Shown: positions 1 through 64,000 of the stretch, piece by piece
Layout: each line of letters opens with the position of its first letter
Position numbering within the stretch: position 1 is the stretch's first letter
Assembly (NCBI GenBank): GCA_947381435.1
Contig: CANCVE010000001.1
Coordinates: forward strand, 62,001-126,000
Length of the DNA: 64,000 bases
Direction: 5' to 3'
Source of the DNA: Chitinophagaceae bacterium
GTDB taxonomy: Bacteria > Bacteroidota > Bacteroidia > Chitinophagales > Chitinophagaceae
Translations under genes and position numbers: made by a program
The notes under the pieces: model-generated
Told to the model about the DNA's origin: nothing
Seen by the model: the letters and a program-made list of their open reading frames with translations, nothing else
Databases searched by the model: none

Positions 1-584
1 ACAGCTTCTTTCAATAAATTTTCTTCTCCATAATCCCAACGATATAGATATGGCAAATCGAAATGAACGAAATTGGGTGATTGTTGAGAGTCAACCGGAA
101 GCTTTCTTGGGTCACCACTTGCGGTCATTGCCCCATTGGTAGAGCCATGATACGCTTGATAGCGGCTTAGTATTTTATGTTTGCCCGTGTATAAACGAGC
201 TAGTTTAATAGCGTTTTCAATAGAAGTAGCCCCACAAAGTGTGAAGAATGCTTTGTTTAAATCGCCCGGACAAATCTTCGCCAACTTCTTGCCTAAATCA
301 CCACGCACTTTGGTCACACAACTTGGGGTTACATAACTAACTTGTTGCATCTGAGCAGCGACTGCTTCGGTTATACGTTGATCGCCATGGCCAATATTTA
401 CATTCATCAAGCCGCTTGAAAAATCTATATAACGCTTATCATCATAATCGTATAAATAAACCCCTTCTGCATATTTAACAGCAATAGGATTGGTTCCTTT
501 TTGTTTGCTCCAAGAAAAGAGCGTATAATTCTGACTATCTTCTATTATCTCCTGTGTTTCTGACAATACATCCGACTTAACCAT
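1..584 (-). CDS. Class III (PLP) aminotransferase, 3' part outside window
   Basis: Reading leftward from the ATG at 584, the frame stays open to the window edge, giving 194 residues of the N-terminal part. Visible are a YLYDYDDKRYIDFSSGL stretch near residues 53-69, FFTLCGATSIENAIKLAR (position of the usual GGADANENA motif) and YQAYHGSTNGAMTASGD, all typical of class III omega-aminotransferases. The PLP lysine lies beyond the edge. It is 101 nt downstream of mmsA on the same strand, so an operon is likely. Transaminases beside methylmalonate-semialdehyde dehydrogenase usually act on beta-alanine or 3-aminoisobutyrate; that substrate is inferred only from context. The leading Gly of the GGA motif is Cys here. 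Confidence 0.85.
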   Translation of the reverse strand, partial: MVKSDVLSETQEIIEDSQNYTLFSWSKQKGTNPIAVKYAEGVYLYDYDDKRYIDFSSGLMNVNIGHGDQRITEAVAAQMQQVSYVTPSCVTKVRGDLGKKLAKICPGDLNKAFFTLCGATSIENAIKLARLYTGKHKILSRYQAYHGSTNGAMTASGDPRKLPVDSQQSPNFVHFDLPYLYRWDYGEENLLKEA

Positions 585-685
585 TTTATATTATTTTAAA
601 TTTTGAATTATAAATTTTAAATTGATATGCTGAACTTTTAAGTTTTAATAATTCAAAATATAAAACTTAAAATTAAAAACAATTA

Positions 686-2143
686 CTAGCTCATCCAGTT
701 TACACCTGCTTCAGGATTCCATTTGGTAGTACTCTTCTTTAGTTTTGTCCAAAACTCTATTGAACTCTTACCAGTAATATCACCTACGCCAAACTTGCTT
801 TCATTCCAACCACCAAAAGAGAATGGTTCACGCGGCACAGGCACACCCACATTTACACCAATCATACCGGCACTTGCACGGTCGATAATGTATCTTGCTG
901 CACCACCATTTTGAGTGAACACACTAGCTGCATTACCATAAGGGTTTGCGTTTTCAATAGCCAAAGCTTCATCAACATTTGCTACACGAAGAATTGAAAT
1001 TACCGGTCCAAAGATTTCTTCTTTTGCAACACTCATGTTTGGCGTTACATAATCAATTACTGTAGGCCCAACGTAATAGCCAGCTTCTTTACCTTCAACT
1101 ACTGTCTTTCTTCCATCAACCAAAATCTTAGCACCATCTTTTTCGGCCTCATCAATAAATCTTTCGATTCTTTCTTTCGATTCTTTGCTGATTACCGCCC
1201 CTAAGTTTACACCCGGAATAACTTTTCTTGCTTCTTCACAAATCTTTTCTACAATATGATCAATAGCTCCAACACCAACCATTGCACCAGCAGCCATACA
1301 ACGTTGTCCTGCACAACCACTCATAGAAGCCGTTACATTTTGCGCCGTCATGCCAGGAATTGCATCAGGCAAAACAAGTAAGTGATTTTTTGCACCGCCC
1401 AATGCCAAACATCTTTTAAGATTACTTGTAGCACGTTGATAAACAATCTTTGCTACTTTGGTAGATCCTACAAAAGATACCGCATCAATTCCTGGATGAT
1501 CGCAAATTGCTTCTACTATTTCTACATCACCATTAATAATATTGAATACCCCATCTGGCAAACCAGCTTCCTTTAATAGCTCAGCAATTCTTCCACAGCT
1601 TAGAGGCACTCTTTCTGATGGTTTTATAATCATACAATTACCTAAAGCAAGTGCATTGGGCATTGTCCAGTTGGGTACCATTGAAGGGAAGTTGAAGGGA
1701 ACAATACTTGCCACAACGCCTAGTGGAGCATGTTCTGTACGGCATTCTACCCCTCTACTCACTTCCAATACTTCACCCGTAACCAACTGAGGCAATGAAA
1801 CAGCAAACTCAGTTAGCTCAATACATTTCTCTATTTCCGCCAACGATTCACTATAAATCTTTCCATTTTCTTCACTACACAATTCGGCTAATTCAACCAA
1901 ATGCTTCTCTAATAAACTTCTATAACGAAAAAATATTTGTACTCTTTCTTTTATTGGAGTACGGCTCCATTTAGGAAATGCCTCCTTCGCAGCCGCCACC
2001 GCACTATCCAAATCGGCATAAGTGCTCATTGGAACTGTAGATAAGTGTTTACCATCTATTGGAGATATAACATCCATTTTTCTATCTGTAGAAGCTTCTA
2101 CAAACTGTCCATTTACATAATTCTTAATCGCTTGATACTTCAT
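686..2143 (-). CDS. mmsA: Methylmalonate-semialdehyde dehydrogenase (CoA-acylating)
   Basis: 485-aa aldehyde dehydrogenase of the family that converts (methyl)malonate semialdehyde to propionyl- or acetyl-CoA with NAD+ and CoA, in valine, beta-alanine and pyrimidine breakdown. The catalytic cysteine is C282 in SGCAGQRCMAAG, and GGAKNH (residues 249-254) has Asn where ordinary ALDHs carry the general-base Glu, which is diagnostic for the CoA-acylating type. Length is normal for the family. It is the first gene of a probable two-gene operon with the aminotransferase and is transcribed away from an Lrp-type regulator, the likely controller. iolA of inositol catabolism is the main alternative; no inositol genes are in view. 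Confidence 0.93.
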   Translation of the reverse strand: MKYQAIKNYVNGQFVEASTDRKMDVISPIDGKHLSTVPMSTYADLDSAVAAAKEAFPKWSRTPIKERVQIFFRYRSLLEKHLVELAELCSEENGKIYSESLAEIEKCIELTEFAVSLPQLVTGEVLEVSRGVECRTEHAPLGVVASIVPFNFPSMVPNWTMPNALALGNCMIIKPSERVPLSCGRIAELLKEAGLPDGVFNIINGDVEIVEAICDHPGIDAVSFVGSTKVAKIVYQRATSNLKRCLALGGAKNHLLVLPDAIPGMTAQNVTASMSGCAGQRCMAAGAMVGVGAIDHIVEKICEEARKVIPGVNLGAVISKESKERIERFIDEAEKDGAKILVDGRKTVVEGKEAGYYVGPTVIDYVTPNMSVAKEEIFGPVISILRVANVDEALAIENANPYGNAASVFTQNGGAARYIIDRASAGMIGVNVGVPVPREPFSFGGWNESKFGVGDITGKSSIEFWTKLKKSTTKWNPEAGVNWMS

Positions 2144-2183
2144 TATTTCGTGTATTCTTTATCTAAATTTTAAAATAAGACAG

Positions 2184-2215
2184 TAAAAGTAAAATAATTA
2201 CACTTTTAAACCAAA
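2184..2215 (-). promoter_or_regulatory. Promoter of mmsA
   Basis: On the minus strand a TTTG (-33 box, complement of 2212-2215) is followed after exactly 20 nt by TACTTTTA (complement of 2184-2191), one mismatch from the Bacteroidota -7 consensus TAnnTTTG. Transcription would start near 2178, leaving about 35 nt before the mmsA ATG. The 295-nt gap to the divergent lrp gene leaves room for regulator binding sites. Confidence 0.55.
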
Positions 2216-2438
2216 AAAACTATTATATTTTTATTTTATAGTTACATATTTGACAAAGCCTGATTGGCATAAATGTTATGCACTCAAAATATTATCTTTA
2301 CTGCCCTTTAAAATGAATATTTTTTATTTTTTTTTAATAGATGTTGTTAATTTGGAAGGAATAAGTTTTCTTTGATTTAATATTTCGAAATTAACAGCAC
2401 CAAAAGTGTAATGACCTACTATAAAATAGAATTTTAAA

Positions 2439-2912
2439 ATGAGCAAAAACAGTGTCACTCTTGATGATTTAGATTTCTCGATTTTATCGTGCTTGCAGAA
2501 AGATGGAAGAGAATCTTTTACCGTTATGGCAGAAAAGTTGAATGTATCTGTAGGAACCATCAGAACAAGAGTAAATAAGCTAATAGAAGATGGTACTGTA
2601 AATATAATAGGACGTGTAAACCCTGATAAAGTTGGTTTTAGGTCGTATGCCCACATAGCTATTTATGTAAGACCCGCTACATTGAAAGAACAAGTAGTTT
2701 CTAAAATACTAACGCTTCCCGAAGTAAGTTTTCTTGCAGGAACATCGGGCGACTACGACCTTGAAGTTGATGTAATGTGTAGGGATAATGACCATTTGGT
2801 AAGTTTTATCAATAACATCTCTGGTATTGAAGGGATTTACCAAACCAACACAACCATTTACTTCAAGGTTTATAAGTACGCACAACCTGATTTGGATTTA
2901 TTGCATGACTAA
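2439..2912 (+). CDS. Lrp/AsnC family transcriptional regulator
   Basis: 157-aa cytoplasmic DNA-binding protein. Residues about 10-50 form the winged helix-turn-helix (DFSILSCLQKDGRES, then SVGTIRTRVNKL) and residues about 65-150 the RAM ligand-binding domain with the GxSGDYDLEV signature (AGTSGDYDLEVDV). Its size is normal for the family. It is divergent from mmsA and the aminotransferase, which suggests that it senses an amino acid or intermediate of that pathway and controls the shared 295-bp spacer; this is inference from position. The ATG at 2439 has no competing start with better support. Confidence 0.92.
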   Translation: MSKNSVTLDDLDFSILSCLQKDGRESFTVMAEKLNVSVGTIRTRVNKLIEDGTVNIIGRVNPDKVGFRSYAHIAIYVRPATLKEQVVSKILTLPEVSFLAGTSGDYDLEVDVMCRDNDHLVSFINNISGIEGIYQTNTTIYFKVYKYAQPDLDLLHD

Positions 2913-3009
2913 ACCTTTGGTTCACGAATTAATTCTTTATAGGATTCTCAATTTATTCAGTTGTTTTGGTTGTTGGCAGGGTGATATGTAAATGAAGCGT
3001 AGTCATTCA

Positions 3010-4167
3010 CTAAGCTTTTTCGAATATTTGTTGAAGTACTTGTATTTGCTCAATATTTAATGTTTGATGCTTCATTTTTTTCCAGTTATTGATGTCGCTT
3101 AGTGCCTTATCAAAAATGTATTTTTCCTTTAAGCCCCAGCTAAAGTCTTTAATAACTTTCGGCAGCAACCCTTCCCCAAAAACATTGCAACATACACCAA
3201 TGGCCGACCCCGTGTTGATGCTACTATTAATGGCTGCCCTACTGTAATCGCCCATTATTACCCCACACTTCTGACCTGCATCTACAAAGTCGTTCATGCC
3301 TTCATTCCATAAATGCACTTTTCCTCCCGTGTTCTTCACGTTGCTATTGCTACTACCTGCCCCAAAGTTGCACCATTCGCCTATAACACTATCGCCCAGA
3401 TAACCATCGTGTGCCTTATTGCTATTGCCTTGCAATACCACGTTTTTTATTTCGCCACCGCCCACGCAGTTAGGCCCAAATGTAGTAGCACCATAAATTT
3501 TAGTTCCCATTTTTAGCAATGAATTATTACCCAACACAAAAGGCCCTCTTATAAAACAACCTTCCATAAGTGTAGCATTCTTACCAATATATATTGGGCC
3601 AGCAGAGGCATTCAGTGTGCAATGTTCCATTGTAACGCCTGCTTCTGTAAATATATTTGATGGATTAATGAGTGTATTTGTAGACGAAATATATTGTGAA
3701 TCTCTATCGTTGGTGAAATATGAATAGTCACTTTTGATAAACCATTCATTCCATAAAAAGATTTGATGGGGCAATTGAATCCTGATAGTTTTAATGGCTT
3801 TAATAGTGCCAGTAAACCATGCAAGTGTACGTTTCACGTCAAAGGTTTCCCATGGTTCATCACTATTTCCTGCTATCAATCCTTCCTTATCAGCCAATGC
3901 TTCTCCTTTTTTCAGCTCTATTACAGCTCTGAAAAGTTCTTGCGTAAGTAGTACCGAGCTGTCTATCCATATATGTCTGCCGGGTTCTATGGGTTCATAA
4001 AGTGGCATTAGGTAGTTTTCGGTATGTACAAAAACTTTTGTCCCCGTTACTTGTTCCCATCTCTCTTTGGCGGTGGCTATTCCCATTCTCAAAGACGCTA
4101 CTGCCTTTGTTTTTACCAAGGGATTTAGTAAACGCCTGTTTTTATTATCAAATAATACGATACCCAT
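3010..4167 (-). CDS. GlmU-like sugar-1-phosphate nucleotidyltransferase family protein
   Basis: 385-aa protein. The N-terminus (MGIVLFDNKNRRLLNPLVKT, then ASLRMGIATAKERW) matches the alternative Bacteroidota GlmU-like family rather than classical GlmU, and residues about 180-330 show the imperfect hexapeptides of a left-handed beta-helix (IGKNATLMEG, LGNNSLLKMG, IGEWCNFGAG). Members are proposed to transfer a nucleotide to, or acetylate, a hexosamine phosphate for cell-wall or polysaccharide precursors; the exact substrate cannot be read from sequence. The classical LAAGxGTRM loop is absent at the N-terminus, which is normal for this subfamily. The next gene upstream (4251-5240) is on the same strand, but a palindromic repeat separates them. 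Confidence 0.78.
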   Translation of the reverse strand: MGIVLFDNKNRRLLNPLVKTKAVASLRMGIATAKERWEQVTGTKVFVHTENYLMPLYEPIEPGRHIWIDSSVLLTQELFRAVIELKKGEALADKEGLIAGNSDEPWETFDVKRTLAWFTGTIKAIKTIRIQLPHQIFLWNEWFIKSDYSYFTNDRDSQYISSTNTLINPSNIFTEAGVTMEHCTLNASAGPIYIGKNATLMEGCFIRGPFVLGNNSLLKMGTKIYGATTFGPNCVGGGEIKNVVLQGNSNKAHDGYLGDSVIGEWCNFGAGSSNSNVKNTGGKVHLWNEGMNDFVDAGQKCGVIMGDYSRAAINSSINTGSAIGVCCNVFGEGLLPKVIKDFSWGLKEKYIFDKALSDINNWKKMKHQTLNIEQIQVLQQIFEKA

Positions 4168-4170
4168 TTT

Positions 4171-4248
4171 CTTAGTTATTAGTGTTTAGTTATTAGTGGT
4201 TAGTTTTTTAGCGATTTCTAACCACTAATAACTAACCACTAACAACTA
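4171..4248. repeat. Inverted repeat of the TAACCACTAATAAC word family
   Basis: Copies of TTAGTTATTAGTGGTTAG on the left are complemented by CTAACCACTAATAACTAA on the right around a short loop. The repeat fills almost the whole 83-bp gap between two minus-strand genes. The same words recur at 16342-16471, 16829-16853, 22509-22531 and 22629-22656. Confidence 0.75.
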
Positions 4249-4250
4249 TA

Positions 4251-5240
4251 TTAAAGTCTCGATAAGAAGACTGCATGTTTAAAAACGCTGAGTCTGTTAC
4301 TCCAAAATTCCATATCGGTTATCAGGTCACTGCGTTTTACCTGCTGCCAATCTATCGGCTTAGTATATTTTTTATCTATTTTTTGTAGATGCTCCAGAGC
4401 TACCAATCCAAATGCATGTATGCAAGCCATCCGCCTAATTGTTTTCAATTTATTCTCTTCAGCTACGTCGCAATCCCTTACTGTTTGGTTAAGTTTTTTA
4501 CATTCATTTATAAAAATTTCCTTAGCCGCTGCCACCGATGCAGCTTTGCGTATGTAGGTATATCCGCCATCCTGAATGTCTTTTATTGCATCGAAAGCAT
4601 CATTAATCAATTGCCCTACAAAGCCACTTTGATGAATAAACTGTTTGTCATTTTCCGTCCAATCTTCATCTAAAATACTCGCCCACAGCAAAGAACTATT
4701 GCCACATTTTTCTTTAGAAATATACAAAATCTCCTCTAGGGTAATGTTGCTATCCAATTGTTTAGCCGAAGTTATTTGCCAGTCGATGGCCAGTTTCAGG
4801 CTATAATTATAAAAATCTGTTGGGGTATAAATCCTTTTCAGTTCATCATCAATTGCCATCAGTACATTTATTTTAGGCGTACGTTCTGCTATTGGAATAC
4901 GCTTTTCAAATATTTCTACCAGCCTTTCGCTACTCCATTTCTCCTCATCTATAAAATCATCGTACAAAGTTGCAGATACACTTACCAATGCCAGCCTCTC
5001 GGTTTCGGCAAGGGTTAACGCTCTGTTTTTGATAGTAAGATACGTTTCGCAATTAACCACATGGTTAAACAGCGGGTAATAAAAGCGTATTTTATCTTTT
5101 TCTTTTTTGGAAGGATGATAGCCGTACTCGTTGCAGGCAGCATCAACTTTGGGAAGTAAGAACGATTTTATAAACGAAAGCTGTTTATAGATGCGCAATC
5201 CATAATCGGCGGCATAATATAAAAGCTGAAAATAGTTCAT
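4251..5240 (-). CDS. Class I isoprenoid-synthase-like protein of unknown substrate
   Basis: 329-aa, mostly helical soluble protein. Two features recall class I terpenoid/polyprenyl synthases: an Asp-rich LYDDFIDEE at residues 92-100 and a second acidic segment NDAFDAIKDIQDG at 213-225, in the right order and spacing to bind the diphosphate-Mg2+ cluster. Overall length also fits. The rest is too divergent to name a product, and no carotenoid or quinone genes lie nearby. A role in prenyl metabolism is inference from these motifs alone; it might be a non-enzymatic relative. The ATG at 5240 is the first start after an AT-rich, repeat-containing spacer. Confidence 0.55.
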   Translation of the reverse strand: MNYFQLLYYAADYGLRIYKQLSFIKSFLLPKVDAACNEYGYHPSKKEKDKIRFYYPLFNHVVNCETYLTIKNRALTLAETERLALVSVSATLYDDFIDEEKWSSERLVEIFEKRIPIAERTPKINVLMAIDDELKRIYTPTDFYNYSLKLAIDWQITSAKQLDSNITLEEILYISKEKCGNSSLLWASILDEDWTENDKQFIHQSGFVGQLINDAFDAIKDIQDGGYTYIRKAASVAAAKEIFINECKKLNQTVRDCDVAEENKLKTIRRMACIHAFGLVALEHLQKIDKKYTKPIDWQQVKRSDLITDMEFWSNRLSVFKHAVFLSRL

Positions 5241-5414
5241 GGCGGCAAATTAAGGGAATTAATGTGTTAGGGGATAGTTGTTTTGCCTTCAATGATTAGA
5301 TTATTGGTAGTTGAAGCGGTTGTTTCAGATTATAAACATGATTGTTTATAAGATAATAACTTAAAATTTTGGGGTTATAAACTACACCTAATTTAAAAAA
5401 GTTGATTTGTGATT

Positions 5415-5584
5415 AGACTTCTTCGACAATTGGTTTTCGTGAATAAAATAGAATAAATATTTCTTTTCTCTGTTCTTTCTGTGTCATCTGTGGCAAATGG
5501 AATACCCATAAATCAAATAAAAAATGCCGCAGAGGCTCAGAGAAACCAGAAAAGAGAATATGAAATGAATTGTCGAAGAGGTCT
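5415..5584. repeat. MITE-like palindromic element, copy 1
   Basis: 170-bp element bounded by 17-bp terminal inverted repeats (left AGACTTCTTCGACAATT, right AATTGTCGAAGAGGTCT, one mismatch). Its interior is itself an imperfect hairpin: TGTGGCAAATGG is matched later by ATGCCGCAGAGG. A second copy at 6062-6224 has the same orientation and the two bracket a tandem array. No ORF or clear target-site duplication is visible, so a non-autonomous mobile origin is inferred from structure only. Confidence 0.75.
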
Positions 5585-5690
5585 AATTATCACTACCTAT
5601 TGATCTGGTGATAGCCACCGTAACATTTAATAGTTGCCAACATGAATTTTTGTGGTAGTCTTCAACAAGTTTAGTGAAATGAATTATAGA

Positions 5691-6031
5691 AGATGGTGGT
5701 AGCCACAATAACACTTGATGGCAACCGCCATAAGAGTTGATGGCAGCCTCAACAAAATTGATGGCAGTCACCATGAAGTTTGGTGACAACCACCATAAGA
5801 GTTGATGGCAGCCCTCAACAAAACTTATGGCACGCCATGAAAGTTGGTGGTAACTACCATAAGAGTTGATGGCAGCCATCAACAAATTTGATGGCACGTC
5901 ATGAAAGTTGGTGGCAACTACCGTAAGAGTTGATGGCAGTCATCAACAAAATTGATGGCATGCCATGAAAGTTGGTGGCATCTACCATAGTAGTTGATGG
6001 TTTGCAGCATGATAGCAGGTGGTAAGCATCA
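5691..6031. repeat. Tandem array, period about 64 bp (three 21-bp segments)
   Basis: The phrase TAAGAGTTGATGGCAG or a close variant begins at 5731, 5795, 5860, 5924 and 5988, spacings of 64-65 bp. Each unit splits into three segments of about 21 bp, several with a dyad such as GTTGATGGC-A-GCCATCAAC. Open frames on either strand here are by-products of the repeat, as 64 is not a multiple of three and they show only repeated words. Confidence 0.85.
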
Positions 6032-6061
6032 ACAAAAAAGAAGTAATTGTTACACTTCAAA

Positions 6062-6224
6062 AGACCTCTTCGACGATTGGATCTCACTTGTAAACAATAA
6101 ATAAAATTTCACCTTTCTCTGTGACATTTGTGGCAAATGGAATACCCATAAATTAAATAAAAAATGCCACAGAGGCACTGAGAAACCAGAAAAGAGAATA
6201 TGAAATGAATTGTCGAAGAGGTCT
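6062..6224. repeat. MITE-like palindromic element, copy 2
   Basis: 163-bp second copy of the element at 5415-5584, with terminal repeats AGACCTCTTCGACGATT and AATTGTCGAAGAGGTCT (one mismatch) and the same internal hairpin (TTTGTGGCA... TGCCACAGAGG). The right half, from GAATACCCATAAAT to the end, is almost identical in both copies. Confidence 0.78.
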
Positions 6225-6251
6225 ATTGATTAAAAAATAAAGAGAAAGTTT

Positions 6252-6599
6252 ATAAAAGAGTTTATGTTCTACATCTGCAATGCCGGCGATGCAAAAGCGG
6301 CCTTATTTGTCGAAGAGGATTTGGCATTCATTAAAAAGTACGAAAATATATATTGACAAACTAAATGCTGCTGGAAAGCTGATAGCCGGCCAGCCAATTG
6401 TGAGGGAAGGTGAGGTTATATTTGGAAAAGAAGGCCATTGGGCAAGCATTTTCATACACTCAACCAAGGAAGTGCAAGTGAGTTTTACCATATAATGGCA
6501 AATGATATGGCAGAGGCGATAGAAATTGCTAAAGAAAACCCCGAGTATGAATATTTGCCTTCTGCAACCATTTAGGTAAGACCCATTAAGACTAAAGAA
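6252..6599 (+). pseudogene. Decayed YCII-family (DGPF) protein gene
   Basis: Three reading frames placed end to end rebuild a recognisable YCII-domain protein. Frame one reads KEFMFYICNAGDAKAALFVE to a TGA after KKYENIY. A second frame continues YIDKLNAAGKLIAGQPIVRE and ends in a TAA. A third reads FYHIMANDMAEAIEIAKENP, then an in-frame TAG (6573-6575) exactly where family members have Glu, then VRPIK. The expected initiating ATG before KEFM is ATA (6252-6254). So there are at least two frameshifts, one stop and a lost start. The 71-aa open frame at 6280-6495 is only the middle fragment. The gene lies between the MITE-like element and a tandem array. Confidence 0.82.
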
Positions 6600-6725
6600 A
6601 CTGAAATGAAGTTTGTATATGAAGTAGATGCCTTTCATCGTTATTTCAATTGTTTTGTAAGGAAAATAAATCACCCGATATGCTCAAAGAAGGTAGGTAT
6701 GGAGTAGTTTGAACTAATAATTATC

Positions 6726-6872
6726 CCCTCAAAGTCATTCTAAGCGTCCTCAGAATCATTCTAAGCGTCCTCAAAGTCATTCTAAGCGCCCTTAAAGTCA
6801 GTCAAAGCGCCCTTAGAATCATTCAAAGCGCCCTTAAAGTCATTCAAAGCGCCCTTAAAGTCATTCAAAGGG
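6726..6872. repeat. Tandem array, 21-bp unit x 7
   Basis: Seven consecutive 21-bp units, the later ones close to CCCTTAAAGTCATTCAAAGCG and the early ones to TCCTCAGAATCATTCTAAGCG. There is no length variation between units. Nothing suggests translation. Confidence 0.93.
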
Positions 6873-6973
6873 TGATTTATATGAGTTTAAGGAAGGTATT
6901 TTAGGTTGAAAAGACACTTGTCTAGTACAAAAAACGCCTTCTGCCAACCTTTATAGGGTTCATAACCCTAACA

Positions 6974-7020
6974 GGTTTAAACCACCAGATATACAGAAAG
7001 AAAGTAGATTTGTGGGTGAG
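6974..7020 (+). promoter_or_regulatory. Duplicated promoter-bearing block upstream of the GNAT gene
   Basis: A 45-50 bp block (TTTAAACCACCAGATATACA then GAAAGAAAGTAGATTTG) recurs with few changes at 7555-7602 before the next gene. It ends in TAGATTTG (7005-7012), a perfect TAnnTTTG -7 box. No clear TTTG is found 20 nt upstream. The box overlaps the in-frame GTG at 7012 and so argues for the ATG at 7033 as the GNAT start. Confidence 0.5.
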
Positions 7021-7032
7021 AAAAAAGTAAGT

Positions 7033-7488
7033 ATGGTTATCAGTATAATACAAGCAGGTGCGAAAGAGATAAACACAATAATAGCTTTATTAAAAGAACT
7101 ATATCTAGAACTTGGCGAGGAAGCTGATTCGATTGTTTTTGTGAATGAAGAATTAATAGAGAATATTATCAATTCAAAAAAGACAGCAATCTATCTAGCT
7201 AAAAGTGAATTAGGAAACGCAGTTGGAATAATAACGCTAACAGAATCTCAGGCCATTTATGCAGGAGGCAGCTATGGAACGATAGATGAAATGTATGTTA
7301 TCCCTGAGTTTCGCTCTAACAGAGTAGGATTGCTCTTGATGGAGGAGGTAAAAGCAATAGGACAAATAAGGGGTTGGAAAAGAATATATGTAACTGCCCC
7401 GACTGAAAAAAGATGGGAAAGGACTGTATTGTTTTATGAAAAATGTGGTTTTCAATTTACGGGACCAAAGTTGAAAGTAAAACTATAA
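7033..7488 (+). CDS. GNAT family N-acetyltransferase
   Basis: 151-aa protein from the ATG at 7033; a GTG at 7012 would add seven residues but overlaps the apparent -7 promoter box. The GNAT fold is visible: an N-terminal helix (INTIIALLKELYLELGEEA), the central strand IDEMYVIPEFR followed by the acetyl-CoA loop RSNRVGLLLMEEV, and the C-terminal FYEKCGFQFTG motif. Such enzymes acetylate an amine on a small molecule or protein, and the acceptor cannot be told from the sequence. It stands alone, between a 21-bp tandem array and a terminator, in an accessory stretch that also holds a pseudogene. Confidence 0.87.
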   Translation: MVISIIQAGAKEINTIIALLKELYLELGEEADSIVFVNEELIENIINSKKTAIYLAKSELGNAVGIITLTESQAIYAGGSYGTIDEMYVIPEFRSNRVGLLLMEEVKAIGQIRGWKRIYVTAPTEKRWERTVLFYEKCGFQFTGPKLKVKL

Positions 7489-7506
7489 AGTAGACTAACG
7501 AACTAT

Positions 7507-7540
7507 GGAAGGTTTCGCTCAAAGCGAAGCCTTCCTTTTG
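7507..7540 (+). terminator. Intrinsic terminator of the GNAT gene
   Basis: The stem GGAAGG-TTCGC pairs with GCGAA-CCTTCC around a short AAA-centred loop and is followed by TTTTG, 19 nt after the GNAT stop codon. Confidence 0.8.
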
Positions 7541-7554
7541 TAAAGACCTGACGG

Positions 7555-7602
7555 ATTTAAACCACAGGATATGCCGAAAGAAAGTAGATTTGTTGGTGTG
7601 AG
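7555..7602 (+). promoter_or_regulatory. Second copy of the duplicated promoter block
   Basis: The near copy of 6974-7020 carries the same TAGATTTG -7 box at 7585-7592, about 30 nt before the ATG of the lipoprotein gene. A weaker, diverged third copy may lie at 6657-6700 (GATATGCTCAAAGAAGGTAG). Confidence 0.5.
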
Positions 7603-7623
7603 AGAGTCTAAAAAATTAAAAAA

Positions 7624-8205
7624 ATGAAAGCATTACTTATTACATCAATCATATCATTTGTATTCATTCTGGCTTCCTGCTCAATTAATAAAAATAAAAA
7701 GTTAGAATCAAGCCAACTATTAGATACAATAGTAATTATCAATCCTAACCTTATAAAAACAATAAATGATACTCTCAGAATTATAACATACGATCAAATG
7801 ATTTCGAGTCGTAGGCATGGTAGCAATCACTTCTATATAGAAAATGATGGTTCTTGTAAAAAAGTAAATGATTCAATCAAGATTTTTTTGAAAGAATATG
7901 TTGGAACATCCTTAAATTGGCTAGAATTAATTGTTGTAAACAACAAATTTAAAATTAATGCAGTAGAAAATCATGATGATATGAGTCCAACTGAATATTA
8001 TCCAATATTTCAAAAGCTTATTGTGAATAAGTTTGCTCCTAAACTTGGGGATACAATTATTTGCGACCTATCTTATAAAGGATTGTTCAAATATAAAAAT
8101 CATGATAACCCAAATGAAGATGTTATAACCAAAGACACTTTCTTTATAAATGGCAAATTTAAACTGATAGTAAAGTCGCCTTCTGACGTAGAGAACAATC
8201 TCTAG
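7624..8205 (+). CDS. Hypothetical lipoprotein
   Basis: 193-aa protein of unrecognised family. Residues 1-19 are a lipoprotein signal (MKALLITSIISFVFILASC) with the lipid-modified Cys at 19, so export and membrane anchoring are likely. The mature part is rich in Lys, Asn, Ile and beta-forming segments with no motif I can name. It is preceded by the same promoter block as the GNAT gene and followed by a separate gatB promoter, so it is probably monocistronic. AT content is higher than in the neighbouring gatB, in keeping with an accessory gene. Presence as a real gene is supported by the signal peptide and promoter; function is unknown. Confidence 0.7.
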   Translation: MKALLITSIISFVFILASCSINKNKKLESSQLLDTIVIINPNLIKTINDTLRIITYDQMISSRRHGSNHFYIENDGSCKKVNDSIKIFLKEYVGTSLNWLELIVVNNKFKINAVENHDDMSPTEYYPIFQKLIVNKFAPKLGDTIICDLSYKGLFKYKNHDNPNEDVITKDTFFINGKFKLIVKSPSDVENNL

Positions 8206-8251
8206 ATTCCCTCACCCAAAATCTCCTTCTTCACCATAAAGCCGTTTACAA

Positions 8252-8259
8252 TACTTTTG
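8252..8259 (+). promoter_or_regulatory. Promoter -7 box of gatB
   Basis: TACTTTTG followed by C is a perfect TAnnTTTG match ending 24 nt before the gatB ATG. The -33 region is not obvious (no TTTG at 19-21 nt). Confidence 0.55.
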
Positions 8260-8283
8260 CGGCTCTTATTTCGATAATTATAT

Positions 8284-9765
8284 ATGACAAATACAAACGA
8301 AACGGCAACTATAAACACCCCTTTAGGGGACGGGGGCAAATACGAAGCGGTGATTGGGTTGGAGATTCATGCGCAACTGCAAACGGAAAGTAAATTGTTT
8401 TGTGGCGACAGTGCCGCTTTTGGTGGTGCGCCAAACACGCATATCAGTGCCATCACAATGGGGCATCCGGGTACGCTGCCCAAAACTAACAAGAAGGCGG
8501 TGGAGTATGCCATCAAGATGGGACTTGCCTGCAACTGCGAGATTGTGAAGGACAATTACTTTGCCCGTAAAAACTATTTCTACCCAGATTTACCGAAGGG
8601 TTACCAGACTTCGCAGCACACAACGCCCATCTGCAAAGGTGGTATTGTACCCATCACCACTAGTGAAGGGGCTAAGGATGTGGAGCTAAACAGGATTCAT
8701 TTGGAGGAAGATGCTGGCAAAAGCATTCATGATATTGAGGATGATTATACCTGTGTGGATCTGAACCGTGCTGGTGTGCCACTAATAGAAATAGTGACCG
8801 AACCCTGCCTGTACAGTAGCGAAGAAGCGTATCAATACGTGACTGAAGTGCGAAAGTTGGTGCAATGGATTGGCGTGTGCGATGGTAATATGGAGGAAGG
8901 CAGCCTTCGTTGCGATGCCAATGTGTCAATAAGGTTGAAGGGCGAAAAGGAATTGGGTACCAAGGTGGAAGTGAAGAACCTGAACAGCATTCGCAACGTA
9001 AAGAAGGCAATAGATTATGAAATTGCACGGATGATTGCCATTGTGGAAGACGGAGGGAAGATAGTGCAACAAACACGCAGCTTTAATGCGGATAACGATA
9101 CTACCTTCTCGATGCGTGACAAGGAAGAAGCAAATGACTATCGCTATTTTGCTTGTCCTGATTTATCTCCTTTTCATTTAACCGATGAATTTATAAAAGG
9201 AATAGAGGAAGCCTTGCCAAAGTTGCCAAAGCAGTTGATTGCCAGTTATCAACAAGACTTTGGATTGAGTGCTTACGATGCCGCACAGTTGTGTGATGAA
9301 AAAGAAACCTCCGATTACTTTAATGCTGTAGCAAAAGAAAACAAGAATTACAAGGCCATCGTAAATTGGATAACAGGTCCGATAAAGCAATACTTAAATG
9401 ATAGTAACCTGAGCATTAGTGCGTTGAAATTGCCTGCCAAGACTTTGGGGGCATTGATACAATTGATTGATGAAGGCAAGGTAAACTTCTCGGTAGCGGC
9501 AACAAGGATATTTCCAGTTTTGTTGCAGGGAGATAAGCAACCATTGCAGGTGGCTGAAGAGTTGAACCTGTTGCAAGTAAGCGACACCAACGAACTGGAA
9601 GGTTGGGTGGATGAAGCCATCAGCAAGATGCCCGATAAAGTAGCGGAATATAAAAAAGGCAAGAAGGGATTGATAGGATTGTTTGTGGGAGAAGTGAAAA
9701 AACTAAGTAAAGGAAAAGCTGACCCTAAAGTGGTGACGGAGTTGTTGCAGAAGAAGTTGGGTTAA
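8284..9765 (+). CDS. gatB: Asp-tRNA(Asn)/Glu-tRNA(Gln) amidotransferase subunit B
   Basis: 493-aa GatB, the subunit of the GatCAB complex that binds mischarged Glu-tRNA(Gln) or Asp-tRNA(Asn), phosphorylates it and receives ammonia from GatA. The family signature is clear: EAVIGLEIHAQLQTESKLFC near the start, FYPDLPKGYQTSQ, the DLNRAGVPLIEIVTEP motif, and the helical GatB/YqeY tail domain at about 345-493. Length is normal. The first 15 residues (TNTNETATINTPLGDGGKYE) form a short extension before the conserved core. gatA and gatC are not in this window, so the complex is encoded at scattered loci. Confidence 0.97.
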   Translation: MTNTNETATINTPLGDGGKYEAVIGLEIHAQLQTESKLFCGDSAAFGGAPNTHISAITMGHPGTLPKTNKKAVEYAIKMGLACNCEIVKDNYFARKNYFYPDLPKGYQTSQHTTPICKGGIVPITTSEGAKDVELNRIHLEEDAGKSIHDIEDDYTCVDLNRAGVPLIEIVTEPCLYSSEEAYQYVTEVRKLVQWIGVCDGNMEEGSLRCDANVSIRLKGEKELGTKVEVKNLNSIRNVKKAIDYEIARMIAIVEDGGKIVQQTRSFNADNDTTFSMRDKEEANDYRYFACPDLSPFHLTDEFIKGIEEALPKLPKQLIASYQQDFGLSAYDAAQLCDEKETSDYFNAVAKENKNYKAIVNWITGPIKQYLNDSNLSISALKLPAKTLGALIQLIDEGKVNFSVAATRIFPVLLQGDKQPLQVAEELNLLQVSDTNELEGWVDEAISKMPDKVAEYKKGKKGLIGLFVGEVKKLSKGKADPKVVTELLQKKLG

Positions 9766-9805
9766 GTTATGAATTATGAGTTATAAATTATAAGTTATAG
9801 ACCCT

Positions 9806-9846
9806 GTGTGCTTAGTGGAAGCCTTGTGTTCCTTGTGGTTAAAAAT
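9806..9846. repeat. Half-copy of the CACAAAG inverted-repeat family
   Basis: CTTAGTGGAAGCCTTGTGTT and CCTTGTGGTTAAAA are one arm of the repeat found complete at 13833-13943. It lies directly before the ATG at 9852. Confidence 0.7.
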
Positions 9847-9851
9847 AAATT

Positions 9852-10994
9852 ATGAGATATTTAGTAATACTAATTGCATTGATGGTTGCTGGCACTAGCT
9901 GCAAGAACAAACACGCTTACTTCGAAATAAAGGGCAAGATTGTTCACGCAAAAGGCACCAAGCTTTCGCTTAAGCAACTGGAAATAGGTAACCAAAACCC
10001 TGTGCTGATTGATACGGGTATTATTGGTAAGGATGGTAGTTTTTATCTGAAAACATTTATGCCTTTCGATCAAGCATTGTTTGTGCTGAGTATTGATAAT
10101 GGACCAGAAGTTTATCTGATTAATGATGTTCCCAACATCAACATCACCCTAGACGCTGACCATTACAAACAATACACGGTTGAGGGTTCTCCTTCAAGCA
10201 TTCAACTGCATACTTTTCTGGATTCGTATAGCAACAACTATAAAAACGTGGTTGATAAGGTTGCGGTGTATGATTCTATTCAAAAGACAGAAGCAGCGGA
10301 TAGTGTGGTGCTGACTTATAAGCAAGAAAAGGATGCTGCGCTTAAAACAATCAATGACCTGATTACTGCCAATGTGCAGCAAGCGATAAATCCTGCGCTT
10401 AAATCTTATCTGTTAGCAAAGTCTTTCGCCACCATGGATAAGATAAACATCGCAAAGCTGATAGCGGCTTCCAAAGAGCAGTATAAGAATTATAAGCCTA
10501 TTGGTTTTTTGGAGACCATCATTGCGCAGCAAATAAAACAAACGCCCGCACCTTATGCCTTGTTGAATAAGCAGGCTCCTTTGTTTGCCATGACGGATAA
10601 CTATAACAGACCTTTTTCTTTGGATAGCATTAAGGGTAAGTATGTTCTATTAGACTTCTGGGCTAGCTGGTGTAAGCCTTGCAGGGAAGAAAACCCTAAC
10701 GTAGGGAAAGCCTATAGATTGTACAGAAGAAGGGGGCTTGAAGTGGTAAGTGTTTCATTGGATTCGAACATGCACCAATGGAAAATGGCTTTGGATAATG
10801 ATAACCTTTACTGGCTAAACGTAAGCGACCTGAAAGAATGGAAAAGCCCTGTGGTGGATAAGTATAAAGTAACTGCCCTTCCATTTAATGTGTTGATTGA
10901 TACAACTGGGAAGATAATTGCGGCTGACTTGAGGGGTAGGGATTTGACGATGAAATTGAATGAAGTGTTGCCTAAGGCAGTGAACAGTTACTAG
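9852..10994 (+). CDS. Thioredoxin-domain thiol-disulfide oxidoreductase with DUF4369-like N-terminus
   Basis: 380-aa exported protein. It has a short lipoprotein-type signal (IALMVAGTSC, Cys17), a beta-rich DUF4369-like domain at about 22-120, a helical linker, and an AhpC/TSA-TlpA thioredoxin domain at about 240-375 with the redox pair WASWCKPC (C274, C277) and cis-Pro segment ALPFNVLID. Proteins of this type keep periplasmic or surface thiols reduced in Bacteroidota, but partners are usually unknown. The next gene is a tandem paralog, 54 nt downstream. The signal sequence begins at the only plausible ATG, which follows a repeat. Confidence 0.88.
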   Translation: MRYLVILIALMVAGTSCKNKHAYFEIKGKIVHAKGTKLSLKQLEIGNQNPVLIDTGIIGKDGSFYLKTFMPFDQALFVLSIDNGPEVYLINDVPNINITLDADHYKQYTVEGSPSSIQLHTFLDSYSNNYKNVVDKVAVYDSIQKTEAADSVVLTYKQEKDAALKTINDLITANVQQAINPALKSYLLAKSFATMDKINIAKLIAASKEQYKNYKPIGFLETIIAQQIKQTPAPYALLNKQAPLFAMTDNYNRPFSLDSIKGKYVLLDFWASWCKPCREENPNVGKAYRLYRRRGLEVVSVSLDSNMHQWKMALDNDNLYWLNVSDLKEWKSPVVDKYKVTALPFNVLIDTTGKIIAADLRGRDLTMKLNEVLPKAVNSY

Positions 10995-11033
10995 TTACAA
11001 GATACAGGTTGCAAGTTGCAGGTTACTAGTAAC
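10987..11033. repeat. Inverted repeat overlapping a stop codon
   Basis: GTTACTAG (10987-10994, including the TAG stop) is complemented by CTAGTAAC (11026-11033), with GATACAGGTTGCAAGTTGCAGG words between. Similar GATACAAG/CTGTATC words occur at 40835-40895. Confidence 0.6.
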
Positions 11034-11048
11034 ATAAAACAAAATATT

Positions 11049-12179
11049 ATGAAACAAATAAGTCTGGCTCTTTTTGCATTGTTGTTGATTGGCGTTTCTT
11101 GCAAAAACAATAATGCCGACGATACAAGCAACTATTCCATTACCGGAAAGATTGATGGGGCAGAAAAGGGTGAGATGATAGTTTGTCGTCAGATGGCAGA
11201 GGAAGTTAAACCTGATACCGCCTACTTGTCTTCCGATGGTAGCTTTAGTTTTAAAGGAACTATCACAGAGCCGCTATCTGCTACTATTTATTTACCTAAA
11301 ATGGTTTCTCCTGATGGTCAGCAGCAAGGAATTAATTTCTTTGTAGAACTAGGTAACATAGAAATTACGGCTAAGAAGACCGACTTGCAAAATGCAACTA
11401 TCAAAGGAGGTGAATGCAACAAGAACCTACAAGAGGTGATGGCAATTATTAAATCTTATGGGCCTAAAATGATGGCACTAAGCGATAATATTAAGCAACT
11501 TAATGCTTCAAAAGATACGGTTGGCGTCAAACGTGTTCAGCAGGCCGCCATGGCTTTGGAAGCCGAAGAGAATAAGGCAATTAATCAGCACTTAAAGAAC
11601 AATCCAAAGAGCTTTGTCTCCGCATATTTGGCTTATCAAATAAATAGTTACGAAACCAATTTGGATGCTGCGGAAGCTGCTTATGGTAATCTGGATGCTT
11701 CCATTCAATCATCTTATTATGCGCTTAAACTGAAGAATATTATTGACCGATTAAAAACTACTGCCGTTGGTACTAGTGCTCCCGACTTTACGGCTGCTAC
11801 CATTGATAGTAAAAAGGCTACACTTTCTTCCTTTAGAGGTAAGTATGTGTTGCTTGATTTCTGGGCTAGTTGGTGTGGACCGTGTAGAGAGGAGAATCCG
11901 AATGTAGTGAAGGCTTATGGGCAGTTTAAAAACAAAAACTTTACCATCCTTAGCTTTTCATTAGATGATAGTAAGGATGCGTGGCAAAGGGCGGTGGCTA
12001 GAGATAGCCTAACTTGGACACAAGTGAGCGACCTGAAAGGATGGCAAAGCCCAATAGCCGCACAATATGGTATACAGGCAATTCCTGCCAATGTATTGAT
12101 TGACCCAAGTGGTAAAATAATTGGGAAAGATTTACGAGGATCAGATTTGATAAATACATTGACTAGTCTATTCAAATAG
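11049..12179 (+). CDS. Second thioredoxin-domain oxidoreductase with DUF4369-like N-terminus
   Basis: 376 aa from the ATG at 11049; a frame extension to 11016 only translates the preceding repeat and is rejected because it would bury the signal peptide. Residues 1-18 are a lipoprotein signal (MKQISLALFALLLIGVSC). A DUF4369-like domain (about 25-125), a helical middle and a C-terminal TlpA-like domain follow, with WASWCGPC (C276, C279) and AIPANVLIDPSGKI. It is a paralog of the preceding gene: the active-site block FRGKYVLLDFWASWCGPCRE is nearly shared. The two are probably co-transcribed and may differ in substrate, as the dipeptide between the cysteines is KP in one and GP in the other. Confidence 0.9.
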   Translation: MKQISLALFALLLIGVSCKNNNADDTSNYSITGKIDGAEKGEMIVCRQMAEEVKPDTAYLSSDGSFSFKGTITEPLSATIYLPKMVSPDGQQQGINFFVELGNIEITAKKTDLQNATIKGGECNKNLQEVMAIIKSYGPKMMALSDNIKQLNASKDTVGVKRVQQAAMALEAEENKAINQHLKNNPKSFVSAYLAYQINSYETNLDAAEAAYGNLDASIQSSYYALKLKNIIDRLKTTAVGTSAPDFTAATIDSKKATLSSFRGKYVLLDFWASWCGPCREENPNVVKAYGQFKNKNFTILSFSLDDSKDAWQRAVARDSLTWTQVSDLKGWQSPIAAQYGIQAIPANVLIDPSGKIIGKDLRGSDLINTLTSLFK

Positions 12180-12185
12180 TTTTTT

Positions 12186-12276
12186 AACCACAAAGAACAC
12201 AAAGGTTTTCACAAAGAAACACTAGGGGAAATCCTTTGATCCTTGTTTTTCTTTGTGTACTTCGTGGTAAAGTTTC
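12186..12276. repeat. CACAAAG-family inverted repeat
   Basis: AACCACAAAGAACACAAAGG and a second CACAAAG 21 bp later are matched on the other arm by TCTTTGTGTACTTCGTGGT. The repeat fills the spacer between the oxidoreductase and the next gene. Confidence 0.85.
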
Positions 12277-12290
12277 TCTAATATTAGTTC

Positions 12291-13826
12291 ATGGAAATAA
12301 ACTATAAGAAGCGTTTGCTTTGGTTTCTGCTGATAACAGCCATCCTTAAAGTAATTGTGGCAGCCTTTGTAGAGTTGGGCAATGACGAGGTTTATTATTG
12401 GACCTATGCCTTGCAACCGGACTTTAATCACTTCGACCATCCGCCAATGGTGGGGCTGCTCATCCGCCTTACTTCCCTCAATTTATGGTGGGCTTCTGGT
12501 GTGTCGCTTCGGATGGGGGCAATCATTGGCTGCGCCATCAGTTCCTATTTTATTTTCCTGACGGGCAAGACAATTGCCAATGAGAAGACTGGTTGGTACG
12601 CCGCACTTGTTTACAACACGGCGGTGTATACAGGATTTATAGCGGGGCTTTTTATATTGCCTGATAGTCCACAGATGCCCTTCTGGACGGCATCCTTGTA
12701 TTTAATGAGTCAACTAATAGTTCTAGAAAAAGATAAAAAGACAAGCTATTGGTTGGGGTTGGGATTGTTGATTGGCTTGGCTTGTTTGTGCAAGGTTCAT
12801 GGTTTGTATTTGTGGGCGGGCTTTGGATTGTTTATTCTGTTGAAAAGTCCCAAATGGTTACTCAATTGGCGGTTGTATATCGGGTTCATCATCACGTTAG
12901 TTTGTTTCCTTCCTATTGTCTATTGGAATATTCAGAACAACTTTATTACCTATCGTTTCCATTCCGAAAGGGTATCGCATACTTCTTTGTTGTGGGATGG
13001 ATTGTTGCAAGAGATATTGGGCGAGTTCGCTTACCAAAACCCTGTAGTCTATATCCTTATTGTGGTAGCCGCACTCTTCTTCCTGCGTAATAAAAGCATC
13101 TTTAAAAGCGAAGTTAATACTTGGCTTATCTGCATGGGCATACCGATGATACTCTTTTTCTGGGTCATCGCCTTGCTCAATCCTTCGTTGCCGCATTGGA
13201 GTGGGCCAGGATTCATTCCCTTATACTTTTTTGCTGCCGCTTATTTAGGTTCAAAGACAGACGCCGTCTTCCCACTGTTTATTAAAATAGGGGGTGGCAT
13301 TGTTGCTTTTATATTGGTGGTGGGTATTTGTATGGCGCAGTTTGCAACGTTTAATGTGGGCGGCAGCGATAAAACAGAAAACTATGGTGCCAATAACCTA
13401 ACCCTTGATATTAGTGGGTGGGACAACTTTGGGAAAGACTTTAAGGCATTGGAAGAAAAAGATATAGCAGCGGGAATCATGAAACCCAATACGCCAATAC
13501 TCGCCAACAACTGGTTCCCGGCAGGGCATTTATTGTTTTATGTGGCAAGGAAAACGGGGCAGCCCGTTATTGGTGTAGGCAAACTGACCGATATTCACAA
13601 GTTTGCTTGGCTAAATAAGGAGATGCCCCCCATTAAGTTGGGCGATGATGCCTATTGTATTGTACCCTCAAATCTGCCAGTAAAGGTGGAGGAAGTTTAT
13701 GGAGCTTATTATTCCACAATAGAAAATCCTGTAATCATCAACCAAACACGATGTGGCAAGATGGTGAGGTGGTTTAAAGTTTATAGGCTACATAACTGTA
13801 AGCAGTTGCCGCCAGTGGAGTTGTAG
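12291..13826 (+). CDS. GT39-like integral membrane glycosyltransferase (ArnT/PMT family)
   Basis: 511-aa polytopic membrane protein with about 10-12 hydrophobic segments. The first periplasmic loop carries the family signature GNDEVYYWTYA (D32, E33) and FNHFDHPPMVG, as in lipid-linked sugar transferases of the ArnT/dolichyl-phosphate-mannose type (GT-C fold). These enzymes move a sugar from a polyprenyl phosphate to lipid A, protein or glycan; the acceptor here is unknown. A C-terminal soluble part follows residue about 365. No lipid A or glycosylation genes flank it; both neighbouring spacers are filled with the same CACAAAG repeat family. Confidence 0.88.
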   Translation: MEINYKKRLLWFLLITAILKVIVAAFVELGNDEVYYWTYALQPDFNHFDHPPMVGLLIRLTSLNLWWASGVSLRMGAIIGCAISSYFIFLTGKTIANEKTGWYAALVYNTAVYTGFIAGLFILPDSPQMPFWTASLYLMSQLIVLEKDKKTSYWLGLGLLIGLACLCKVHGLYLWAGFGLFILLKSPKWLLNWRLYIGFIITLVCFLPIVYWNIQNNFITYRFHSERVSHTSLLWDGLLQEILGEFAYQNPVVYILIVVAALFFLRNKSIFKSEVNTWLICMGIPMILFFWVIALLNPSLPHWSGPGFIPLYFFAAAYLGSKTDAVFPLFIKIGGGIVAFILVVGICMAQFATFNVGGSDKTENYGANNLTLDISGWDNFGKDFKALEEKDIAAGIMKPNTPILANNWFPAGHLLFYVARKTGQPVIGVGKLTDIHKFAWLNKEMPPIKLGDDAYCIVPSNLPVKVEEVYGAYYSTIENPVIINQTRCGKMVRWFKVYRLHNCKQLPPVEL

Positions 13827-13832
13827 GGTTTA

Positions 13833-13943
13833 ACCACAAAGAACACAAAGTTTATCACAAAGTACACAAGGAAAAATAAGGGAAACTATACATAGTTTAA
13901 CCTTTGTGTCCTTAGTGAAAACCCTTGTGTTCCTTGTGGTTAA
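13833..13943. repeat. CACAAAG-family inverted repeat (complete copy)
   Basis: Left arm TTAACCACAAAGAACACAAA, with CACAAAG recurring after 21 bp, is complemented by CCTTTGTGTCC and CTTGTGTTCCTTGTGGTTAA on the right. It sits between convergent genes, so it could also act as a two-way terminator, although no T-run is present. Confidence 0.88.
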
Positions 13944-13946
13944 TTT

Positions 13947-14441
13947 TTACCTTCCACCCAGTTCTATCACCTCGCATTTCTTAATATCATTTCCATCAAT
14001 AGCTATACGTACAAGCGTGCGCACGGTATGCCATCCATGTTTGCCAGCAGCACCGGGATTAATGTGTAGGCATTTAAAAGCATCATCGTACATCACCTTC
14101 AATATGTGAGAATGCCCACTCAAAAACAGTTGCGGTTGGTGTTGCTTTATCAGTGCCTTACTCATAGGATTGTATTTGGGCGGATAGCCGCCAATATGCG
14201 TCATCAATACCTTTACATCCTCGCACACAAAACATTCATTCAGCGGATATTGCTCCCTGATGGCGGCTTCATCTATGTTTCCATATACGCCTCTCAAAGG
14301 TTTAAAGGCACTGAGTTTCTCTGCTACTATTGGGTCACCAAAGTCGCCGATATGCCAAATCTCGTCGCAGGTCTCAAAGTGTTTAAATACCGCTTCATCC
14401 AGAAAGCTATGTGTATCCGATATTATTCCTATTTGTTTCAT
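13947..14441 (-). CDS. YfcE/MJ0936-type metallophosphoesterase
   Basis: 164-aa cytoplasmic calcineurin-like phosphoesterase. All metal-binding motifs of the short phosphodiesterase family are present in order: GIISDTH (D9, H11), WHIGDFGD (D33), GVYGNID (N55), MTHIGGYPP, and LSGHSH with the trailing HINPGAAG. Members hydrolyse phosphodiester bonds with two Mn2+ ions; the natural substrate is seldom known. Length and motif set are complete. It is a single gene convergent with the GT39-like gene, the spacer being a palindromic repeat. Confidence 0.93.
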   Translation of the reverse strand: MKQIGIISDTHSFLDEAVFKHFETCDEIWHIGDFGDPIVAEKLSAFKPLRGVYGNIDEAAIREQYPLNECFVCEDVKVLMTHIGGYPPKYNPMSKALIKQHQPQLFLSGHSHILKVMYDDAFKCLHINPGAAGKHGWHTVRTLVRIAIDGNDIKKCEVIELGGR

Positions 14442-14591
14442 GGAGCTATCATTGTATAATCAACGGCAAAAGTCAGCTAATACTTATAATATCGCTAGAT
14501 TAAATTAGAACAAAAAAATATTCAACACATAGTTAAAGATTAGGGGCTAATGTTTCCAAATTATATAGCTTATGGAGAAGTAAAGAGTTTA

Positions 14592-14905
14592 AACACATAG
14601 GTTTCATAGTCACATAGTCAACATAGGTTTAGTGTGTAAGTAGTTTGAGAAAAAGGACACATAGAGAATGCTACTTCGTAGCATTAACCAACGTTTTTTT
14701 GAAAAAGTTATATAGGAGGAACATAGGGAGATAGGAAACTTAGTGTGCATAGTCTATGTTTCCTATCTCCCTATGTTCCTCCTATGTGTTGAAAAAGAAG
14801 TGTATAATAGAAGTAGTTGTAAATTACATTAATGCCTATAAAGCCTTAAAGTGCAACGTTTCTCACCTTATTTTACTTTTCTATGTGCCTATTGTGCCTA
14901 TGTGT
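14592..14905. repeat. ACATAGG word family with a perfect 28-bp inverted repeat
   Basis: The 520-bp spacer before the peptidase gene holds repeated CACATAGG/CCTATGTG words. Within it ATAGGAGGAACATAGGGAGA and eight further bases (14712-14739) are perfectly complemented at 14758-14785, with an 18-nt loop. No gene or clear promoter is visible in the rest. Confidence 0.88.
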
Positions 14906-14962
14906 TGAGGAAATTCTTTATTAATCGCCATTATATAACCATTTCCTTTTATTTTTATCCCT

Positions 14963-16342
14963 ATGAAAAAAGTATTGTTTCTCAGTTTTCTCTTTCCGGC
15001 AATTGTTTTTGCCCAAAGCAACGATGATTCCATCTTTATAAAGCGTATCAGCGATGATATATTGCAAAATGGTAAAGCGTACGATTTACTGCGTCAGCTT
15101 ACCAAAACTATCGGTGGTCGCTTGGCCGGTTCGCCAGAGTTTAATAAGGCTGTTGTGTGGGGCAAGGCAACTTTCGATAAAATGGGAGCCGATAAAGTTT
15201 ATCTGCAACCCTGCATGGTGCCACATTGGGTGCGTAATGGTAAAGGCGATAAAGTGGCGGTTACTACCGTAAACAATAAGCCGCAAATAATTCCATTAGA
15301 TGCGTATGCTTTGGGTAACTCATTGGGCACACCTACCGAAAAGGGTATTACTGCTGAGCTATTTGCGGTGAACGACTTTGATCAATTGGAAAAATATAAG
15401 GACAAGGTGAAGGGAAAGATTGTTTTTTATAATTACCATTTCAATCCTACCAATATCTCTACTTTTCTTTCTTACTCCGATGCTGGAAAATACCGTTGGA
15501 CGGGTGCTAGCCGTGCTGCCAAATATGGCGCGGTGGGTATGATAGTACGCTCCATGAGTATTGCTACCGATAATAATCCGCATACTGGTTCTATGGATTA
15601 TAATGATTCTTTTCCTAAGATTCCTGCCGCGGCCATTGGCTTGCAAGATGCAGATAAGCTTTGGAAGTTGGCGCAAATGTCTAAAACGGTTAAGCTAAAC
15701 ATCACTACCCACGGACAAATGCTGCCCGATGCGCCTGCTAATAATGTGATTGCCGAGCTGAAAGGAACCGAACATCCCGAAGAAATAATTACGGTGGGGG
15801 GACATTTGGATAGTTGGGATGTGAACGAAGGTGCGCACGATGATGGCACAGGTGTAGTGCATACCATGGAGGTGTTGCGTGTGTTTAAAGCACTTGGTTA
15901 TACGCCTAAGCATACCATCCGTTTTGTGTTGTTTGCCGATGAAGAAAAGAGTGGGAGAGGAGCCGAAAAGTATGCTGCCGAAGCAAAGCTAAAAGGGGAG
16001 AAACACATCTTTGGGTTCGAAAGTGATGCAGGTGGTTTTACCCCAAGGGGATTTAGTTTTCATGTGGCACCCGAAACATGGTGGAAGCTAAATGCATGGA
16101 AGCCTTTGTTTGAGCCTTATGGTGGTAGTGCTTTTGTAGCAGGTGGCGGCGGTGCAGATACCGAGCCTTTAGAAGCTGCTTTTAAAACCCCTGTTGCAGA
16201 ATTGAATCCTGATAGTCAGCGGTATTTTGATATTCACCATGCTCGTAGTGATGTATTTGAAAACGTAAACCGTCGCGAATTATTACTCGGTGCTGTAAAC
16301 ATTGCTGCACTTATTTATATGGTTGATAAATACGGCTTATAG
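14963..16342 (+). CDS. M28 family zinc aminopeptidase/carboxypeptidase Q-like
   Basis: 459-aa secreted peptidase. Residues 1-18 are a signal peptide ending in VFAQ. A PA-type insert lies around 130-240, and the M28 catalytic core follows: GGHLDSWD (H281, D283), EGAHDDGTG, and ADEEKSGRGAEKYA, which supply the two-zinc centre and the general-base Glu, with a later HHARSD near the C-terminus. The arrangement matches plasma glutamate carboxypeptidase/carboxypeptidase Q relatives that release single amino acids from peptides. It is a single gene preceded by a palindrome-rich spacer. Specificity is inferred from the family only. Confidence 0.9.
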   Translation: MKKVLFLSFLFPAIVFAQSNDDSIFIKRISDDILQNGKAYDLLRQLTKTIGGRLAGSPEFNKAVVWGKATFDKMGADKVYLQPCMVPHWVRNGKGDKVAVTTVNNKPQIIPLDAYALGNSLGTPTEKGITAELFAVNDFDQLEKYKDKVKGKIVFYNYHFNPTNISTFLSYSDAGKYRWTGASRAAKYGAVGMIVRSMSIATDNNPHTGSMDYNDSFPKIPAAAIGLQDADKLWKLAQMSKTVKLNITTHGQMLPDAPANNVIAELKGTEHPEEIITVGGHLDSWDVNEGAHDDGTGVVHTMEVLRVFKALGYTPKHTIRFVLFADEEKSGRGAEKYAAEAKLKGEKHIFGFESDAGGFTPRGFSFHVAPETWWKLNAWKPLFEPYGGSAFVAGGGGADTEPLEAAFKTPVAELNPDSQRYFDIHHARSDVFENVNRRELLLGAVNIAALIYMVDKYGL

Positions 16343-16471
16343 TTGTTAGTGGTTAGTTGTTAGGACTTAATATTTTTTAATGACTAATAATATGCTAATC
16401 GCTTATTTCTAACCACTGATAACTGATAACTAATCACTAATCACTAACCACTAATAACTAATAACTAACAA
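16342..16471. repeat. TAACCACTAATAAC-family inverted repeat
   Basis: AGTTGTTAGTGGTTAGTTGT on the left is complemented by many CACTAATAACTAA words on the right. It fills the entire gap between the peptidase and the next gene and ends 2 nt before that gene's ATG. A half-copy follows at 16829-16853. Confidence 0.82.
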
Positions 16472-16473
16472 CT

Positions 16474-16830
16474 ATGAAGAAGACACTCACCATCACGCTT
16501 ACCATTGCCATTGTGGCTTTGATGATATTTGTTTATTCCAGGTACTTCTTTGTTTTTGCAGAGGGTACTAAGGCGGGACATCTCAATACTTTTCAGCGTA
16601 AGGGCTATGTATTTAAAACCTGGGAAGGTATATTGATACAGAGCGGCTTTAGGGTAAATGTGGAGAGTAATGTTTTTGAATTTAGTGTAGAAAATGAGCA
16701 GGTTTCCAAGAAACTATTGGAGAATTCTGGTAAGGAAATGGAGCTACATTACAAGCATTATCTGGGCGTTCTTCCTTGGCGTGGCAATACAGATTATGTG
16801 GTGGACAGCATCTATTATATAAACAAGTAA
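16474..16830 (+). CDS. Conserved small membrane-anchored protein of unknown function
   Basis: 118-aa protein with one N-terminal transmembrane helix (residues 5-25, ITLTIAIVALMIFVYSRYFF) and an exported domain. The segment EGTKAGHLNTFQRKGYVFKT, then WEGILIQSG, is a pattern I associate with a conserved Bacteroidota family that databases sometimes mislabel 6-phosphogluconate dehydrogenase; there is no dehydrogenase fold here. It ends with a YYINK tail. Its start immediately follows an inverted repeat, and no RBS is evident. Function is unknown. It may be co-transcribed with the upstream peptidase, which lies on the same strand. Confidence 0.75.
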   Translation: MKKTLTITLTIAIVALMIFVYSRYFFVFAEGTKAGHLNTFQRKGYVFKTWEGILIQSGFRVNVESNVFEFSVENEQVSKKLLENSGKEMELHYKHYLGVLPWRGNTDYVVDSIYYINK

Positions 16831-17070
16831 CTAGTGGTTAGTTATTAGTTGTTAGATAAGAGTGAATGCACCTTTCTTTTGTTGGAATAGGAAAATTTTT
16901 ACTAACTAATCATTCAAATCTTTATTTATATCTAAAAAAAGCAAGCATCCCGTATCGGCTCTAGTATAAAACATTTTTTGTCGGATATTCTTGTATAAAC
17001 TACTTTCTGGTAAAGAAGAATTTGAACGCTCCTACTTTTTTTCTTAAATAATTTACGCTGATTCGTGACT

Positions 17071-17294
17071 AAGTCGTTTAGTTCAGAAAGTTTTCACTTT
17101 AGTTCAGAACTAAGTCGATTATTTCAGAAAGTTTTCACTTTAGTTCAGAACTAAGTCGATTATTTCAGAAAGTTTTCACTTTAGTTCAGAACTAAGTCCA
17201 TTATTTCAGAAAGTTTTCACTTTAGTTCAGAACTAAGTCGATTATTTCTGAAAGTTTTCACTTTAGTTCAGAACTAAGTCGATTAGTTCTGAAA
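17071..17294. repeat. Tandem array, 41-bp unit x 5.5
   Basis: Units start at 17071, 17112, 17153, 17194, 17235 and 17276 (partial). Each holds two dyads, AAAGTTTTCACTTT and AGTTCAGAACT, roughly 20 bp apart. The rest of the 16831-17647 spacer shows no gene I can support. Confidence 0.93.
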
Positions 17295-17647
17295 CAATCT
17301 AATCGTGCAAGAAATAAATAAAGAAACACGTTAAAATGGAGGATGTACAATAGCTAGAGAGGGATAAATAGTGTATGTATGTTATGAAAGAAGGAATGAA
17401 ATTATTTAGTAAATTTTTTTATAGAAGTTAAGTGAGACAATAATTTGCAACAACCATTTAGTACGGTAAGTAGCAGTTGGATAACCAAAAGAAAAGCGAA
17501 TGGGTGACATTTAAAACCCGTGAATTGAATAGATTTCTTTAAGACGGTGAATATAGCGATGGAATGAGTGGAAGGTGGTGGAAACTTCTGAGATGTAACT
17601 AAATTTGAACTGGATTCTTATATTTACAACGGAAAAAACAATTAAAT

Positions 17648-18520
17648 ATGGCAATCAAATCAATTCTAGTAGTTTTCATTATATCTACTATTCTTATTTC
17701 TTGTCATCAGAAGGAGAAAGTTGAAGAGGGCTTGGACAATTATTCCAAAATGGCATTTATCTCTTCACATAAAATTGCTAAAAATGCTATAAAAGATATT
17801 ATGGCTAATATTGAAAGTAAAAAGCATAATCCAGAAACGAGAGATACCGCTTACATCTATAAACCCAAAGCAGATTCAATTGTAAATCTGTGTGACAAGT
17901 TGACTGATTATCTAGAAAAACTTGTGGATAGGGTAAACAACAATGAAAAACTAGAAGACAAGGATAGTTTATTTGAGAAACTAAGAACATTTGAAGCAAC
18001 ATTGGTAAAAATTGACACTAGGAATGAGGTCTTTGGGAATAGTATATTAGACATAGATACTTTAATAGGGTTCAAGAATATGAATAGAAATGAATTCAAT
18101 AACCAACTTTTAAAAGTTGCATCTAAAAATCAAACTTTAGCTTTTATAAATTCTATAGAGCAAGATGTTTTAAATGCTGAAGTTAAATTGATAGATAAAA
18201 TTAATAAAGACTGTGGTTATAGAGATCTCATTTTTGATAAATATTATGCTCTCATCACTCAAAATTCAGAGCAACTTAAGCCTAATAATATTTTAGAAAT
18301 AACAGCTGGCATTGGTAGATTTGAATATCATCCAAATGCAAAGTTTACGATTGGAAACAAAGAAATACCAATTAACGATAGCACCAATGGTGTAGCCATT
18401 TATAAAATGAAAGTTTCTGATAAAAAAGGAAGACATACAATTCGTACAAAAATTTCTTGGAAAAAACCCAATGGAGAACCAATTGAGTTGGAAAAAGAAA
18501 TTGTTTACTACGTAGAATAA
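17648..18520 (+). CDS. GldM-like orphan lipoprotein
   Basis: 290-aa lipoprotein with signal MAIKSILVVFIISTILISC (lipid Cys19). The body resembles the first two periplasmic domains of GldM, the T9SS/gliding motor protein. A helical region has YIYKPKADSIVNLCDKLTDY and FINSIEQDVLNAEVKLIDKI, then FDKYYALITQNSEQLKPNN leads into LEITAGIGRFEY and an Ig-like domain ending in EKEIVYYVE. True GldM is about 520 aa, has an N-terminal transmembrane helix that enters the GldL motor, and two further Ig-like domains. Here the helix is replaced by a lipid anchor and the last two domains are missing. No gldKLN genes are adjacent. A motor role is therefore unlikely; partner binding is possible. Confidence 0.68.
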   Translation: MAIKSILVVFIISTILISCHQKEKVEEGLDNYSKMAFISSHKIAKNAIKDIMANIESKKHNPETRDTAYIYKPKADSIVNLCDKLTDYLEKLVDRVNNNEKLEDKDSLFEKLRTFEATLVKIDTRNEVFGNSILDIDTLIGFKNMNRNEFNNQLLKVASKNQTLAFINSIEQDVLNAEVKLIDKINKDCGYRDLIFDKYYALITQNSEQLKPNNILEITAGIGRFEYHPNAKFTIGNKEIPINDSTNGVAIYKMKVSDKKGRHTIRTKISWKKPNGEPIELEKEIVYYVE

Positions 18521-18534
18521 GGAACGTGCACGGT

Positions 18535-18557
18535 GAACAACCTTCAAAAGGTTGTTC
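18535..18557 (+). terminator. Hairpin after the GldM-like gene
   Basis: GAACAACC (18535-18542) pairs with GGTTGTTC (18550-18557) around TTCAAAA, 15 nt after the stop codon. There is no T-run. A related hairpin with the same loop and the same TAGCG tail occurs at 48285-48318. Confidence 0.5.
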
Positions 18558-18648
18558 ATCATAGCGAGAAACTACTACTTGTTTTTAGGTTATTAATTGA
18601 ATAAAATTCAAAGTTTAACCTAAGGGTATAACTTCGTCGAAAGTTTTA

Positions 18649-19101
18649 ATGAAGCATCCTAAGTATAGTTATCGGTCTGAAGATTTATTTCTAGTCTATG
18701 AGTTTATTAGCGAAGGATCGAAAGGATTCATTAAAAAGATGGTAGTTTATACGGAGACGTCAACAGAAAACGTATACAATCTTGGCTTTGGAGATTATGA
18801 AGAAATCACAAATGGAATAAACGATCTAATAGTAACAAACAATGGGGATAGTCTGAAGGTTTTAGCCACTGTTGCTTCTACAGTTTATGCCTTTACAGAG
18901 AAATATCCAAATGCCTGGATTCTTGCAACTGGAAGTACTAATGTAAGAACGAGGCTGTATAGAATGGGTATTACTAATAACTTAGCAGAAATCAAGATAG
19001 ATTTCATAGTTTTGGGGTACAACAAAGAAGAACAGTGGGAAGAATTTATAATAGGAGAAGATTATGAAGCATTTTTATTAGCAAAAAAACAAAATCAATG
19101 A
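18649..19101 (+). CDS. DUF6934-like protein, first gene of an overlapping pair
   Basis: 150-aa soluble protein. The segments VYNLGFGDYEE, VTNNGDSLKVLATVASTVYA, FTEKYPNAWILATGST and RTRLYRMGI match from memory a Bacteroidota family annotated DUF6934, of unknown function. There is no signal peptide or membrane segment. Its stop codon overlaps the ATG of a 57-aa ORF by 4 nt (ATGA at 19098-19101), so the two are translationally coupled. Scattered small two-gene cassettes of this shape are often toxin-antitoxin or defence-related, but nothing in the sequence proves such a role. It is flanked by a lipoprotein and housekeeping tsaE. Confidence 0.72.
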   Translation: MKHPKYSYRSEDLFLVYEFISEGSKGFIKKMVVYTETSTENVYNLGFGDYEEITNGINDLIVTNNGDSLKVLATVASTVYAFTEKYPNAWILATGSTNVRTRLYRMGITNNLAEIKIDFIVLGYNKEEQWEEFIIGEDYEAFLLAKKQNQ

Positions 19102-19271
19102 AGTATATGACAGTAGAACAAACCATAGAGAAATTAAACAAATCAAAAGTGCCTATTATTGTCCTTGACAAGCGTTTGGAAAAATTTAGAGGGAAAGACT
19201 TATTTCCTGAAAAGATGAAAAGGGCAAATGAGATTTTAGCAAAGACAGGATTGCCTAGCCTGAAGAAGTAA
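19098..19271 (+). CDS. 57-aa protein coupled to the DUF6934-like gene
   Basis: A small ORF starting within the stop of the preceding gene (ATGA overlap) and ending in TAA at 19269-19271. The product begins MKYMTVEQTIEKLNKSKVPI and continues IVLDKRLEKFRGKDLFPEKM to GLPSLKK. It is highly charged with about 14 Lys, has a predicted N-terminal helix, a short hydrophobic strand (VPIIVLD) and a C-terminal helix, and shows no signal. The overlap, sensible codon use and lack of low complexity make it a genuine gene. It could be the partner (antitoxin-, chaperone- or adaptor-like) of the larger protein, which is inference. I do not recognise a named domain. Confidence 0.72.
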   Translation: MKYMTVEQTIEKLNKSKVPIIVLDKRLEKFRGKDLFPEKMKRANEILAKTGLPSLKK

Positions 19272-19399
19272 GGTTATTGGATTTTAGAATAGGCAAAAAA
19301 TCAAAGTCAACCTTATCAATCATTTCTTTCATTCCAATCATTTAGTCAGTATTTCAAATCCTCCCTTCCTTCAACAATTCCATTTCTTATCTTCGCCAA

Positions 19400-19816
19400 A
19401 TGGAAATAACCTACACACTGCCCGAAATAGATGCTGTTGCCAAACAGTTATGGGAAGAAGGTAAACAATATAAGATATGGGCTTTTTATGCCGAGATGGG
19501 GAGCGGCAAAACAACACTGATACATTCCATCTGCACACTACTTGCTGTGGAAGATGTGGTGAGTAGCCCCACTTATGCCATCATGAATGAATATAAAAGC
19601 AAGGTGGTGGGTACTATTTGCCATACGGACTGGTATAGGTTAAAAGACGAAAACGATGCCATCAATACTGGTGTAGAAGATGCGCTTTATAGTGCAGATT
19701 TATGCCTGATAGAATGGCCAGAAAAAGCAGAAGGTCTGCTAGAACAAGACACTTTTAAAATTAGTATTGTTGCTATTGATGCCACAACGAGAAGGCTTAT
19801 CACGACCGTTTGTTAG
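19400..19816 (+). CDS. tsaE: tRNA threonylcarbamoyladenosine biosynthesis ATPase
   Basis: 138-aa TsaE, the small ATPase that works with TsaB and TsaD to add threonylcarbamoyl to A37 of ANN-decoding tRNAs. The Walker A motif AEMGSGKTTLIHSI (about residues 30-43), the SSPTYAIMNEY segment and the HTDWYRL motif (usually HxDxYRL) are all visible, and LIEWPEKAEGLL matches the family C-terminus. Length is normal. A possible -7 box TATCTTCG ends only 4 nt before the ATG, so the mRNA may have almost no leader if that box is used. The alanine dehydrogenase gene follows after 87 nt. Confidence 0.95.
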   Translation: MEITYTLPEIDAVAKQLWEEGKQYKIWAFYAEMGSGKTTLIHSICTLLAVEDVVSSPTYAIMNEYKSKVVGTICHTDWYRLKDENDAINTGVEDALYSADLCLIEWPEKAEGLLEQDTFKISIVAIDATTRRLITTVC

Positions 19817-19903
19817 CGTACAAAAATTTATTGTTTGATAAGAGAGGATAAATAAGTAATTTTAGCCCTCTCAACTACGCTAAAAAAAGTAATTAATACG
19901 GCA

Positions 19904-21118
19904 ATGGCTACAAGTAAACCGCTTATCACTACCTCGTTTAGTTACGAAACATTAGAAGAAACATTGGACATTAAGCCGCAAGGTGCACAGCTGGAAATTG
20001 GTATTCCTAAGGAGTTCGCTTTTCAGGAAAACCGTATATCCTTATCGCCAGAAGCTGTAGGTGTATTGGTTAGCAATGGGCATAGTGTTATGGTAGAGCA
20101 CAATGCCGGATTGGGTAGTCACTACAGCGACAGGGATTATTCCGAAGCAGGTGCTACCATCGTTCACGACAAAGCAGAGGTATATAAAGCCCCATTGCTT
20201 TTAAAGAGTGCACCTGTAGTAGAAGAGGACATGGAGTTGCTACAGATGAATCAAACCATCATATCGCCCATACACCACTCTGCTTTAAAGGCTTGTATCA
20301 TTCAGAAGCTGATAGAAAAAAGAATCACCGGACTAAGCTTCGAAAACTTAAAAGACGATAACGGTAGTTATCCCATTGTAAGCAGCATGAGCGAGATAGC
20401 GGGTAGTGCCTTGATGCTTATAGCTGGTCAATACCTAAGCAGCTTCAACAAGGGCAAGGGGGTATTGCTTGGTAGCATAAGTGGTATCCCGCCTACTAAG
20501 GTGGTAATAGTTGGTGCGGGCATTGTGGGGGAAACGGCCACCAGAAATGCCTTGGCATTGGGCGCATCGGTAAAAGTTTTTGATAATAACGTGTACAAAC
20601 TGAAGGAACTTCAAAATAAGTTAGGACAACGTGTGTGGACAAGCGTTCTGGAGCCACGCATCTTAGCAAAACAATTGAAAACTTGTGAGGTGGCTATAGG
20701 CGCATTGAGCAATGAATACGGTAGAGCTCCTGTAGTTGTTACCGAAGAAATGGTGGCTGCAATGCGCCCGGGAAGTATTATTCTGGATGTGGCAATAGAT
20801 AGAGGAGGTTGTTTTGAAACAAGCCATCTAACAAGTCACGAAAACCCGACCTTTTTAAAACACAATGTGATTCATTATTGCGTGCCAAACATTCCGAGTG
20901 GCTTTGCCCGTACGGCTAGCCAAGCAATTAGCAATGTGTTGATGCCACTATTGCTTACCATTAGCGATGCAGGAGGACTAGAAGAGATGATTTGGCAAAA
21001 CGTAAACCTTAGAGAGGGGATATATATGTTTAAAGGGGCTTTGACAGATTTATACATCAGTCAGAAGTTTGATTTGAAGTTTACTGATTTAAACTTGTTG
21101 ATTGCAAGTAGAAGGTAA
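19904..21118 (+). CDS. ald: Alanine dehydrogenase
   Basis: 404-aa NAD-dependent alanine dehydrogenase, interconverting L-alanine with pyruvate and ammonium. The N-terminal catalytic domain holds IGIPKEFAFQENRISLSPEA with the substrate Lys/Arg region and HHSALK. The Rossmann domain carries KVVIVGAGIVGETATRNALA, and DVAIDRGGCFETS and VPNIPSGFARTAS are typical of the family. It is about 30 residues longer than classical Ald because of an N-terminal extension (TSKPLITTSFSYETLEETLD) that I have seen as usual in Bacteroidota relatives. The neighbouring glnN/amtB block fits a role in ammonium handling, though the genes are not in one operon. Confidence 0.92.
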   Translation: MATSKPLITTSFSYETLEETLDIKPQGAQLEIGIPKEFAFQENRISLSPEAVGVLVSNGHSVMVEHNAGLGSHYSDRDYSEAGATIVHDKAEVYKAPLLLKSAPVVEEDMELLQMNQTIISPIHHSALKACIIQKLIEKRITGLSFENLKDDNGSYPIVSSMSEIAGSALMLIAGQYLSSFNKGKGVLLGSISGIPPTKVVIVGAGIVGETATRNALALGASVKVFDNNVYKLKELQNKLGQRVWTSVLEPRILAKQLKTCEVAIGALSNEYGRAPVVVTEEMVAAMRPGSIILDVAIDRGGCFETSHLTSHENPTFLKHNVIHYCVPNIPSGFARTASQAISNVLMPLLLTISDAGGLEEMIWQNVNLREGIYMFKGALTDLYISQKFDLKFTDLNLLIASRR

Positions 21119-21212
21119 GTTGAAAGTCGAGAGTCGAAAGTTGAAAGTCGTAACCCGAAAGTTTTGCTGATCTACTTACGACTATCGACTTTAAACTTTC
21201 GACTCTCGGCTT
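21117..21212. repeat. Inverted repeat of GTCGAAAGTTGAAAG words
   Basis: GTCGAGAGTCGAAAGTTGAA is complemented by TTTAAACTTTCGACTCTCGG across a 30-nt centre. It begins at the ald stop codon and occupies two thirds of the 144-bp spacer. Confidence 0.8.
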
Positions 21213-21262
21213 TTGGTTCTTGCCTCGAATGTATTTTTCAACCACGAAATATTTAGAAGAAA

Positions 21263-22510
21263 TTGTTACAAAAGAGGATTCTTACTGCTGCTTTTTTTAT
21301 TGAGATACTGAGTGCTACCTACCTTTTAGCCAACAGCGATTTTGCTGCCTTGGCAAGTGTACTATATTTTATTAGTGGATTGGCGATAGCAATTGTCATC
21401 CTATTTTTCCCACAAGCAAAGCTTCGATTACCAAACAAATCTTTCTTCACTGATACCTTCAATGGGTACAAGTTTTCTGCAATAGCAATAATGGGAGTTA
21501 TGATGTGTCATTTTGGAATGCGCTTCATGGAAGATGCCCCGCTCGACTTTCACGATTCTGATATGCTTCCCATTATTAAGGTGATGAGCCAACGCTTCGT
21601 AGCAGGTCATTGGTCAAAAGTGTATGATATTATCCCCAATATATGGCAGGGCATAAAACCCATTTATTTGCCTGCCATGTGGTTGCCTTTTACTGCAGCC
21701 GAATGGCTTCATATAGATATTCGGTGGATGACAATAATGGCGCTGTTCTTAGCATTTTCGCTTGCCATCCTATTATGGAATCCTTTTGCTAGTAAACGCC
21801 TGTCTCTTACTTATAAGGTCTCTGTTTTTATGCTATTCTGGTGGTTATTTACCAACGATTCCGCTGGTCTTATTCCCTACACAGAAGAAGGAGTAGTTAT
21901 CATTAACTATGTATGGCTCACTTTGGCTTTATTGACGGAAAACTATTTATTGATTGGCATTGCTGCTAGTTTATGTTTATTGAGTAGGTATGCCTTGGTG
22001 GGTTGGTTGCCCGCTATGTTAGTGCTATTGTATGTACAAGGTAAAAAGAAGCAGTGGATTCACCTTAAAATAAGTGGTATTGTATGCTTTCTTGTACTAG
22101 TATTACTTCCTTTTGGTTGGGGAATTATCAAGGACTTCATTAGTTTGCCTGGTGCATATATAAATTTTGCCGCGAGGGTATGGCATGATGGTCCACATGT
22201 TTTTTACATAAGCTTAGGCTTTGCCAAGTTCTTTGGACCCACTCATATTGCCATGCAGCATTATCTTTTAATCACCCTTTCGTTTGTTGTACCGATGGTG
22301 TTTGTGCTGTTCTGCGCTTGGGCTAATTTTAAGAAAAAGGCAAATCTGCACAATATTGCTTTGGCTGCACTGAAGATAGCGTTGGTTATATTCTACACAT
22401 TTATAGATGTTCCTTACTTGTACCTTTTCTATACCTCACCATTTATAAGCTGCATCATCGTTTCCTATTGGGTATCTTATCAAGAAAAGGAAGCTGTTAT
22501 TGCTGGTTAG
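21263..22510 (+). CDS. Polytopic membrane protein, possibly a GT-C-type glycosyltransferase
   Basis: 415-aa protein with about 10 hydrophobic helices. The start is a TTG at 21263: an in-frame TAG lies 9 nt upstream, the next in-frame ATG is some 75 codons inside the first helices, and an AGAAG purine run precedes the TTG. The loop after the first helix pair reads DFHDSDMLPIIKVMSQRFVA, then WQGIKPIYLPAMWLPF, which recalls the acidic first loop and Y-x-P-x-x-P pattern of GT-C transferases. I cannot assign a family. It ends in a bidirectional terminator shared with the convergent glnN. Confidence 0.7.
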   Translation: MLQKRILTAAFFIEILSATYLLANSDFAALASVLYFISGLAIAIVILFFPQAKLRLPNKSFFTDTFNGYKFSAIAIMGVMMCHFGMRFMEDAPLDFHDSDMLPIIKVMSQRFVAGHWSKVYDIIPNIWQGIKPIYLPAMWLPFTAAEWLHIDIRWMTIMALFLAFSLAILLWNPFASKRLSLTYKVSVFMLFWWLFTNDSAGLIPYTEEGVVIINYVWLTLALLTENYLLIGIAASLCLLSRYALVGWLPAMLVLLYVQGKKKQWIHLKISGIVCFLVLVLLPFGWGIIKDFISLPGAYINFAARVWHDGPHVFYISLGFAKFFGPTHIAMQHYLLITLSFVVPMVFVLFCAWANFKKKANLHNIALAALKIALVIFYTFIDVPYLYLFYTSPFISCIIVSYWVSYQEKEAVIAG

Positions 22511-22551
22511 AGTTAGTGGTTAGTATATTTAGACTTTTATTGGCAATAAAA

Positions 22552-22586
22552 AAGCCCCGCACTTTTCAGGCGGGGCTTAATTTTTT
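22552..22586. terminator. Bidirectional intrinsic terminator between convergent genes
   Basis: AAGCCCCGC pairs perfectly with GCGGGGCTT around ACTTTTCAG, with AATTTTTT on the right and AAAAAA on the left, so it can serve both the membrane protein gene and glnN. Confidence 0.92.
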
Positions 22587-22656
22587 AATAATTAGTATTG
22601 ATAAAGGAATTAACTATTAGTTAATCTAACAACTTATAACTAACCACTAATACTTA

Positions 22657-24846
22657 CTATCTTAAGAATAACATTTCTCTGTATTTAGGTAGCGTCCATT
22701 CTTCATCATCAACCAAATGTTCTAATTTGTCAACGTGATAACGGATTACATCAAAGTATTTACCCTTGATATCATCACAATAAGCAATTGCTCTTTCTCT
22801 TGTATCAGCTATGTTGTTAGCTACTTTTCTAGCTTCAACCATTGCATTTACATTTTCATAAACTACATTGATGTGTTCGCTTACTTCATTCAAGATAGCC
22901 AACTGACTCCTGTAAGTGTTTTCAGGTACACCAACTGCTTTCAAGCTTTCGATGTTACCAGCCAATTGAGTTAGATATTTAACTGCCGCAGGAATGATAT
23001 GATTTAAAGCTAAATCGCCCATTACTCTTGCTTCAATTTGAACTTTCTTCAAGTACTTCTCTAGCTCAATTTCGTGACGAGCTTCTAATTCACTGTGAGA
23101 ATAGATGTTGTTATCTTCAAATAACTTCTTAGCCTTAGGAGTAACCATTGCATCTAAAGCTACTGGAGTTGTTTTTAAGTTAGGCAAACCGCGTTTTTCG
23201 GCTTCTTTATGCCATTCTTCGCTATAGCCATCACCTTCAAACAATACTTTTTTACTTTCAACGATGTAACGTTGAATTGTTTGCATAACAGCAACTTCTT
23301 TCTTTTCACCTTTTTCAATCAAAGCATCAACATCTTTCTTGAATGTTTTCAAGGTTTGAGCCATGATAGTATTAAGAACAGTCATTGGGTTAGCACAGTT
23401 TGCTGTAGAACCTACTGCACGGAACTCAAATTTGTTACCAGTGAAAGCGAATGGAGAAGTACGGTTTCTATCCGTATTATCCAATAATAATTCAGGGATA
23501 CTACGGTGAAGATCTAATTTCAGGATAGCTTCATCTTGTTCGTCAAAGTGAAGACCAACACGGCTTTCAACTTCTTCCAAAACTTTAAATAGATATTGAC
23601 CAACGAAAACAGAAATGATTGCAGGAGGAGCTTCATTAGCACCCAAACGGTGATCGTTTGGAGCAGATGCAATAGATGCTCTTAAAACGTCTGCATAGTC
23701 GTGAACAGCTTTGATGGTATTAACAAAGAAAGTTAAGAACATCAAGTTTGTTTTTGGCGTTTTTCCTGGAGCTAATAAGTTAACACCAGTATCAGTAGCC
23801 ATACTCCAGTTATTGTGTTTACCGCTACCATTGATACCAGCAAATGGTTTTTCATGTAGTAATACCCTCAATTTGTGGCGTTTAGCAACACGGCTCATCA
23901 CATCCATTAATAATGTGTTGTGATCTACTGCTATGTTTACTTCTTCAAAAATAGGCGCACACTCAAACTGAGCAGGAGCAACTTCATTATGACGAGTACG
24001 TAAAGGAATACCTAATTTGTAAGCTTCAGTTTCGTAATCACGCATGAAAGCATAAACTCTTTCTGGGATAGAACCAAAATAATGATCTTCTAATTGTTGA
24101 CCCTTAGCTGGAGCAGCACCAAATACAGTACGACCACTTTGTACTAAGTCTGGACGAGCATTAGCTAATGCTTCATCAATGATAAAATATTCTTGTTCCC
24201 AACCTAAAGTAGCAGTTACTTTAGTTACATTCTTATCAAAATAATGAGCTACATCTACTGCGTGTTTGTTTAAAGCTTCTAATGCTTTTAACAAAGGTGC
24301 TTTGTAATCCAAAGATTCACCCGTGTATGAAACAAATATTGTAGGGATACACAATGTTCTACCTGTACCTATTTCTATAATGAATGCAGGTGAAGATGGA
24401 TCCCAAGCGGTGTAACCACGTGCTTCAAATGTAGATCTGATACCACCATTAGGGAAAGAAGATGCATCTGGCTCTTGCTGAACAAGTGCTCCACCGTCAA
24501 ATTCTTCGATTGCAGTGCCATCGCTTTTTAATGTAAAGAAAGAATCATGTTTTTCAGCAGTTGTTCCTGTAAGAGGTTGAAACCAGTGAGTAAAGTGAGT
24601 TACTCCTTTACTTTCAGCCCAAGCGCGAAGACCATTTGCTATTTGACCAGCATTTGCTCTGTCTATTTTCTTTCCTCCTTTAATACTTCCTACAAGACTT
24701 TTATAAGCATCATCGCTCAGAAACTCTCTTGCTGTCTTAAGGGTAAAAACATTTTCGCCAAAAATGGCTGTAATCTTAGACGATTTAGAGCCATTGGCTT
24801 CTACCTCATCTGTCAACTTTGTGATCGCATCAAACCTTAGTGACAT
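22657..24846 (-). CDS. glnN: Glutamine synthetase type III
   Basis: 729-aa GSIII, the large dodecameric glutamine synthetase common in Bacteroidota, forming glutamine from glutamate, ammonium and ATP. Visible motifs include the N-terminal ENVFTLKTAREFLSDDAYKS, GWEQEYFIIDE (metal-binding glutamates), RTRHNEVAPAQFECAPIFEE, NGSGKHNNWSM (the GSIII form of the ammonia/ATP-site motif), and DRNRTSPFAFTGNKFEFRAV. Length is normal. It is transcribed divergently from the porin/amtB pair and convergently with a membrane protein gene. Its own promoter is recognisable 33-64 nt upstream. No PII (glnK) or glutamate synthase gene is in view. Confidence 0.97.
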   Translation of the reverse strand: MSLRFDAITKLTDEVEANGSKSSKITAIFGENVFTLKTAREFLSDDAYKSLVGSIKGGKKIDRANAGQIANGLRAWAESKGVTHFTHWFQPLTGTTAEKHDSFFTLKSDGTAIEEFDGGALVQQEPDASSFPNGGIRSTFEARGYTAWDPSSPAFIIEIGTGRTLCIPTIFVSYTGESLDYKAPLLKALEALNKHAVDVAHYFDKNVTKVTATLGWEQEYFIIDEALANARPDLVQSGRTVFGAAPAKGQQLEDHYFGSIPERVYAFMRDYETEAYKLGIPLRTRHNEVAPAQFECAPIFEEVNIAVDHNTLLMDVMSRVAKRHKLRVLLHEKPFAGINGSGKHNNWSMATDTGVNLLAPGKTPKTNLMFLTFFVNTIKAVHDYADVLRASIASAPNDHRLGANEAPPAIISVFVGQYLFKVLEEVESRVGLHFDEQDEAILKLDLHRSIPELLLDNTDRNRTSPFAFTGNKFEFRAVGSTANCANPMTVLNTIMAQTLKTFKKDVDALIEKGEKKEVAVMQTIQRYIVESKKVLFEGDGYSEEWHKEAEKRGLPNLKTTPVALDAMVTPKAKKLFEDNNIYSHSELEARHEIELEKYLKKVQIEARVMGDLALNHIIPAAVKYLTQLAGNIESLKAVGVPENTYRSQLAILNEVSEHINVVYENVNAMVEARKVANNIADTRERAIAYCDDIKGKYFDVIRYHVDKLEHLVDDEEWTLPKYREMLFLR

Positions 24847-24878
24847 GTTATAAATATTTAATTAAGTGATTAATCCTC

Positions 24879-24910
24879 CAAAAGAAGCATATTTTTTCAG
24901 TTTTTCCAAA
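24879..24910 (-). promoter_or_regulatory. Promoter of glnN
   Basis: On the minus strand TTTG (complement of 24907-24910), a 20-nt spacer and TTCTTTTG (complement of 24879-24886, one mismatch to TAnnTTTG) give a start site near 24872 and a leader of about 26 nt. Confidence 0.6.
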
Positions 24911-25075
24911 AAATCATCATTAAACTTATGAAAAAATATTTTTTATAGCTGTATTGGGGTGTTTTCCTTGTATAATTTGAGTATTTCTTTAGCTTAAGTG
25001 TACTTGTGTGTCATATAGAATTTTATTTCATTTAAAGTTACTTGACACATTAAAAAAATATTAATATTTATTTTA

Positions 25076-25108
25076 TTTGTTCAATATAATAAAAATTCAC
25101 TATTTTGC
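25076..25108 (+). promoter_or_regulatory. Promoter of the porin gene
   Basis: TTTG (25076-25079), a 21-nt spacer and TATTTTGC (25101-25108). The same layout (TTTGTTC, then CTATTTTAGC) precedes amtB. The start near 25115 would leave a leader of over 300 nt. Confidence 0.5.
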
Positions 25109-25114
25109 ATCCGA

Positions 25115-25447
25115 TTTCAGAGCTTAATGCTGTTCTAGATAGTGTAATATCTCAATAGAAAGAAATTAATACTACTTTATCTATAGTTCTTTAATATATA
25201 AATTATGCTTATTCGATTGGTCGATAAGCACTGACACCCTAGCAGTGGTACATTGTTTACAAACGCAACTTTTAAAGTGGACTAGTATATTCTCGTACAC
25301 TATTATATAGTAACCGGTTTTTAAAACATGAGACCTGTTTGGCACTAGGCTTCTTTAAAATCTTTGTTCCTGATCAAAATGAAGAAACTTAAGAAAGTTC
25401 TTGTCAAATGGTTCTCAATTTTTTCTTAACAATTAAACAAAAAAAAC
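25115..25447 (+). other. Long structured 5' leader of the porin gene, with an upstream ORF
   Basis: The 330-nt stretch has no gene of normal size. It holds a hairpin GCTTATTCGA/TCGATAAGC (25208-25230), CACTG...CAGTG (25229-25247), and a 16-codon ORF at 25379-25429 (MKKLKKVLVKWFSIFS) ending 18 nt before the porin ATG. A leader RNA or leader peptide is possible; I recognise no riboswitch class. Confidence 0.4.
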
Positions 25448-26548
25448 ATGTTGAAAAAATTACTAACAGTAACAACAGCTTTGGCAATCTTTTTTGCTGC
25501 AAACAGTCAGGATTCTACAAAAGGTACTACAACCTTCACAACCTCAGTTGATGCATATTACAGATATGATTTCACTGGAAAATACCAAGCAGCTAACAAT
25601 AAGAATTGCTTTACTAATTCTGCAAATTCATTTGAATTAGGTATGGCATCAATCAAAGTTGATCATAGTTTTGGAAAGCTAGCTGCTACTGCTGACCTTG
25701 GTTTTGGTAGAAGAGCGCAAGAGTTTTCCTATAACGATCTCAATATTCACATGGGCAAATCATTAGTTGACCCAACTGCTGACTCTGTATTGTACTCAGC
25801 TCCTAATTCACTAGCATTTGTGAAACAAGCGTACTTAAGCTATCAACTTACTAGTAAATTAAAAATTACTGCTGGTAAATGGGCAACTCATGTTGGATGG
25901 GAACTAGTTGATGCTTATGCAAATCGTAACTACAGTATGGCTTATGCATTCAACAATGGACCATTCTTTCATACTGGGATAAAAGCTGATATCTCACTAG
26001 GTGGTAAAACAGCTTTAATGGTTGGTGCTGCTAATCCTACTGACTTTAGTACAAGTACATCTGGAAATACTATGTTCATTGCTCAGTTGACTTCTGCTAC
26101 AAAAGATGATAAATTGAAAGCTTATTTAAATTATCAAGGTGGTACTAATGCAGCGTTACCTTCAAATAAATTAAGCCAGTTTGACTTGGTATTAAATTAT
26201 GCTCCTTCTTCAAAGTTCAGTGCTGTATATAATGGAACAATTCAGAACCAAGATGGTCAAAATTGGGGTTCCAATGTTCTTTACTTAAATTATGACCCTA
26301 CTTCATTATTTGGTTTAACATGGAGAAATGAATTATTTGATGATGCAAAAGGTTTGAAATTGGGCACTGCTTCTGCTGCTAAAATTTTCGCTACTACTCT
26401 TTCTGCTAATTTCAGATTAAGCAATTTGACGATTATTCCTGAAGTAAGATTTGATTCGTCAGACAAGGAATATTCCTTTCTTGACAAGGATGGTAATGGT
26501 TCAAAGTCAGCTGCTAGTTTCCTAGTTGCTGTTGCTTACAAATTCTAA
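25448..26548 (+). CDS. Outer-membrane beta-barrel porin next to amtB
   Basis: 366-aa protein with a signal peptide (MLKKLLTVTTALAIFFAANSQ) and a body of alternating strands ending in an aromatic residue (VAVAYKF), as in outer-membrane barrels. Segments such as LAFVKQAYLSYQLTSKLKIT and FELGMASIKVDHSFGKLAAT match the outer membrane beta-barrel family often coded beside ammonium transporters in Bacteroidota. Its role is probably to admit ammonium or small nitrogen compounds through the outer membrane; that is inferred from its neighbours glnN and amtB. A strong terminator follows, so amtB has its own promoter. Confidence 0.82.
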   Translation: MLKKLLTVTTALAIFFAANSQDSTKGTTTFTTSVDAYYRYDFTGKYQAANNKNCFTNSANSFELGMASIKVDHSFGKLAATADLGFGRRAQEFSYNDLNIHMGKSLVDPTADSVLYSAPNSLAFVKQAYLSYQLTSKLKITAGKWATHVGWELVDAYANRNYSMAYAFNNGPFFHTGIKADISLGGKTALMVGAANPTDFSTSTSGNTMFIAQLTSATKDDKLKAYLNYQGGTNAALPSNKLSQFDLVLNYAPSSKFSAVYNGTIQNQDGQNWGSNVLYLNYDPTSLFGLTWRNELFDDAKGLKLGTASAAKIFATTLSANFRLSNLTIIPEVRFDSSDKEYSFLDKDGNGSKSAASFLVAVAYKF

Positions 26549-26558
26549 TTTATTTATT

Positions 26559-26604
26559 TTCTTCTTGATGGAGTATTTATTTATTTCATCAAGAAGAATT
26601 TTTT
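26559..26604 (+). terminator. Intrinsic terminator after the porin gene
   Basis: TTCTTCTTGATG (26559-26570) is perfectly complemented by CATCAAGAAGAA (26587-26598), followed by TTTTTT. Confidence 0.9.
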
Positions 26605-26664
26605 AGCTTCTATACTTTAATATTTAACCTAATTAGGTCTTATTTCAAATTATATTTTATTTAA

Positions 26665-26698
26665 TTTGTTCTTTTTTCAATAATTATCCCTATTTTAG
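26665..26698 (+). promoter_or_regulatory. Promoter of amtB
   Basis: TTTG (26665-26668), a 22-nt spacer and TATTTTAG (26691-26698). Flanking words (TTTGTTC at -33, CTATTTT at -7) match the porin promoter, which suggests common control by nitrogen status. Confidence 0.5.
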
Positions 26699-26758
26699 CC
26701 GAAAGTAGCTAATAAATGCTTAAAAATAATTTATTTACAATTTAAACCCCCTACTATT

Positions 26759-28270
26759 ATGGAATTGATTGGCACATCACCCACACCGAATTTCGTACAG
26801 AGATTCATCAAAGGAAAGAATTGGCGTTTAGGTATCACGCTTTTCACCGGAAAAATGCTAGGACTTTTAGTTGTTTTGGCTGCAATGAAGTTATTACCAG
26901 GTATGATAGCTACTCCCGCTTCTGCAGGAGAAACTTATACCCCACACGAAACAGTGTTGATTAATACTGCTAATACAGTATGGACATTGATTGCTGCATT
27001 CTTAGTATTTGGTATGCAAGCTGGTTTCGTAATGCTTGAAGCTGGTTTTGCTCGTCAGAGAGAAACTGTAAACGTATTGATGGAGTGTCTTTTTGATACT
27101 TGTCTTTGTGGTTTATTATTCTGGGCAATGGGTTACGCTTTCATGTTTAGTGATGGTAGCGGATTTATTGGTAAACATTGGTTCTTCCTTCAAGGAGCTC
27201 CAGACACTTATCTTACTACTGGTATCCCTGTAATTGCACACTGGTTATTCCAATATGCTTTTGCTGATACTTGCTCTACTATTGTATCTGGAGCGATGAT
27301 TGGTCGTACTAGCTTTAGAGGTGATATCCTTTACAGTATTGGTATTACTGGTTTCATCTATCCAATTATTGGTCACTGGGCTTGGGGACCAGATGGTTTC
27401 TTAGCACTTATGGGTAGTGCAGATCATTTCTTGCCTTCTTTAGGTGCTGGTTTCAGAGATTTCGCTGGTTCTACTGTGGTTCATACTATTGGTGGTGTAG
27501 CTTCTTTGGCTGGTGCTATTGTTTTAGGTCCACGTTTAGGTCGTGTTTTCAAACGCGATGGTGGCGGACCAATGAGCGGTCACAATATGACTTTGGGTGC
27601 AGTTGGTACATTCATTCTTTGGTTTGGATGGTACGGATTTAACCCTGGTTCTACACTATCTGCTATAGATATGCAAGGTATTGGTCGTGTAGCTACAAAC
27701 ACTACTTTGGCAGCTTGTGCTGGTGGTATGGTTGCAATGTACTTAGCACTTTGGTTTGGTGATACAAAAGGAAAGTTTGATCTTGCTATGACTTGTAATG
27801 GTGTTCTTGGTGGTCTTGTGGCTATCACTTGCCCTTGTTATTGGGTAGATCCATTAGGAGCTGTATTATTAGGTGGTGTTGCTGGTCTTGTAGTTTATTA
27901 CAGCACTAATTTACTTGAATATCTACGTATTGATGATCCTATTGGTGCGGTTCCAGTACACGGTTTATGCGGTATCTGGGGTACAATCTCTTTAGGTTTA
28001 TTTGCTGCTGGTAAATACGGTGCAACTGGTCCTTTTGGAGCTGACAATTCTGCTCCTGTATCTGGTCTATTCTATGGTGGTGATGCAACCATTTTAAAAG
28101 CACAATTGATAGGTGTTAGCACTATTGCAATAGCTACATTTGTTGTTGCTTTCATTATGATGTATGTTATCAAATTATTGCCAGATCCTTGGGGTCTTCG
28201 TGTAGAAAAACACATTGAAGAAGGTGGATTGGATTTATTAGAACATGGTACTGTAGCTTATCCTGCTTAA
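26759..28270 (+). CDS. amtB: Ammonium transporter
   Basis: 503-aa Amt/MEP/Rh channel with eleven predicted transmembrane helices that conducts ammonium across the inner membrane. The pore twin histidines are H242 (STVVHTIGG) and H401 (PVHGLCGIWGT), and the signature DFAGSTVVHTIGGVASLAGA is intact. AFLVFGMQAGFVMLEAG at about 80 marks the first Amt helix. An extra N-terminal segment of about 60 residues holds one more hydrophobic stretch (residues 27-45). The gene is alone after the porin and ends in a terminator; no glnK follows, unlike many amtB loci, so any PII partner must be elsewhere. Confidence 0.96.
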   Translation: MELIGTSPTPNFVQRFIKGKNWRLGITLFTGKMLGLLVVLAAMKLLPGMIATPASAGETYTPHETVLINTANTVWTLIAAFLVFGMQAGFVMLEAGFARQRETVNVLMECLFDTCLCGLLFWAMGYAFMFSDGSGFIGKHWFFLQGAPDTYLTTGIPVIAHWLFQYAFADTCSTIVSGAMIGRTSFRGDILYSIGITGFIYPIIGHWAWGPDGFLALMGSADHFLPSLGAGFRDFAGSTVVHTIGGVASLAGAIVLGPRLGRVFKRDGGGPMSGHNMTLGAVGTFILWFGWYGFNPGSTLSAIDMQGIGRVATNTTLAACAGGMVAMYLALWFGDTKGKFDLAMTCNGVLGGLVAITCPCYWVDPLGAVLLGGVAGLVVYYSTNLLEYLRIDDPIGAVPVHGLCGIWGTISLGLFAAGKYGATGPFGADNSAPVSGLFYGGDATILKAQLIGVSTIAIATFVVAFIMMYVIKLLPDPWGLRVEKHIEEGGLDLLEHGTVAYPA

Positions 28271-28298
28271 TAGGAAATAGGCTTTGTATTAAAATAGT

Positions 28299-28331
28299 AA
28301 GGGCATCTCATTAATTTGGGATGCCCTTTTT
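28299..28331 (+). terminator. Intrinsic terminator of amtB
   Basis: AAGGGCATC pairs with GATGCCCTT around TCATTAATTTGG and runs into TTTTT. Confidence 0.93.
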
Positions 28332-28417
28332 TGTATCAATCATCTTTGTAAAATGAATTCCTAAAAGCCTATTCGTAAATTCTATCTTTCTATCATTAAC
28401 CTATATTATTACCATCA

Positions 28418-29371
28418 TCAAACTAATGTAATTGAATATTTGGCCACAACATTTGCTTGGTTTACAATAGTGATAAACCTAAATGCTGCATAATTAGAAA
28501 TGCCAAAATCGGCTACTTTAATGCTTGTCTTTATGTTGGCAGGTACCAGTATTTCCGTACTATTCATACCGCCAATGGTATTAGAAAGGAATATTTTACA
28601 TTCCTGATTCAGCTTTACGCTTATACTGTCCGTAGCTACAAATGTATTTCCTAATACTGCTTTTATACCAGTAGCAACAAGCTTTCCTGTAAATACTGTT
28701 TGAGGGTTTACACGCAAAGTTTTCAAATCGAATACTAGTGGGCACAACGTTTCCCTAGTTTCAAAACATTGATCCATTATAAAACCAAGATTTCGGTACT
28801 GCATGTTCATTGCTGCCGTTCTCAATTCATCCAGTTTGCCGCTAGTCATTTTTGTCGTTGTCTTGGCACCGTTCTGTATGCTTCTTGCGTTTAGTAGTTT
28901 GCCATAAGTTACTATCACGGCATCTTTTATGGTTGCTAAATCACTATCGCTTCCCATATTTTTTGCCAATGTTTTGTACGCATTTATCCTCGCATCTATC
29001 CCTTTGGTAGTAAACGATTTCATGCCTTTAGAAAATAAGGACTTATAGCGTGCAGATTTCTTTGTATGTAAAACAAGTATTGCTGGTAGCCAATCGTCCG
29101 ATAAACTTTTTTTTGCCTCTATAAAAGCGTCTTTTACCGTTATTCTATCTCCTTGTTTCAATCCGTCCACACTACTAAGGTTGCTGTAACCATCCATAAA
29201 ATCTAGGTGCAATGGATGGTATCTGTCATAAAGCGGTTGCAGTTCGGGTATTGTTTTGGAGAGTGAAAATAAAGCACTGTCATGATGTAAGCTCAACGTA
29301 ACTGCTTCGTGAACACTTCTTTCTGTCTCTGAATCAAGTTGATTGGATATGTATTTCCAAGGTAAAATCAT
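28418..29371 (-). CDS. Hypothetical protein, paralog A of a Bacteroidota family
   Basis: 317-aa protein without signal peptide or membrane segment. The middle (YKSLFSKGMKSFTTKGIDAR, then INAYKTLAKNMGSDSDLATIKDAV and TYGKLLNARS) aligns clearly with the protein at 45210-46172 (FKKMFPKGKVTLNTGKQQNR, then VNAVKALITTIGTDASLTAV). The N-terminal half is helical and the last 90 residues look like a beta domain (NQECKIFLSNTIGGMNSTEI, AAFRFITIVN). I do not recognise the family. Directly upstream lies a 42-bp tandem array (29463-29666); paralog B is likewise preceded by an array. The C-terminal beta domain could be for binding or surface display, but this is unproven. Confidence 0.65.
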   Translation of the reverse strand: MILPWKYISNQLDSETERSVHEAVTLSLHHDSALFSLSKTIPELQPLYDRYHPLHLDFMDGYSNLSSVDGLKQGDRITVKDAFIEAKKSLSDDWLPAILVLHTKKSARYKSLFSKGMKSFTTKGIDARINAYKTLAKNMGSDSDLATIKDAVIVTYGKLLNARSIQNGAKTTTKMTSGKLDELRTAAMNMQYRNLGFIMDQCFETRETLCPLVFDLKTLRVNPQTVFTGKLVATGIKAVLGNTFVATDSISVKLNQECKIFLSNTIGGMNSTEILVPANIKTSIKVADFGISNYAAFRFITIVNQANVVAKYSITLV

Positions 29372-29462
29372 TTTTTTTATTTTATTAGGTTATAAAGTGC
29401 TTTTTGTATCCATTTAAATGATTCAACCCAGTGTAATCATTCTAATATAGACGAAGTATCTC

Positions 29463-29666
29463 ATTTGCTCTTGTAGGAGAACTCCTCCTTGAGCAAATCT
29501 CTTCGTTTGCTCCTGTAGGAGAACTCCTCCTTGAGCAAATCTCTTCATTTGCTGCTGTAAGAGAACTCCTCCTTGAGCAAATCTCTTCATTTGCTGCTGT
29601 AGTAGAACTCCTCCTTGAGCAAATGAGACAATTCGTTGCTTTTGGAGAACTCCTCCTTAAGCAAAT
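29463..29666. repeat. Tandem array, 42-bp unit x about 5, hairpin in each unit
   Basis: TTTGC begins at 29464, 29506, 29548 and 29590 (exactly 42 bp apart), with a diverged fifth unit. Each unit holds the nested dyad ATTTGCTC...GAGCAAAT around AGGAGAACTCCT. It lies upstream of paralog A. In the remaining spacer (29667-30042) I see no supported gene. Confidence 0.92.
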
Positions 29667-30042
29667 CTTTTTATTTGTTGATTAATGATTGATGTATTGG
29701 TATGAAATTATGCAAATGCTATTTCTTACTTTAACACATGATGAATGAGGCTTTTGATGCTTAATAAAGCTTGTTTGGATGTAATACTATTTCTCTTATT
29801 AATATGAGAGAAACTTAATGGAATGTTATCGAAAAATTGATTAAATAGCCAATGGCGGTGGACTTTACTTTACCCCGCTGTGGCACAATGATAGTTCATT
29901 TATTTTATAACACTAAAGATTGTATTTTGAATAGATACAGGATTGGTTTTGCTAACAAAAAACATTCATATTTAAGTAAGGATAGTTGTTTTAATATTAA
30001 CGGACTGAAAACTATTTGCAACTTACTTTGCAACCTCAAAAA

Positions 30043-30086
30043 ATAGCCGTTCATTAACAAGTTGCAACTTGCTATTGAACGGCTAT
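30043..30086 (-). terminator. Terminator of the Wzi/RemB-like gene
   Basis: ATAGCCGTTCA and TGAACGGCTAT form the outer stem and CAAGTTGCAACTTG the inner part. Read on the minus strand the stem runs into TTTTTTG, about 75 nt after the stop codon of the gene at 30160-31848. Confidence 0.78.
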
Positions 30087-30159
30087 CTTTTAATTAATCA
30101 CCATGATTAATTAAACACAGTTATTGTAGTGATTAATCCAAACTTCTAATAGCTTAAAA

Positions 30160-31848
30160 CTAGAAATCAAACTCTCTACGGGCAATGTTTAGTCTTATAC
30201 CCAACGAATATATTTTAGAATTGAAGTCAGCTTCTCCTTTCTTTGAGTAGTTTCTGATAATTGCATTTGCATCAACATACAAATTGGGTAGTATCTCGTA
30301 GGAAGCTGTAAACGAAGCTAAAAGGCAGGTTGCCGGAATGCCACTTCCTATAAAGAAGCCGTCTCCTCTTGGCTTTCCTTCGGTGTAAAAACGGAAGATA
30401 TTTGAACCAAAATTGTAGCCCGCAGAGTCTAGGCCTTGCTTATAATAGATAACTTTTGCCTGCAACTGCAATTTATTGATGGGCTGATATTTTATGATTC
30501 CCACAAACTCTCTAAAGTTGGCTCCAAGTGGGTGTGCCAAAGGTTGATTGTAGTGAGTGTACGAGCCTATCGTATCATAGTGGGTGTAAACAAACGGACG
30601 AACCACATTCATTTCGGCTTGTACATCTAGGTTCTTAATGCCGAATAGGTCAATAGTTTTAGCACCTATTTGTAAAGCTTGTTTGTTTACAGAACTTCCT
30701 TTACTATATTGTTTTATCTGCTCGAAAGAGAACTCATTTAGTATTAACTGCGAGTAAAACTGTGTTTTCTTGAAAGGATTTGCTTTAATATTCAACCCAA
30801 TAAGTACTTTATCTGGGCTACCCTCTTGTCTTTCCACTGCTCTATAAAAAATAATTGGATTAGCATAATTTAAGGAAAAGCCATTGTTTCGTCCAAACAT
30901 CACACTTTCAAAGGCACCAATATTCAACCATTTGTTAGCTTGGAAATCGAGTTGGTGAAAAGCCATATATTTCTTAGGGAACTGATAATTGCCCCCTGTA
31001 GGATGTGTTTGAACTAGTTCGGCATAAAGCATGTTGTAATTCAGCTTCCAAATACGCGTATTAATCTTTAAAAAAAGAAAGTTATTGCTAAAATTGCTCA
31101 GTATCAAGCTTCTATAACCATCTCCTATAAACACTTTATCATAAGCAAATTGTATATCTGTACTTTTAGAAGCCTTAAACATTACGCCACCATTGGCATT
31201 AAATACATCGAAGCCATCTTTTTTAAAAGGATTGTAGAATCCTTCTCCTGGTACGGCACTAAATTTCTTTATATATTGATTTACGTAAGCAGCATCGGCC
31301 TCTTGGTGTTCGAAAAGGGTAGTGTAATAACCAAAGTTTTTGGATAGCGTTCCTCTTAAAGAAATGGCCCTGATGTTATTGTACAATTGATAGTTTGTGT
31401 TGTTATCGTTGCCTTTAGAGTAGTCGATATGGCCTGTGGCGTAGATAGAAAAGTCTCCTCTCTTTACACCAATATAAGCAGGTTGCGTCAACGCCGTCTT
31501 GGTAAATACATCTCTAAACCTAAGGGAAGAATCTTTTAAATCGTAGCCTTTTCTGTATTCAAAATTCTCTTTCAAACACATTTCTATGTTGTATTTATCT
31601 ACGGAAGATAAACTTATTTTTCCCTCATTTGCCAGCTGATTAATGTATTCGAGCCGCTCGGTAACCACTTTTCTGCTATAAGGACGTATATCGGAGAAGT
31701 TTAAAACCGAATCTTTGCGCAGCTTTATCTGAAGCCTGTCTATTACAGCATATTCTTTTGATCCAAGTGGAATATAGTCCGATTGGGCAAAGACGGTGGC
31801 GGATAAAGCTATTAATGCAATGGCAAATAAAAAACGTATTGACTTCAT
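30160..31848 (-). CDS. Outer-membrane protein of the Wzi/RemB-like type
   Basis: 562-aa exported protein with signal MKSIRFLFAIALIALSATVFAQ and a barrel-like C-terminus ending in an aromatic residue (NIARREFDF). The order of motifs (YIPLGSKEYAVIDRLQIK, IRPYSRKVVTERLEYINQ, FAYDKVFIGDGYRSLILSNF, MLYAELVQTHPTGGNYQFP, FESVMFGRNNGFSLNYANP) resembles capsule-assembly Wzi relatives and the Flavobacterium gliding protein RemB. Likely functions are binding or export of surface polysaccharide or adhesion; the sequence does not separate these. The gene stands alone, next to the GH29 fucosidase on the other strand. Confidence 0.72.
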   Translation of the reverse strand: MKSIRFLFAIALIALSATVFAQSDYIPLGSKEYAVIDRLQIKLRKDSVLNFSDIRPYSRKVVTERLEYINQLANEGKISLSSVDKYNIEMCLKENFEYRKGYDLKDSSLRFRDVFTKTALTQPAYIGVKRGDFSIYATGHIDYSKGNDNNTNYQLYNNIRAISLRGTLSKNFGYYTTLFEHQEADAAYVNQYIKKFSAVPGEGFYNPFKKDGFDVFNANGGVMFKASKSTDIQFAYDKVFIGDGYRSLILSNFSNNFLFLKINTRIWKLNYNMLYAELVQTHPTGGNYQFPKKYMAFHQLDFQANKWLNIGAFESVMFGRNNGFSLNYANPIIFYRAVERQEGSPDKVLIGLNIKANPFKKTQFYSQLILNEFSFEQIKQYSKGSSVNKQALQIGAKTIDLFGIKNLDVQAEMNVVRPFVYTHYDTIGSYTHYNQPLAHPLGANFREFVGIIKYQPINKLQLQAKVIYYKQGLDSAGYNFGSNIFRFYTEGKPRGDGFFIGSGIPATCLLASFTASYEILPNLYVDANAIIRNYSKKGEADFNSKIYSLGIRLNIARREFDF

Positions 31849-32035
31849 AAAACTGAATAATTACTGATTAGGAAATGATAATACCGATGATTATATGAAT
31901 GTATAAGCGTCAAAAATAGTGTTAATGAGCCAAACCTAAAATACTTATATCAATTAAACTTGTCCATTAGGCTTATGTCTTTGATGCTTATCTATATTCG
32001 CAACAAGATTAATTGCACTTACTAAAAAGAAAAGT

Positions 32036-33757
32036 ATGAAAAAAAAGTTACTGGTTGTTATTTCTACATTGCTCATTGGGCAAAGCATGGGAAAAATATC
32101 TGCACAGACTGCAGTATATAGTACCGAAAGAGTTTCAGAAAAATCTACGTTGAATGATCCAAAAATGGATTGGTGGAAGGAGGCGCGCTTTGGCATGTTT
32201 ATCCATTGGGGTTTGTATGCTGTTCCCGCTGGCATATATAATGGAAACAAAGTAAATGGCATTGGCGAGTGGATTATGAACAGGGGAAAGATACCTGTGG
32301 AAGTATATAAAGGTTATGCTGCACAATTTAATCCTGTAAAATATAATGCCGAAGAATGGGTGAAGACTGCAAAAGCAGCTGGAATGAAATATATGGTGCT
32401 AACCAGTAAACACCATGATGGTTTTGCGATGTTTAAATCGGAACATCCGTTTAATATTGTAGATGCCACGCCTTTTAAAAGAGATGCTGTGCAAGAATTG
32501 GCAGATGCCTGCAAGAAATACAACATGAAATTTGGCTTGTATTATTCTCAAGCTCAAGACTGGACAGCACCGGGTGGTGCCGCAAATGGTGGTCATTGGG
32601 ATAGTGCACAAAATGGTAGCATGAGCCAGTATTTAACCACCAAGGCAATCCCTCAGATAAAAGAAATAATGTCTAAATATCATCCTACGGTGCTTTGGTT
32701 TGATACACCTACAGGAATGACGCAAGAATATGCTAATCAGATACTGGATGTGTTAAAACAATACCCCGACCTTATTTATAATAACCGTTTGGGTGGTGGT
32801 GTAAAGGGCGATTTAGAAACGCCAGAACAATACATTCCTGCAACAGGGTATCCAGGAAAGAACTGGGAATCCTGTATGACGATGAATGATACTTGGGGCT
32901 TTAAGAGTTATGATAATAACTGGAAAAGTAGTAAAGTAATTATTCAAAACCTGATAGATATTGCCTCTAAAGGCGGTAATTATTTATTGAATGTAGGGCC
33001 TACTAGCGAGGGATTGATTCCTGAACCATCTATCGAAAGGCTAAAAACAGTAGGAGAGTGGCTTAAATTAAATGGAGAGTCAATCTACGGAACTACAGCT
33101 AGCCCTTTTGCTTATTTAAAGTTTGGTAGATGTACACGCAAAGGGAATAAGCTGTACCTGCACATTTTAAAATGGCCTACCGATGGCATCATCCGCGTAC
33201 CGATGGATAATAAGGTAGTAAAAGCTAGTTTATTGACAGCACCAAAGCAGAAGATTGCAAGTAATATAGTGGGTAAATACACAGAATTTAAACTTCCATC
33301 TACAACAAAAGATACCATTGCAACTGTACTGACAGTACAATTAGAAGGAGAGCCAAAGGTTACCATCGAAGATCCAATACCTTCCTTAGGTAAAGCCGCT
33401 AGTGCTACCGCTTCTTCTCAATCGGCAAAACCATCTTGGGCATTTGATGGTGGCAGAAAAGGTTGGATAGCTAAAGATGGAGAAAAAACAGGTTGGCTTG
33501 CAATAGATTTAGGTAAACCTACTAGCATTGGAAGTATTTCTATCACCGAAGCAGGCACGTTTGATAAGTTTGTAAAAGACTTTAAGTTAGAATATAAAGA
33601 AGGCGAAGAATGGAAGACAATATTTGAAGATAAAACCATTGGTGCAGGATATTTTAAATCTTTCAAGCCTGTGGTGGCAAAAGAATTTAGGATTAATATA
33701 CTAGAAACTAGCAAAACTCCGCAGCTAAAACAAGTGCAATTATACTTCGACGAATAG
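32036..33757 (+). CDS. Alpha-L-fucosidase, GH29, with C-terminal F5/8-type domain
   Basis: 573-aa secreted hydrolase. After a signal peptide (residues 1-24) the GH29 barrel starts with WWKEARFGMFIHWGLYAVPA and SKHHDGFAMF; LWFD places the nucleophile at D223. GNYLLNVGPTSEG is the usual late-barrel motif. A small beta domain follows and then, from about 450, a discoidin-like F5/8C carbohydrate-binding module (SAKPSWAFDGGRKGWIAK, WLAIDLGKPTSIGSISI). The enzyme would release alpha-linked fucose from glycans outside the inner membrane. It is a single gene with no other fucose genes beside it. Confidence 0.92.
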   Translation: MKKKLLVVISTLLIGQSMGKISAQTAVYSTERVSEKSTLNDPKMDWWKEARFGMFIHWGLYAVPAGIYNGNKVNGIGEWIMNRGKIPVEVYKGYAAQFNPVKYNAEEWVKTAKAAGMKYMVLTSKHHDGFAMFKSEHPFNIVDATPFKRDAVQELADACKKYNMKFGLYYSQAQDWTAPGGAANGGHWDSAQNGSMSQYLTTKAIPQIKEIMSKYHPTVLWFDTPTGMTQEYANQILDVLKQYPDLIYNNRLGGGVKGDLETPEQYIPATGYPGKNWESCMTMNDTWGFKSYDNNWKSSKVIIQNLIDIASKGGNYLLNVGPTSEGLIPEPSIERLKTVGEWLKLNGESIYGTTASPFAYLKFGRCTRKGNKLYLHILKWPTDGIIRVPMDNKVVKASLLTAPKQKIASNIVGKYTEFKLPSTTKDTIATVLTVQLEGEPKVTIEDPIPSLGKAASATASSQSAKPSWAFDGGRKGWIAKDGEKTGWLAIDLGKPTSIGSISITEAGTFDKFVKDFKLEYKEGEEWKTIFEDKTIGAGYFKSFKPVVAKEFRINILETSKTPQLKQVQLYFDE

Positions 33758-33768
33758 GAGTTTAGAAA

Positions 33769-33887
33769 TTAACCACAATGAACACAAAGCCTTCACAAGG
33801 GACACAAAGGATTATTTCAATTCGTTGTGTCCTTTGTTTTTTCCCTAGTTTACCTTGTGAAACACCTTTGTGTTCTTTGTGGTTAAT
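33769..33887. repeat. CACAAAG-family inverted repeat
   Basis: TTAACCACAATGAACACAAA and CACAAGGGACACAAAGG on the left are complemented by TTGTGTCCTTTG and CCTTTGTGTTCTTTGTGGTT on the right. Spacing of the CACAA words is 20 bp. Confidence 0.88.
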
Positions 33888-33974
33888 TTCATTCTTTTTA
33901 AGAATTTTATCATGGGTATTGTGAAACCAAATATCTTAGCGACTTATTTATTAACTCAAAAAAACGATTGAAGT

Positions 33975-34562
33975 ATGGATCAACAAACGATTGCTATTAA
34001 AGACACTTCGGCCAATCCGGGGCCGTTAGGTTTACTTGCTTTTGGAATGACAACTGTTTTACTAAACCTCCACAATGCAGGTATCTACGAAATGAACTCC
34101 ATGATACTTGGTATGGGTATCTTTTATGGTGGTATTGCACAAGTGATTGCGGGTATTCTGGAATCTAAAAAGAACAACACATTTGGGTTAACAGCCTTTA
34201 CATCTTACGGGTTCTTCTGGCTTTCATTGGTTGGATTGATTGTATTTCCTAAGCTTGGCTGGATAGACAAAACTTCTGGTACTGCATTGATTGCGTACCT
34301 AATTATGTGGGGAATCTTTACATTTCTATTGTTTTTCGGTACACTCAGACTAAACAAAGCACTTCAGTTTGTGTTTGCTAGCCTTACTGTTTTGTTCTTT
34401 TTACTAGCTCTTGGAGATGCTACTGAGAATGCAGCCATCAAAACATTTACTGGTTACGAAGGGATTGTTTGTGGTGGTTCTGCCATCTACACAGGCGTTG
34501 CTACTTTGCTAAACGAGGTTTATGGTAAAGATGTTTTACCATTGGGAGTGGTGAAGAAATAG
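33975..34562 (+). CDS. Acetate/succinate uptake transporter (GPR1/FUN34/YaaH family)
   Basis: 195-aa membrane protein with six hydrophobic helices. The family signature NPGPLGLLAFGMTTVLLNLH (N-P-A/G-P-L-G-L) lies at residues about 14-33 and the rest follows the SatP pattern (GGIAQVIAGILESKKNNTFG, TAFTSYGFFWLSLV). Members take up acetate or succinate with protons. Length is normal. The gene is monocistronic with a repeat upstream and an intrinsic terminator 23 nt downstream. An acetate-metabolism neighbour is not present, so physiological context is not visible. Confidence 0.93.
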   Translation: MDQQTIAIKDTSANPGPLGLLAFGMTTVLLNLHNAGIYEMNSMILGMGIFYGGIAQVIAGILESKKNNTFGLTAFTSYGFFWLSLVGLIVFPKLGWIDKTSGTALIAYLIMWGIFTFLLFFGTLRLNKALQFVFASLTVLFFLLALGDATENAAIKTFTGYEGIVCGGSAIYTGVATLLNEVYGKDVLPLGVVKK

Positions 34563-34584
34563 GCTATTTACAATTACTTTATAG

Positions 34585-34619
34585 AACGCATCTTATCAGC
34601 AATGATAAGGTGCGTTTTT
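34585..34619 (+). terminator. Intrinsic terminator of the acetate transporter
   Basis: AACGCA-CTTATC pairs with GATAAG-TGCGTT around AGCAAT, followed by TTTTG. Confidence 0.88.
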
Positions 34620-34639
34620 GTTTGTGGTAGGTTCTGTTT

Positions 34640-34680
34640 TACCACATGGAGCACAAAATTTTTCACAAAGAAACACAAGG
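34640..34680. repeat. Half-copy of the CACAAAG repeat
   Basis: TTACCACATGGAGCACAAAA and TCACAAAGAAACACAAGG form one arm only. From here to 35190 the spacer holds no gene I can support, only short AT-rich words and a CATCATC/GATGATG dyad near 34850-34890. Confidence 0.6.
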
Positions 34681-35190
34681 ATTTATAAGGTATTTAGAGA
34701 CCGTTTTTGATTGAAGCGAAAACATGCTTTTCCTTCCTTTACTGATAATACCTACCAAGGCATCAATGTTTTACAAGCGCGTGTAGTAGTATGATTAGTA
34801 GTCGTTCTTCTGCCATCATCAAATAAATGGATTACTTCTGCCCAAAACTCGGATGAATGATGATAAACTACTCATCATCATTCAAAAATATTTTTATCTT
34901 TTTTTAGATAAATGGGGTCGATTTGTTCTCTTTTATTTTACACTTGAAAAGAAACAATAAAAACTTCGATACCTTTTGCTTGAAGATTTATTGAAATAGA
35001 CCGAGTATTTCAGTCATTACAAAGGAGTCCCTACCCAATAAGGAAGCATACACTTTAAAGAGATTTCTTTACAATGATTAGTTTCAAGAAAGTACTCATC
35101 GAAAATCTAGCTGTCAGCCTGAGGCATTAATTAGTGATTCTAAAGTTTGTTGTAAATGACAAATCGCTTAGTTCTACTCCATAATCGTCG

Positions 35191-35274
35191 CGTCATTGCG
35201 AGAAACGAAGCAATCTTTTTTAGGATTATTACGCTTAATCTTATTAAAAGGTTGCTTCGTTCCTCGCAAAGACG
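35191..35274. repeat. CGTCATTGCGAG...CTCGCAAAGACG palindromic repeat, copy 1
   Basis: CGTCATTGCGAGAAACGAAG is complemented by CTTCGTTCCTCGCAAAGACG across a short AT-rich centre. This phrase is familiar from many unrelated bacterial genomes. A second copy is at 46361-46450. Confidence 0.85.
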
Positions 35275-35298
35275 GGGAGACCTGAGCGATTTTAAAAG

Positions 35299-35440
35299 AT
35301 GTCATTAGCAGCTTGTCTAAGCGCAAACCAGTTAAACTATTATTATTGAATTTCAACCACTTTAAAACTTGTCATTAGCAGCCTGTCTAAGGCGGGATGA
35401 TATGTTGAAACGGTTTGCGCTTCGACAGGCTCAGCGTGAC
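35299..35440. repeat. Inverted repeat with the CTTCGACAGGCTCAGCGTGAC phrase
   Basis: GTCATTAGCAGCTTGTCTAA followed by GCGCAAACC (35299-35327) is matched by GGTTTGCGCTTCGACAGG and CTCAGCGTGAC (35411-35439). A third partial arm, GTCATTAGCAGCCTGTCTAA, lies in the centre. Confidence 0.75.
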
Positions 35441-35518
35441 AATCATGATGATTTTCGATGTGATTGGTCACGTCATTCACATTCTTTCTGGTGCACCAGA
35501 TGGGACATTCTTAAAGAC

Positions 35519-35695
35519 ATACCCAAAAGTAAATTCGGTACACCCAAAAGCAAATTCGGTACACCCAGAAGTAAATTCGGCTTGCCCAGAAGGAAATTCG
35601 GTGTGCCGAAAAAGCTTTTCGGCATGCCCAGAAGAAAATTCGGCTAACCGAAAAAGAAATTCGGCATGCCGAATTTAGTTTTCGGTTAGCCGAAT
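35519..35695. repeat. Tandem array, 21-bp unit x 8
   Basis: Units begin at 35519, 35540, 35561, 35582, 35603, 35624, 35645 and 35666, with a partial ninth. They alternate around ACCCAAAAGTAAATTCGG; later units create dyads such as TTCGGCATGCCGAA and CCGAAAAAGCTTTTCGG. Because 21 is a multiple of three it gives a false open frame repeating PKSKFGT. Confidence 0.95.
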
Positions 35696-35744
35696 AGTTG
35701 ATTAATTTAGGTTTTTATTTTTCTTGATTAATCAAAATCATTCT

Positions 35745-35780
35745 AAAAATAAAAAGACCGCCTCATTTCTGGGCGGTCTT
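35745..35780 (-). terminator. Intrinsic terminator of the GH5 gene
   Basis: AAGACCGCC and GGCGGTCTT pair around a 9-nt loop; on the minus strand the stem is followed by a T-rich run. It is 40 nt past the GH5 stop codon. Confidence 0.85.
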
Positions 35781-35820
35781 AAACCTGCTGATTAATCGAT
35801 GTTATTTTCACTGGGTAATA

Positions 35821-36903
35821 TTATCTTGTTGCGTGACTGTAAGAGTTTACTGTGTTTGCAGCAACTGCAGCACCATTAGAAAGATATTTTGCATAAACAC
35901 TCATTTGTGGTTGATCTGCACCAGCAATTGGATGTAAAGAAAGTGGGTAGTTTTTCCACCAAGGGCCAGCTGCCCAATAAGAACCGCTAATGCCGTTTGC
36001 AGTAAGATATTGAAGGAAATTATCTAAAACTACCAACCAACGGCTATCGTTTTTAGGGATACCAAATTCGCCTACAAATCCTTTTTTACCGTTAGCTTTT
36101 AACCAATTTACAAATGGTTTTACGTTTTCTACACCTGTTTGAGCGTTTACAAATGTTTCATCATAGCTTCTAGCATAAGTTCCGCTGTAGTCATTATCAA
36201 AGTAGCAATGTGCATTGAAGATGATGTTATCAGCAGGATCTTGTAAGTATTTTAATTGGTTGTTTACTTGATCCCAAGTAGCAGCGTTAGAATAGCTTTC
36301 TCCTTCTACCATGATGTAAATTTCTCTATTTACTTCTCTGATACCTTTGATAGCTTCTTGAGCGTCGGTAAACCAAGAATATTGACCCATATCGTGTGGT
36401 TCGTTCATGATGTCTAAAGCGTAGATGTTATCGAAGTTTTTAAGAGAGAAAGCCATTTTCTTCCAGAAATCTTTGAAAGCAGCAACTGGAACTTCTTGGC
36501 TACCGATGATGTACTCAACATTATTCATTTTGTAACGAGCGAAGTTGTGCATGTTTAAAACAACCATTACACCGCTAGCAGCGCAATCAGAAAGGAAAGT
36601 TTTGATGCGACCCATTTCAACAACATCTAATGGAGCAAACATTCCTTTTTGAACTCTTTCCCAACGGAAAGGAAGAGACATTACAGTAACGCCTTTTTTA
36701 GCGAAGTATTTAATTTCTGTCTTATCAGGATAAGTATAATTAACATTATAAGTACCTGGTAAACTTTCAACACCAAATTCTGCTCCGCAAAGAGAAACGC
36801 CGAATGGCAATACATTATATTGTGCATTTACTTTTACTAAGCTGAAAAGTGCGATTGCGATAAGTGTGATAATGTGTTTCATAACCTTCATTTTTAATTC
36901 CAT
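35821..36903 (-). CDS. GH5-like secreted glycoside hydrolase (cellulase superfamily)
   Basis: 360 aa from the first ATG. In-frame ATGs at 36891 and 36882 are equally possible, as the signal peptide core (HIITLIAIALFSLVKVNAQ) starts after them and no RBS decides. The TIM barrel shows the GH5 catalytic pair: acid/base E168 in ALDIMNEPHD and nucleophile E279 in GFVGEFGIP, plus VVLNMHNFARY and FNAHCYFDNDYSGTY. Likely substrates are beta-glucans or mannans, secreted to the periplasm or outside. There is no carbohydrate-binding module. It is a single gene with its own terminator. Confidence 0.9.
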   Translation of the reverse strand: MELKMKVMKHIITLIAIALFSLVKVNAQYNVLPFGVSLCGAEFGVESLPGTYNVNYTYPDKTEIKYFAKKGVTVMSLPFRWERVQKGMFAPLDVVEMGRIKTFLSDCAASGVMVVLNMHNFARYKMNNVEYIIGSQEVPVAAFKDFWKKMAFSLKNFDNIYALDIMNEPHDMGQYSWFTDAQEAIKGIREVNREIYIMVEGESYSNAATWDQVNNQLKYLQDPADNIIFNAHCYFDNDYSGTYARSYDETFVNAQTGVENVKPFVNWLKANGKKGFVGEFGIPKNDSRWLVVLDNFLQYLTANGISGSYWAAGPWWKNYPLSLHPIAGADQPQMSVYAKYLSNGAAVAANTVNSYSHATR

Positions 36904-37081
36904 GACAAAGATGGCACTCGCTGAGTTGGCATATTATAGTGTAGATTATGAACTGAAATTCATCATTTGTAAGGGGCTTGTAGTAGTTTGATTAACGACT
37001 ATTTAACAATTGATTAGTGCGTTTTGGAAGGCTGTGTAGTGGTGCGATTTGGGGAAGGGGAAATGAGGGTAGAAAAATAAT

Positions 37082-37112
37082 TTTGTAAATTAGATGTACA
37101 TACATACATTTG
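37082..37112 (+). promoter_or_regulatory. Promoter and candidate operator of the marR gene
   Basis: TTTG (37082-37085), a 19-nt spacer and TACATTTG (37105-37112), a perfect -7 box. The palindrome ATGTACAT (37094-37101) lies between the boxes. The octamer ATACATTT (37104-37111) recurs at 37605-37612 before the first pirin gene beside another palindrome, GTATATAC. Confidence 0.65.
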
Positions 37113-37120
37113 CATTAGCA

Positions 37121-37579
37121 ATGAAGTTAGAGCAAGCAATACAGAGTACAAAATTTAAAAGTGAAGTGCATAAGGCAGTACTACATATATTATATACTGC
37201 ATGGTGGCTGAAGACACAGAGTGCAAAGGAGTTGAAAGAATTTGGATTGACGCACGAACAATACAATGTATTGCGAATACTAAAAGGAAAATATCCTGAG
37301 CAAATGTGCGTGAGAGATGTGGCTAGTAGGATGATAGAAAAGAACTCGAACGTACCGAGAATAGTGGATAGATTGGAATTGAAAAAGTTGGTAGAAAGGA
37401 ATACCTCTCAGTTGGACAAAAGGGAAACAGTGATTACCATAACAAAAGAGGGTATAGCATTACTAGAAGCGAGTACATTGGTGATGGATGAGCGTATGAG
37501 CAAACAATTTCAATTGCCAGAAGAAGAAGCAGTAACCTTGAACTTATTGCTAGAAAAAATTAGGGAAATAGAAGAGTAG
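37121..37579 (+). CDS. MarR family transcriptional regulator
   Basis: 152 aa from the ATG at 37121. A longer frame from 37094 would start inside the promoter, between its two boxes, so I reject it; the transcript would then have almost no leader. The winged helix-turn-helix spans about residues 45-115 (LTHEQYNVLRILKGKYPEQM, then VRDVASRMIEKNSNVPRIVD and the wing LDKRETVITITKEG). MarR proteins bind as dimers to palindromes and respond to small molecules or oxidants. Two pirin genes and a YceI gene follow on the same strand, the likely regulon. Confidence 0.88.
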   Translation: MKLEQAIQSTKFKSEVHKAVLHILYTAWWLKTQSAKELKEFGLTHEQYNVLRILKGKYPEQMCVRDVASRMIEKNSNVPRIVDRLELKKLVERNTSQLDKRETVITITKEGIALLEASTLVMDERMSKQFQLPEEEAVTLNLLLEKIREIEE

Positions 37580-37636
37580 ATTTTTTTTGAATAAATACGT
37601 GTATATACATTTAATTTGGTAATTAAAAATAGAAGA

Positions 37637-38353
37637 ATGATGAAGACAATATTGCACAAAGCAGCAACAAGAGGACACGCAAATCATGGATGGCTAAACA
37701 GCTACCATACATTCAGTTTTGCAGGATACAATGAACCATCGCGCATACATTTTGGCGCATTGCGGGTATTGAACGATGATACGGTAGCACCAGGTATGGG
37801 TTTTGGAAAACACCCGCACGACAATATGGAGATTGTTTCTATCCCATTGAGTGGAGATTTGGAACACCAAGATTCTACTGGTCGCCATGAAATTATAAAA
37901 CAAGGTGATGTGCAAATAATGAATGCGGGTAGTGGCATTAGTCATAGCGAAAAGAATGCGAACCGCGATAAAGAAGTGAAGTTTTTGCAGATATGGGTTT
38001 TTCCCAAAGAAAAAAATATTGTTCCTAGGTATGAACAGAAGTCTTTTCCATTGGCAGAAAGACATAATAAACTACAAACTGTAGTTGCCCCCGATGATGC
38101 CAATGCAGTTTGGATAAACCAGGATGCATGGTTTACACTAGGCAGTTTTGATAAGGATGCAATTGCCAATTATCAGCTACACAATAGCCAAAGTGGTGTG
38201 TATGCTTTCGTAATTAAAGGTTCTATTTCTCTAAATGGAATAGAACTAGCAGAAAGAGACGGATTGGGTATTACAGAAATTACCTCAATAGACATTAAAG
38301 CAACAACTGACACCGAAGTATTATTAATGGAAATACCAATGCAGTTGAGTTAA
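37637..38353 (+). CDS. Pirin family protein (YhhW-like)
   Basis: 238 aa from the ATG at 37637, preceded by an AGAAGA purine run; a frame extension to a TTG at 37616 is not supported. The bicupin fold carries the pirin signature: RGHANHGWLNSYHTFSFAGY, GFGKHPHDNMEIVSIPLSGD and the metal ligands H, H, H and E of the N-terminal cupin (HPHDNME, then GSGISHSE). Relatives have quercetin 2,3-dioxygenase activity or act in redox stress. It follows the MarR gene after 57 nt that hold a second possible operator. Confidence 0.9.
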   Translation: MMKTILHKAATRGHANHGWLNSYHTFSFAGYNEPSRIHFGALRVLNDDTVAPGMGFGKHPHDNMEIVSIPLSGDLEHQDSTGRHEIIKQGDVQIMNAGSGISHSEKNANRDKEVKFLQIWVFPKEKNIVPRYEQKSFPLAERHNKLQTVVAPDDANAVWINQDAWFTLGSFDKDAIANYQLHNSQSGVYAFVIKGSISLNGIELAERDGLGITEITSIDIKATTDTEVLLMEIPMQLS

Positions 38354-38527
38354 CCACAAAGTGCACAAAGATTTCACAAAGAGCACAAAGAAAATAAAGA
38401 AACCCATGGTGAACATTGTGTAGACTTAATGTTATTTGTGGTAAAAGTCAACAGTAATAACAATCACAAAGAAGATAAAGAAAACCTTAGTGACCCTTGT
38501 GCAGACTTAGTGTTCCTTGTGGTAAAA
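38353..38527. repeat. CACAAAG-family repeat, double copy
   Basis: AACCACAAAGTGCACAAAG with a second CACAAAG 20 bp later is followed by two sets of complementary arms (GTGTAGACTTAATG, then GTGCAGACTTAGTG and CCTTGTGGTAAAA). It starts at the pirin stop codon and reaches to 10 nt before the next ATG. Confidence 0.82.
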
Positions 38528-38536
38528 ATAAATTAT

Positions 38537-39412
38537 ATGAAAAAGAATAGAACAATTAAAAGTATCATCTACGCCAATATGATAGACATGGGTGGCTTTC
38601 CGGTAAGGCAGTCTTTTCCATCGCACAAGGCAGAACATATAGACCCGTTTTTATTATTGCACCATGCCAATATAAAAGTGTCTGAACATATCCCTACCAA
38701 TAAGGCTGGTGTAGGGCCGCACCCTCACCGTGGGTTTTCGCCTGTAACTTTTATATTTAAGGGAGGCGTGCATCATCAAGATAGCAGGGGTAATAATAAC
38801 ATAATTTATGAAGGTGGTATTCAATGGATGAACGCTGGAATGGGCGTTATTCATAGCGAGCGTCCGCCGCATGACATTCATGAAATAGGTGGTGTGCAAG
38901 AGATAATACAGCTATGGGTAAATACACCTGCAGCACACAAGATGGACTTGCCAGAATATCTTCCTGCAAGTAAAGAAGAGATTCCTTTTATAGAAACAGA
39001 TGACAAGCTAGCGAGGGTAAACATTGTGTCGGGAGAATTGAATGGTATAAAAGGAGTAATCCCCGCCCTTTCACCTGTAAATACGTTTACTGCTGACATC
39101 AAACAAGGAGGAATCTTTCAATTTGATATTCCTTCTTCGCACAATGCTTTTGTGTATGTTTTGGGTGGAAAGATTACCATCAATGGTAACGATGAAATAT
39201 TGGGTAACTACATCTCTATACTGAATAATGACGGAGAGGGCTTTTTGATAGAGGCATTAGAAGATGCTACCTTACTTATAGGTACTGGCGAACCATTGAA
39301 TGAACCTATTGCATCGCATGGGCCGTTTGTAATGAATAATCAAAGGGAAATAATGGAGGCATTCAGAGATTATCAACTGGGGAAAATGGGGGTACTTATT
39401 GAAGAAGCGTAA
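38537..39412 (+). CDS. Second pirin family protein
   Basis: 291 aa from the ATG at 38537; the frame open from 38429 only translates the repeat. Motifs of pirin proper are present: MIDMGGFPVRQSFPSHKAEH, IDPFLLLHHANIK, GVGPHPHRGFSPVTFIFKGG with iron ligands HPHRG, and GMGVIHSERP. The C-terminal cupin domain ends near 285. It is a different pirin subfamily from the preceding gene, closer to the eukaryotic pirin type. Both belong to the MarR-linked stress cluster, the precise reaction being unknown. Confidence 0.9.
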   Translation: MKKNRTIKSIIYANMIDMGGFPVRQSFPSHKAEHIDPFLLLHHANIKVSEHIPTNKAGVGPHPHRGFSPVTFIFKGGVHHQDSRGNNNIIYEGGIQWMNAGMGVIHSERPPHDIHEIGGVQEIIQLWVNTPAAHKMDLPEYLPASKEEIPFIETDDKLARVNIVSGELNGIKGVIPALSPVNTFTADIKQGGIFQFDIPSSHNAFVYVLGGKITINGNDEILGNYISILNNDGEGFLIEALEDATLLIGTGEPLNEPIASHGPFVMNNQREIMEAFRDYQLGKMGVLIEEA

Positions 39413-39468
39413 ATCGTTAATCGAGAATCGCAAGTAATCCTTACGATTCCCGACTCCCGATTCTCGAA
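39413..39468. repeat. Inverted repeat of AATCGAGAATCG words
   Basis: TCGTTAATCGAGAATCG, then CTTACGATT, CCCGACTCCCGATTCTCGA complement each other. It directly follows the pirin stop codon. Confidence 0.72.
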
Positions 39469-39524
39469 TAATAATTCATAATTTTTTTAATAACATCCCT
39501 TAACTGGGGCAAAAACACAAAAAA

Positions 39525-40052
39525 ATGGCTACTTACAAATTAGACGCTATGCATAGCGAAATCACTTTTAAAGTGAAACACTTAATGATTAGTACTGTAA
39601 CAGGTAACTTCTCACAATTTGATGCAACAATGGAAGCTGAAGCAGAAGACTTTAGCGATGCAAAAATTAGCTTTACAGCTGATGTTGCAAGTATTTCTAC
39701 AGGTAATGAACAAAGAAATGGTCACCTTAAAAGTGCAGATTTCTTTGATGCAGAAAAGTTCCCTGTACTATCATTTACCTCTACTTCTTTTACTCACAAA
39801 AGCGGAAGTGACTATGATCTAACCGGTGATTTAACTATTAAAGACGTTACTGCACCTGTTACATTGGCAGTAGAATATGGTGGAGCAATGACAGACTTTT
39901 ATGGTCAATCAAAAGTTGGTTTTGAATTATCAGCAAAGATTAGTCGTGCAGCTTTTGGTCTTACATGGAGTGCCGTTACCGAAGCGGGCGGTGTAGTGGT
40001 AAGCGACGAAGTTAAATTGGCATTATCGGTACAATTGGTAAAGCAAGCGTAA
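39525..40052 (+). CDS. YceI family protein
   Basis: 175-aa lipocalin-like YceI barrel that binds a polyisoprenoid or other amphiphile. Family motifs: YKLDAMHSEITFKVKHLMIS at the start, STGNEQRNGHLKSADFFDAE, FTSTSF, and LTGDLTIKDVTAPVTLAVEY. No signal peptide is present, so this is a cytoplasmic member. MarR-pirin-YceI clusters recur in Bacteroidota and are thought to be part of oxidative or organic stress response; this is inference from gene neighbourhood. It ends with a strong terminator. Confidence 0.93.
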   Translation: MATYKLDAMHSEITFKVKHLMISTVTGNFSQFDATMEAEAEDFSDAKISFTADVASISTGNEQRNGHLKSADFFDAEKFPVLSFTSTSFTHKSGSDYDLTGDLTIKDVTAPVTLAVEYGGAMTDFYGQSKVGFELSAKISRAAFGLTWSAVTEAGGVVVSDEVKLALSVQLVKQA

Positions 40053-40107
40053 TCTAGTGATGGATTATGAGTGATGAATTATACCTCGCATTGTTTATTA
40101 TCATTTG

Positions 40108-40145
40108 AAAAGGAGCGAATATTTAGTAAGTATTCGCTCCTTTTT
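40108..40145 (+). terminator. Intrinsic terminator of the yceI-like gene
   Basis: AAAAGGAGCGAATA pairs with TATTCGCTCC followed by TTTTT; loop TTTAGTAAG. It is 55 nt after the stop codon. Confidence 0.92.
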
Positions 40146-40231
40146 CATGGTATTAGTACATCTTTAGTGGCTTTAACAAACATCTTACAACACGATTAAC
40201 ATTTTATTTTCATATTCTACAATGAATATTA

Positions 40232-40283
40232 TATATTTGTGTTGATACAACGTCACGGTTATCCGTGACGTTGTATTTTTTTT
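40232..40283 (+). promoter_or_regulatory. greA promoter followed at once by an intrinsic-terminator leader
   Basis: TATATTTG (40232-40239) is a perfect -7 box. The predicted start, about 40245, coincides with the first base of a perfect 14-bp stem (ATACAACGTCACGG, loop TTAT, CCGTGACGTTGTAT, 40245-40276) that ends in TTTTTTT. The greA ATG is 31 nt on. Most transcripts should stop as a leader RNA of about 40 nt unless the terminator is overcome. The -33 box is weak. Confidence 0.7.
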
Positions 40284-40307
40284 GATAACACCTCTAAATA
40301 AAAGATT

Positions 40308-40775
40308 ATGAGTGATTATGTAACACAGGAGACATTTACAAAAATGCGCGAAGAGCTTCAGAGGATGAAAGGAATAGACAGACCGGCTGCATCTCGGGCT
40401 ATTGCTGAAGCTAGAGAAAAAGGAGATTTGAAGGAAAATGCTGAATACGATTCTGCCAAGGAAGCACAAGGAATGCTTGAAGCTAGGATTAAACAACTGG
40501 AAGGGATTATTGCAACAGCTAAAATTATTGACCCTAGTACGATTGATACTAGTAAGGTTGCTGTTTTAACTAAAGTAACCATTACTAATTTGGCTAACAA
40601 AAAGGTAATGACTTATCAGATTGTTGGACAAAAAGAGGCTGACTTGAAGCTAGGAAAGATATCTGCATCCTCTCCAATTGGTAGTGGATTACTAGGTAAG
40701 GCCATTGGCGAAATTGCTGAAATAACTACACCAACAGGCATTATGAAATTTCAGGTTGACGCAATTACCATCTAA
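40308..40775 (+). CDS. greA: Transcription elongation factor GreA
   Basis: 155-aa Gre factor that enters the RNA polymerase secondary channel and stimulates cleavage of backtracked RNA. The coiled-coil N-terminal domain carries the acidic tip: AIAEAREKGDLKENAEYDSA, with D and E at the loop. The C-terminal FKBP-like domain ends SPIGSGLLGKAIGEIAEITTPTG. Length and motifs are normal for GreA. Upstream, a terminator hairpin lies between its promoter and the gene, and E. coli greA also has a terminated leader, so autoregulation is plausible. A terminator follows. Confidence 0.96.
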   Translation: MSDYVTQETFTKMREELQRMKGIDRPAASRAIAEAREKGDLKENAEYDSAKEAQGMLEARIKQLEGIIATAKIIDPSTIDTSKVAVLTKVTITNLANKKVMTYQIVGQKEADLKLGKISASSPIGSGLLGKAIGEIAEITTPTGIMKFQVDAITI

Positions 40776-40799
40776 AAATCACTTTGATTAAATAAATAT

Positions 40800-40825
40800 A
40801 GCCTCTACTTTTGTAGGGGCTTTTT
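40800..40825 (+). terminator. Intrinsic terminator of greA
   Basis: AGCCTCTAC pairs with GTAGGGGCT (one G-T pair) and is followed by TTTT. The following 40835-40930 contains inverted words (GATACAAGTTTCTGG, CTGTATCAAGTAACTGG). Confidence 0.85.
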
Positions 40826-40930
40826 ATTTGAGTTTCTAGATACAAGTTTCTGGTTTTTACCTGTATCAAGTAACTGGAAACCTGTAACTTACTAAATTGA
40901 ATCACTGATTACTGATAACTGTTCACTATT

Positions 40931-41323
40931 ATGACTATCTTTTCTAAAATTATTGCAGGAGAAATCCCTTGTTACAAACTTGCCGAGAATGAACATTTCA
41001 TCGCGTTTCTAGACATATTTCCTTTAAGAAAGGGTCATGCATTGGTAGTTCCTAAAATAGAAATAGATAAACTATTTGATTTGCCAAATGAATACCTGAC
41101 AGGCCTATTAACTTTTGCAAAACCTGTTGCCAAAGCAATTGAGAAGGCTTTCCCTTGCAATAGGGTTAGTATTTTAACTGTAGGACTGGAAGTGCCTCAT
41201 GCACATGTTCACCTTATTCCGATGGATAAAACGGAGGATATGAACCTTTTAAACGATAAATTGAGTCTTACCTCAGACGAGTTTAAACAGATACAGGGGC
41301 TTATATTAAAGTCTTTACAGTGA
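40931..41323 (+). CDS. HIT family nucleotide-binding hydrolase
   Basis: 130-aa histidine-triad protein. The N-terminus TIFSKIIAGEIPCYKLAENE and the triad HAHVHLIPM (H90, H92, H94) are classical for Hint-type phosphoramidases, which cleave AMP-amino or similar bonds. Length is normal. GreA and the HIT gene are adjacent in the same order in many Bacteroidota, though a terminator lies between them here. A weak stem-loop (41364-41400, ATGGTCACAACC with a partial complement and TTTTTA) may be its terminator. Confidence 0.95.
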   Translation: MTIFSKIIAGEIPCYKLAENEHFIAFLDIFPLRKGHALVVPKIEIDKLFDLPNEYLTGLLTFAKPVAKAIEKAFPCNRVSILTVGLEVPHAHVHLIPMDKTEDMNLLNDKLSLTSDEFKQIQGLILKSLQ

Positions 41324-41363
41324 ATTGAAGTACATCTGTAAGTATGTAGTGTATATTCTATGT

Positions 41364-41400
41364 ATGGTCACAACCTTAAAAGGGATGTTGACCATTTTTA
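41364..41400 (+). terminator. Possible terminator of the HIT gene
   Basis: ATGGTCA pairs with TGACCAT and the stem continues with mismatches toward ACAACC/GGGATGT; TTTTTA follows. The rest of the spacer to 41647 contains nothing I can support. Confidence 0.5.
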
Positions 41401-41647
41401 TATATTCATAAAAAGGGCTGGAATTAATTTTCTTTATTGTTCAATAGTATCAATAAGTAATCATAATTTTCTGGCTTAAATCCAAAGGACTAGATCCTCA
41501 ATTATTGAAATAATTTGTTGTTTCTGCCTTCAATTACCTTCCACTACCTTACTTCCACCGAATTTATTTCTCTAATTTAAACTTGTTTTTCCTTCTCAAG
41601 TCTCTTGTTTCATTAACGGTTATTTTCCACTTATAAATTATGTTGTT

Positions 41648-43675
41648 ATGAAAAAGCATTTTCAAACTACACTTTCTCTTTTGTTTCTAATAGCATCGCT
41701 AACTATTTTTACTTCTTATACTGCTAACGAAACAACAAATAACAAGTATTCAATAAAACTACCGTATCGCAAATCTGGACTTACCGAAAGGCAAGCAGCA
41801 GCACATTTGCTCGGCCGGTTTACTTATGGGGCCACTCCGAAACAGATTGATGAAGTGGTGAAGATGGGGTTGGAAAATTGGTTTACTCAACAATTAGATG
41901 CCGATGTTGCCAATGATTCTTTAAACAATTTATTGCTTCCTTATGATGTATTTACAAAGTCGAATAAAGAAATAGTAAATACTTATCTGGATGGCGGACA
42001 AGTACGTAGAAAAGCTATAAAGGAAGGGCTGATTCCACTGGATTCTTCAGGAAAATTGGAATATAAGGAACGTAAAGGGATGATTGATTCTTTTATGAAA
42101 GCAAATGGGTATAAGCCTGTAAATGAAGTAGAAAGACAATTAATTAACCAAAAAATAATTCGTGCGGCATACAGTAATAATCAATTGCAAGAAGTAATGA
42201 CTAGCTTTTGGTTTAATCATTTTAATGTATCCCTAACTAAAAATAATTCTGTAAGGTTTGTTCCTTGCTATGAAAAAGATGTTATCAGGCCAAATGCATT
42301 GGGTAAGTTTGGAGATATATTATTGGCAACTGCAAAGTCTCCGGCAATGCTTACTTATCTGGACAACTTTACTAGTGTTGCAAGCGACAATAACAACAAC
42401 TCTGAAGAAGGTTCCAAAAGATTGAGAAACCTATACGCTCAACAAAAAATGCTTACGGAAAAGGGCGATACAGGGGCAGCTTACAAAGAAATACTCCAAA
42501 GAATAAAAGGCTTCAAGAATGCACAGGGATTGAACGAAAACTATGCCCGGGAGATAATGGAATTACACACTTTGGGTGTTGATGGTGGGTATACACAAAC
42601 AGATGTAACTAGTGCTGCTAAGGTTTTAACAGGATGGACAATCTTTCCAATGAATGACGAATATGGCGGCGGTGGAATAAGAAAAATGATTGAAAAGATA
42701 GGAGAGGAGAAGTTTATCCAACAAGGTTATGTGCACGATGGTGACTTTTTGTTTTCCGTAAATAAGCATGATAAAACTGATAAAAAGGTTTTGGGAAATG
42801 ATTTCTCTGGAAAGGATGGGTACAATGAAGGACTGAAACTAATTAGTATTTTGGCACACCATAACTCTACTGCACATTTTATATGTAGGAAATTAGCAGC
42901 TCATTTTGTTAGTGATAATCCCTCACAAGCTTTAATAGAAAAAATGTCTAAAACCTTTTTAGATAAGGATGGTGACATAAAACAAGTTTTAGTAACTATG
43001 GTAAATGCACCTGAGTTCTGGAGTAAAGAAGCATTGAGAGAAAAAATAAAGTCGCCATTTGAGCTCTCTATTAGTACGGTGAGGGCACTGAATGCAAAGG
43101 TTAACCAACCTTATCAATTGTTTAATTGGATAAATAAAATGGGCGAAAGAATTTATTATTATCAAGCACCAACAGGCTTTCCAGATAGAGCGAGGTATTG
43201 GATAAATACTGGTTCATTACTAAACAGGATGAACTTCGGTTTGGCTATAGCGTCTCAAAGAATTCCTGGTGTTTCCTTTAATCTAGCAGCCTTAAATGAT
43301 AATCACGAACCAGAAAGTGCAGAAGCTGCATTGAGAATTTATTGTAAAATCATGATGCCCGAACGTAATGTTGATGAAACAGTAAAACGTCTGATTCCAT
43401 TAATAAATGATCCTGCCATTAATCAAAAGATTGTTTCAGCAGCAGGCAAAACTGCACCGCCACAAGTACAAGAAAACAATACGATGATGGTAGAAGACAA
43501 TATGATGATAAGCGATGTGGGCAGTGGTAATAAAAAGGTGTTGAAAGAAAAGGTGGGCAAAAAGAATAATACCAATTACACCGTTCAGGATTTGATGGTA
43601 AAAGCTGGCGATAAGTCAATGTTGTCTCAGGTTACAGGTATCATCATCGGTTCACCAGAGTTTCAGCGTAAATAG
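41648..43675 (+). CDS. DUF1800 family protein
   Basis: 675-aa exported protein; residues 1-25 form a signal peptide (KKHFQTTLSLLFLIASLTIF). The DUF1800 hallmarks are LTERQAAAHLLGRFTYGATP near 45-64, MTSFWFNHFNVS, ENYAREIMELHTLGVDGGYT and FICRKLAAHFVSD. It is always, or nearly always, coded next to a DUF1501 protein, as here (90 nt downstream). The pair is thought to act at the cell surface or periplasm; no reaction is established. A low-complexity insert (NNTMMVEDNMMISDVGSGNK) lies near residue 625. Confidence 0.92.
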   Translation: MKKHFQTTLSLLFLIASLTIFTSYTANETTNNKYSIKLPYRKSGLTERQAAAHLLGRFTYGATPKQIDEVVKMGLENWFTQQLDADVANDSLNNLLLPYDVFTKSNKEIVNTYLDGGQVRRKAIKEGLIPLDSSGKLEYKERKGMIDSFMKANGYKPVNEVERQLINQKIIRAAYSNNQLQEVMTSFWFNHFNVSLTKNNSVRFVPCYEKDVIRPNALGKFGDILLATAKSPAMLTYLDNFTSVASDNNNNSEEGSKRLRNLYAQQKMLTEKGDTGAAYKEILQRIKGFKNAQGLNENYAREIMELHTLGVDGGYTQTDVTSAAKVLTGWTIFPMNDEYGGGGIRKMIEKIGEEKFIQQGYVHDGDFLFSVNKHDKTDKKVLGNDFSGKDGYNEGLKLISILAHHNSTAHFICRKLAAHFVSDNPSQALIEKMSKTFLDKDGDIKQVLVTMVNAPEFWSKEALREKIKSPFELSISTVRALNAKVNQPYQLFNWINKMGERIYYYQAPTGFPDRARYWINTGSLLNRMNFGLAIASQRIPGVSFNLAALNDNHEPESAEAALRIYCKIMMPERNVDETVKRLIPLINDPAINQKIVSAAGKTAPPQVQENNTMMVEDNMMISDVGSGNKKVLKEKVGKKNNTNYTVQDLMVKAGDKSMLSQVTGIIIGSPEFQRK

Positions 43676-43678
43676 AAC

Positions 43679-43728
43679 GTTAACCGTTTACCGAAGTACC
43701 GTTAACGGTACTTCGGTAAACGGTTAAC
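43679..43728. repeat. Perfect 50-bp palindrome
   Basis: The half GTTAACCGTTTACCGAAGTA plus CCGTT (43679-43703) is followed with no loop by its exact reverse complement (43704-43728). It fills most of the gap between the DUF1800 and DUF1501 genes and starts 3 nt after the stop codon. There is no T-run. Confidence 0.97.
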
Positions 43729-43764
43729 ATCAATTATCAATTTTTAATTATAAATTAATTAATC

Positions 43765-45033
43765 ATGTCTACAAGAAGAGGTTTCCTAAAGTCAGGTGCG
43801 TTGGCACTTTTTGCTACAGGCGTTGGCGGAGTACCCACCTTTATAGCCCGTGCGGCAAATAGCAACAAGATTGTTTCTCCCTACAAAAAGAATAAGAAAA
43901 TTGTATGCATTTTTCAGCGTGGAGCAATGGATGGATTAATGGCAGTTACACCGTTTACAGATGAAAATCTACGAGCTGCACGACCTAATTTGTTTATGAC
44001 GGCAGCCAAAGCAAGTGGCAATGCTGCGCTGATAGACTTGGATGGTAGGTTTGGTTTGCATCCTTCTATGAAAGCCTTTGAGCCCTTGTTTAAAGAAAAA
44101 CGCTTAGGAATTGTTCATGCCGTTGGTTCTCCAAACACTACTCGTTCGCATTTTGATGCGCAGGATTATATGGAGGCTGGTACACCCTTTAACAAAGGAA
44201 CTAGTACAGGTTGGTTAAACAGGGCAATAGGTTTGTTGGGGCATGAGGCTGCAACACCTTTTCAGGCAGTAAGTATTACTAGTTCATTACCTAAATCTTT
44301 TTATGGCGATAATGCAGCCCTTGCCATCAATAATTTGCAAGATTTTGCCATTCAGATGCGAGGTAATCCTATGGCGGCGAATATGGCAGCGAAGAGTTTT
44401 GAGGAACTGTACGATCAAACTTCTTCTTCCTTACTTAGCAAAACCGGCAAAGAAAGTTTTGATGCTGTAAAAATGTTGCAGAAATCGGATACAAAAAATT
44501 ATAAACCAACAAATGGTGCTGTGTATCCGCAAAGTCAGTTGGGTAATGCATTAAAGCAGGTTGCTCAGTTGATAAAAATGGATGTAGGATTAGAAGTAGC
44601 ATTTACTGAATGTGGAGGATGGGATACCCACTATAATCAGGGTGTAGAAACTGGTGTTTTTGCAAGGAATGTAAATGATTTGAGTGAGGCTATAGCTGCC
44701 TTCTGGACGGATATGTCTGCCCATCAGGATGATGTTACCTTGATGACGATGACCGAATTTGGACGAACCGTAAAACAAAATGGTACTGCAGGCACCGATC
44801 ATGGAAGAGGTAGTTGCTTATTTATTTTGGGTAATGATGTTAATGGAGGGATTGTTCATGGCAATATGCCTTTATTGGCAAAAGAAAATTTAGCTGATGG
44901 CAGGGATGTTCCGGTAACTACCGATTTCAGGAGTGTATTTAGTGAGGTAGCAGATGTTCATTTAAAGATTGATAATGACAAAGTTCTTTTCCCGGAATGG
45001 GATGGAAAAAAGATAGGAGTAATGAGAGCGTAA
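43765..45033 (+). CDS. DUF1501 family protein
   Basis: 422-aa protein with a twin-arginine-like leader (MSTRRGFLKSGALALFATG), so export in folded form is likely. The fold belongs to the alkaline-phosphatase superfamily: VCIFQRGAMDGLMAVTPF, GSPNTTRSHFDAQDYMEAG, FTECGGWDTHYNQG and TMTEFGRTVKQNGTAGTDHG, which include likely metal ligands. Paired with the preceding DUF1800 gene. The substrate is unknown; sulfatase- or phosphatase-like activity is suggested only by the superfamily. A hairpin terminator follows. Confidence 0.93.
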   Translation: MSTRRGFLKSGALALFATGVGGVPTFIARAANSNKIVSPYKKNKKIVCIFQRGAMDGLMAVTPFTDENLRAARPNLFMTAAKASGNAALIDLDGRFGLHPSMKAFEPLFKEKRLGIVHAVGSPNTTRSHFDAQDYMEAGTPFNKGTSTGWLNRAIGLLGHEAATPFQAVSITSSLPKSFYGDNAALAINNLQDFAIQMRGNPMAANMAAKSFEELYDQTSSSLLSKTGKESFDAVKMLQKSDTKNYKPTNGAVYPQSQLGNALKQVAQLIKMDVGLEVAFTECGGWDTHYNQGVETGVFARNVNDLSEAIAAFWTDMSAHQDDVTLMTMTEFGRTVKQNGTAGTDHGRGSCLFILGNDVNGGIVHGNMPLLAKENLADGRDVPVTTDFRSVFSEVADVHLKIDNDKVLFPEWDGKKIGVMRA

Positions 45034-45112
45034 GTAATACAAAAGATACTACAGTTGAACGAGAGAAGCAAATAGTTTGATTGTGGAATGTTGAAAGCAA
45101 AGTGTGAAATGG

Positions 45113-45160
45113 AAAAGAGGTAGTCTGGAAGTGTAAACTTCTAGGCTGCCTCTTTCTTTT
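45113..45160 (+). terminator. Terminator of the DUF1501 gene
   Basis: AAAGAGGTAGTC-GGAAGT is matched, with mismatches, by ACTTCTAGGCTGCCTCTTT, followed by CTTTT. Confidence 0.7.
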
Positions 45161-45209
45161 ATAGCTAAAACTTTCAACTTTTTCACTCTTCACTTTCTAC
45201 ACCCTATTC

Positions 45210-46172
45210 CTACAGTACTCTAATAGTTAAATCTGCTTTTAGTTTATCATCAGTATTTTGAACGTTTAGAAATTTCTGGGTGCTATTATCGCCCATGTCG
45301 CTCAAATTATAAATGGCATCGCTATTTGGGGGAATGGTAACAAATATCAACCCTACCAAACCTTTTCTTGTTGCCGACAAAAACACTTTTTCTGTAGTAT
45401 TTGTTCTGTTTACAATCTGAAATTTCTGTGTTAAAGGTTTAGTGTATGTCCGGTTAATGGCATTCTTTGTACCTAATGTTTTCACTTTTAGGTTAAAACT
45501 CATCTGCAATCTGTTTGTCATCCAATCTTCGTCAAAATACTTTGCTGCCAAGGATGGGTTAGTCTTGTTAGCAGTTATCAATATACCATAGTTACCTTCT
45601 ATTTCATCGCACATGGCAATACGTTTGGTTTCTATGGTAGTACTATCAGTAATAGTATTTTCTTTTGATGTTCCTTTAATAGCATAAGCAGCAAGCATTT
45701 TGTCGTAAAAAGTTTGAATTACCGCTTTTACTGCTGTAAGGCTAGCATCGGTACCAATGGTAGTTATCAATGCTTTCACTGCGTTTACCCGGTTTTGTTG
45801 CTTACCAGTATTCAGCGTTACTTTTCCTTTTGGAAACATCTTTTTAAACTTTACACTACCCTCGGCATACACCAGTTTTATATCTGTTTGCCATGTTTCC
45901 ACATCTATTGGCATACCATCCAATATTTGTTTAAACGTTAGTACATCACCACCTTGAATGCCCGATTGGCTAGATTGTGCCACCCTTGCAGCCTCGAAGT
46001 CATCATATTTTGGTTTCACATTGTTGTAACATAATAACGCAATTGCCGATGTGGTGCTATCTGCAAACAAACTTTGAACATGTTGTAACCCAAATGCCGA
46101 TGCGGCAGTAAAATTTCCTCTTGTACAAACTTCAAAACGATTAACGAACAACCCCAATGGTTTCTTTGCCAT
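45210..46172 (-). CDS. Hypothetical protein, paralog B of a Bacteroidota family
   Basis: 320 aa from the ATG at 46172; a TTG two codons upstream is the only alternative. It shares with paralog A (28418-29371) the segment FKKMFPKG, RVNAVKALITTIGTDASLTAV and YDKMLAAYA, and a C-terminal beta domain with conserved spacing (FQIVNRTNTTEKVFLSATRK, IFVTIPPNSDAIYNLS). There is no signal peptide. The N-terminal AFGLQHVQSLFADSTTSAIA region differs from paralog A. As with A, a tandem array with 42-bp periodicity lies upstream (46494-46850). The family and function are unrecognised; the beta domain may be an interaction module. Confidence 0.65.
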   Translation of the reverse strand: MAKKPLGLFVNRFEVCTRGNFTAASAFGLQHVQSLFADSTTSAIALLCYNNVKPKYDDFEAARVAQSSQSGIQGGDVLTFKQILDGMPIDVETWQTDIKLVYAEGSVKFKKMFPKGKVTLNTGKQQNRVNAVKALITTIGTDASLTAVKAVIQTFYDKMLAAYAIKGTSKENTITDSTTIETKRIAMCDEIEGNYGILITANKTNPSLAAKYFDEDWMTNRLQMSFNLKVKTLGTKNAINRTYTKPLTQKFQIVNRTNTTEKVFLSATRKGLVGLIFVTIPPNSDAIYNLSDMGDNSTQKFLNVQNTDDKLKADLTIRVL

Positions 46173-46360
46173 GATCAATAATTTAAAAATGATTAAATGC
46201 TTTGTTACTGTCTATGAAACTAGGAAAATGAGGGGGCAGGTATAGTTGTCTTCCTTATCCAGATAATTTGATTTAGTAAAATTAGGGTATTGCAAGTTAG
46301 TAATGGGGTAATTAGAACAAAAGCGAAAAATAAATATTTTAATACCTAAAATCGCTTTGG

Positions 46361-46450
46361 TCTTTGCGTCCTTGCGAGGCACGAAGCAACCTTATTCATA
46401 AATCCAATAATTTAAAAAAGGTTGCTTCGTGCCTCGCAATGACGCAAAGA
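46361..46450. repeat. TCATTGCGAGG-type palindromic repeat, copy 2
   Basis: 33-bp arms (46361-46393 and 46418-46450) match with a single mismatch; the core is TGCGAGGCACGAAGCAACC. Same phrase family as 35191-35274. Confidence 0.92.
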
Positions 46451-46493
46451 ATATGGAGAAGGTAAAAGCAATACCATTCACCCCTCTCTAAGT

Positions 46494-46850
46494 TTTGGAC
46501 ATACCCAATTTTGTACAAATATGTCAGTCCCCAAAATTGGGGACACCTTAATTTGTACAAATTATAGGCATGGTAAAAACTGGGACACGTTAATTGGTGC
46601 AAATGAGAGGCTAGCCAATTCGGGGACACCTTAATTGGTACAAATTATAGGCATGGTAAAAACTGGGAGGCACTAATTTGTGCTAATTAGTCAGTCCCCG
46701 AAAATGGGGGCACTATAATTTGTGCATTTTAGTGCCTCCCCAAAATTATGGACACCTTAATTGCCACAAATGAGGGTGTCCCCGAAAATAGGTATACCTT
46801 AATTGGTACAAATTAGGGGTATTTAGAAAAGTTGGCACGCATAATTTATA
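46494..46850. repeat. Tandem array, period about 42 bp x 8
   Basis: GGACACC-like words begin near 46497, 46540, 46583, 46624, 46667, 46707, 46750 and 46791 (steps of 40-43 bp). Each unit alternates an AATTTGTACAAATT dyad with a CCCCAAAATTGGGG-like dyad. It separates paralog B from the LRR gene. Confidence 0.85.
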
Positions 46851-47052
46851 GTAAAATGGATGGTGCTAAAAATGAAGGGACTTGAATTTGGATAAATTAA
46901 TGGAGGTTTTATTTTTGGATGGGGATGATTGGTTGTGGAATTGAGTGGATATTTATAAGGGATAAAGTAATTTGTCTGATTGAAAAGGAAGCTGGCTATA
47001 TTACTCGTTGTTGTTGGGTGTTCTTGATTAACAACTATAAAAGTATAAGCAC

Positions 47053-47060
47053 TATATTTG
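47053..47060 (+). promoter_or_regulatory. Promoter -7 box of the LRR gene
   Basis: TATATTTG is a perfect -7 box. It excludes the open-frame extension that begins at 46919 and points to the ATG at 47094. The best upstream TTG (47024-47026) is 26 nt away, longer than usual. Confidence 0.5.
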
Positions 47061-47093
47061 TGAAAGAACTTATTAATTTAAATATTCTAACGA

Positions 47094-47968
47094 ATGAAAA
47101 CAGAAGCTTTATTATGTCTTTGCCTCATTTTATAGGTTGCAATCAACCGGAAATTGGAAATCAAACCCAAACAAAATTAGAAGTTGCCACAGTCAATGTC
47201 TCCACTACTAGTTCAGTTAAACAGTTTGAATATTCAAATAAACAGACATATGCTAATTTGGACTCTGCTTTGAAAGAACCAGAAAAGGTGATTTATCTCA
47301 CTGGGCTTGGCGATAATTACCGTGATGTGAAGCACCTTCCCTTTCAAATAGGGTCACTCATCAATCTTAAAGTACTAGAATTTAAATGTTTAGAAAACTT
47401 AGAAGACTTACCCAATGAAATAGGTCTGTTAAAAAACTTGGAGAAATTAATCATTGATAATGGAAATGGATGCGAAATGAATCTATCGATACCACATACA
47501 ATTGGTCAATTACAAAACCTAAAAGAATTAAGATTGTATGGGGCAATCGATCCTAGGAAGGATTTAGACTCCATAAGTATAAATAGAATGACAAAGAAAT
47601 TGCCCAATGAACTTGGAAATTTACAAAATTTGGAAGTTTTAGACTTGGGGAGAAACGGTATTACATCTATCCCAACTCAAATTAAATCCCTCAAAAAACT
47701 TAAGACTTTAAAGTTAGACTATAATGATATACATGAAGTCCCTTCTTTTGTTTCAGAATTAACTAATTTAGAATTACTAGACATTGATGGAAATGGACAC
47801 ATCACATTACCCAATTCTTTGTTGTCATTTAAAACCTTAACCGTAAACTTAGGTAATGCTTATCTTAAACTAAAAGAACAAAAAGAGTTACAAAAACGTT
47901 TTCCAAATATCATTTTTTCATTTGGAAATGATTACGATGATGCAGCTGCAAACGAAGAGGCAAAATAG
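47094..47968 (+). pseudogene. Leucine-rich-repeat lipoprotein with a frameshifted signal peptide
   Basis: The LRR frame runs from 47114 (MSLPHFIGCNQPEIGNQ) to 47968. Just upstream, in another frame, ATG at 47094 reads MKTEALLCLCLIL then TAG at 47133. Joining the two at the GC of IGCNQ gives a textbook lipoprotein signal, MKTEALLCLCLIL-x-GC, so one base appears to be missing near 47130-47134. Downstream are about six repeats of the bacterial LRR type (LPNEIGLLKNLEKLII, LPNELGNLQNLEVLDLGRNG, IPTQIKSLKKLKTLKLDYND, VPSFVSELTNLELLDIDGNG). The protein would bind another protein at the cell surface. Either the gene is broken or the read has an indel; a restart at 47114 would give a cytoplasmic product. 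Confidence 0.7.
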
Positions 47969-48757
47969 AAATATCCACTAGGCGAGTGTTCATCTAGCAA
48001 AAGTCTTTCCTAAAATTGGAAACTGGCGTATCTCTGACCTGTGCCTTCCCAGCTAGTCAATCGCTAATATCTACAAGGGCTACCGCACTCGTTTCGCAAG
48101 TACATTCGCTACGATAGCTTGTAAATATTTATATAAAATCATTGCTACAATAGTTATTTATTATAGCAAATTCAGCTAGTCCAGATGTTCGCATGGCTGT
48201 TCGTTGATGTTAAGCGAAGCGCATCTCGAACTGCTAATAAAGGAGATTTCTACTCTCCATACGCTACAATTAAACTAAATAATTACGGTCAGCAACCTTC
48301 AAAAGTTTGTTGACCGTAGCGGCAAGCGCAGTTATCTCCGCTGCCGCTAGTCAAATCAACTAGCTGCTACAATAAATGTGACACTTGTGGATTCGCTCAG
48401 ATAATCCAATAACAAAAAAAGTAAAATCCTATTGTCTTCTAATTGTTTACTCTATTTCATCCAGTTAAGAACTTTTTACCTGTCTTTTATCGAAGTTTCA
48501 TCAAGGTTCAAGTGCAATTGTTTTCATGTCCGTAACCATTAAATCCTACTTGAACCCTTTTTTATTTCAGCATAAAAAAAACAAAGCCTAATTTGTAATA
48601 AATTTTTGTTTATTTGTGCAACATTGGTGTTAATATTCACACTATTTAGCTTGGCATCTTCTAGATGAATTTTAAATATATACCCAATATTTTTTCCGTC
48701 TAAAACTTATTTGTTTGTTGTTTTCAGTATCATTTTTTCAATAAAAAAACTCAATCT
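47969..48757. other. Long spacer with degenerate inverted repeats
   Basis: No ORF of substance. It holds the hairpin ACGGTCAGCAACC/TTTGTTGACCGT (48285-48318), related to the one at 18535-18557, several GCTAGT/ACTAGC and AGCGAAGCGC words, and a T-rich stretch before the next gene. A TTTG near 48612 could be part of that gene's promoter, but no matching -7 box is certain. Confidence 0.5.
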
Positions 48758-51700
48758 ATGCGCTATACATTGTTTCTGCTTCGTATAATTAATGCTTTTT
48801 GCAATTCATTTTTTTGTTCAAACAGTCGTTGCACTAGCAATGATTCAGCTAGTTTTTTTAAATTTAGGGATAGAGCAACATTGTTAACTACCCAACGTGC
48901 TAACTTTTTTATTTACACGGCTTTTTGGCTACTGTTTCTAATTTGTTCTACCCAAGTTACTGCGCAACGCATCATGGAAAAACTAGGTAGAGGTGTGGTT
49001 GCTACCAGAACTTCTAAAACAAAAGTGTTGGTTTCATGGCGTTTGTTGGGTACAGAACCACAGGATATTGGTTTTAATGTATACCGTTCTGCCAATGGTG
49101 GCAGTGCCCTAAAGTTGAACACTGCCGTGCTTACTGCAGGAACCAATTTTGAAGATCTTAATCCTAATTTAACTATTCCCAATTCATACTTTGTTAAACC
49201 GGTGCTGAGAGGTGTTGAGCAGGATGCAAGCGCGTCATATACACTTATTGCCAATGCTGATGCTAAGCCATTTTACAAAATTAAAATTCACAACACACTC
49301 GGATATAGGATAAAATATGCCTCTGTGGGCGATTTTGACGGAGATGGCGAATACGATTATGTAATGCATAAAACACCCATTTCCGATTATACATTGCCCG
49401 ATTTGGTAGAAGCCTATAAAAGAGATGGTACTTATTTATGGACGATTAATATGGGGCCAAACAGTGTAAACAGGTATAATATTACGCCCGGTTCATCTTC
49501 TCTAGAGGCAGGACATGGTGATAACTGGACCGTATATGATTTGAATGGTGATGGAAAAGCGGAGGTTATTTTGCGTACGGCCAACGGGGTTAAATTTTCA
49601 GATAGTACCACCCTGATTGATGCTAATAATGGCAAACAGTTTATATCGGTAATAGACGGGATGACGGGGCATGAAATTTCTCGCACACCAGTTAATAATC
49701 CTTACATAACCAAGGGAGATGATTATGGTCAGATGAATGGACACATGGGAATTGCTTATTTGGATGGTATTCATCCAAGTGTTGTGTGGATGCCTGCCAA
49801 CCGCAATGCGGATCAGAGTTTTAATGAGATGATTTTTGCTTGGGATTGGAACGGCACTACGCTGATTTCAAAATGGACATTTGATTTAGGAGGAAAGGAT
49901 CTTCCGTCGGGTCACCAAATTAAAATTTTTGATATTGATGGCGATGGTAAAGATGAAATTATACCACAGGCTTTTGCAGTAAATGATGATGGAACCTTGA
50001 TGTATAATTTGAAAGATCAAGCAATTGATCATGGAGATCGTTTTTCTATTAGCGATCTTGATCCTAAAAGACCAGGATTAGAAATATATGGCATACAACA
50101 GGGGTACAGTAAGTTGGGGATTATGTGGTACTACTGCGATGTAAAAACAGGGAAATTATTAGCAAGCCAAAGTAATCCTGCAAATAATGATATGGGCAGG
50201 GGGATGACAGCTGATGTTGACCCTCGATATCTTGGGCAGGAACTATACACGTTTGTAGGCAGTTTGTATAGTGTATCAGGCGTTCCTACTTCAACAGCAA
50301 TACCATCCGTTTATCCAAATCAGCGAATGTATTGGGACGGTGATTTAGGTGGTGAATTGCTAGACGGTGGCAAAATTGTAAAATGGAATTACCTCACCAA
50401 CAACGATACGCGTTTGTACACTGCAAGTTCAGTTACGGGTACTGGAGCAAGTGCATCAGTAACACAAGTTACGCCTGCATTTTATGGTGACATTATTGGC
50501 GACTGGCGCGAGGAAGCCGTATATGAATCTCAAGATCATGAATACCTAATTATAGTGGAAACGCCCTATACCACCACAGAACGCATTTACACCCTACCAC
50601 ATAATCCAGGTTATCGTAGCGATATGTGCGTAAAAGGCTATTATCAGTCGAACAATACTGATTATTATCTGGGCTTTGATATGCAGCAACCACCAATTCC
50701 CTGCATTCAAACCGCCAACGATTACTGGACTGGCACAGAAAGTAGTGTTTGGGATAATTCTATAACGAACTGGACAAATGGTACCACTGCAAAACCGTAC
50801 ACAAATGGCGATACAATCATGTTTGATCTTAGAGGAAAAAATATTGATACCGTTCGATTAAATAGCAATGTTTCCCCCGGCAAAATATGGCTTATCAATC
50901 CCGAAGGAAAAAATTACACGGTTAGCGGTACTGGAAAAATAACTGGAACTGGAGAGGTTTGGAAAACCATGGGTGGAACATTTACGTTTGCAGGTGACCA
51001 CGATTATAGTGGTGCTACCATTATATCTAACGGGCAAATTAATATAGATGGTTCTTTACAAAGTTCTGTAACCGTAAGGGGATTAGGTGCAATAGGTGGA
51101 CGGGGAACATTTTATGGCGGTGTAACTCTCCATAAAGGTGTGAATGTAAAAGGTGGTAGAATCAGTCCCGGTTTTGGCAACATTAACGAACAACGGCTTG
51201 GCAGCATAACCATTCAAGGAGATTTAGCCGTGTCAGGCGATAACAATTTTGAATTTGATGTGCTTCCCGGTTCCGCAAAAGTGAACGATTCGCTTATTGT
51301 AACTGGTAATTTGTCTTTTAAAGGCATCAACCAACTAATATTCAATTTTGCCGACAATAAATTTGTTCCTGGAACCTATACTATCATCAAATGTGGGGGC
51401 ACACTTTCCGCTACACTCAGCAACTTTGAAATTAGTGGTATTACTGGTGTTCCAAAGGAATTAATTATTGAGGGCAATGAGATTAAAATTAAAATAAATG
51501 ATAATCGTAGCCCTGCAAATTTGATATGGAGCGGCGCTGTAAACAACTTGTTGGATTTTAAGAACCAAAACTTTACATTGGGCATCACTCCAACGGCATT
51601 TGTTTCTGGAGATACATTAACGTTTGATGCGTCATCAATTCAAAAAACAGTGGTGCTAAACGAAACTGTTTACCCATCTAGCATCACATTCAATTCAGAT

Positions 51701-53713
51701 TCAAATTATACCATTCAAGGAACAGATAGTATTTGTGGAACAGGGGGTATCACTAAAAATGGAACAGGTAATCTTTCTATTCTTTCAACCGCTAATACCT
51801 ACAGCGGAAAAACGATTGTAAACGGTGGTACATTAACAGTAGGGAAAGTTGGTTTAAGAAATGAAGCGTCATCTATGGGGGCTGCGGATTCTACTGCACA
51901 AAATATTCAGATCAATAATGCTACTTTGGTTGTAAATGAGAAGAGTATTACAAACAGATCGTTTAAAATTACTGGAGTAAGCACTTTCAATATTCCAGTT
52001 GCAGATAATTACCTCATTTTCAATGCAGATATAACAGGTACTGGAACATTGGTGAAAGATGGTCCGGGATCTATTTACATGGTTGGAAAGAAAAGTTTTT
52101 CAGGACCAGTATTAATTAAAGCAGGGGTGCTTAATCTACGAACAAGAGAGGGGAATGTAAACGGTTTGGGTACAAGTAATGACATAACACTAGAAAACGC
52201 TACATTGAATATAGAGGATATACAAGCATCGGAAGGAATCTATTGGAATCTTACAGTTCCTTCAAACAAAGTGGGAACATTGTTTACCGATGGACGTTCC
52301 ACCATGTTTGGTACATTGAACGGTTCGGGTACATTAAATTTGAAAATCCCCTACGTTCGAACCAATTTTAATGGCGATTGGTCTCAATTTGGCGGTAGAA
52401 TAAATGTGATTGAGGGCGATTTTAGGATTGGGAATACAAAGGGATATGCCAATTGTGCAATAAATTTGTTGGGAGGAGCAATGTATTCAATAGCTGGTGC
52501 AAGTGCTACTACATCCATTGGTGAACTTGCAGGAATTACAGGAACAACTATAACTTCCGATTTAGCCACTGCAAACTGGACCATTGGGGCTTTAAACACA
52601 GATGCTACCTTCTCGGGTAATATTGTAAAATCGTCCTTAACCAAAGTAGGAACAGGAACATTAATTGTAGATGGCAACAATACGTACACTGGTAAAACCT
52701 TGATTAGCGGAGGACGGTTATTAGTAAATAATGCGGTAGGTAAACGTGGTATTGGCTCGGGAACTGTAAGTGTAGCCAATGGCGCTGTATTGGGTGGTAT
52801 TGGCGCTGTGATGGGGGCTGTAACAGTTAATACAGGGGGCACTATTCAGCCAGGATTTAATGGTATTGGTACTTTTATTGATAGTAGCAATATTGTTTTT
52901 TTAACCGGAGCTATTGCCGATATGGAAATCAATAAAACCTCAAGCACTTTTGATGTGCTAAAAACAACGGGAAATATTGTATTTAATGGTAAATTGTTAG
53001 TTGAAAAAGTCGGTATTGCAGATTATTCCGTAGGCGATAATTTTCAATTATTCCAAGCAGGTAGCTATAGTGGAAATTTCACGTCTATCTTGCCTTCAAC
53101 ACCAGGAACTGGCTTGCTTTGGAAATTCACTCCAGCCAATGGAACTTTATCAGTAATTGCTGATACTATTTTGCCTATTACTCTTGCTAATTTAACTGTT
53201 AAGCCAAAAAATGATGAAGTTGTTTTAAATTGGGAAACTAAAAATGAAATAAACAATCGCCATTTTATAATAGAGCATTCGAAAGATGGACAAAATTTTG
53301 AAGCAATTGGAACAGTAAAAGCTGCTGGAACAAGTTCGGAAACGAACAGGTACGTATTTGTAGACAAAACGCCTTATGTAGGGATAAATTATTACCGCTT
53401 GGTACAGGTTGATGTTGATGGACATAGAACTATTTCTGCTATTAAACAAACACAATGGAATAAGGGGTTGAGTGGCATGGTAATTTCTCCCAACCCGACA
53501 GGAAACTATATCCAAATTCATTTAAAAAAATCGGAACAAGTTCTACATGCAACCATTAGTGGTTTAGATGGCAAGTTATTCTTTGAGTATAATGGAAGTC
53601 TTGATAAATTAAATGCGCATTTGAAAGCAAACGCACCGTCTAAACCAGGAACTTATTTGGTTAGAATTGAAAGTTCAAGCGATACTTGGGTGGGTAAATA
53701 TGTAAAACAATAG
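48758..53713 (+). CDS. Giant secreted rhamnogalacturonan lyase (PL11-like) with autotransporter-type repeats and T9SS signal
   Basis: 1651 aa. The only in-frame start leaves an unusually long leader: a second hydrophobic segment FFIYTAFWLLFLICSTQVTAQ (residues 51-71) is the likely signal core. About residues 72-645 form a PL11-type rhamnogalacturonan lyase (MEKLGRGVVATRT, VSWRLLGTEPQDIGFNVYR, GDFDGDGEYDYVMH, FYGDIIGDWREEAVY). Residues 650-1470 carry beta-strand repeats of the autotransporter-associated kind (GTGTLIVDGNNTYTGKTLIS, GGRLLV). A beta-sandwich (1473-1560) and a T9SS type A sorting domain (ISPNPTGNYIQIHLKK to WVGKYVKQ) close the chain. It would cut pectic rhamnogalacturonan at the cell surface. 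Heads the CAZyme cluster. Confidence 0.88.
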   Translation: MRYTLFLLRIINAFCNSFFCSNSRCTSNDSASFFKFRDRATLLTTQRANFFIYTAFWLLFLICSTQVTAQRIMEKLGRGVVATRTSKTKVLVSWRLLGTEPQDIGFNVYRSANGGSALKLNTAVLTAGTNFEDLNPNLTIPNSYFVKPVLRGVEQDASASYTLIANADAKPFYKIKIHNTLGYRIKYASVGDFDGDGEYDYVMHKTPISDYTLPDLVEAYKRDGTYLWTINMGPNSVNRYNITPGSSSLEAGHGDNWTVYDLNGDGKAEVILRTANGVKFSDSTTLIDANNGKQFISVIDGMTGHEISRTPVNNPYITKGDDYGQMNGHMGIAYLDGIHPSVVWMPANRNADQSFNEMIFAWDWNGTTLISKWTFDLGGKDLPSGHQIKIFDIDGDGKDEIIPQAFAVNDDGTLMYNLKDQAIDHGDRFSISDLDPKRPGLEIYGIQQGYSKLGIMWYYCDVKTGKLLASQSNPANNDMGRGMTADVDPRYLGQELYTFVGSLYSVSGVPTSTAIPSVYPNQRMYWDGDLGGELLDGGKIVKWNYLTNNDTRLYTASSVTGTGASASVTQVTPAFYGDIIGDWREEAVYESQDHEYLIIVETPYTTTERIYTLPHNPGYRSDMCVKGYYQSNNTDYYLGFDMQQPPIPCIQTANDYWTGTESSVWDNSITNWTNGTTAKPYTNGDTIMFDLRGKNIDTVRLNSNVSPGKIWLINPEGKNYTVSGTGKITGTGEVWKTMGGTFTFAGDHDYSGATIISNGQINIDGSLQSSVTVRGLGAIGGRGTFYGGVTLHKGVNVKGGRISPGFGNINEQRLGSITIQGDLAVSGDNNFEFDVLPGSAKVNDSLIVTGNLSFKGINQLIFNFADNKFVPGTYTIIKCGGTLSATLSNFEISGITGVPKELIIEGNEIKIKINDNRSPANLIWSGAVNNLLDFKNQNFTLGITPTAFVSGDTLTFDASSIQKTVVLNETVYPSSITFNSDSNYTIQGTDSICGTGGITKNGTGNLSILSTANTYSGKTIVNGGTLTVGKVGLRNEASSMGAADSTAQNIQINNATLVVNEKSITNRSFKITGVSTFNIPVADNYLIFNADITGTGTLVKDGPGSIYMVGKKSFSGPVLIKAGVLNLRTREGNVNGLGTSNDITLENATLNIEDIQASEGIYWNLTVPSNKVGTLFTDGRSTMFGTLNGSGTLNLKIPYVRTNFNGDWSQFGGRINVIEGDFRIGNTKGYANCAINLLGGAMYSIAGASATTSIGELAGITGTTITSDLATANWTIGALNTDATFSGNIVKSSLTKVGTGTLIVDGNNTYTGKTLISGGRLLVNNAVGKRGIGSGTVSVANGAVLGGIGAVMGAVTVNTGGTIQPGFNGIGTFIDSSNIVFLTGAIADMEINKTSSTFDVLKTTGNIVFNGKLLVEKVGIADYSVGDNFQLFQAGSYSGNFTSILPSTPGTGLLWKFTPANGTLSVIADTILPITLANLTVKPKNDEVVLNWETKNEINNRHFIIEHSKDGQNFEAIGTVKAAGTSSETNRYVFVDKTPYVGINYYRLVQVDVDGHRTISAIKQTQWNKGLSGMVISPNPTGNYIQIHLKKSEQVLHATISGLDGKLFFEYNGSLDKLNAHLKANAPSKPGTYLVRIESSSDTWVGKYVKQ

Positions 53714-53796
53714 TCAATTGTTTTTGGTTTTAATTTTTAACAATTCCAATCGATGCTGTAAACATTGGTTGGAATTGTATTTTACAAAATATCGGT

Positions 53797-54915
53797 ATGA
53801 TGCGTTTCAGAATATTGCTTGTTATGCTGTTATTGTCGGGAAATGTTTTTGCGCATATTGAGCGGACATATTTTTTGAAAGGAAAAGTTGGGGAAAGAGA
53901 ACTTGCAATACGTATGTTGTGCTATGACGAAATACCAGTACGGCATCTTAGTTATTACTTTATTGATGAAATAAAAGATAAATATTTGTTGGGGAAATTT
54001 GCTGATAATTGTTGGAATTTTTCGGCTGAACAATCAGGCAATTTAAACCCTTCTATCAAAATTACAGATGTAGGAAATGGCTGCTGGAAAGGATTTTGGA
54101 TAGAACCATCTGGGAAAATGGTAGATCTTTTCTTAAAGCCTCTTGTTACCGATTCCATTGTTACACCTTTCGGAAGGATACAATTAATAACCGAAATGGA
54201 TGTGTATGACCAATTTCGGTTATCTAATATTAGTTTTACTGAAACACATACCCAAAAACTTGGCAACGAACTAATTTGTAGTTGGATGGTAGAAAAACAG
54301 TCTGGGATTTCTTTTTTCAAAATAAAAACTTCTAATCATAAGTACAATACCAATGCCATTAACGCAACACTTACAAACACCTATATTCCCCTACTACAAA
54401 ACTTTTTAAAAAAATCTAGTGAAGCTTCTATGCAAAAAGTTTCTACGAGTATAACGTATGTTAACGATGCATTATTGGCATTTAAAATAGTTATAATCAA
54501 TACTGGTCAAAATCGGAATTCATATTCTAATCAATGTTTTGCAATCGACCTGACCAGTGGTGCGCAATTATCGTTGGAAGATTTAATTTGGTTAGACAAA
54601 AACACGAAAAAACCAGCTTCAGACGATTTATACACCATTTACAAATATCGAAAATCAACGTTTGCTCCAATGGTATTTACATGGTTGCAGCAGTTGTATC
54701 CCGAAAAAATTAACACAAATAACTGCAACCTAAATACCCCAGATACGTGGTGCTTACCCATTTGGGGGCTTACGAATAAAGGCATTGCATTAGGATTAAA
54801 TACATCAGAAAAGTGCGATGTGTTAAATTGGGCAATATTGCCTTACCAAAAATTAACGCCCTTTCTTACTCCCAAATATCATTTAAAAGTAAGCCAATTA
54901 GTTTTAAAAAACTAA
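53797..54915 (+). CDS. Hypothetical exported protein
   Basis: 372 aa with a signal peptide (MRFRILLVMLLLSGNVFAH); an ATG one codon further on is also possible. The first half is a strand-rich domain (GERELAIRMLCYDEIPVRHL), the second half (NTYIPLLQNFLKK, AFKIVIINTGQNRNSYSNQC, FAIDLTSGAQLSLEDLIWLD) has the layout of DUF3298/DUF4163-type proteins, in which two alpha-beta halves surround a conserved LSLxDLF motif. That resemblance is weak. It follows the PL11 gene after 83 nt on the same strand and may be co-transcribed. Function is unknown. Confidence 0.6.
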   Translation: MMRFRILLVMLLLSGNVFAHIERTYFLKGKVGERELAIRMLCYDEIPVRHLSYYFIDEIKDKYLLGKFADNCWNFSAEQSGNLNPSIKITDVGNGCWKGFWIEPSGKMVDLFLKPLVTDSIVTPFGRIQLITEMDVYDQFRLSNISFTETHTQKLGNELICSWMVEKQSGISFFKIKTSNHKYNTNAINATLTNTYIPLLQNFLKKSSEASMQKVSTSITYVNDALLAFKIVIINTGQNRNSYSNQCFAIDLTSGAQLSLEDLIWLDKNTKKPASDDLYTIYKYRKSTFAPMVFTWLQQLYPEKINTNNCNLNTPDTWCLPIWGLTNKGIALGLNTSEKCDVLNWAILPYQKLTPFLTPKYHLKVSQLVLKN

Positions 54916-55342
54916 GACTATAGAGAAGCATTGCTTTTTCTAAGGTTTGATTGATTTTCTGCAAAAGCAAATTGAAACCGAACAAATTGCTAGAATAATT
55001 ATCCAATAACCTGCACTTTAACCTTGCAAACGTTTTCCACTAGCTAGTGTTTAAATCAGTTGGTCTCTCCTGTTTACAAATAGAATCACTTTTATAAAAT
55101 GAAAATGCCATCCCATTTATTTTACTTATCTCCGCTCCCCAGTTTGTTTTAATGGGGATATTGTATGTTTAGAAATTTAGATTAGAGTTTGTTATCCCTT
55201 ATTGGGAATAATGTATAGCTTTTGCTTAAAACAATGCAATCAGTGAATCATATAACTTTTGCCTTCAGTTGTATAACAACTCTTTTGCCATCCCAACTCA
55301 ACTTTGCAACGTAACAAATCAGTTACAAATTAAACATATAGA
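54916..55342. other. Spacer with a promoter-like block repeated at 56225-56321
   Basis: No ORF. The last 80 nt hold TTGTATAACAACTC, CCATCCCAACTCAACTTTGC and CGTAACAAATCAGTTACAAA. A related series (TTGTATAATAC, CCAACCACCTTTACAT, CGTAACAAATTAGTTATAAA) precedes the gene at 56322. CAACTTTG is one mismatch from TAnnTTTG. Confidence 0.5.
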
Positions 55343-55981
55343 ATGAAAAAGTTTTTATTATTTAGCATTGTTGCAATTTTTACAGTACAGGGTATTAGCG
55401 CACAGGAAACGAAGATTGATGATGTTAGTGGAATCCATTTCGGCTTTAAGGTAGGGGTAAACCGATCGAACATCTATGATTCTAAATCTCAAAATTTTAG
55501 TGATAAGGCGAAATTAGGTTTTGCAGGTGGTGCGTTCCTCGCTATTCCATTCGGTAAATACTTTGGCATACAGCCCGAAGTATTGTTTTCGCAGAAGGGT
55601 TTCAAAGCATCAGGTGAAGTTCTTGGTCAACCGTACAATTTTACCAGAACCTTAAACTTTATAGATGTGCCAATATTCTTAGCCATAAAGCCATTTTCTT
55701 TTGTAACCATATTGGCGGGCCCTCAACTGTCGTATCTGACATCACAAAAAGATGCGTTTGATAATACACTTTATAGCAGTAGCCAAGAACAACAATTTCA
55801 GAATACTAACCTCCGCAAAAATATATTATGTTTTGTAGGCGGACTAGATATTAATCTCGTACCGGCTGTTATTGGAGCAAGGGTTGGTTGGGATGTACAA
55901 AGTAATAATGGCGATGGAAGTTCTAGTGACCCTAAGTATAAAAATGCCTGGATTCAGCTAACATTGGGCTTTAGATTTTAA
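55343..55981 (+). CDS. PorT-type outer-membrane beta-barrel protein
   Basis: 212 aa with signal peptide MKKFLLFSIVAIFTVQGISA. The eight-stranded barrel of the outer membrane beta-barrel (PorT) family is recognisable: GIHFGFKVGVNRSNIYD, GFAGGAFLAIPFGKYFGIQP, EVLFSQKGFKASGE, NFIDVPIFLAIKPF and the terminal strand AWIQLTLGFRF with C-terminal Phe. Function is unknown for most members. It shares a promoter-like block with the next gene and lies inside the CAZyme cluster without an obvious link to sugar breakdown. Confidence 0.83.
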   Translation: MKKFLLFSIVAIFTVQGISAQETKIDDVSGIHFGFKVGVNRSNIYDSKSQNFSDKAKLGFAGGAFLAIPFGKYFGIQPEVLFSQKGFKASGEVLGQPYNFTRTLNFIDVPIFLAIKPFSFVTILAGPQLSYLTSQKDAFDNTLYSSSQEQQFQNTNLRKNILCFVGGLDINLVPAVIGARVGWDVQSNNGDGSSSDPKYKNAWIQLTLGFRF

Positions 55982-56136
55982 AGGATTATTTTTATTCACT
56001 CCTTTAATATACGAAGGATTGCCTAAAATTTAAGAAATTAGCGTTGCAGCTTATTATAAAAGATAGGAAACAATAAAAAATATTTGATTGTAAAGTGTCA
56101 AAGAAATAAAACAATGCGAAATAGAATACTAAAAAT

Positions 56137-56183
56137 GTAAAAACTACAGCAAAATTACTTGGCGTATTTGCTGTAGTTTTTAC
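56137..56183 (+). terminator. Perfect hairpin between barrel protein and lipoprotein
   Basis: GTAAAAACTACAGCAAA (56137-56153) is exactly complemented at 56167-56183 by TTTGCTGTAGTTTTTAC with a 13-nt loop. It probably ends transcription from the barrel gene, although no T-run follows the stem. Confidence 0.6.
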
Positions 56184-56429
56184 AAATGGTGGAGGAAAGA
56201 GAAGTATTATTCTAAAACCTATTAATTATACAACTATTACCAATAATTGTATAATACTTATCCTGCCCAATCCAACCACCTTTACATCGTAACAAATTAG
56301 TTATAAAATAAATTAATTACAATGTCAATTTTAAAAATGACTTTTATGAAAGTACCTACAAAGAGTGGTTCTCCAGACCGAAATTCAAACGGAAAACAAC
56401 AAAGTATACCTTTATTTATTAAATCGCTT

Positions 56430-56852
56430 ATGCTAACAAAAACGATTGTTTTTGGAACAGCGGCAATTATTGCTTTTGTTTTCTTTTCATCCTGCGCCAG
56501 AAAAGCACACTTCCAAGTATCGCCAGTTGTGCCGGCAGCTAGGGGTTATACAAAAGTGAAAAGAGATCATAATAAGAATTACAATATTTATGTAAGTCTT
56601 GAAAATTTGGCAGAACCGAGTAGATTAACCCCTCCTAAACAAACCTATGTAGTTTGGCTTGTTTCTGAAGATAACTCAATAAAGAATGTGGGGCAGGTAA
56701 AAACATCAACTAGTTTTTTTTCGAATGCTTTAAAGGGTTCCTTCGAGACCGTTTCTGCCTCCAAACCAATAAAAGTTTTTATAACCGCGGAGGATGATGC
56801 ATCAGTTCATTTTCCTAGTGCAATGATGGTTATGACAACAAATGGATTTTAA
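56430..56852 (+). CDS. Hypothetical lipoprotein
   Basis: 140 aa from the ATG at 56430, chosen because it opens directly into a lipoprotein signal (MLTKTIVFGTAAIIAFVFFS, then SCARK, Cys22). An ATG at 56322 in the same frame would add 36 polar residues before the signal; its position just after the promoter-like block makes it the alternative. The mature part is a beta-sandwich-like domain (NYNIYVSLENLAEPSRLTPP, YVVWLVSEDNSIKNVGQV, KPIKVFITAEDDASV), similar in style to small anti-sigma or adhesion lipoproteins. I do not recognise the family. Confidence 0.65.
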   Translation: MLTKTIVFGTAAIIAFVFFSSCARKAHFQVSPVVPAARGYTKVKRDHNKNYNIYVSLENLAEPSRLTPPKQTYVVWLVSEDNSIKNVGQVKTSTSFFSNALKGSFETVSASKPIKVFITAEDDASVHFPSAMMVMTTNGF

Positions 56853-57479
56853 TGAAAGTTAAAGATAGATGCCCCTACTAGTAAAAGTCTTTGCATTTGC
56901 TGTTCGCCCATGTTAAACAAAAAGCATGGCGAGCAAGCAAATCATAGGGATTTATCTGAATTTGCCATCTGTTTTTATATTTCGGACAACGGACTTTGCT
57001 ACTTTTTTCTAACAACTTCTACTAATATATCTTGGCGTCGAAAGTAGCTCATTTCTATTTCAAGATTTATTTTCTCTAGTGTGAGTTTACAGCGAAGCAA
57101 GTCGCTCATACTTTCTAGTTAATACAGTTTGTAACCGAAATTTGCTTTTGTAAACCTTAAACGACTCAGCTAGGCAAGATCTAGTTACTACCCCAACCAC
57201 TTCAATTATTAATATCAATCATGTCTGCCTTTCAAGTTTTGTCTGGAATCAACAATCTAGTATAAAAGCAATCACAATAATCAAAATTGATAAATTCTAT
57301 TTTGTAAACGATGCCGGAAACGGTTGCAATTAAATTGCTCTGATTATAAAATCTGCACCTATATATTTGGACGAAGAAAAGGATGGGTAATTAGTTTTGC
57401 CTTCTCCTTTTTACCACTCAACTTTTGCTTAAGAGATTAGTCAAGGTTGAGTAATTAATGTTTTAAGATAACAATAAAA
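56853..57479. other. Long spacer without recognisable gene
   Basis: The 627-bp spacer contains short inverted words (GCTGTTCGCCCATGTT with AGCATGGCGAGCAAGC at 56899-56940; GAGTTTACAGCGAAGCAAG) and a T-rich stretch near 57390-57480. I see no supported ORF, no clear promoter and no tandem repeat. Confidence 0.45.
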
Positions 57480-60215
57480 ATGATAATGACATTTAAAACG
57501 ATTGTAATTGCCTTGCTTCTTTTGGTCGTAACAAATTATTCTAATGCCCAAGCACCAAAGTTTTTAAAAACCAATGAACCATTACTAAACACCCTTCACA
57601 CCGTAGCACAACGCGAAAAAGAAAGCATCAATGAATCGTGGAAACAAGTTAATGGCGATGTGGCAGGTGCTGAGAAAATAGATTTTACAGATGCATCATG
57701 GCAGATAGTAAATCTTCCTCACACATGGAATGCGATAGATGCCTATACTCAAAAGAAATATTACAGAGGGATTGGATGGTACAGAAAGAACCTTTTGCTC
57801 ACCAATAAACAGGCTGGCAAGAAACTATTCATCAATTTTGAAGGGGTATTTCTAAAGGCAGATGTGTACATGAATGGGAAATTTGTTGGGGAACATAAAG
57901 GAGGCTATACTGGTTTCACTTTTGATATATCCAACTATGTTTCCATTCCAGGAAAGAACATGATTGCCATAAAAGTAGATAACAGTAAAGACTTGGACTT
58001 GCCTCCTATTTCGGGTGATTATACCATGTTTGGTGGAATATACAGGGATGTTTATCTGGTATCAACCAATGCTGTACACTTTGATGAAACGAACCTTGGC
58101 AGTAGTGGCGTTTTTCTTGAAACACCTTTGGTTAATGATAAAACTGCTACTATTAAAGTGCGAGGAATTATAGCTAACCAATCTACTGAGAATACTAGTA
58201 TAACTATAATATCTAAAGTGATAGATAAAGCAGGTGTAGTTGTAACGGAAATAAAGTCTAAACTAAAACTAGCAGCAGGAGCAAACGGCAACTTTGAACA
58301 GTTGTCTGAAAAGATTGCCAATCCTAACTTATGGTCTACCGAAAATCCCTATTTATACACCGTTCAGACTTCCATAGTTTCTGATGACAAATCACAAACA
58401 GTTCTCGATTTTAAGAATCAGACACTTGGATTTAGGTGGTTTAGTTTTAATGCAGATTCAGGGTTTTATCTCAATGGCAAATACCTGAAACTAATTGGGG
58501 CTGCACATCACCAGGATTATTTTGGTTTGGGAAATGCATTGGATAATGACCTTCAGCGTAGAGATATTGAATTATTGAAAGCAATGGGAGGCAACTTTAT
58601 ACGTGTGAGCCATTATCCGCAAGACCCTACTATCATTGAGATGTGCGATAAACTAGGCATCTTGGTATGGGAAGAAACACCGCTTGGCAATACCTTTTAT
58701 GATAGTGAGGAACTGAAAGCAACCTGCATCAGTAGCTTGAAAGAGATGATAAGGCAAAACTATAATCATCCGAGCATTATCATTTGGGGGTATATGAACG
58801 AAGTTGGACTTGGTACATCCAAGATGGCTGAGAAAGAAAAGAAGAAAGGGATTTACGAAAGTACTGCCAAGTTTGCTAAAGTATTGGATAGCATCGTTCA
58901 TGCAGAAGATAAAAACAGACTATCTACTATGGCTCAGAATTCGGGCGGTAACACCTACTATAAAGATTATGGACTAACGAGTATGCCTGACGTAATTGGA
59001 TGGAATACCTATTATGGCTGGTATAAAGGTGGGTTTGAGGACTTTGGTTCTTTTATGGATAAAGTGCATGCCGAATCGCCCGAAATGAAGTCTCTAATTA
59101 GCGAATTTGGAGCAGGCAGTGATCAAAGATTGCATAGCTTGAACCCAGAACAGTTTGATTTCAGTATTGAGTGGCAGCAGTTATACCACGAATCTTATTT
59201 AAAGCAAATATTTAGTCGGAATTATATTGCCGGTGCTGCCGTGTGGAATCAGATAGATTTTTGTGCGGCTGGTCGTCAGGAGAGTATGCCACACATCAAT
59301 AACAAAGGATTATTGTATAATAATCGTACCCCCAAAGATGTGTACTATCTATATCAGGCATGGATGGTGAAAACACCTGTACTGCATATTGCAAGCCGCG
59401 ATTGGCTAAATAGAAAAGGTATTCAGGCATCGCCTAAGGATACAACTGTAACACAGCTTGTTAAGATTTATTCAAACCTGGACAAGGTTGAATTGTTTGT
59501 TAATGCAAAATCAATTGGAATACAAAGCGTCAGCAATGGAGTGTCAGTTTGGAATGTACCCTTTGTAAATGGCAAGAACTCTTTAATAGCTAAGGGCGTA
59601 AATGCAACTAAGAATTGTGAAGATGCCATTCAAATAGATTTTGAGATAATACCTGCTATCCTTAATCAGGTTAAAGATAAAACCTTTGAACTAGCTGTGA
59701 ATGTTGGGAGTAATTGCTTTTTTACAGATCCAATCAATAACATCACTTGGTTGCCAGATCAACCTTATAAATCAGGCAGCTTTGGCTATGTAGGTGGAGA
59801 AATATTCAGGGCAGGAGAAGGTAAGATTGGACATCAATCGGAAATTAACCAAACGCGCAATGTTCCCTTATACCAAACATTCAGATTTGGATTGAATGAT
59901 TACAAATTTGATGTGGCTGATGGAGAATATGAAGTTGAACTACATTTTGCAGACCTGGGAACCAAGGCTTCAAAATCAGTATATGATGTTAGTGAATCAG
60001 AAGAAAAAGGCAAAGAAACTAGTCAGTTTAATGTTGTACTAAATGGAAATAAGGTGCTTGAGGACTTTTGCCCAGCAGCACAGAATGGTGCATTGAATGC
60101 CGTATATAAAACCTTTGTGGTTCAGACTAAAGATTTAAAAGGAATAATAGTTTCATTCGAAAATGAAAAAGGGAATACTTTTCTAAATGCTATAAAGGTT
60201 AGAAGGTTGAATTAG
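57480..60215 (+). CDS. GH2 family glycoside hydrolase (beta-galactosidase-like) with malectin domain
   Basis: 911 aa; start at the first of two ATGs (57480 or 57486), with a signal peptide ending NYSNAQ near residue 24. In order: GH2 sugar-binding jelly roll (about 45-205, ITYRKNLLLTN-type region YYRGIGWYRKNLLL), Ig-like domain (210-320), TIM barrel (325-620) with acid/base E441 in GYMNEVGLG and nucleophile E542 in ISEFGAGSD, an Ig-like domain, and a C-terminal malectin-like carbohydrate-binding domain (740-911; YQTFRFGLNDYKFDVADGEY, EVELHFADLG). It would remove beta-linked galactose or related sugars. Fits pectin side-chain removal beside the PL11 lyase. Confidence 0.9.
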   Translation: MIMTFKTIVIALLLLVVTNYSNAQAPKFLKTNEPLLNTLHTVAQREKESINESWKQVNGDVAGAEKIDFTDASWQIVNLPHTWNAIDAYTQKKYYRGIGWYRKNLLLTNKQAGKKLFINFEGVFLKADVYMNGKFVGEHKGGYTGFTFDISNYVSIPGKNMIAIKVDNSKDLDLPPISGDYTMFGGIYRDVYLVSTNAVHFDETNLGSSGVFLETPLVNDKTATIKVRGIIANQSTENTSITIISKVIDKAGVVVTEIKSKLKLAAGANGNFEQLSEKIANPNLWSTENPYLYTVQTSIVSDDKSQTVLDFKNQTLGFRWFSFNADSGFYLNGKYLKLIGAAHHQDYFGLGNALDNDLQRRDIELLKAMGGNFIRVSHYPQDPTIIEMCDKLGILVWEETPLGNTFYDSEELKATCISSLKEMIRQNYNHPSIIIWGYMNEVGLGTSKMAEKEKKKGIYESTAKFAKVLDSIVHAEDKNRLSTMAQNSGGNTYYKDYGLTSMPDVIGWNTYYGWYKGGFEDFGSFMDKVHAESPEMKSLISEFGAGSDQRLHSLNPEQFDFSIEWQQLYHESYLKQIFSRNYIAGAAVWNQIDFCAAGRQESMPHINNKGLLYNNRTPKDVYYLYQAWMVKTPVLHIASRDWLNRKGIQASPKDTTVTQLVKIYSNLDKVELFVNAKSIGIQSVSNGVSVWNVPFVNGKNSLIAKGVNATKNCEDAIQIDFEIIPAILNQVKDKTFELAVNVGSNCFFTDPINNITWLPDQPYKSGSFGYVGGEIFRAGEGKIGHQSEINQTRNVPLYQTFRFGLNDYKFDVADGEYEVELHFADLGTKASKSVYDVSESEEKGKETSQFNVVLNGNKVLEDFCPAAQNGALNAVYKTFVVQTKDLKGIIVSFENEKGNTFLNAIKVRRLN

Positions 60216-60382
60216 AGTCTTTCAGTCCCTCCTTTCTCATTTGTTGTTCTTCCTAGTTAATTGGATTGCTAACTAGTAAAAAAGCAATCTATTCTTATAG
60301 CTGTTTAGTAAAAGTGCTTGCAATAAAGCATTATTTAAACCAAACCAACGCCACATTGTCTATCCCAAAAAATAATTTTTTT

Positions 60383-62086
60383 ATGATGAATGGGTGTCGA
60401 TTGCTTGTTGGTTTGTTATTACTTTCAATTACATCCTTTGCCCAAACAACCGACCATCAAACAGGCAAATGGGGCGATCAAGGCGATGGCACCTTTCGCA
60501 ATCCCATTCTACCTTCCGATTATAGTGATCCAGATGTTATACGCGTTGGCAATGATTATTACCTTATTTCTTCCACCTTCCAACTGTCGCCCGGAATGGT
60601 GATAATGCATTCTAAAGACTTGGTAAACTGGCAGACCATCAGCTATGCCACTCCTGATATCTCAGTTCTTGGAGAGAGTATGAATTATTCCACCATGTCC
60701 GAGTATAACAAGGGTATGTATGCGGGGAGTATTCGCTACCACAATGATAGCTTTCATATTTGTTATACTACAGTCAATCATGGAATTTTTATTTCTAAAT
60801 CCAAGAAGATAACCGGACCATGGAAAACGCAGCATTTACTGGACAAGTTTGGCAATCCTATTACGGCAAAAATGTGGGACGACCCTTGCCCTTTGTGGGA
60901 TGATGATGGTAAAGCCTATTTTGTGGCAAGTAAATTACTGCAAGGATGGACGCCAAGATTGTTTAGAATGAATGATGCAGGCACACAACTGCTAGATGCC
61001 ATCAACGATTCTATGAATGTGCCCGGTAAATGTAAAAGTGGTGATGGTGCCATGTATTGCAATAAAAGAACGGGAGAGGGCAACAAGCTTTATAAGATAA
61101 ATGGTATGTATTATTTGTATCATAATGAGGTAACGCAGCCCGAACGTTACCGTATAGCTATGATGCACAGAAGTAAATATATATACGGCGTAAAAGAAGA
61201 TGGAACGCCTGGTACGGCTGATAGTCCGGGGAAATATGAGGAAAGAAAGCTATTGCGTAATGCAGTGAAATCTGACTTAGAACCTAATCAGGGGGGATTT
61301 GTGCAAACACCCGATGGTAAATGGTATTTTCTTACTCAGCAGGGCAAAGGAAGTGCATGGGGAAGGGCTGATAATTTATTGCCCGTGCAATGGATAGATG
61401 GTTGGCCAATACCCGGTGTGCCAGATAGTGATAACATAGGCACTATTAAATGGCAATCGAAGAAGCCAACTGATGGGTTTTCATTAGCCTACCCTCAAGG
61501 AAGTGATGAGTTTAATACTGCCACTTTAAACCAAATATGGCAATGGAATTACCAACCGAAACCTGATAGGTTTAGCCTTACAGAACGAAAAGGGTATTTA
61601 CGTTTGTACGCGTACAAGCCACTAAAAACAGATAGCTTTTTTACGGCTGGGAGTACTTTGTGTCAGCGGTACTTTAAAGGTGATACCGCTACTGTAACAA
61701 CAAAAATAGATGTTACAAACATGCAGGATGGCCAAGAGGTGGGGTTAGCACATTTTAATGGTGGTGTAAACTACAGCAGCATCGGTATATCTCAAAACAA
61801 TGGTATTAAGCGATTGAGGTTTGATTATGATCATAAAATTACCTATTACGATACCGTCGCAGCCAATATTAAAGTAGTCTATTTTAGAACAGCGGTAGAC
61901 GCAAATCTGAGTAGTCATTTTGAGTATAGTATAGATGGAAGCCATTTTACTCCTTTGGGCAATCAATATCTTTTACGATGGGGGAAATATAGAGGGGATT
62001 ATATGGGAATATATAACTACAACAACATAGCTGAGAATGGTTTTGTAGATATAGATTGGTTTCATTATGTGTTTAGTGGCAGATGA
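60383..62086 (+). CDS. GH43 family glycoside hydrolase (xylosidase/arabinofuranosidase-like)
   Basis: 567 aa from the ATG at 60383; the frame is open from a TTG at 60266, but only the later ATG gives a clean signal peptide (MMNGCRLLVGLLLLSITSFA). The five-bladed propeller begins FRNPILPSDYSDPDVIRVGN, whose first Asp is the GH43 general base, continues WDDPCPLWDDDGKAYFVASK and contains the usual EGNKLYKINGMYYLYHN. A C-terminal concanavalin-like beta-sandwich (about 395-565, WQWNYQPKPDRFSLTERKGY) marks the GH43 plus GH43_C2 layout. Likely substrates are xylose or arabinose side chains. It follows GH2 on the same strand. Confidence 0.9.
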   Translation: MMNGCRLLVGLLLLSITSFAQTTDHQTGKWGDQGDGTFRNPILPSDYSDPDVIRVGNDYYLISSTFQLSPGMVIMHSKDLVNWQTISYATPDISVLGESMNYSTMSEYNKGMYAGSIRYHNDSFHICYTTVNHGIFISKSKKITGPWKTQHLLDKFGNPITAKMWDDPCPLWDDDGKAYFVASKLLQGWTPRLFRMNDAGTQLLDAINDSMNVPGKCKSGDGAMYCNKRTGEGNKLYKINGMYYLYHNEVTQPERYRIAMMHRSKYIYGVKEDGTPGTADSPGKYEERKLLRNAVKSDLEPNQGGFVQTPDGKWYFLTQQGKGSAWGRADNLLPVQWIDGWPIPGVPDSDNIGTIKWQSKKPTDGFSLAYPQGSDEFNTATLNQIWQWNYQPKPDRFSLTERKGYLRLYAYKPLKTDSFFTAGSTLCQRYFKGDTATVTTKIDVTNMQDGQEVGLAHFNGGVNYSSIGISQNNGIKRLRFDYDHKITYYDTVAANIKVVYFRTAVDANLSSHFEYSIDGSHFTPLGNQYLLRWGKYRGDYMGIYNYNNIAENGFVDIDWFHYVFSGR

Positions 62087-62466
62087 ACGCAATAGATTAT
62101 TAAAGAAAGTAGCAGAATCATCTTTGTCTGCTTTGTAATAAAATGCAGTTGAGGCAAATGCACATAAACTAAACCTGCTCCAAGTAGTTGATACTCGCTC
62201 TTCCACCAGTACTTACATAAGCCACCTTAGGGAAATCCGGTTTTAGCGCAGCTAAAATTGAGAAAAATCCGAAGGTATATTTTTCTCAAAGGGTTAACCG
62301 TAGTGGCGTTGTAAGTACGAAGCCTGCCGGCTTTGAGGCAAAAAATAAAATTAAACCTGACTATTTAATTTCAACGGATACATAATTTACATGCTTTTGT
62401 CATGTAAAATAACCTGATTAGTAACCAATCTTTTAATCATTATTCTATATTTGAAAAAAAGAAACA
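62087..62466. repeat. Spacer with an imperfect inverted repeat
   Basis: GTACTTACATAAGCCAC (62209-62225) is approximately complemented by GTGGCGTTGTAAGTAC (62303-62318), with AGCGCAGCT in the centre. No gene is visible in the rest; the 80 nt before the next ATG are AT-rich. Confidence 0.6.
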
Positions 62467-63639
62467 ATGCATAATCTGAAAGAAAAGTTCCTCATTAATC
62501 CCGATATACACTTCCTCAACTTTGGATCGTTTGGCGCTTGTGCCAAACCAATATTCGATAATTATCAAGAATGGCAAAGACTATTAGAGTTCGAGTCGGT
62601 TCAGTTTATAAACGTAGAAGGGGCAAATTATCTTGCTAATTCAAGGGCTACCTTGGCTGCTTATATTGATGTTCCTGATAAAGATGATTTGGTGTTTATA
62701 ACCAATCCTACTTTGGGCGTAAACATGATTGCAAAGAACCTAGAACTTGCCCCCGGCGATGAGGTATTATCCACCGATATTGAATACGGTGCCTGCGATA
62801 GAACCTGGGATTTGTATTGCACAAAAAGTAAAGCCATCTACAAAAGGCAGCATATATCCCTTCCCATCACCACTAAAGAAAAACTGATTGAAGACTTTTT
62901 TGCAGGATTAACCGACAGAACTAAAGTGGTGTTTATTAGTCACATCACTTCTTCTACAGGACTGATATTGCCTGTAAAAGAAATAGTTGATATTGCTAAA
63001 GCGAAGGGAATAATTACCATTGTGGATGGGGCACATGTACCTGGACAATTACCCTTGTCAATAAAAGAATTGGATGTAGACTTCTATACGGGAGCTGCCC
63101 ACAAATGGATGATGGCCGCCAAAGGATGCAGCTTTTTGTATGCCCATAAAAGGGTGCAGCATCTGCTAAAAGAACCATTGATAGTAAGTTGGGGTTATAA
63201 AGCCATAAAACCTTCTGGGTCTAACTTTATAGATTATAACCAGATGATTGGCACGCGCGACTTTTCTGCTTTTTTAACTATTCCTGCGTGCATTAAATTC
63301 ATGGAGGAAAACAATTGGCCAGCTGTGGCCAAGCAGTGTCATGAACTAGTTTTGAGTAATGCAGAAAGGTTCTATAAGCTATTAGAATCATTGCCCATCA
63401 GCTCTTTAACGAATGAATGGATTGGGCAAATGCTGAGTATTCCAATTAAAACTACCAAACCAGAAGAGTTGCAGAGACGATTATTTACGCAATATAAAAT
63501 TGAAATTCCTGTGTTTAGGCAAGGCGATAATATCTATTTGCGGTATTCTATTAATGGGTTTAATAATCAGGAAGACCTAGATGCTTTGTATGATGCATTG
63601 GTTGAGATAAAGAAAGAAGGAGATTTGTTGAAAGGGTAA
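62467..63639 (+). CDS. Class V aminotransferase-fold PLP enzyme
   Basis: 390-aa cytosolic protein of the aminotransferase class V/isopenicillin N epimerase group. Motifs: FLNFGSFGACAKPIFDNYQE (N-terminal substrate loop), PTLGVNMIAKNLELAPGDEV, VFISHITSSTGLILPVKEIV, IVDGAHVPGQL (PLP-ring Asp) and YTGAAHKWMMAAKG with the PLP Lys213. Members are cysteine desulfurases, epimerases or kynureninase-like enzymes; residues for cysteine desulfuration are not evident, so an epimerase/lyase-like role is more likely. It interrupts the CAZyme cluster without a clear link to it. Confidence 0.87.
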   Translation: MHNLKEKFLINPDIHFLNFGSFGACAKPIFDNYQEWQRLLEFESVQFINVEGANYLANSRATLAAYIDVPDKDDLVFITNPTLGVNMIAKNLELAPGDEVLSTDIEYGACDRTWDLYCTKSKAIYKRQHISLPITTKEKLIEDFFAGLTDRTKVVFISHITSSTGLILPVKEIVDIAKAKGIITIVDGAHVPGQLPLSIKELDVDFYTGAAHKWMMAAKGCSFLYAHKRVQHLLKEPLIVSWGYKAIKPSGSNFIDYNQMIGTRDFSAFLTIPACIKFMEENNWPAVAKQCHELVLSNAERFYKLLESLPISSLTNEWIGQMLSIPIKTTKPEELQRRLFTQYKIEIPVFRQGDNIYLRYSINGFNNQEDLDALYDALVEIKKEGDLLKG

Positions 63640-63774
63640 GTATCTTAAACTCTCTGCGTTTCTCTGCGAAAAGACTTTGCATCCTTTGCAGTTCATCATA
63701 TCTTAAACAACATAAAAAATAACGTGTAATATTTACACAATAAATCAGATATTTACGGCCTAAAAATATTTGAC

Positions 63775-64000
63775 ATGTCAATGAAAAAGCTACTTATCGT
63801 TATAATTGCCTTTTTTATAACCAACAAAGCGCACACTCAAATGAATCGTATTAGCGAACAAGCTGGTAATGTAATCAAAGAAACAATTATAGATGGGGGA
63901 GTGGAGTTGAAGCTTTCCAATGGCTATGCACGTATCACTGCGTACAATGCCACAACCATTCGCATACGTGTTAGCAAGAATCCTTTTACTACAGATCATT
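63775..64000 (+). CDS. Start of a secreted glycosidase, probably GH31, cut by window end
   Basis: The ATG at 63775 (or 63781) opens a frame to the window edge, giving about 75 residues. A signal peptide MKKLLIVIIAFFITNKAHTQ is followed by GVELKLSNGYARITAYNATT and IRIRVSKNPFTTD, a pattern of the N-terminal beta-sandwich of GH31 alpha-glucosidases or alpha-xylosidases. No catalytic residues are inside the window, so the family call rests on this pattern and on the GH2/GH43 neighbours. An unrelated beta-sandwich glycosidase remains possible. Confidence 0.6.
   Translation, partial: MSMKKLLIVIIAFFITNKAHTQMNRISEQAGNVIKETIIDGGVELKLSNGYARITAYNATTIRIRVSKNPFTTDH

What the first reader, a model, noticed from the sequence alone, without database searches (positions are those of the whole stretch)
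18649..19271. Overlapping two-gene cassette: DUF6934-like protein plus 57-aa partner
The 150-aa gene and a 57-aa Lys-rich ORF overlap by ATGA, so they are coupled in translation. The cassette sits in an accessory stretch between a lipoprotein and tsaE. Small coupled pairs of this form are often toxin-antitoxin, anti-phage or regulator-effector units, and I know of no function for this one. The small ORF is short enough to be missed by standard annotation.
Basis: partly seen in the sequence, partly recalled or inferred. Interest (0 to 1): 0.62.

Follow-up and report, generated by a model that had tools for sequence, protein, structure and literature searches.

The report
New toxin-antitoxin-like gene pair
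Two small neighbouring genes, one from an uncharacterised family and one tiny gene that the family libraries do not recognise, occur and evolve together in many Bacteroidota; they look like a harmful protein and its bound partner, but this has not been tested in cells.

Summary
Window 18649-19101 encodes a 150-aa DUF6934 protein (Pfam E=2.7e-55) and 19098-19271 a 57-aa ORF overlapping it by ATGA. The small ORF is a real gene: of 154 intact DUF6934 copies with room downstream, 131 have a profile-detected relative there and 20 another 40-110 aa ORF; a similar ORF follows 56 of 502 control genes, 78 of 88 DUF6934 genes, in a stricter test. Partners co-diverge copy by copy within genomes (r=0.80), and AlphaFold docks the partner of a relative on its DUF6934. 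The cassette is patchy, multicopy, non-syntenic and found on resistance plasmids. Partner genes also occur alone (27 of 40 chosen loci); intact DUF6934 rarely does. Best reading: a reverse-order toxin-antitoxin-like module, DUF6934 the effector, the small protein its neutralising partner. The DUF6934 model resembles GNAT acetyltransferases (Z up to 6.7), but no sequence search I ran links them and the usual acetyl-CoA loop motif is missing, so the chemistry is unknown. No experiment shows toxicity. No held paper names DUF6934.

The parts
18649..19101 (+). DUF6934 gene, 150 aa: proposed effector (toxin-like), compact alpha/beta fold
   Evidence: PF22028 E=2.7e-55; AF2 pLDDT 94.1, pTM 0.86
19098..19271 (+). 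57-aa Lys-rich partner gene: proposed neutralising partner (antitoxin-like)
   Evidence: conserved next to DUF6934; co-divergence; pN/pS median 0.27 among relatives; partner of relative L037 docked in a model
19098..19101 (+). ATGA overlap of stop and start codons
   Evidence: exactly 4-nt overlap in 5 of 74 pairs
19107..19109 (+). alternative in-frame ATG of the partner gene
   Evidence: sequence; relative L044 begins at the matching residue
18838..18852 (+). codons 64-68 (N-N-G-D-S) just before and at the start of the first long helix; N65 nearly invariant, D67 invariant in 75 sequences
   Evidence: secondary structure
18928..18969 (+). codons 94-107 (TGSTNVRTRLYRMG): end of a strand and second helix; G95 and Y104 invariant, T97, R100, R102, L103 handled as nearly so except T97 (see A4)
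   Evidence: G95, Y104 invariant and R100, R102, L103 nearly invariant in 75; T97 nearly invariant in 45; secondary structure
19206..19247 (+). partner codons 37-50, matching the C-terminal helix predicted to pack on DUF6934; K39 invariant in 59 sequences
   Evidence: couplings
18927..18927 (.). point inside DUF6934 from which the closest relative (G580) is 96% identical through tsaE; the part of the gene before it has no DNA match there
19383..19387 (.). start of DNA homology around tsaE in G666 (19383) and G695, G744, G432, G765 (19387); in five other genus members with a match it starts further in

Best explanation
A mobile two-gene toxin-antitoxin-like module in reverse order. DUF6934 is a small globular effector with conserved polar residues (N65, D67, T74, R100, R102, Y104) that would harm the cell if free. 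The 50-60 aa partner, encoded directly after it, binds it through a short strand and a C-terminal helix (LFPEK..KAN..L...GLP) and keeps it inactive. Shown by computation: conserved pairing, purifying selection, copy-specific co-evolution, accessory and plasmid distribution, solo partners. Predicted: the complex. Inferred: toxicity of DUF6934, neutralisation by the partner, the target. My guess for the chemistry is group transfer by a reduced GNAT-like fold, at low confidence.
For: Pairing: of 154 intact copies with room, 131 have a profile-detected partner and 20 another 40-110 aa ORF; the other 3 (L255, L258, L014) have longer-start overlapping ORFs, that of L258 lacking the usual end. Genome level, same family: DUF6934 in 116 of 394, partner in 104 of 394; comparing the two lists by eye, 93 genomes have both, about 31 expected by chance. 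Co-divergence: 122 pairs r=0.619, 1000 shuffles at most 0.094; 92 within-genome paralog pairs r=0.803; swapping partners within genomes gives at most 0.353 against 0.642. Couplings: 16 inter-protein pairs above z 4, against a mean of 0.8 and a maximum of 3 in 30 shuffles. Complex: pTM 0.86 for the read-through chain of L037, partner residues about 19-48 at mean pLDDT 92-95. Solo partners in 27 of 40 chosen loci; a DUF6934 C-terminal half and partner-like sequence in one ORF (L020). Spread: up to 9 matches per genome; 19 of 395 genomes in a phylum draw; a Riemerella and a Myroides plasmid carry the same two proteins among resistance genes.
Against: No growth data. Gene order is opposite to the usual type II order (PMC9431474, passages seen). 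No DNA-binding domain was recognised in the partner, so autoregulation is unsupported. Of 14 broken DUF6934 copies 12 keep a partner match (my reading; partial in L271), but the genes differ in length about 450:165, and by hand estimate that alone could give such a ratio, so gene decay does not tell which gene is toxic. Solo partners could mean a function of their own. L250 and L253 are broken copies without a partner; L033 and L243 are intact copies whose downstream ORFs do not look like the partner. In the phylum-wide draws the partner profile found 9 of 390 genomes against 19 of 395 for DUF6934; outside the close families the neighbouring small ORFs are too divergent for the profile, or not homologous.
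Confidence: 0.55

Rival explanations
1. Obligate two-subunit enzyme or complex without toxicity: the small protein is a structural or activating subunit of DUF6934, which does accessory metabolism or modification.
For: Tight pairing, co-evolution and a predicted complex fit any obligate heteromer.
Against: Partner genes occur without DUF6934 in 27 of 40 chosen loci and in tandem triples; patchy presence; no neighbour family found in more than 7 of 38 loci, so no wider pathway is visible.
Confidence: 0.2
2. Anti-phage (abortive infection) unit: the pair is silent until phage infection frees DUF6934.
For: A few nearest flanking genes match PADLOC models (Cas6, PtuA, PtuB, mads_2); patchy, multicopy distribution.
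Against: Each listed PADLOC model matches at most 2 of 71 flanking proteins (25 of 57 families shown) and no control set was scanned; the pair itself has no significant PADLOC match.
Confidence: 0.15
3. The small protein is the main actor (for example an RNA- or protein-binding factor) and DUF6934 is its modifier or regulator.
For: Partner-like genes also follow a YhcG/DUF1016 nuclease gene by 8-9 nt (L163, L167), and partner-like sequence ends a 240-aa protein (L183); the aligned part has positive net charge in 118 of 122.
Against: Intact DUF6934 is rarely without it, which fits dependence of DUF6934 on the partner rather than the reverse; charge alone shows no binding.
Confidence: 0.1

Closest known systems
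GNAT-RHH type II toxin-antitoxin systems (AtaT, KacT, TacT, GmvT)
   Same: Two closely spaced genes; effector model resembling the GNAT fold: AtaT 6gtr, KacT 5zgn and GmvT 9ilr each Z 6.0, among many other GNATs of equal score.
   Different: Effector gene first; partner has no recognised RHH domain; no GNAT sequence match seen (where 25 of 34 families were shown); consensus lacks the R/Q-x-x-G-x-G/A loop (motif recalled). Z under 8 may mean only a common arrangement.
DUF6169 (PF19666) with an upstream small ORF, Bacteroidota
   Same: Comparable size and order of motifs, small Lys-rich ORF close by in several loci; profile comparison E=0.00093.
   Different: Small ORF lies upstream and has another motif; hhalign probability only 22.5%, so kinship is a lead.
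RNase E DNase I-like subdomain
   Same: Foldseek rank 5, TM 0.56 by target length; Z 5.9.
   Different: No sequence match; a competing fold reading that I cannot exclude.

Membership tests
Pfam PF22028 DUF6934 | Score above the curated cut-off of 27 bits | tested here: met
   186.8 bits over 2-147
Type II toxin-antitoxin system | Two adjacent, closely spaced or overlapping genes | tested here: met
Type II toxin-antitoxin system | Antitoxin gene usually upstream of toxin gene | tested here: not met
   small gene is downstream in the window and in the profile-matched pairs; usual order from PMC9431474 passages; exceptions such as HigBA are recalled, so the order does not define all families
Type II toxin-antitoxin system | Toxin inhibits growth when alone | not testable with these tools
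   needs an expression experiment
Type II toxin-antitoxin system | Antitoxin binds and neutralises the toxin | tested here: inconclusive
   binding predicted only, co-evolution; neutralisation not testable
Type II toxin-antitoxin system | Antitoxin or complex represses the operon through a DNA-binding domain | tested here: inconclusive
   no convincing DNA-binding family in the 57-aa protein or the 59 alignment members; one PHROG HTH match at E 0.01 over 33 residues is weak
GNAT-RHH toxin-antitoxin | RHH-domain antitoxin | tested here: not met
   no RHH family among the nine listed at E up to 1 for 59 partners; a sequence scan can miss a divergent domain
GNAT acetyltransferase superfamily | GNAT fold | tested here: inconclusive
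   Foldseek best E 0.014, TM 0.46; VIA Z up to 6.7 over 115 residues, rmsd 5.4, mostly GNATs; a cedratvirus protein named N-acetyltransferase domain-containing at E 3.5e-4, TM 0.48; RNase E domain nearly as good
GNAT acetyltransferase superfamily | R/Q-x-x-G-x-G/A acetyl-CoA loop before helix 3 | tested here: not met
   consensus there is SNNxDxxKVLATVA; motif definition recalled
GNAT acetyltransferase superfamily | Tyrosine in the LYxxxGF helix | tested here: inconclusive
   Y104 is invariant in RLYRMGI but equivalence was not checked on coordinates; motif recalled

The most novel reading that the evidence does not exclude
DUF6934, DUF6169 and their tiny Lys-rich partners form a Bacteroidota superfamily of toxin-antitoxin-like modules whose effector is a stripped-down GNAT-like fold that lost the acetyl-CoA loop and does another reaction, while the partner is an exchangeable module: kept alone, in tandem arrays, beside YhcG nucleases or fused to other proteins, as a standing stock of antidotes against incoming copies.
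Probability: 0.2. Interest if true: 0.78.

Novelty: new variant of a known kind. Interest (0 to 1): 0.55.

Why it matters
It gives a partner, a likely role and a clear experiment to a Pfam family of unknown function found in 116 of 394 sampled genomes of its host family, and shows a small protein family without a Pfam model that two plasmid records misname. If toxic, it would be a new Bacteroidota toxin family, carried also on plasmids with several resistance genes, relevant to plasmid persistence.

Tried and rejected
Housekeeping role: no support; the sequence searches show only DUF6934 with weight. SIR2 (E 0.026), MCR-12 (E 0.016) and PHROG HTH (E 0.01) matches were taken as chance. Phage origin: no tblastn match in 50,697 phage records; among predicted viral structures similar folds occur, often inside large uncharacterised phage proteins (20 matches at E<=0.001), not followed further. 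A defence-island reading was looked at once on 71 nearest flanking proteins, without a control. Gene-decay asymmetry as proof of which gene is toxic was given up after weighing gene lengths by hand. PDB sequence search with the partner gave chance-level matches only. No solved structure reached Z 8 with either model. A regular-expression attempt on DUF6169 loci found nothing and was redone by coordinates. In one search, 24 of 62 loci dropped out through de-duplication, leaving 38. A protein scan of genome contigs by short patterns gave only two loci.

Rows dropped before counts: ORFs under 100 aa; two copies at contig edges; from its 18 'broken' copies I set aside L017, L018, L019 and L027 as divergent rather than broken. 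The 40 solo-test loci (L155-L194) were picked from the partner matches listed that had no listed DUF6934 neighbour; not all such matches were fetched, L194 did have a listed (broken) neighbour, L155 one about 1.1 kb away, and L165, counted as solo, has only 246 nt upstream before its contig ends. In one search only pairs with at least 60% amino-acid identity were used, which lowers pN/pS. One search used 30 shuffles, which do not control for shared ancestry; the within-genome swap does in part.

Full report
Observation. Window 18649-19101 (+) encodes 150 aa and 19098-19271 (+) 57 aa, sharing ATGA. The first is DUF6934 (PF22028, E=2.7e-55). The second has no match of weight in four libraries. 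The genome shows one copy of each (a second partner-like match at E 0.41 I take as chance). The cassette has 33.5% GC in a stretch (16831-19399) of 31.0%; the window has 37.2%.

Is the small gene real? In loci fetched by DUF6934 searches, 74 of 93 unique DUF6934 ORFs of at least 100 aa had a profile-matching ORF of 48-87 aa directly downstream. Four of the 19 misses (L066, L084, L098, L124) have it in an ORF with a longer start. With more loci, of 154 intact copies with room, 131 had a profile match and 20 another ORF of 40-110 aa starting -60..+90 nt from the end; among the latter L033 and L243 do not look like partners. For a 40-75 aa ORF at -10..+60 nt the rate after other genes was 56 of 502, against 78 of 88 for DUF6934; these limits differ. 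Codon comparison of 171 partner pairs gave pN/pS below 1 in all 171, median 0.27, against 0.29 for DUF6934 in 126 pairs (pairs were preselected at 60% identity, which lowers the ratio). The exact 4-nt overlap occurs in 5 of 74.

Distribution. PF22028 is matched in 116 of 394 genomes of the same family, 19 of 395 of a phylum-wide draw and 10 of 13 of the genus, some of these fragments, with up to 9 matches in a genome. The partner profile is matched in 104 of 394 and in 9 of 390 of a phylum draw, fewer than DUF6934 there: farther relatives have small downstream ORFs that the profile misses. Comparing the listed handles by eye, 11 partner-positive genomes lack a DUF6934 match and 93 have both. 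All 13 genus genomes have tsaE, but only the window genome and G580 have a DUF6934 match on the tsaE contig. In DNA comparison the other members align from 19383 or further in; L301 gave no DNA match, and L302 has only 68 nt upstream of tsaE. In G580 DNA identity (96%) begins at 18927 inside DUF6934: the front of that gene has no match and another gene lies there, whereas the 57-aa gene is intact and differs at 3 of 171 bases. Plasmids: four records carry a DUF6934 match; three of them match the window's 57-aa protein next to it, and the fourth (Spirosoma) has a 162-nt coding gene 19 nt after it. WP_041321170.1 and WP_141113035.1 sit together in a Riemerella and a Myroides plasmid among resistance genes; in a third plasmid the DUF6934 match is in two pieces.

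Co-evolution. Distances of 122 pairs correlate at 0.619 (1000 shuffles, maximum 0.094). For 92 within-genome paralog pairs r is 0.803; swapping partners within genomes drops the 74-pair subset from 0.642 to a mean of 0.138, maximum 0.353. Direct-coupling scores give 16 inter-protein pairs above z 4 against a mean of 0.8 in 30 shuffles; strong ones link the partner's C-terminal helix (I46, R42, window numbering) with DUF6934 strands (L92, T94, Y124), and K29 with N64 and S68 (whose partner numbers are 7 lower). With about 120 sequences these are leads.

Structure. The window DUF6934 model has mean pLDDT 94.1, pTM 0.86. Foldseek against PDB has no match at E<=0.001; the top is the GNAT EctA at 0.014. 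VIA-align rows are mostly GNATs, Z up to 6.7, with AtaT, KacT and GmvT at 6.0, and RNase E at 5.9; the tool warns that Z under 8 may reflect a common arrangement. Among predicted viral proteins 20 match at E<=0.001, most unnamed or uncharacterised, one a cedratvirus N-acetyltransferase domain-containing protein (E 3.5e-4, TM 0.48). By sequence, none of the 25 shown of 34 Pfam families for 75 members is a GNAT family, and a PDB profile search at E up to 10 listed none. The read-through chain of L037 gives pTM 0.86 with partner residues about 19-48 at pLDDT 92-95. This is one chain with a six-residue linker and no interface score, so it supports but does not prove binding.

Solo partners. Of 40 loci taken from partner matches, nearly all without a listed DUF6934 neighbour, 13 show a DUF6934 trace and 27 do not, one of these (L165) cut by a contig end. 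They include triple tandem copies (L166, L188), a copy 8-9 nt after YhcG/DUF1016 nuclease genes (L163, L167) and a partner-like end of a larger protein (L183). Of 14 broken DUF6934 copies 12 keep a partner match, which gene length alone could explain. Orphan antitoxins and anti-addiction are discussed in PMC7354431 (passages seen); a search of PMC2701414 for such terms gave one passing mention.

Interpretation. The pattern fits a reverse-order toxin-antitoxin-like module. Shown are pairing, selection, co-evolution and spread; binding is predicted; toxicity, neutralisation and chemistry are inferred. Literature: DUF6934 and DUF6169 occur in no held paper; three broader searches were seen as listings with abstract beginnings only, and those listings describe no such pair. 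The held library lacks most subscription journals.

Noticed in passing
L275, L278, L280, L281, L284, L285, L286, L288: DUF6169 genes with a 51-91 aa Lys-rich ORF ending -20 to 115 nt before the ORF start listed, several with a motif like LEDKKxI...GxxL..LK....FVKP; possibly a sister module.
   Followed up: partly
L163 and L167: DUF6934-partner-like small gene 8-9 nt after a YhcG PDDEXK nuclease gene.
   Followed up: partly
L166:3002-3533, L188:2449-2987: Three tandem partner-like genes without DUF6934, downstream of what looks like an agmatine deiminase gene (label recalled).
   Followed up: no
L183:2471-3193: Partner-like sequence at the end of a 240-aa protein with no Pfam family over its cut-off.
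   Followed up: partly
L020 (G253:C6): C-terminal half of DUF6934 and partner-like sequence in one ORF; the front half lies in another ORF.
   Followed up: partly
L289:6481-6642, L290:6481-6642: Plasmid records name the partner 'DUF4197 domain-containing'; in my scan one of 59 partners hit DUF4197 at only E 0.0097.
   Followed up: partly
L086, L093, L100: Related genes 26-117 nt upstream of DUF6934 that look like tyrosine recombinases (label recalled, not scanned with Pfam).
   Followed up: no
L033:1249-1512: A partner-like ORF on the strand opposite to DUF6934, tail to tail (E 0.0024).
   Followed up: no
BFVD models such as A0A4P2TJL2, A0A2L0V094: DUF6934-like fold inside larger uncharacterised phage proteins, TM about 0.6 by query.
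   Followed up: no
17648-18520: 290-aa protein with a lipoprotein-like start and a sub-threshold match to the GldM second domain (E 0.0081).
   Followed up: no
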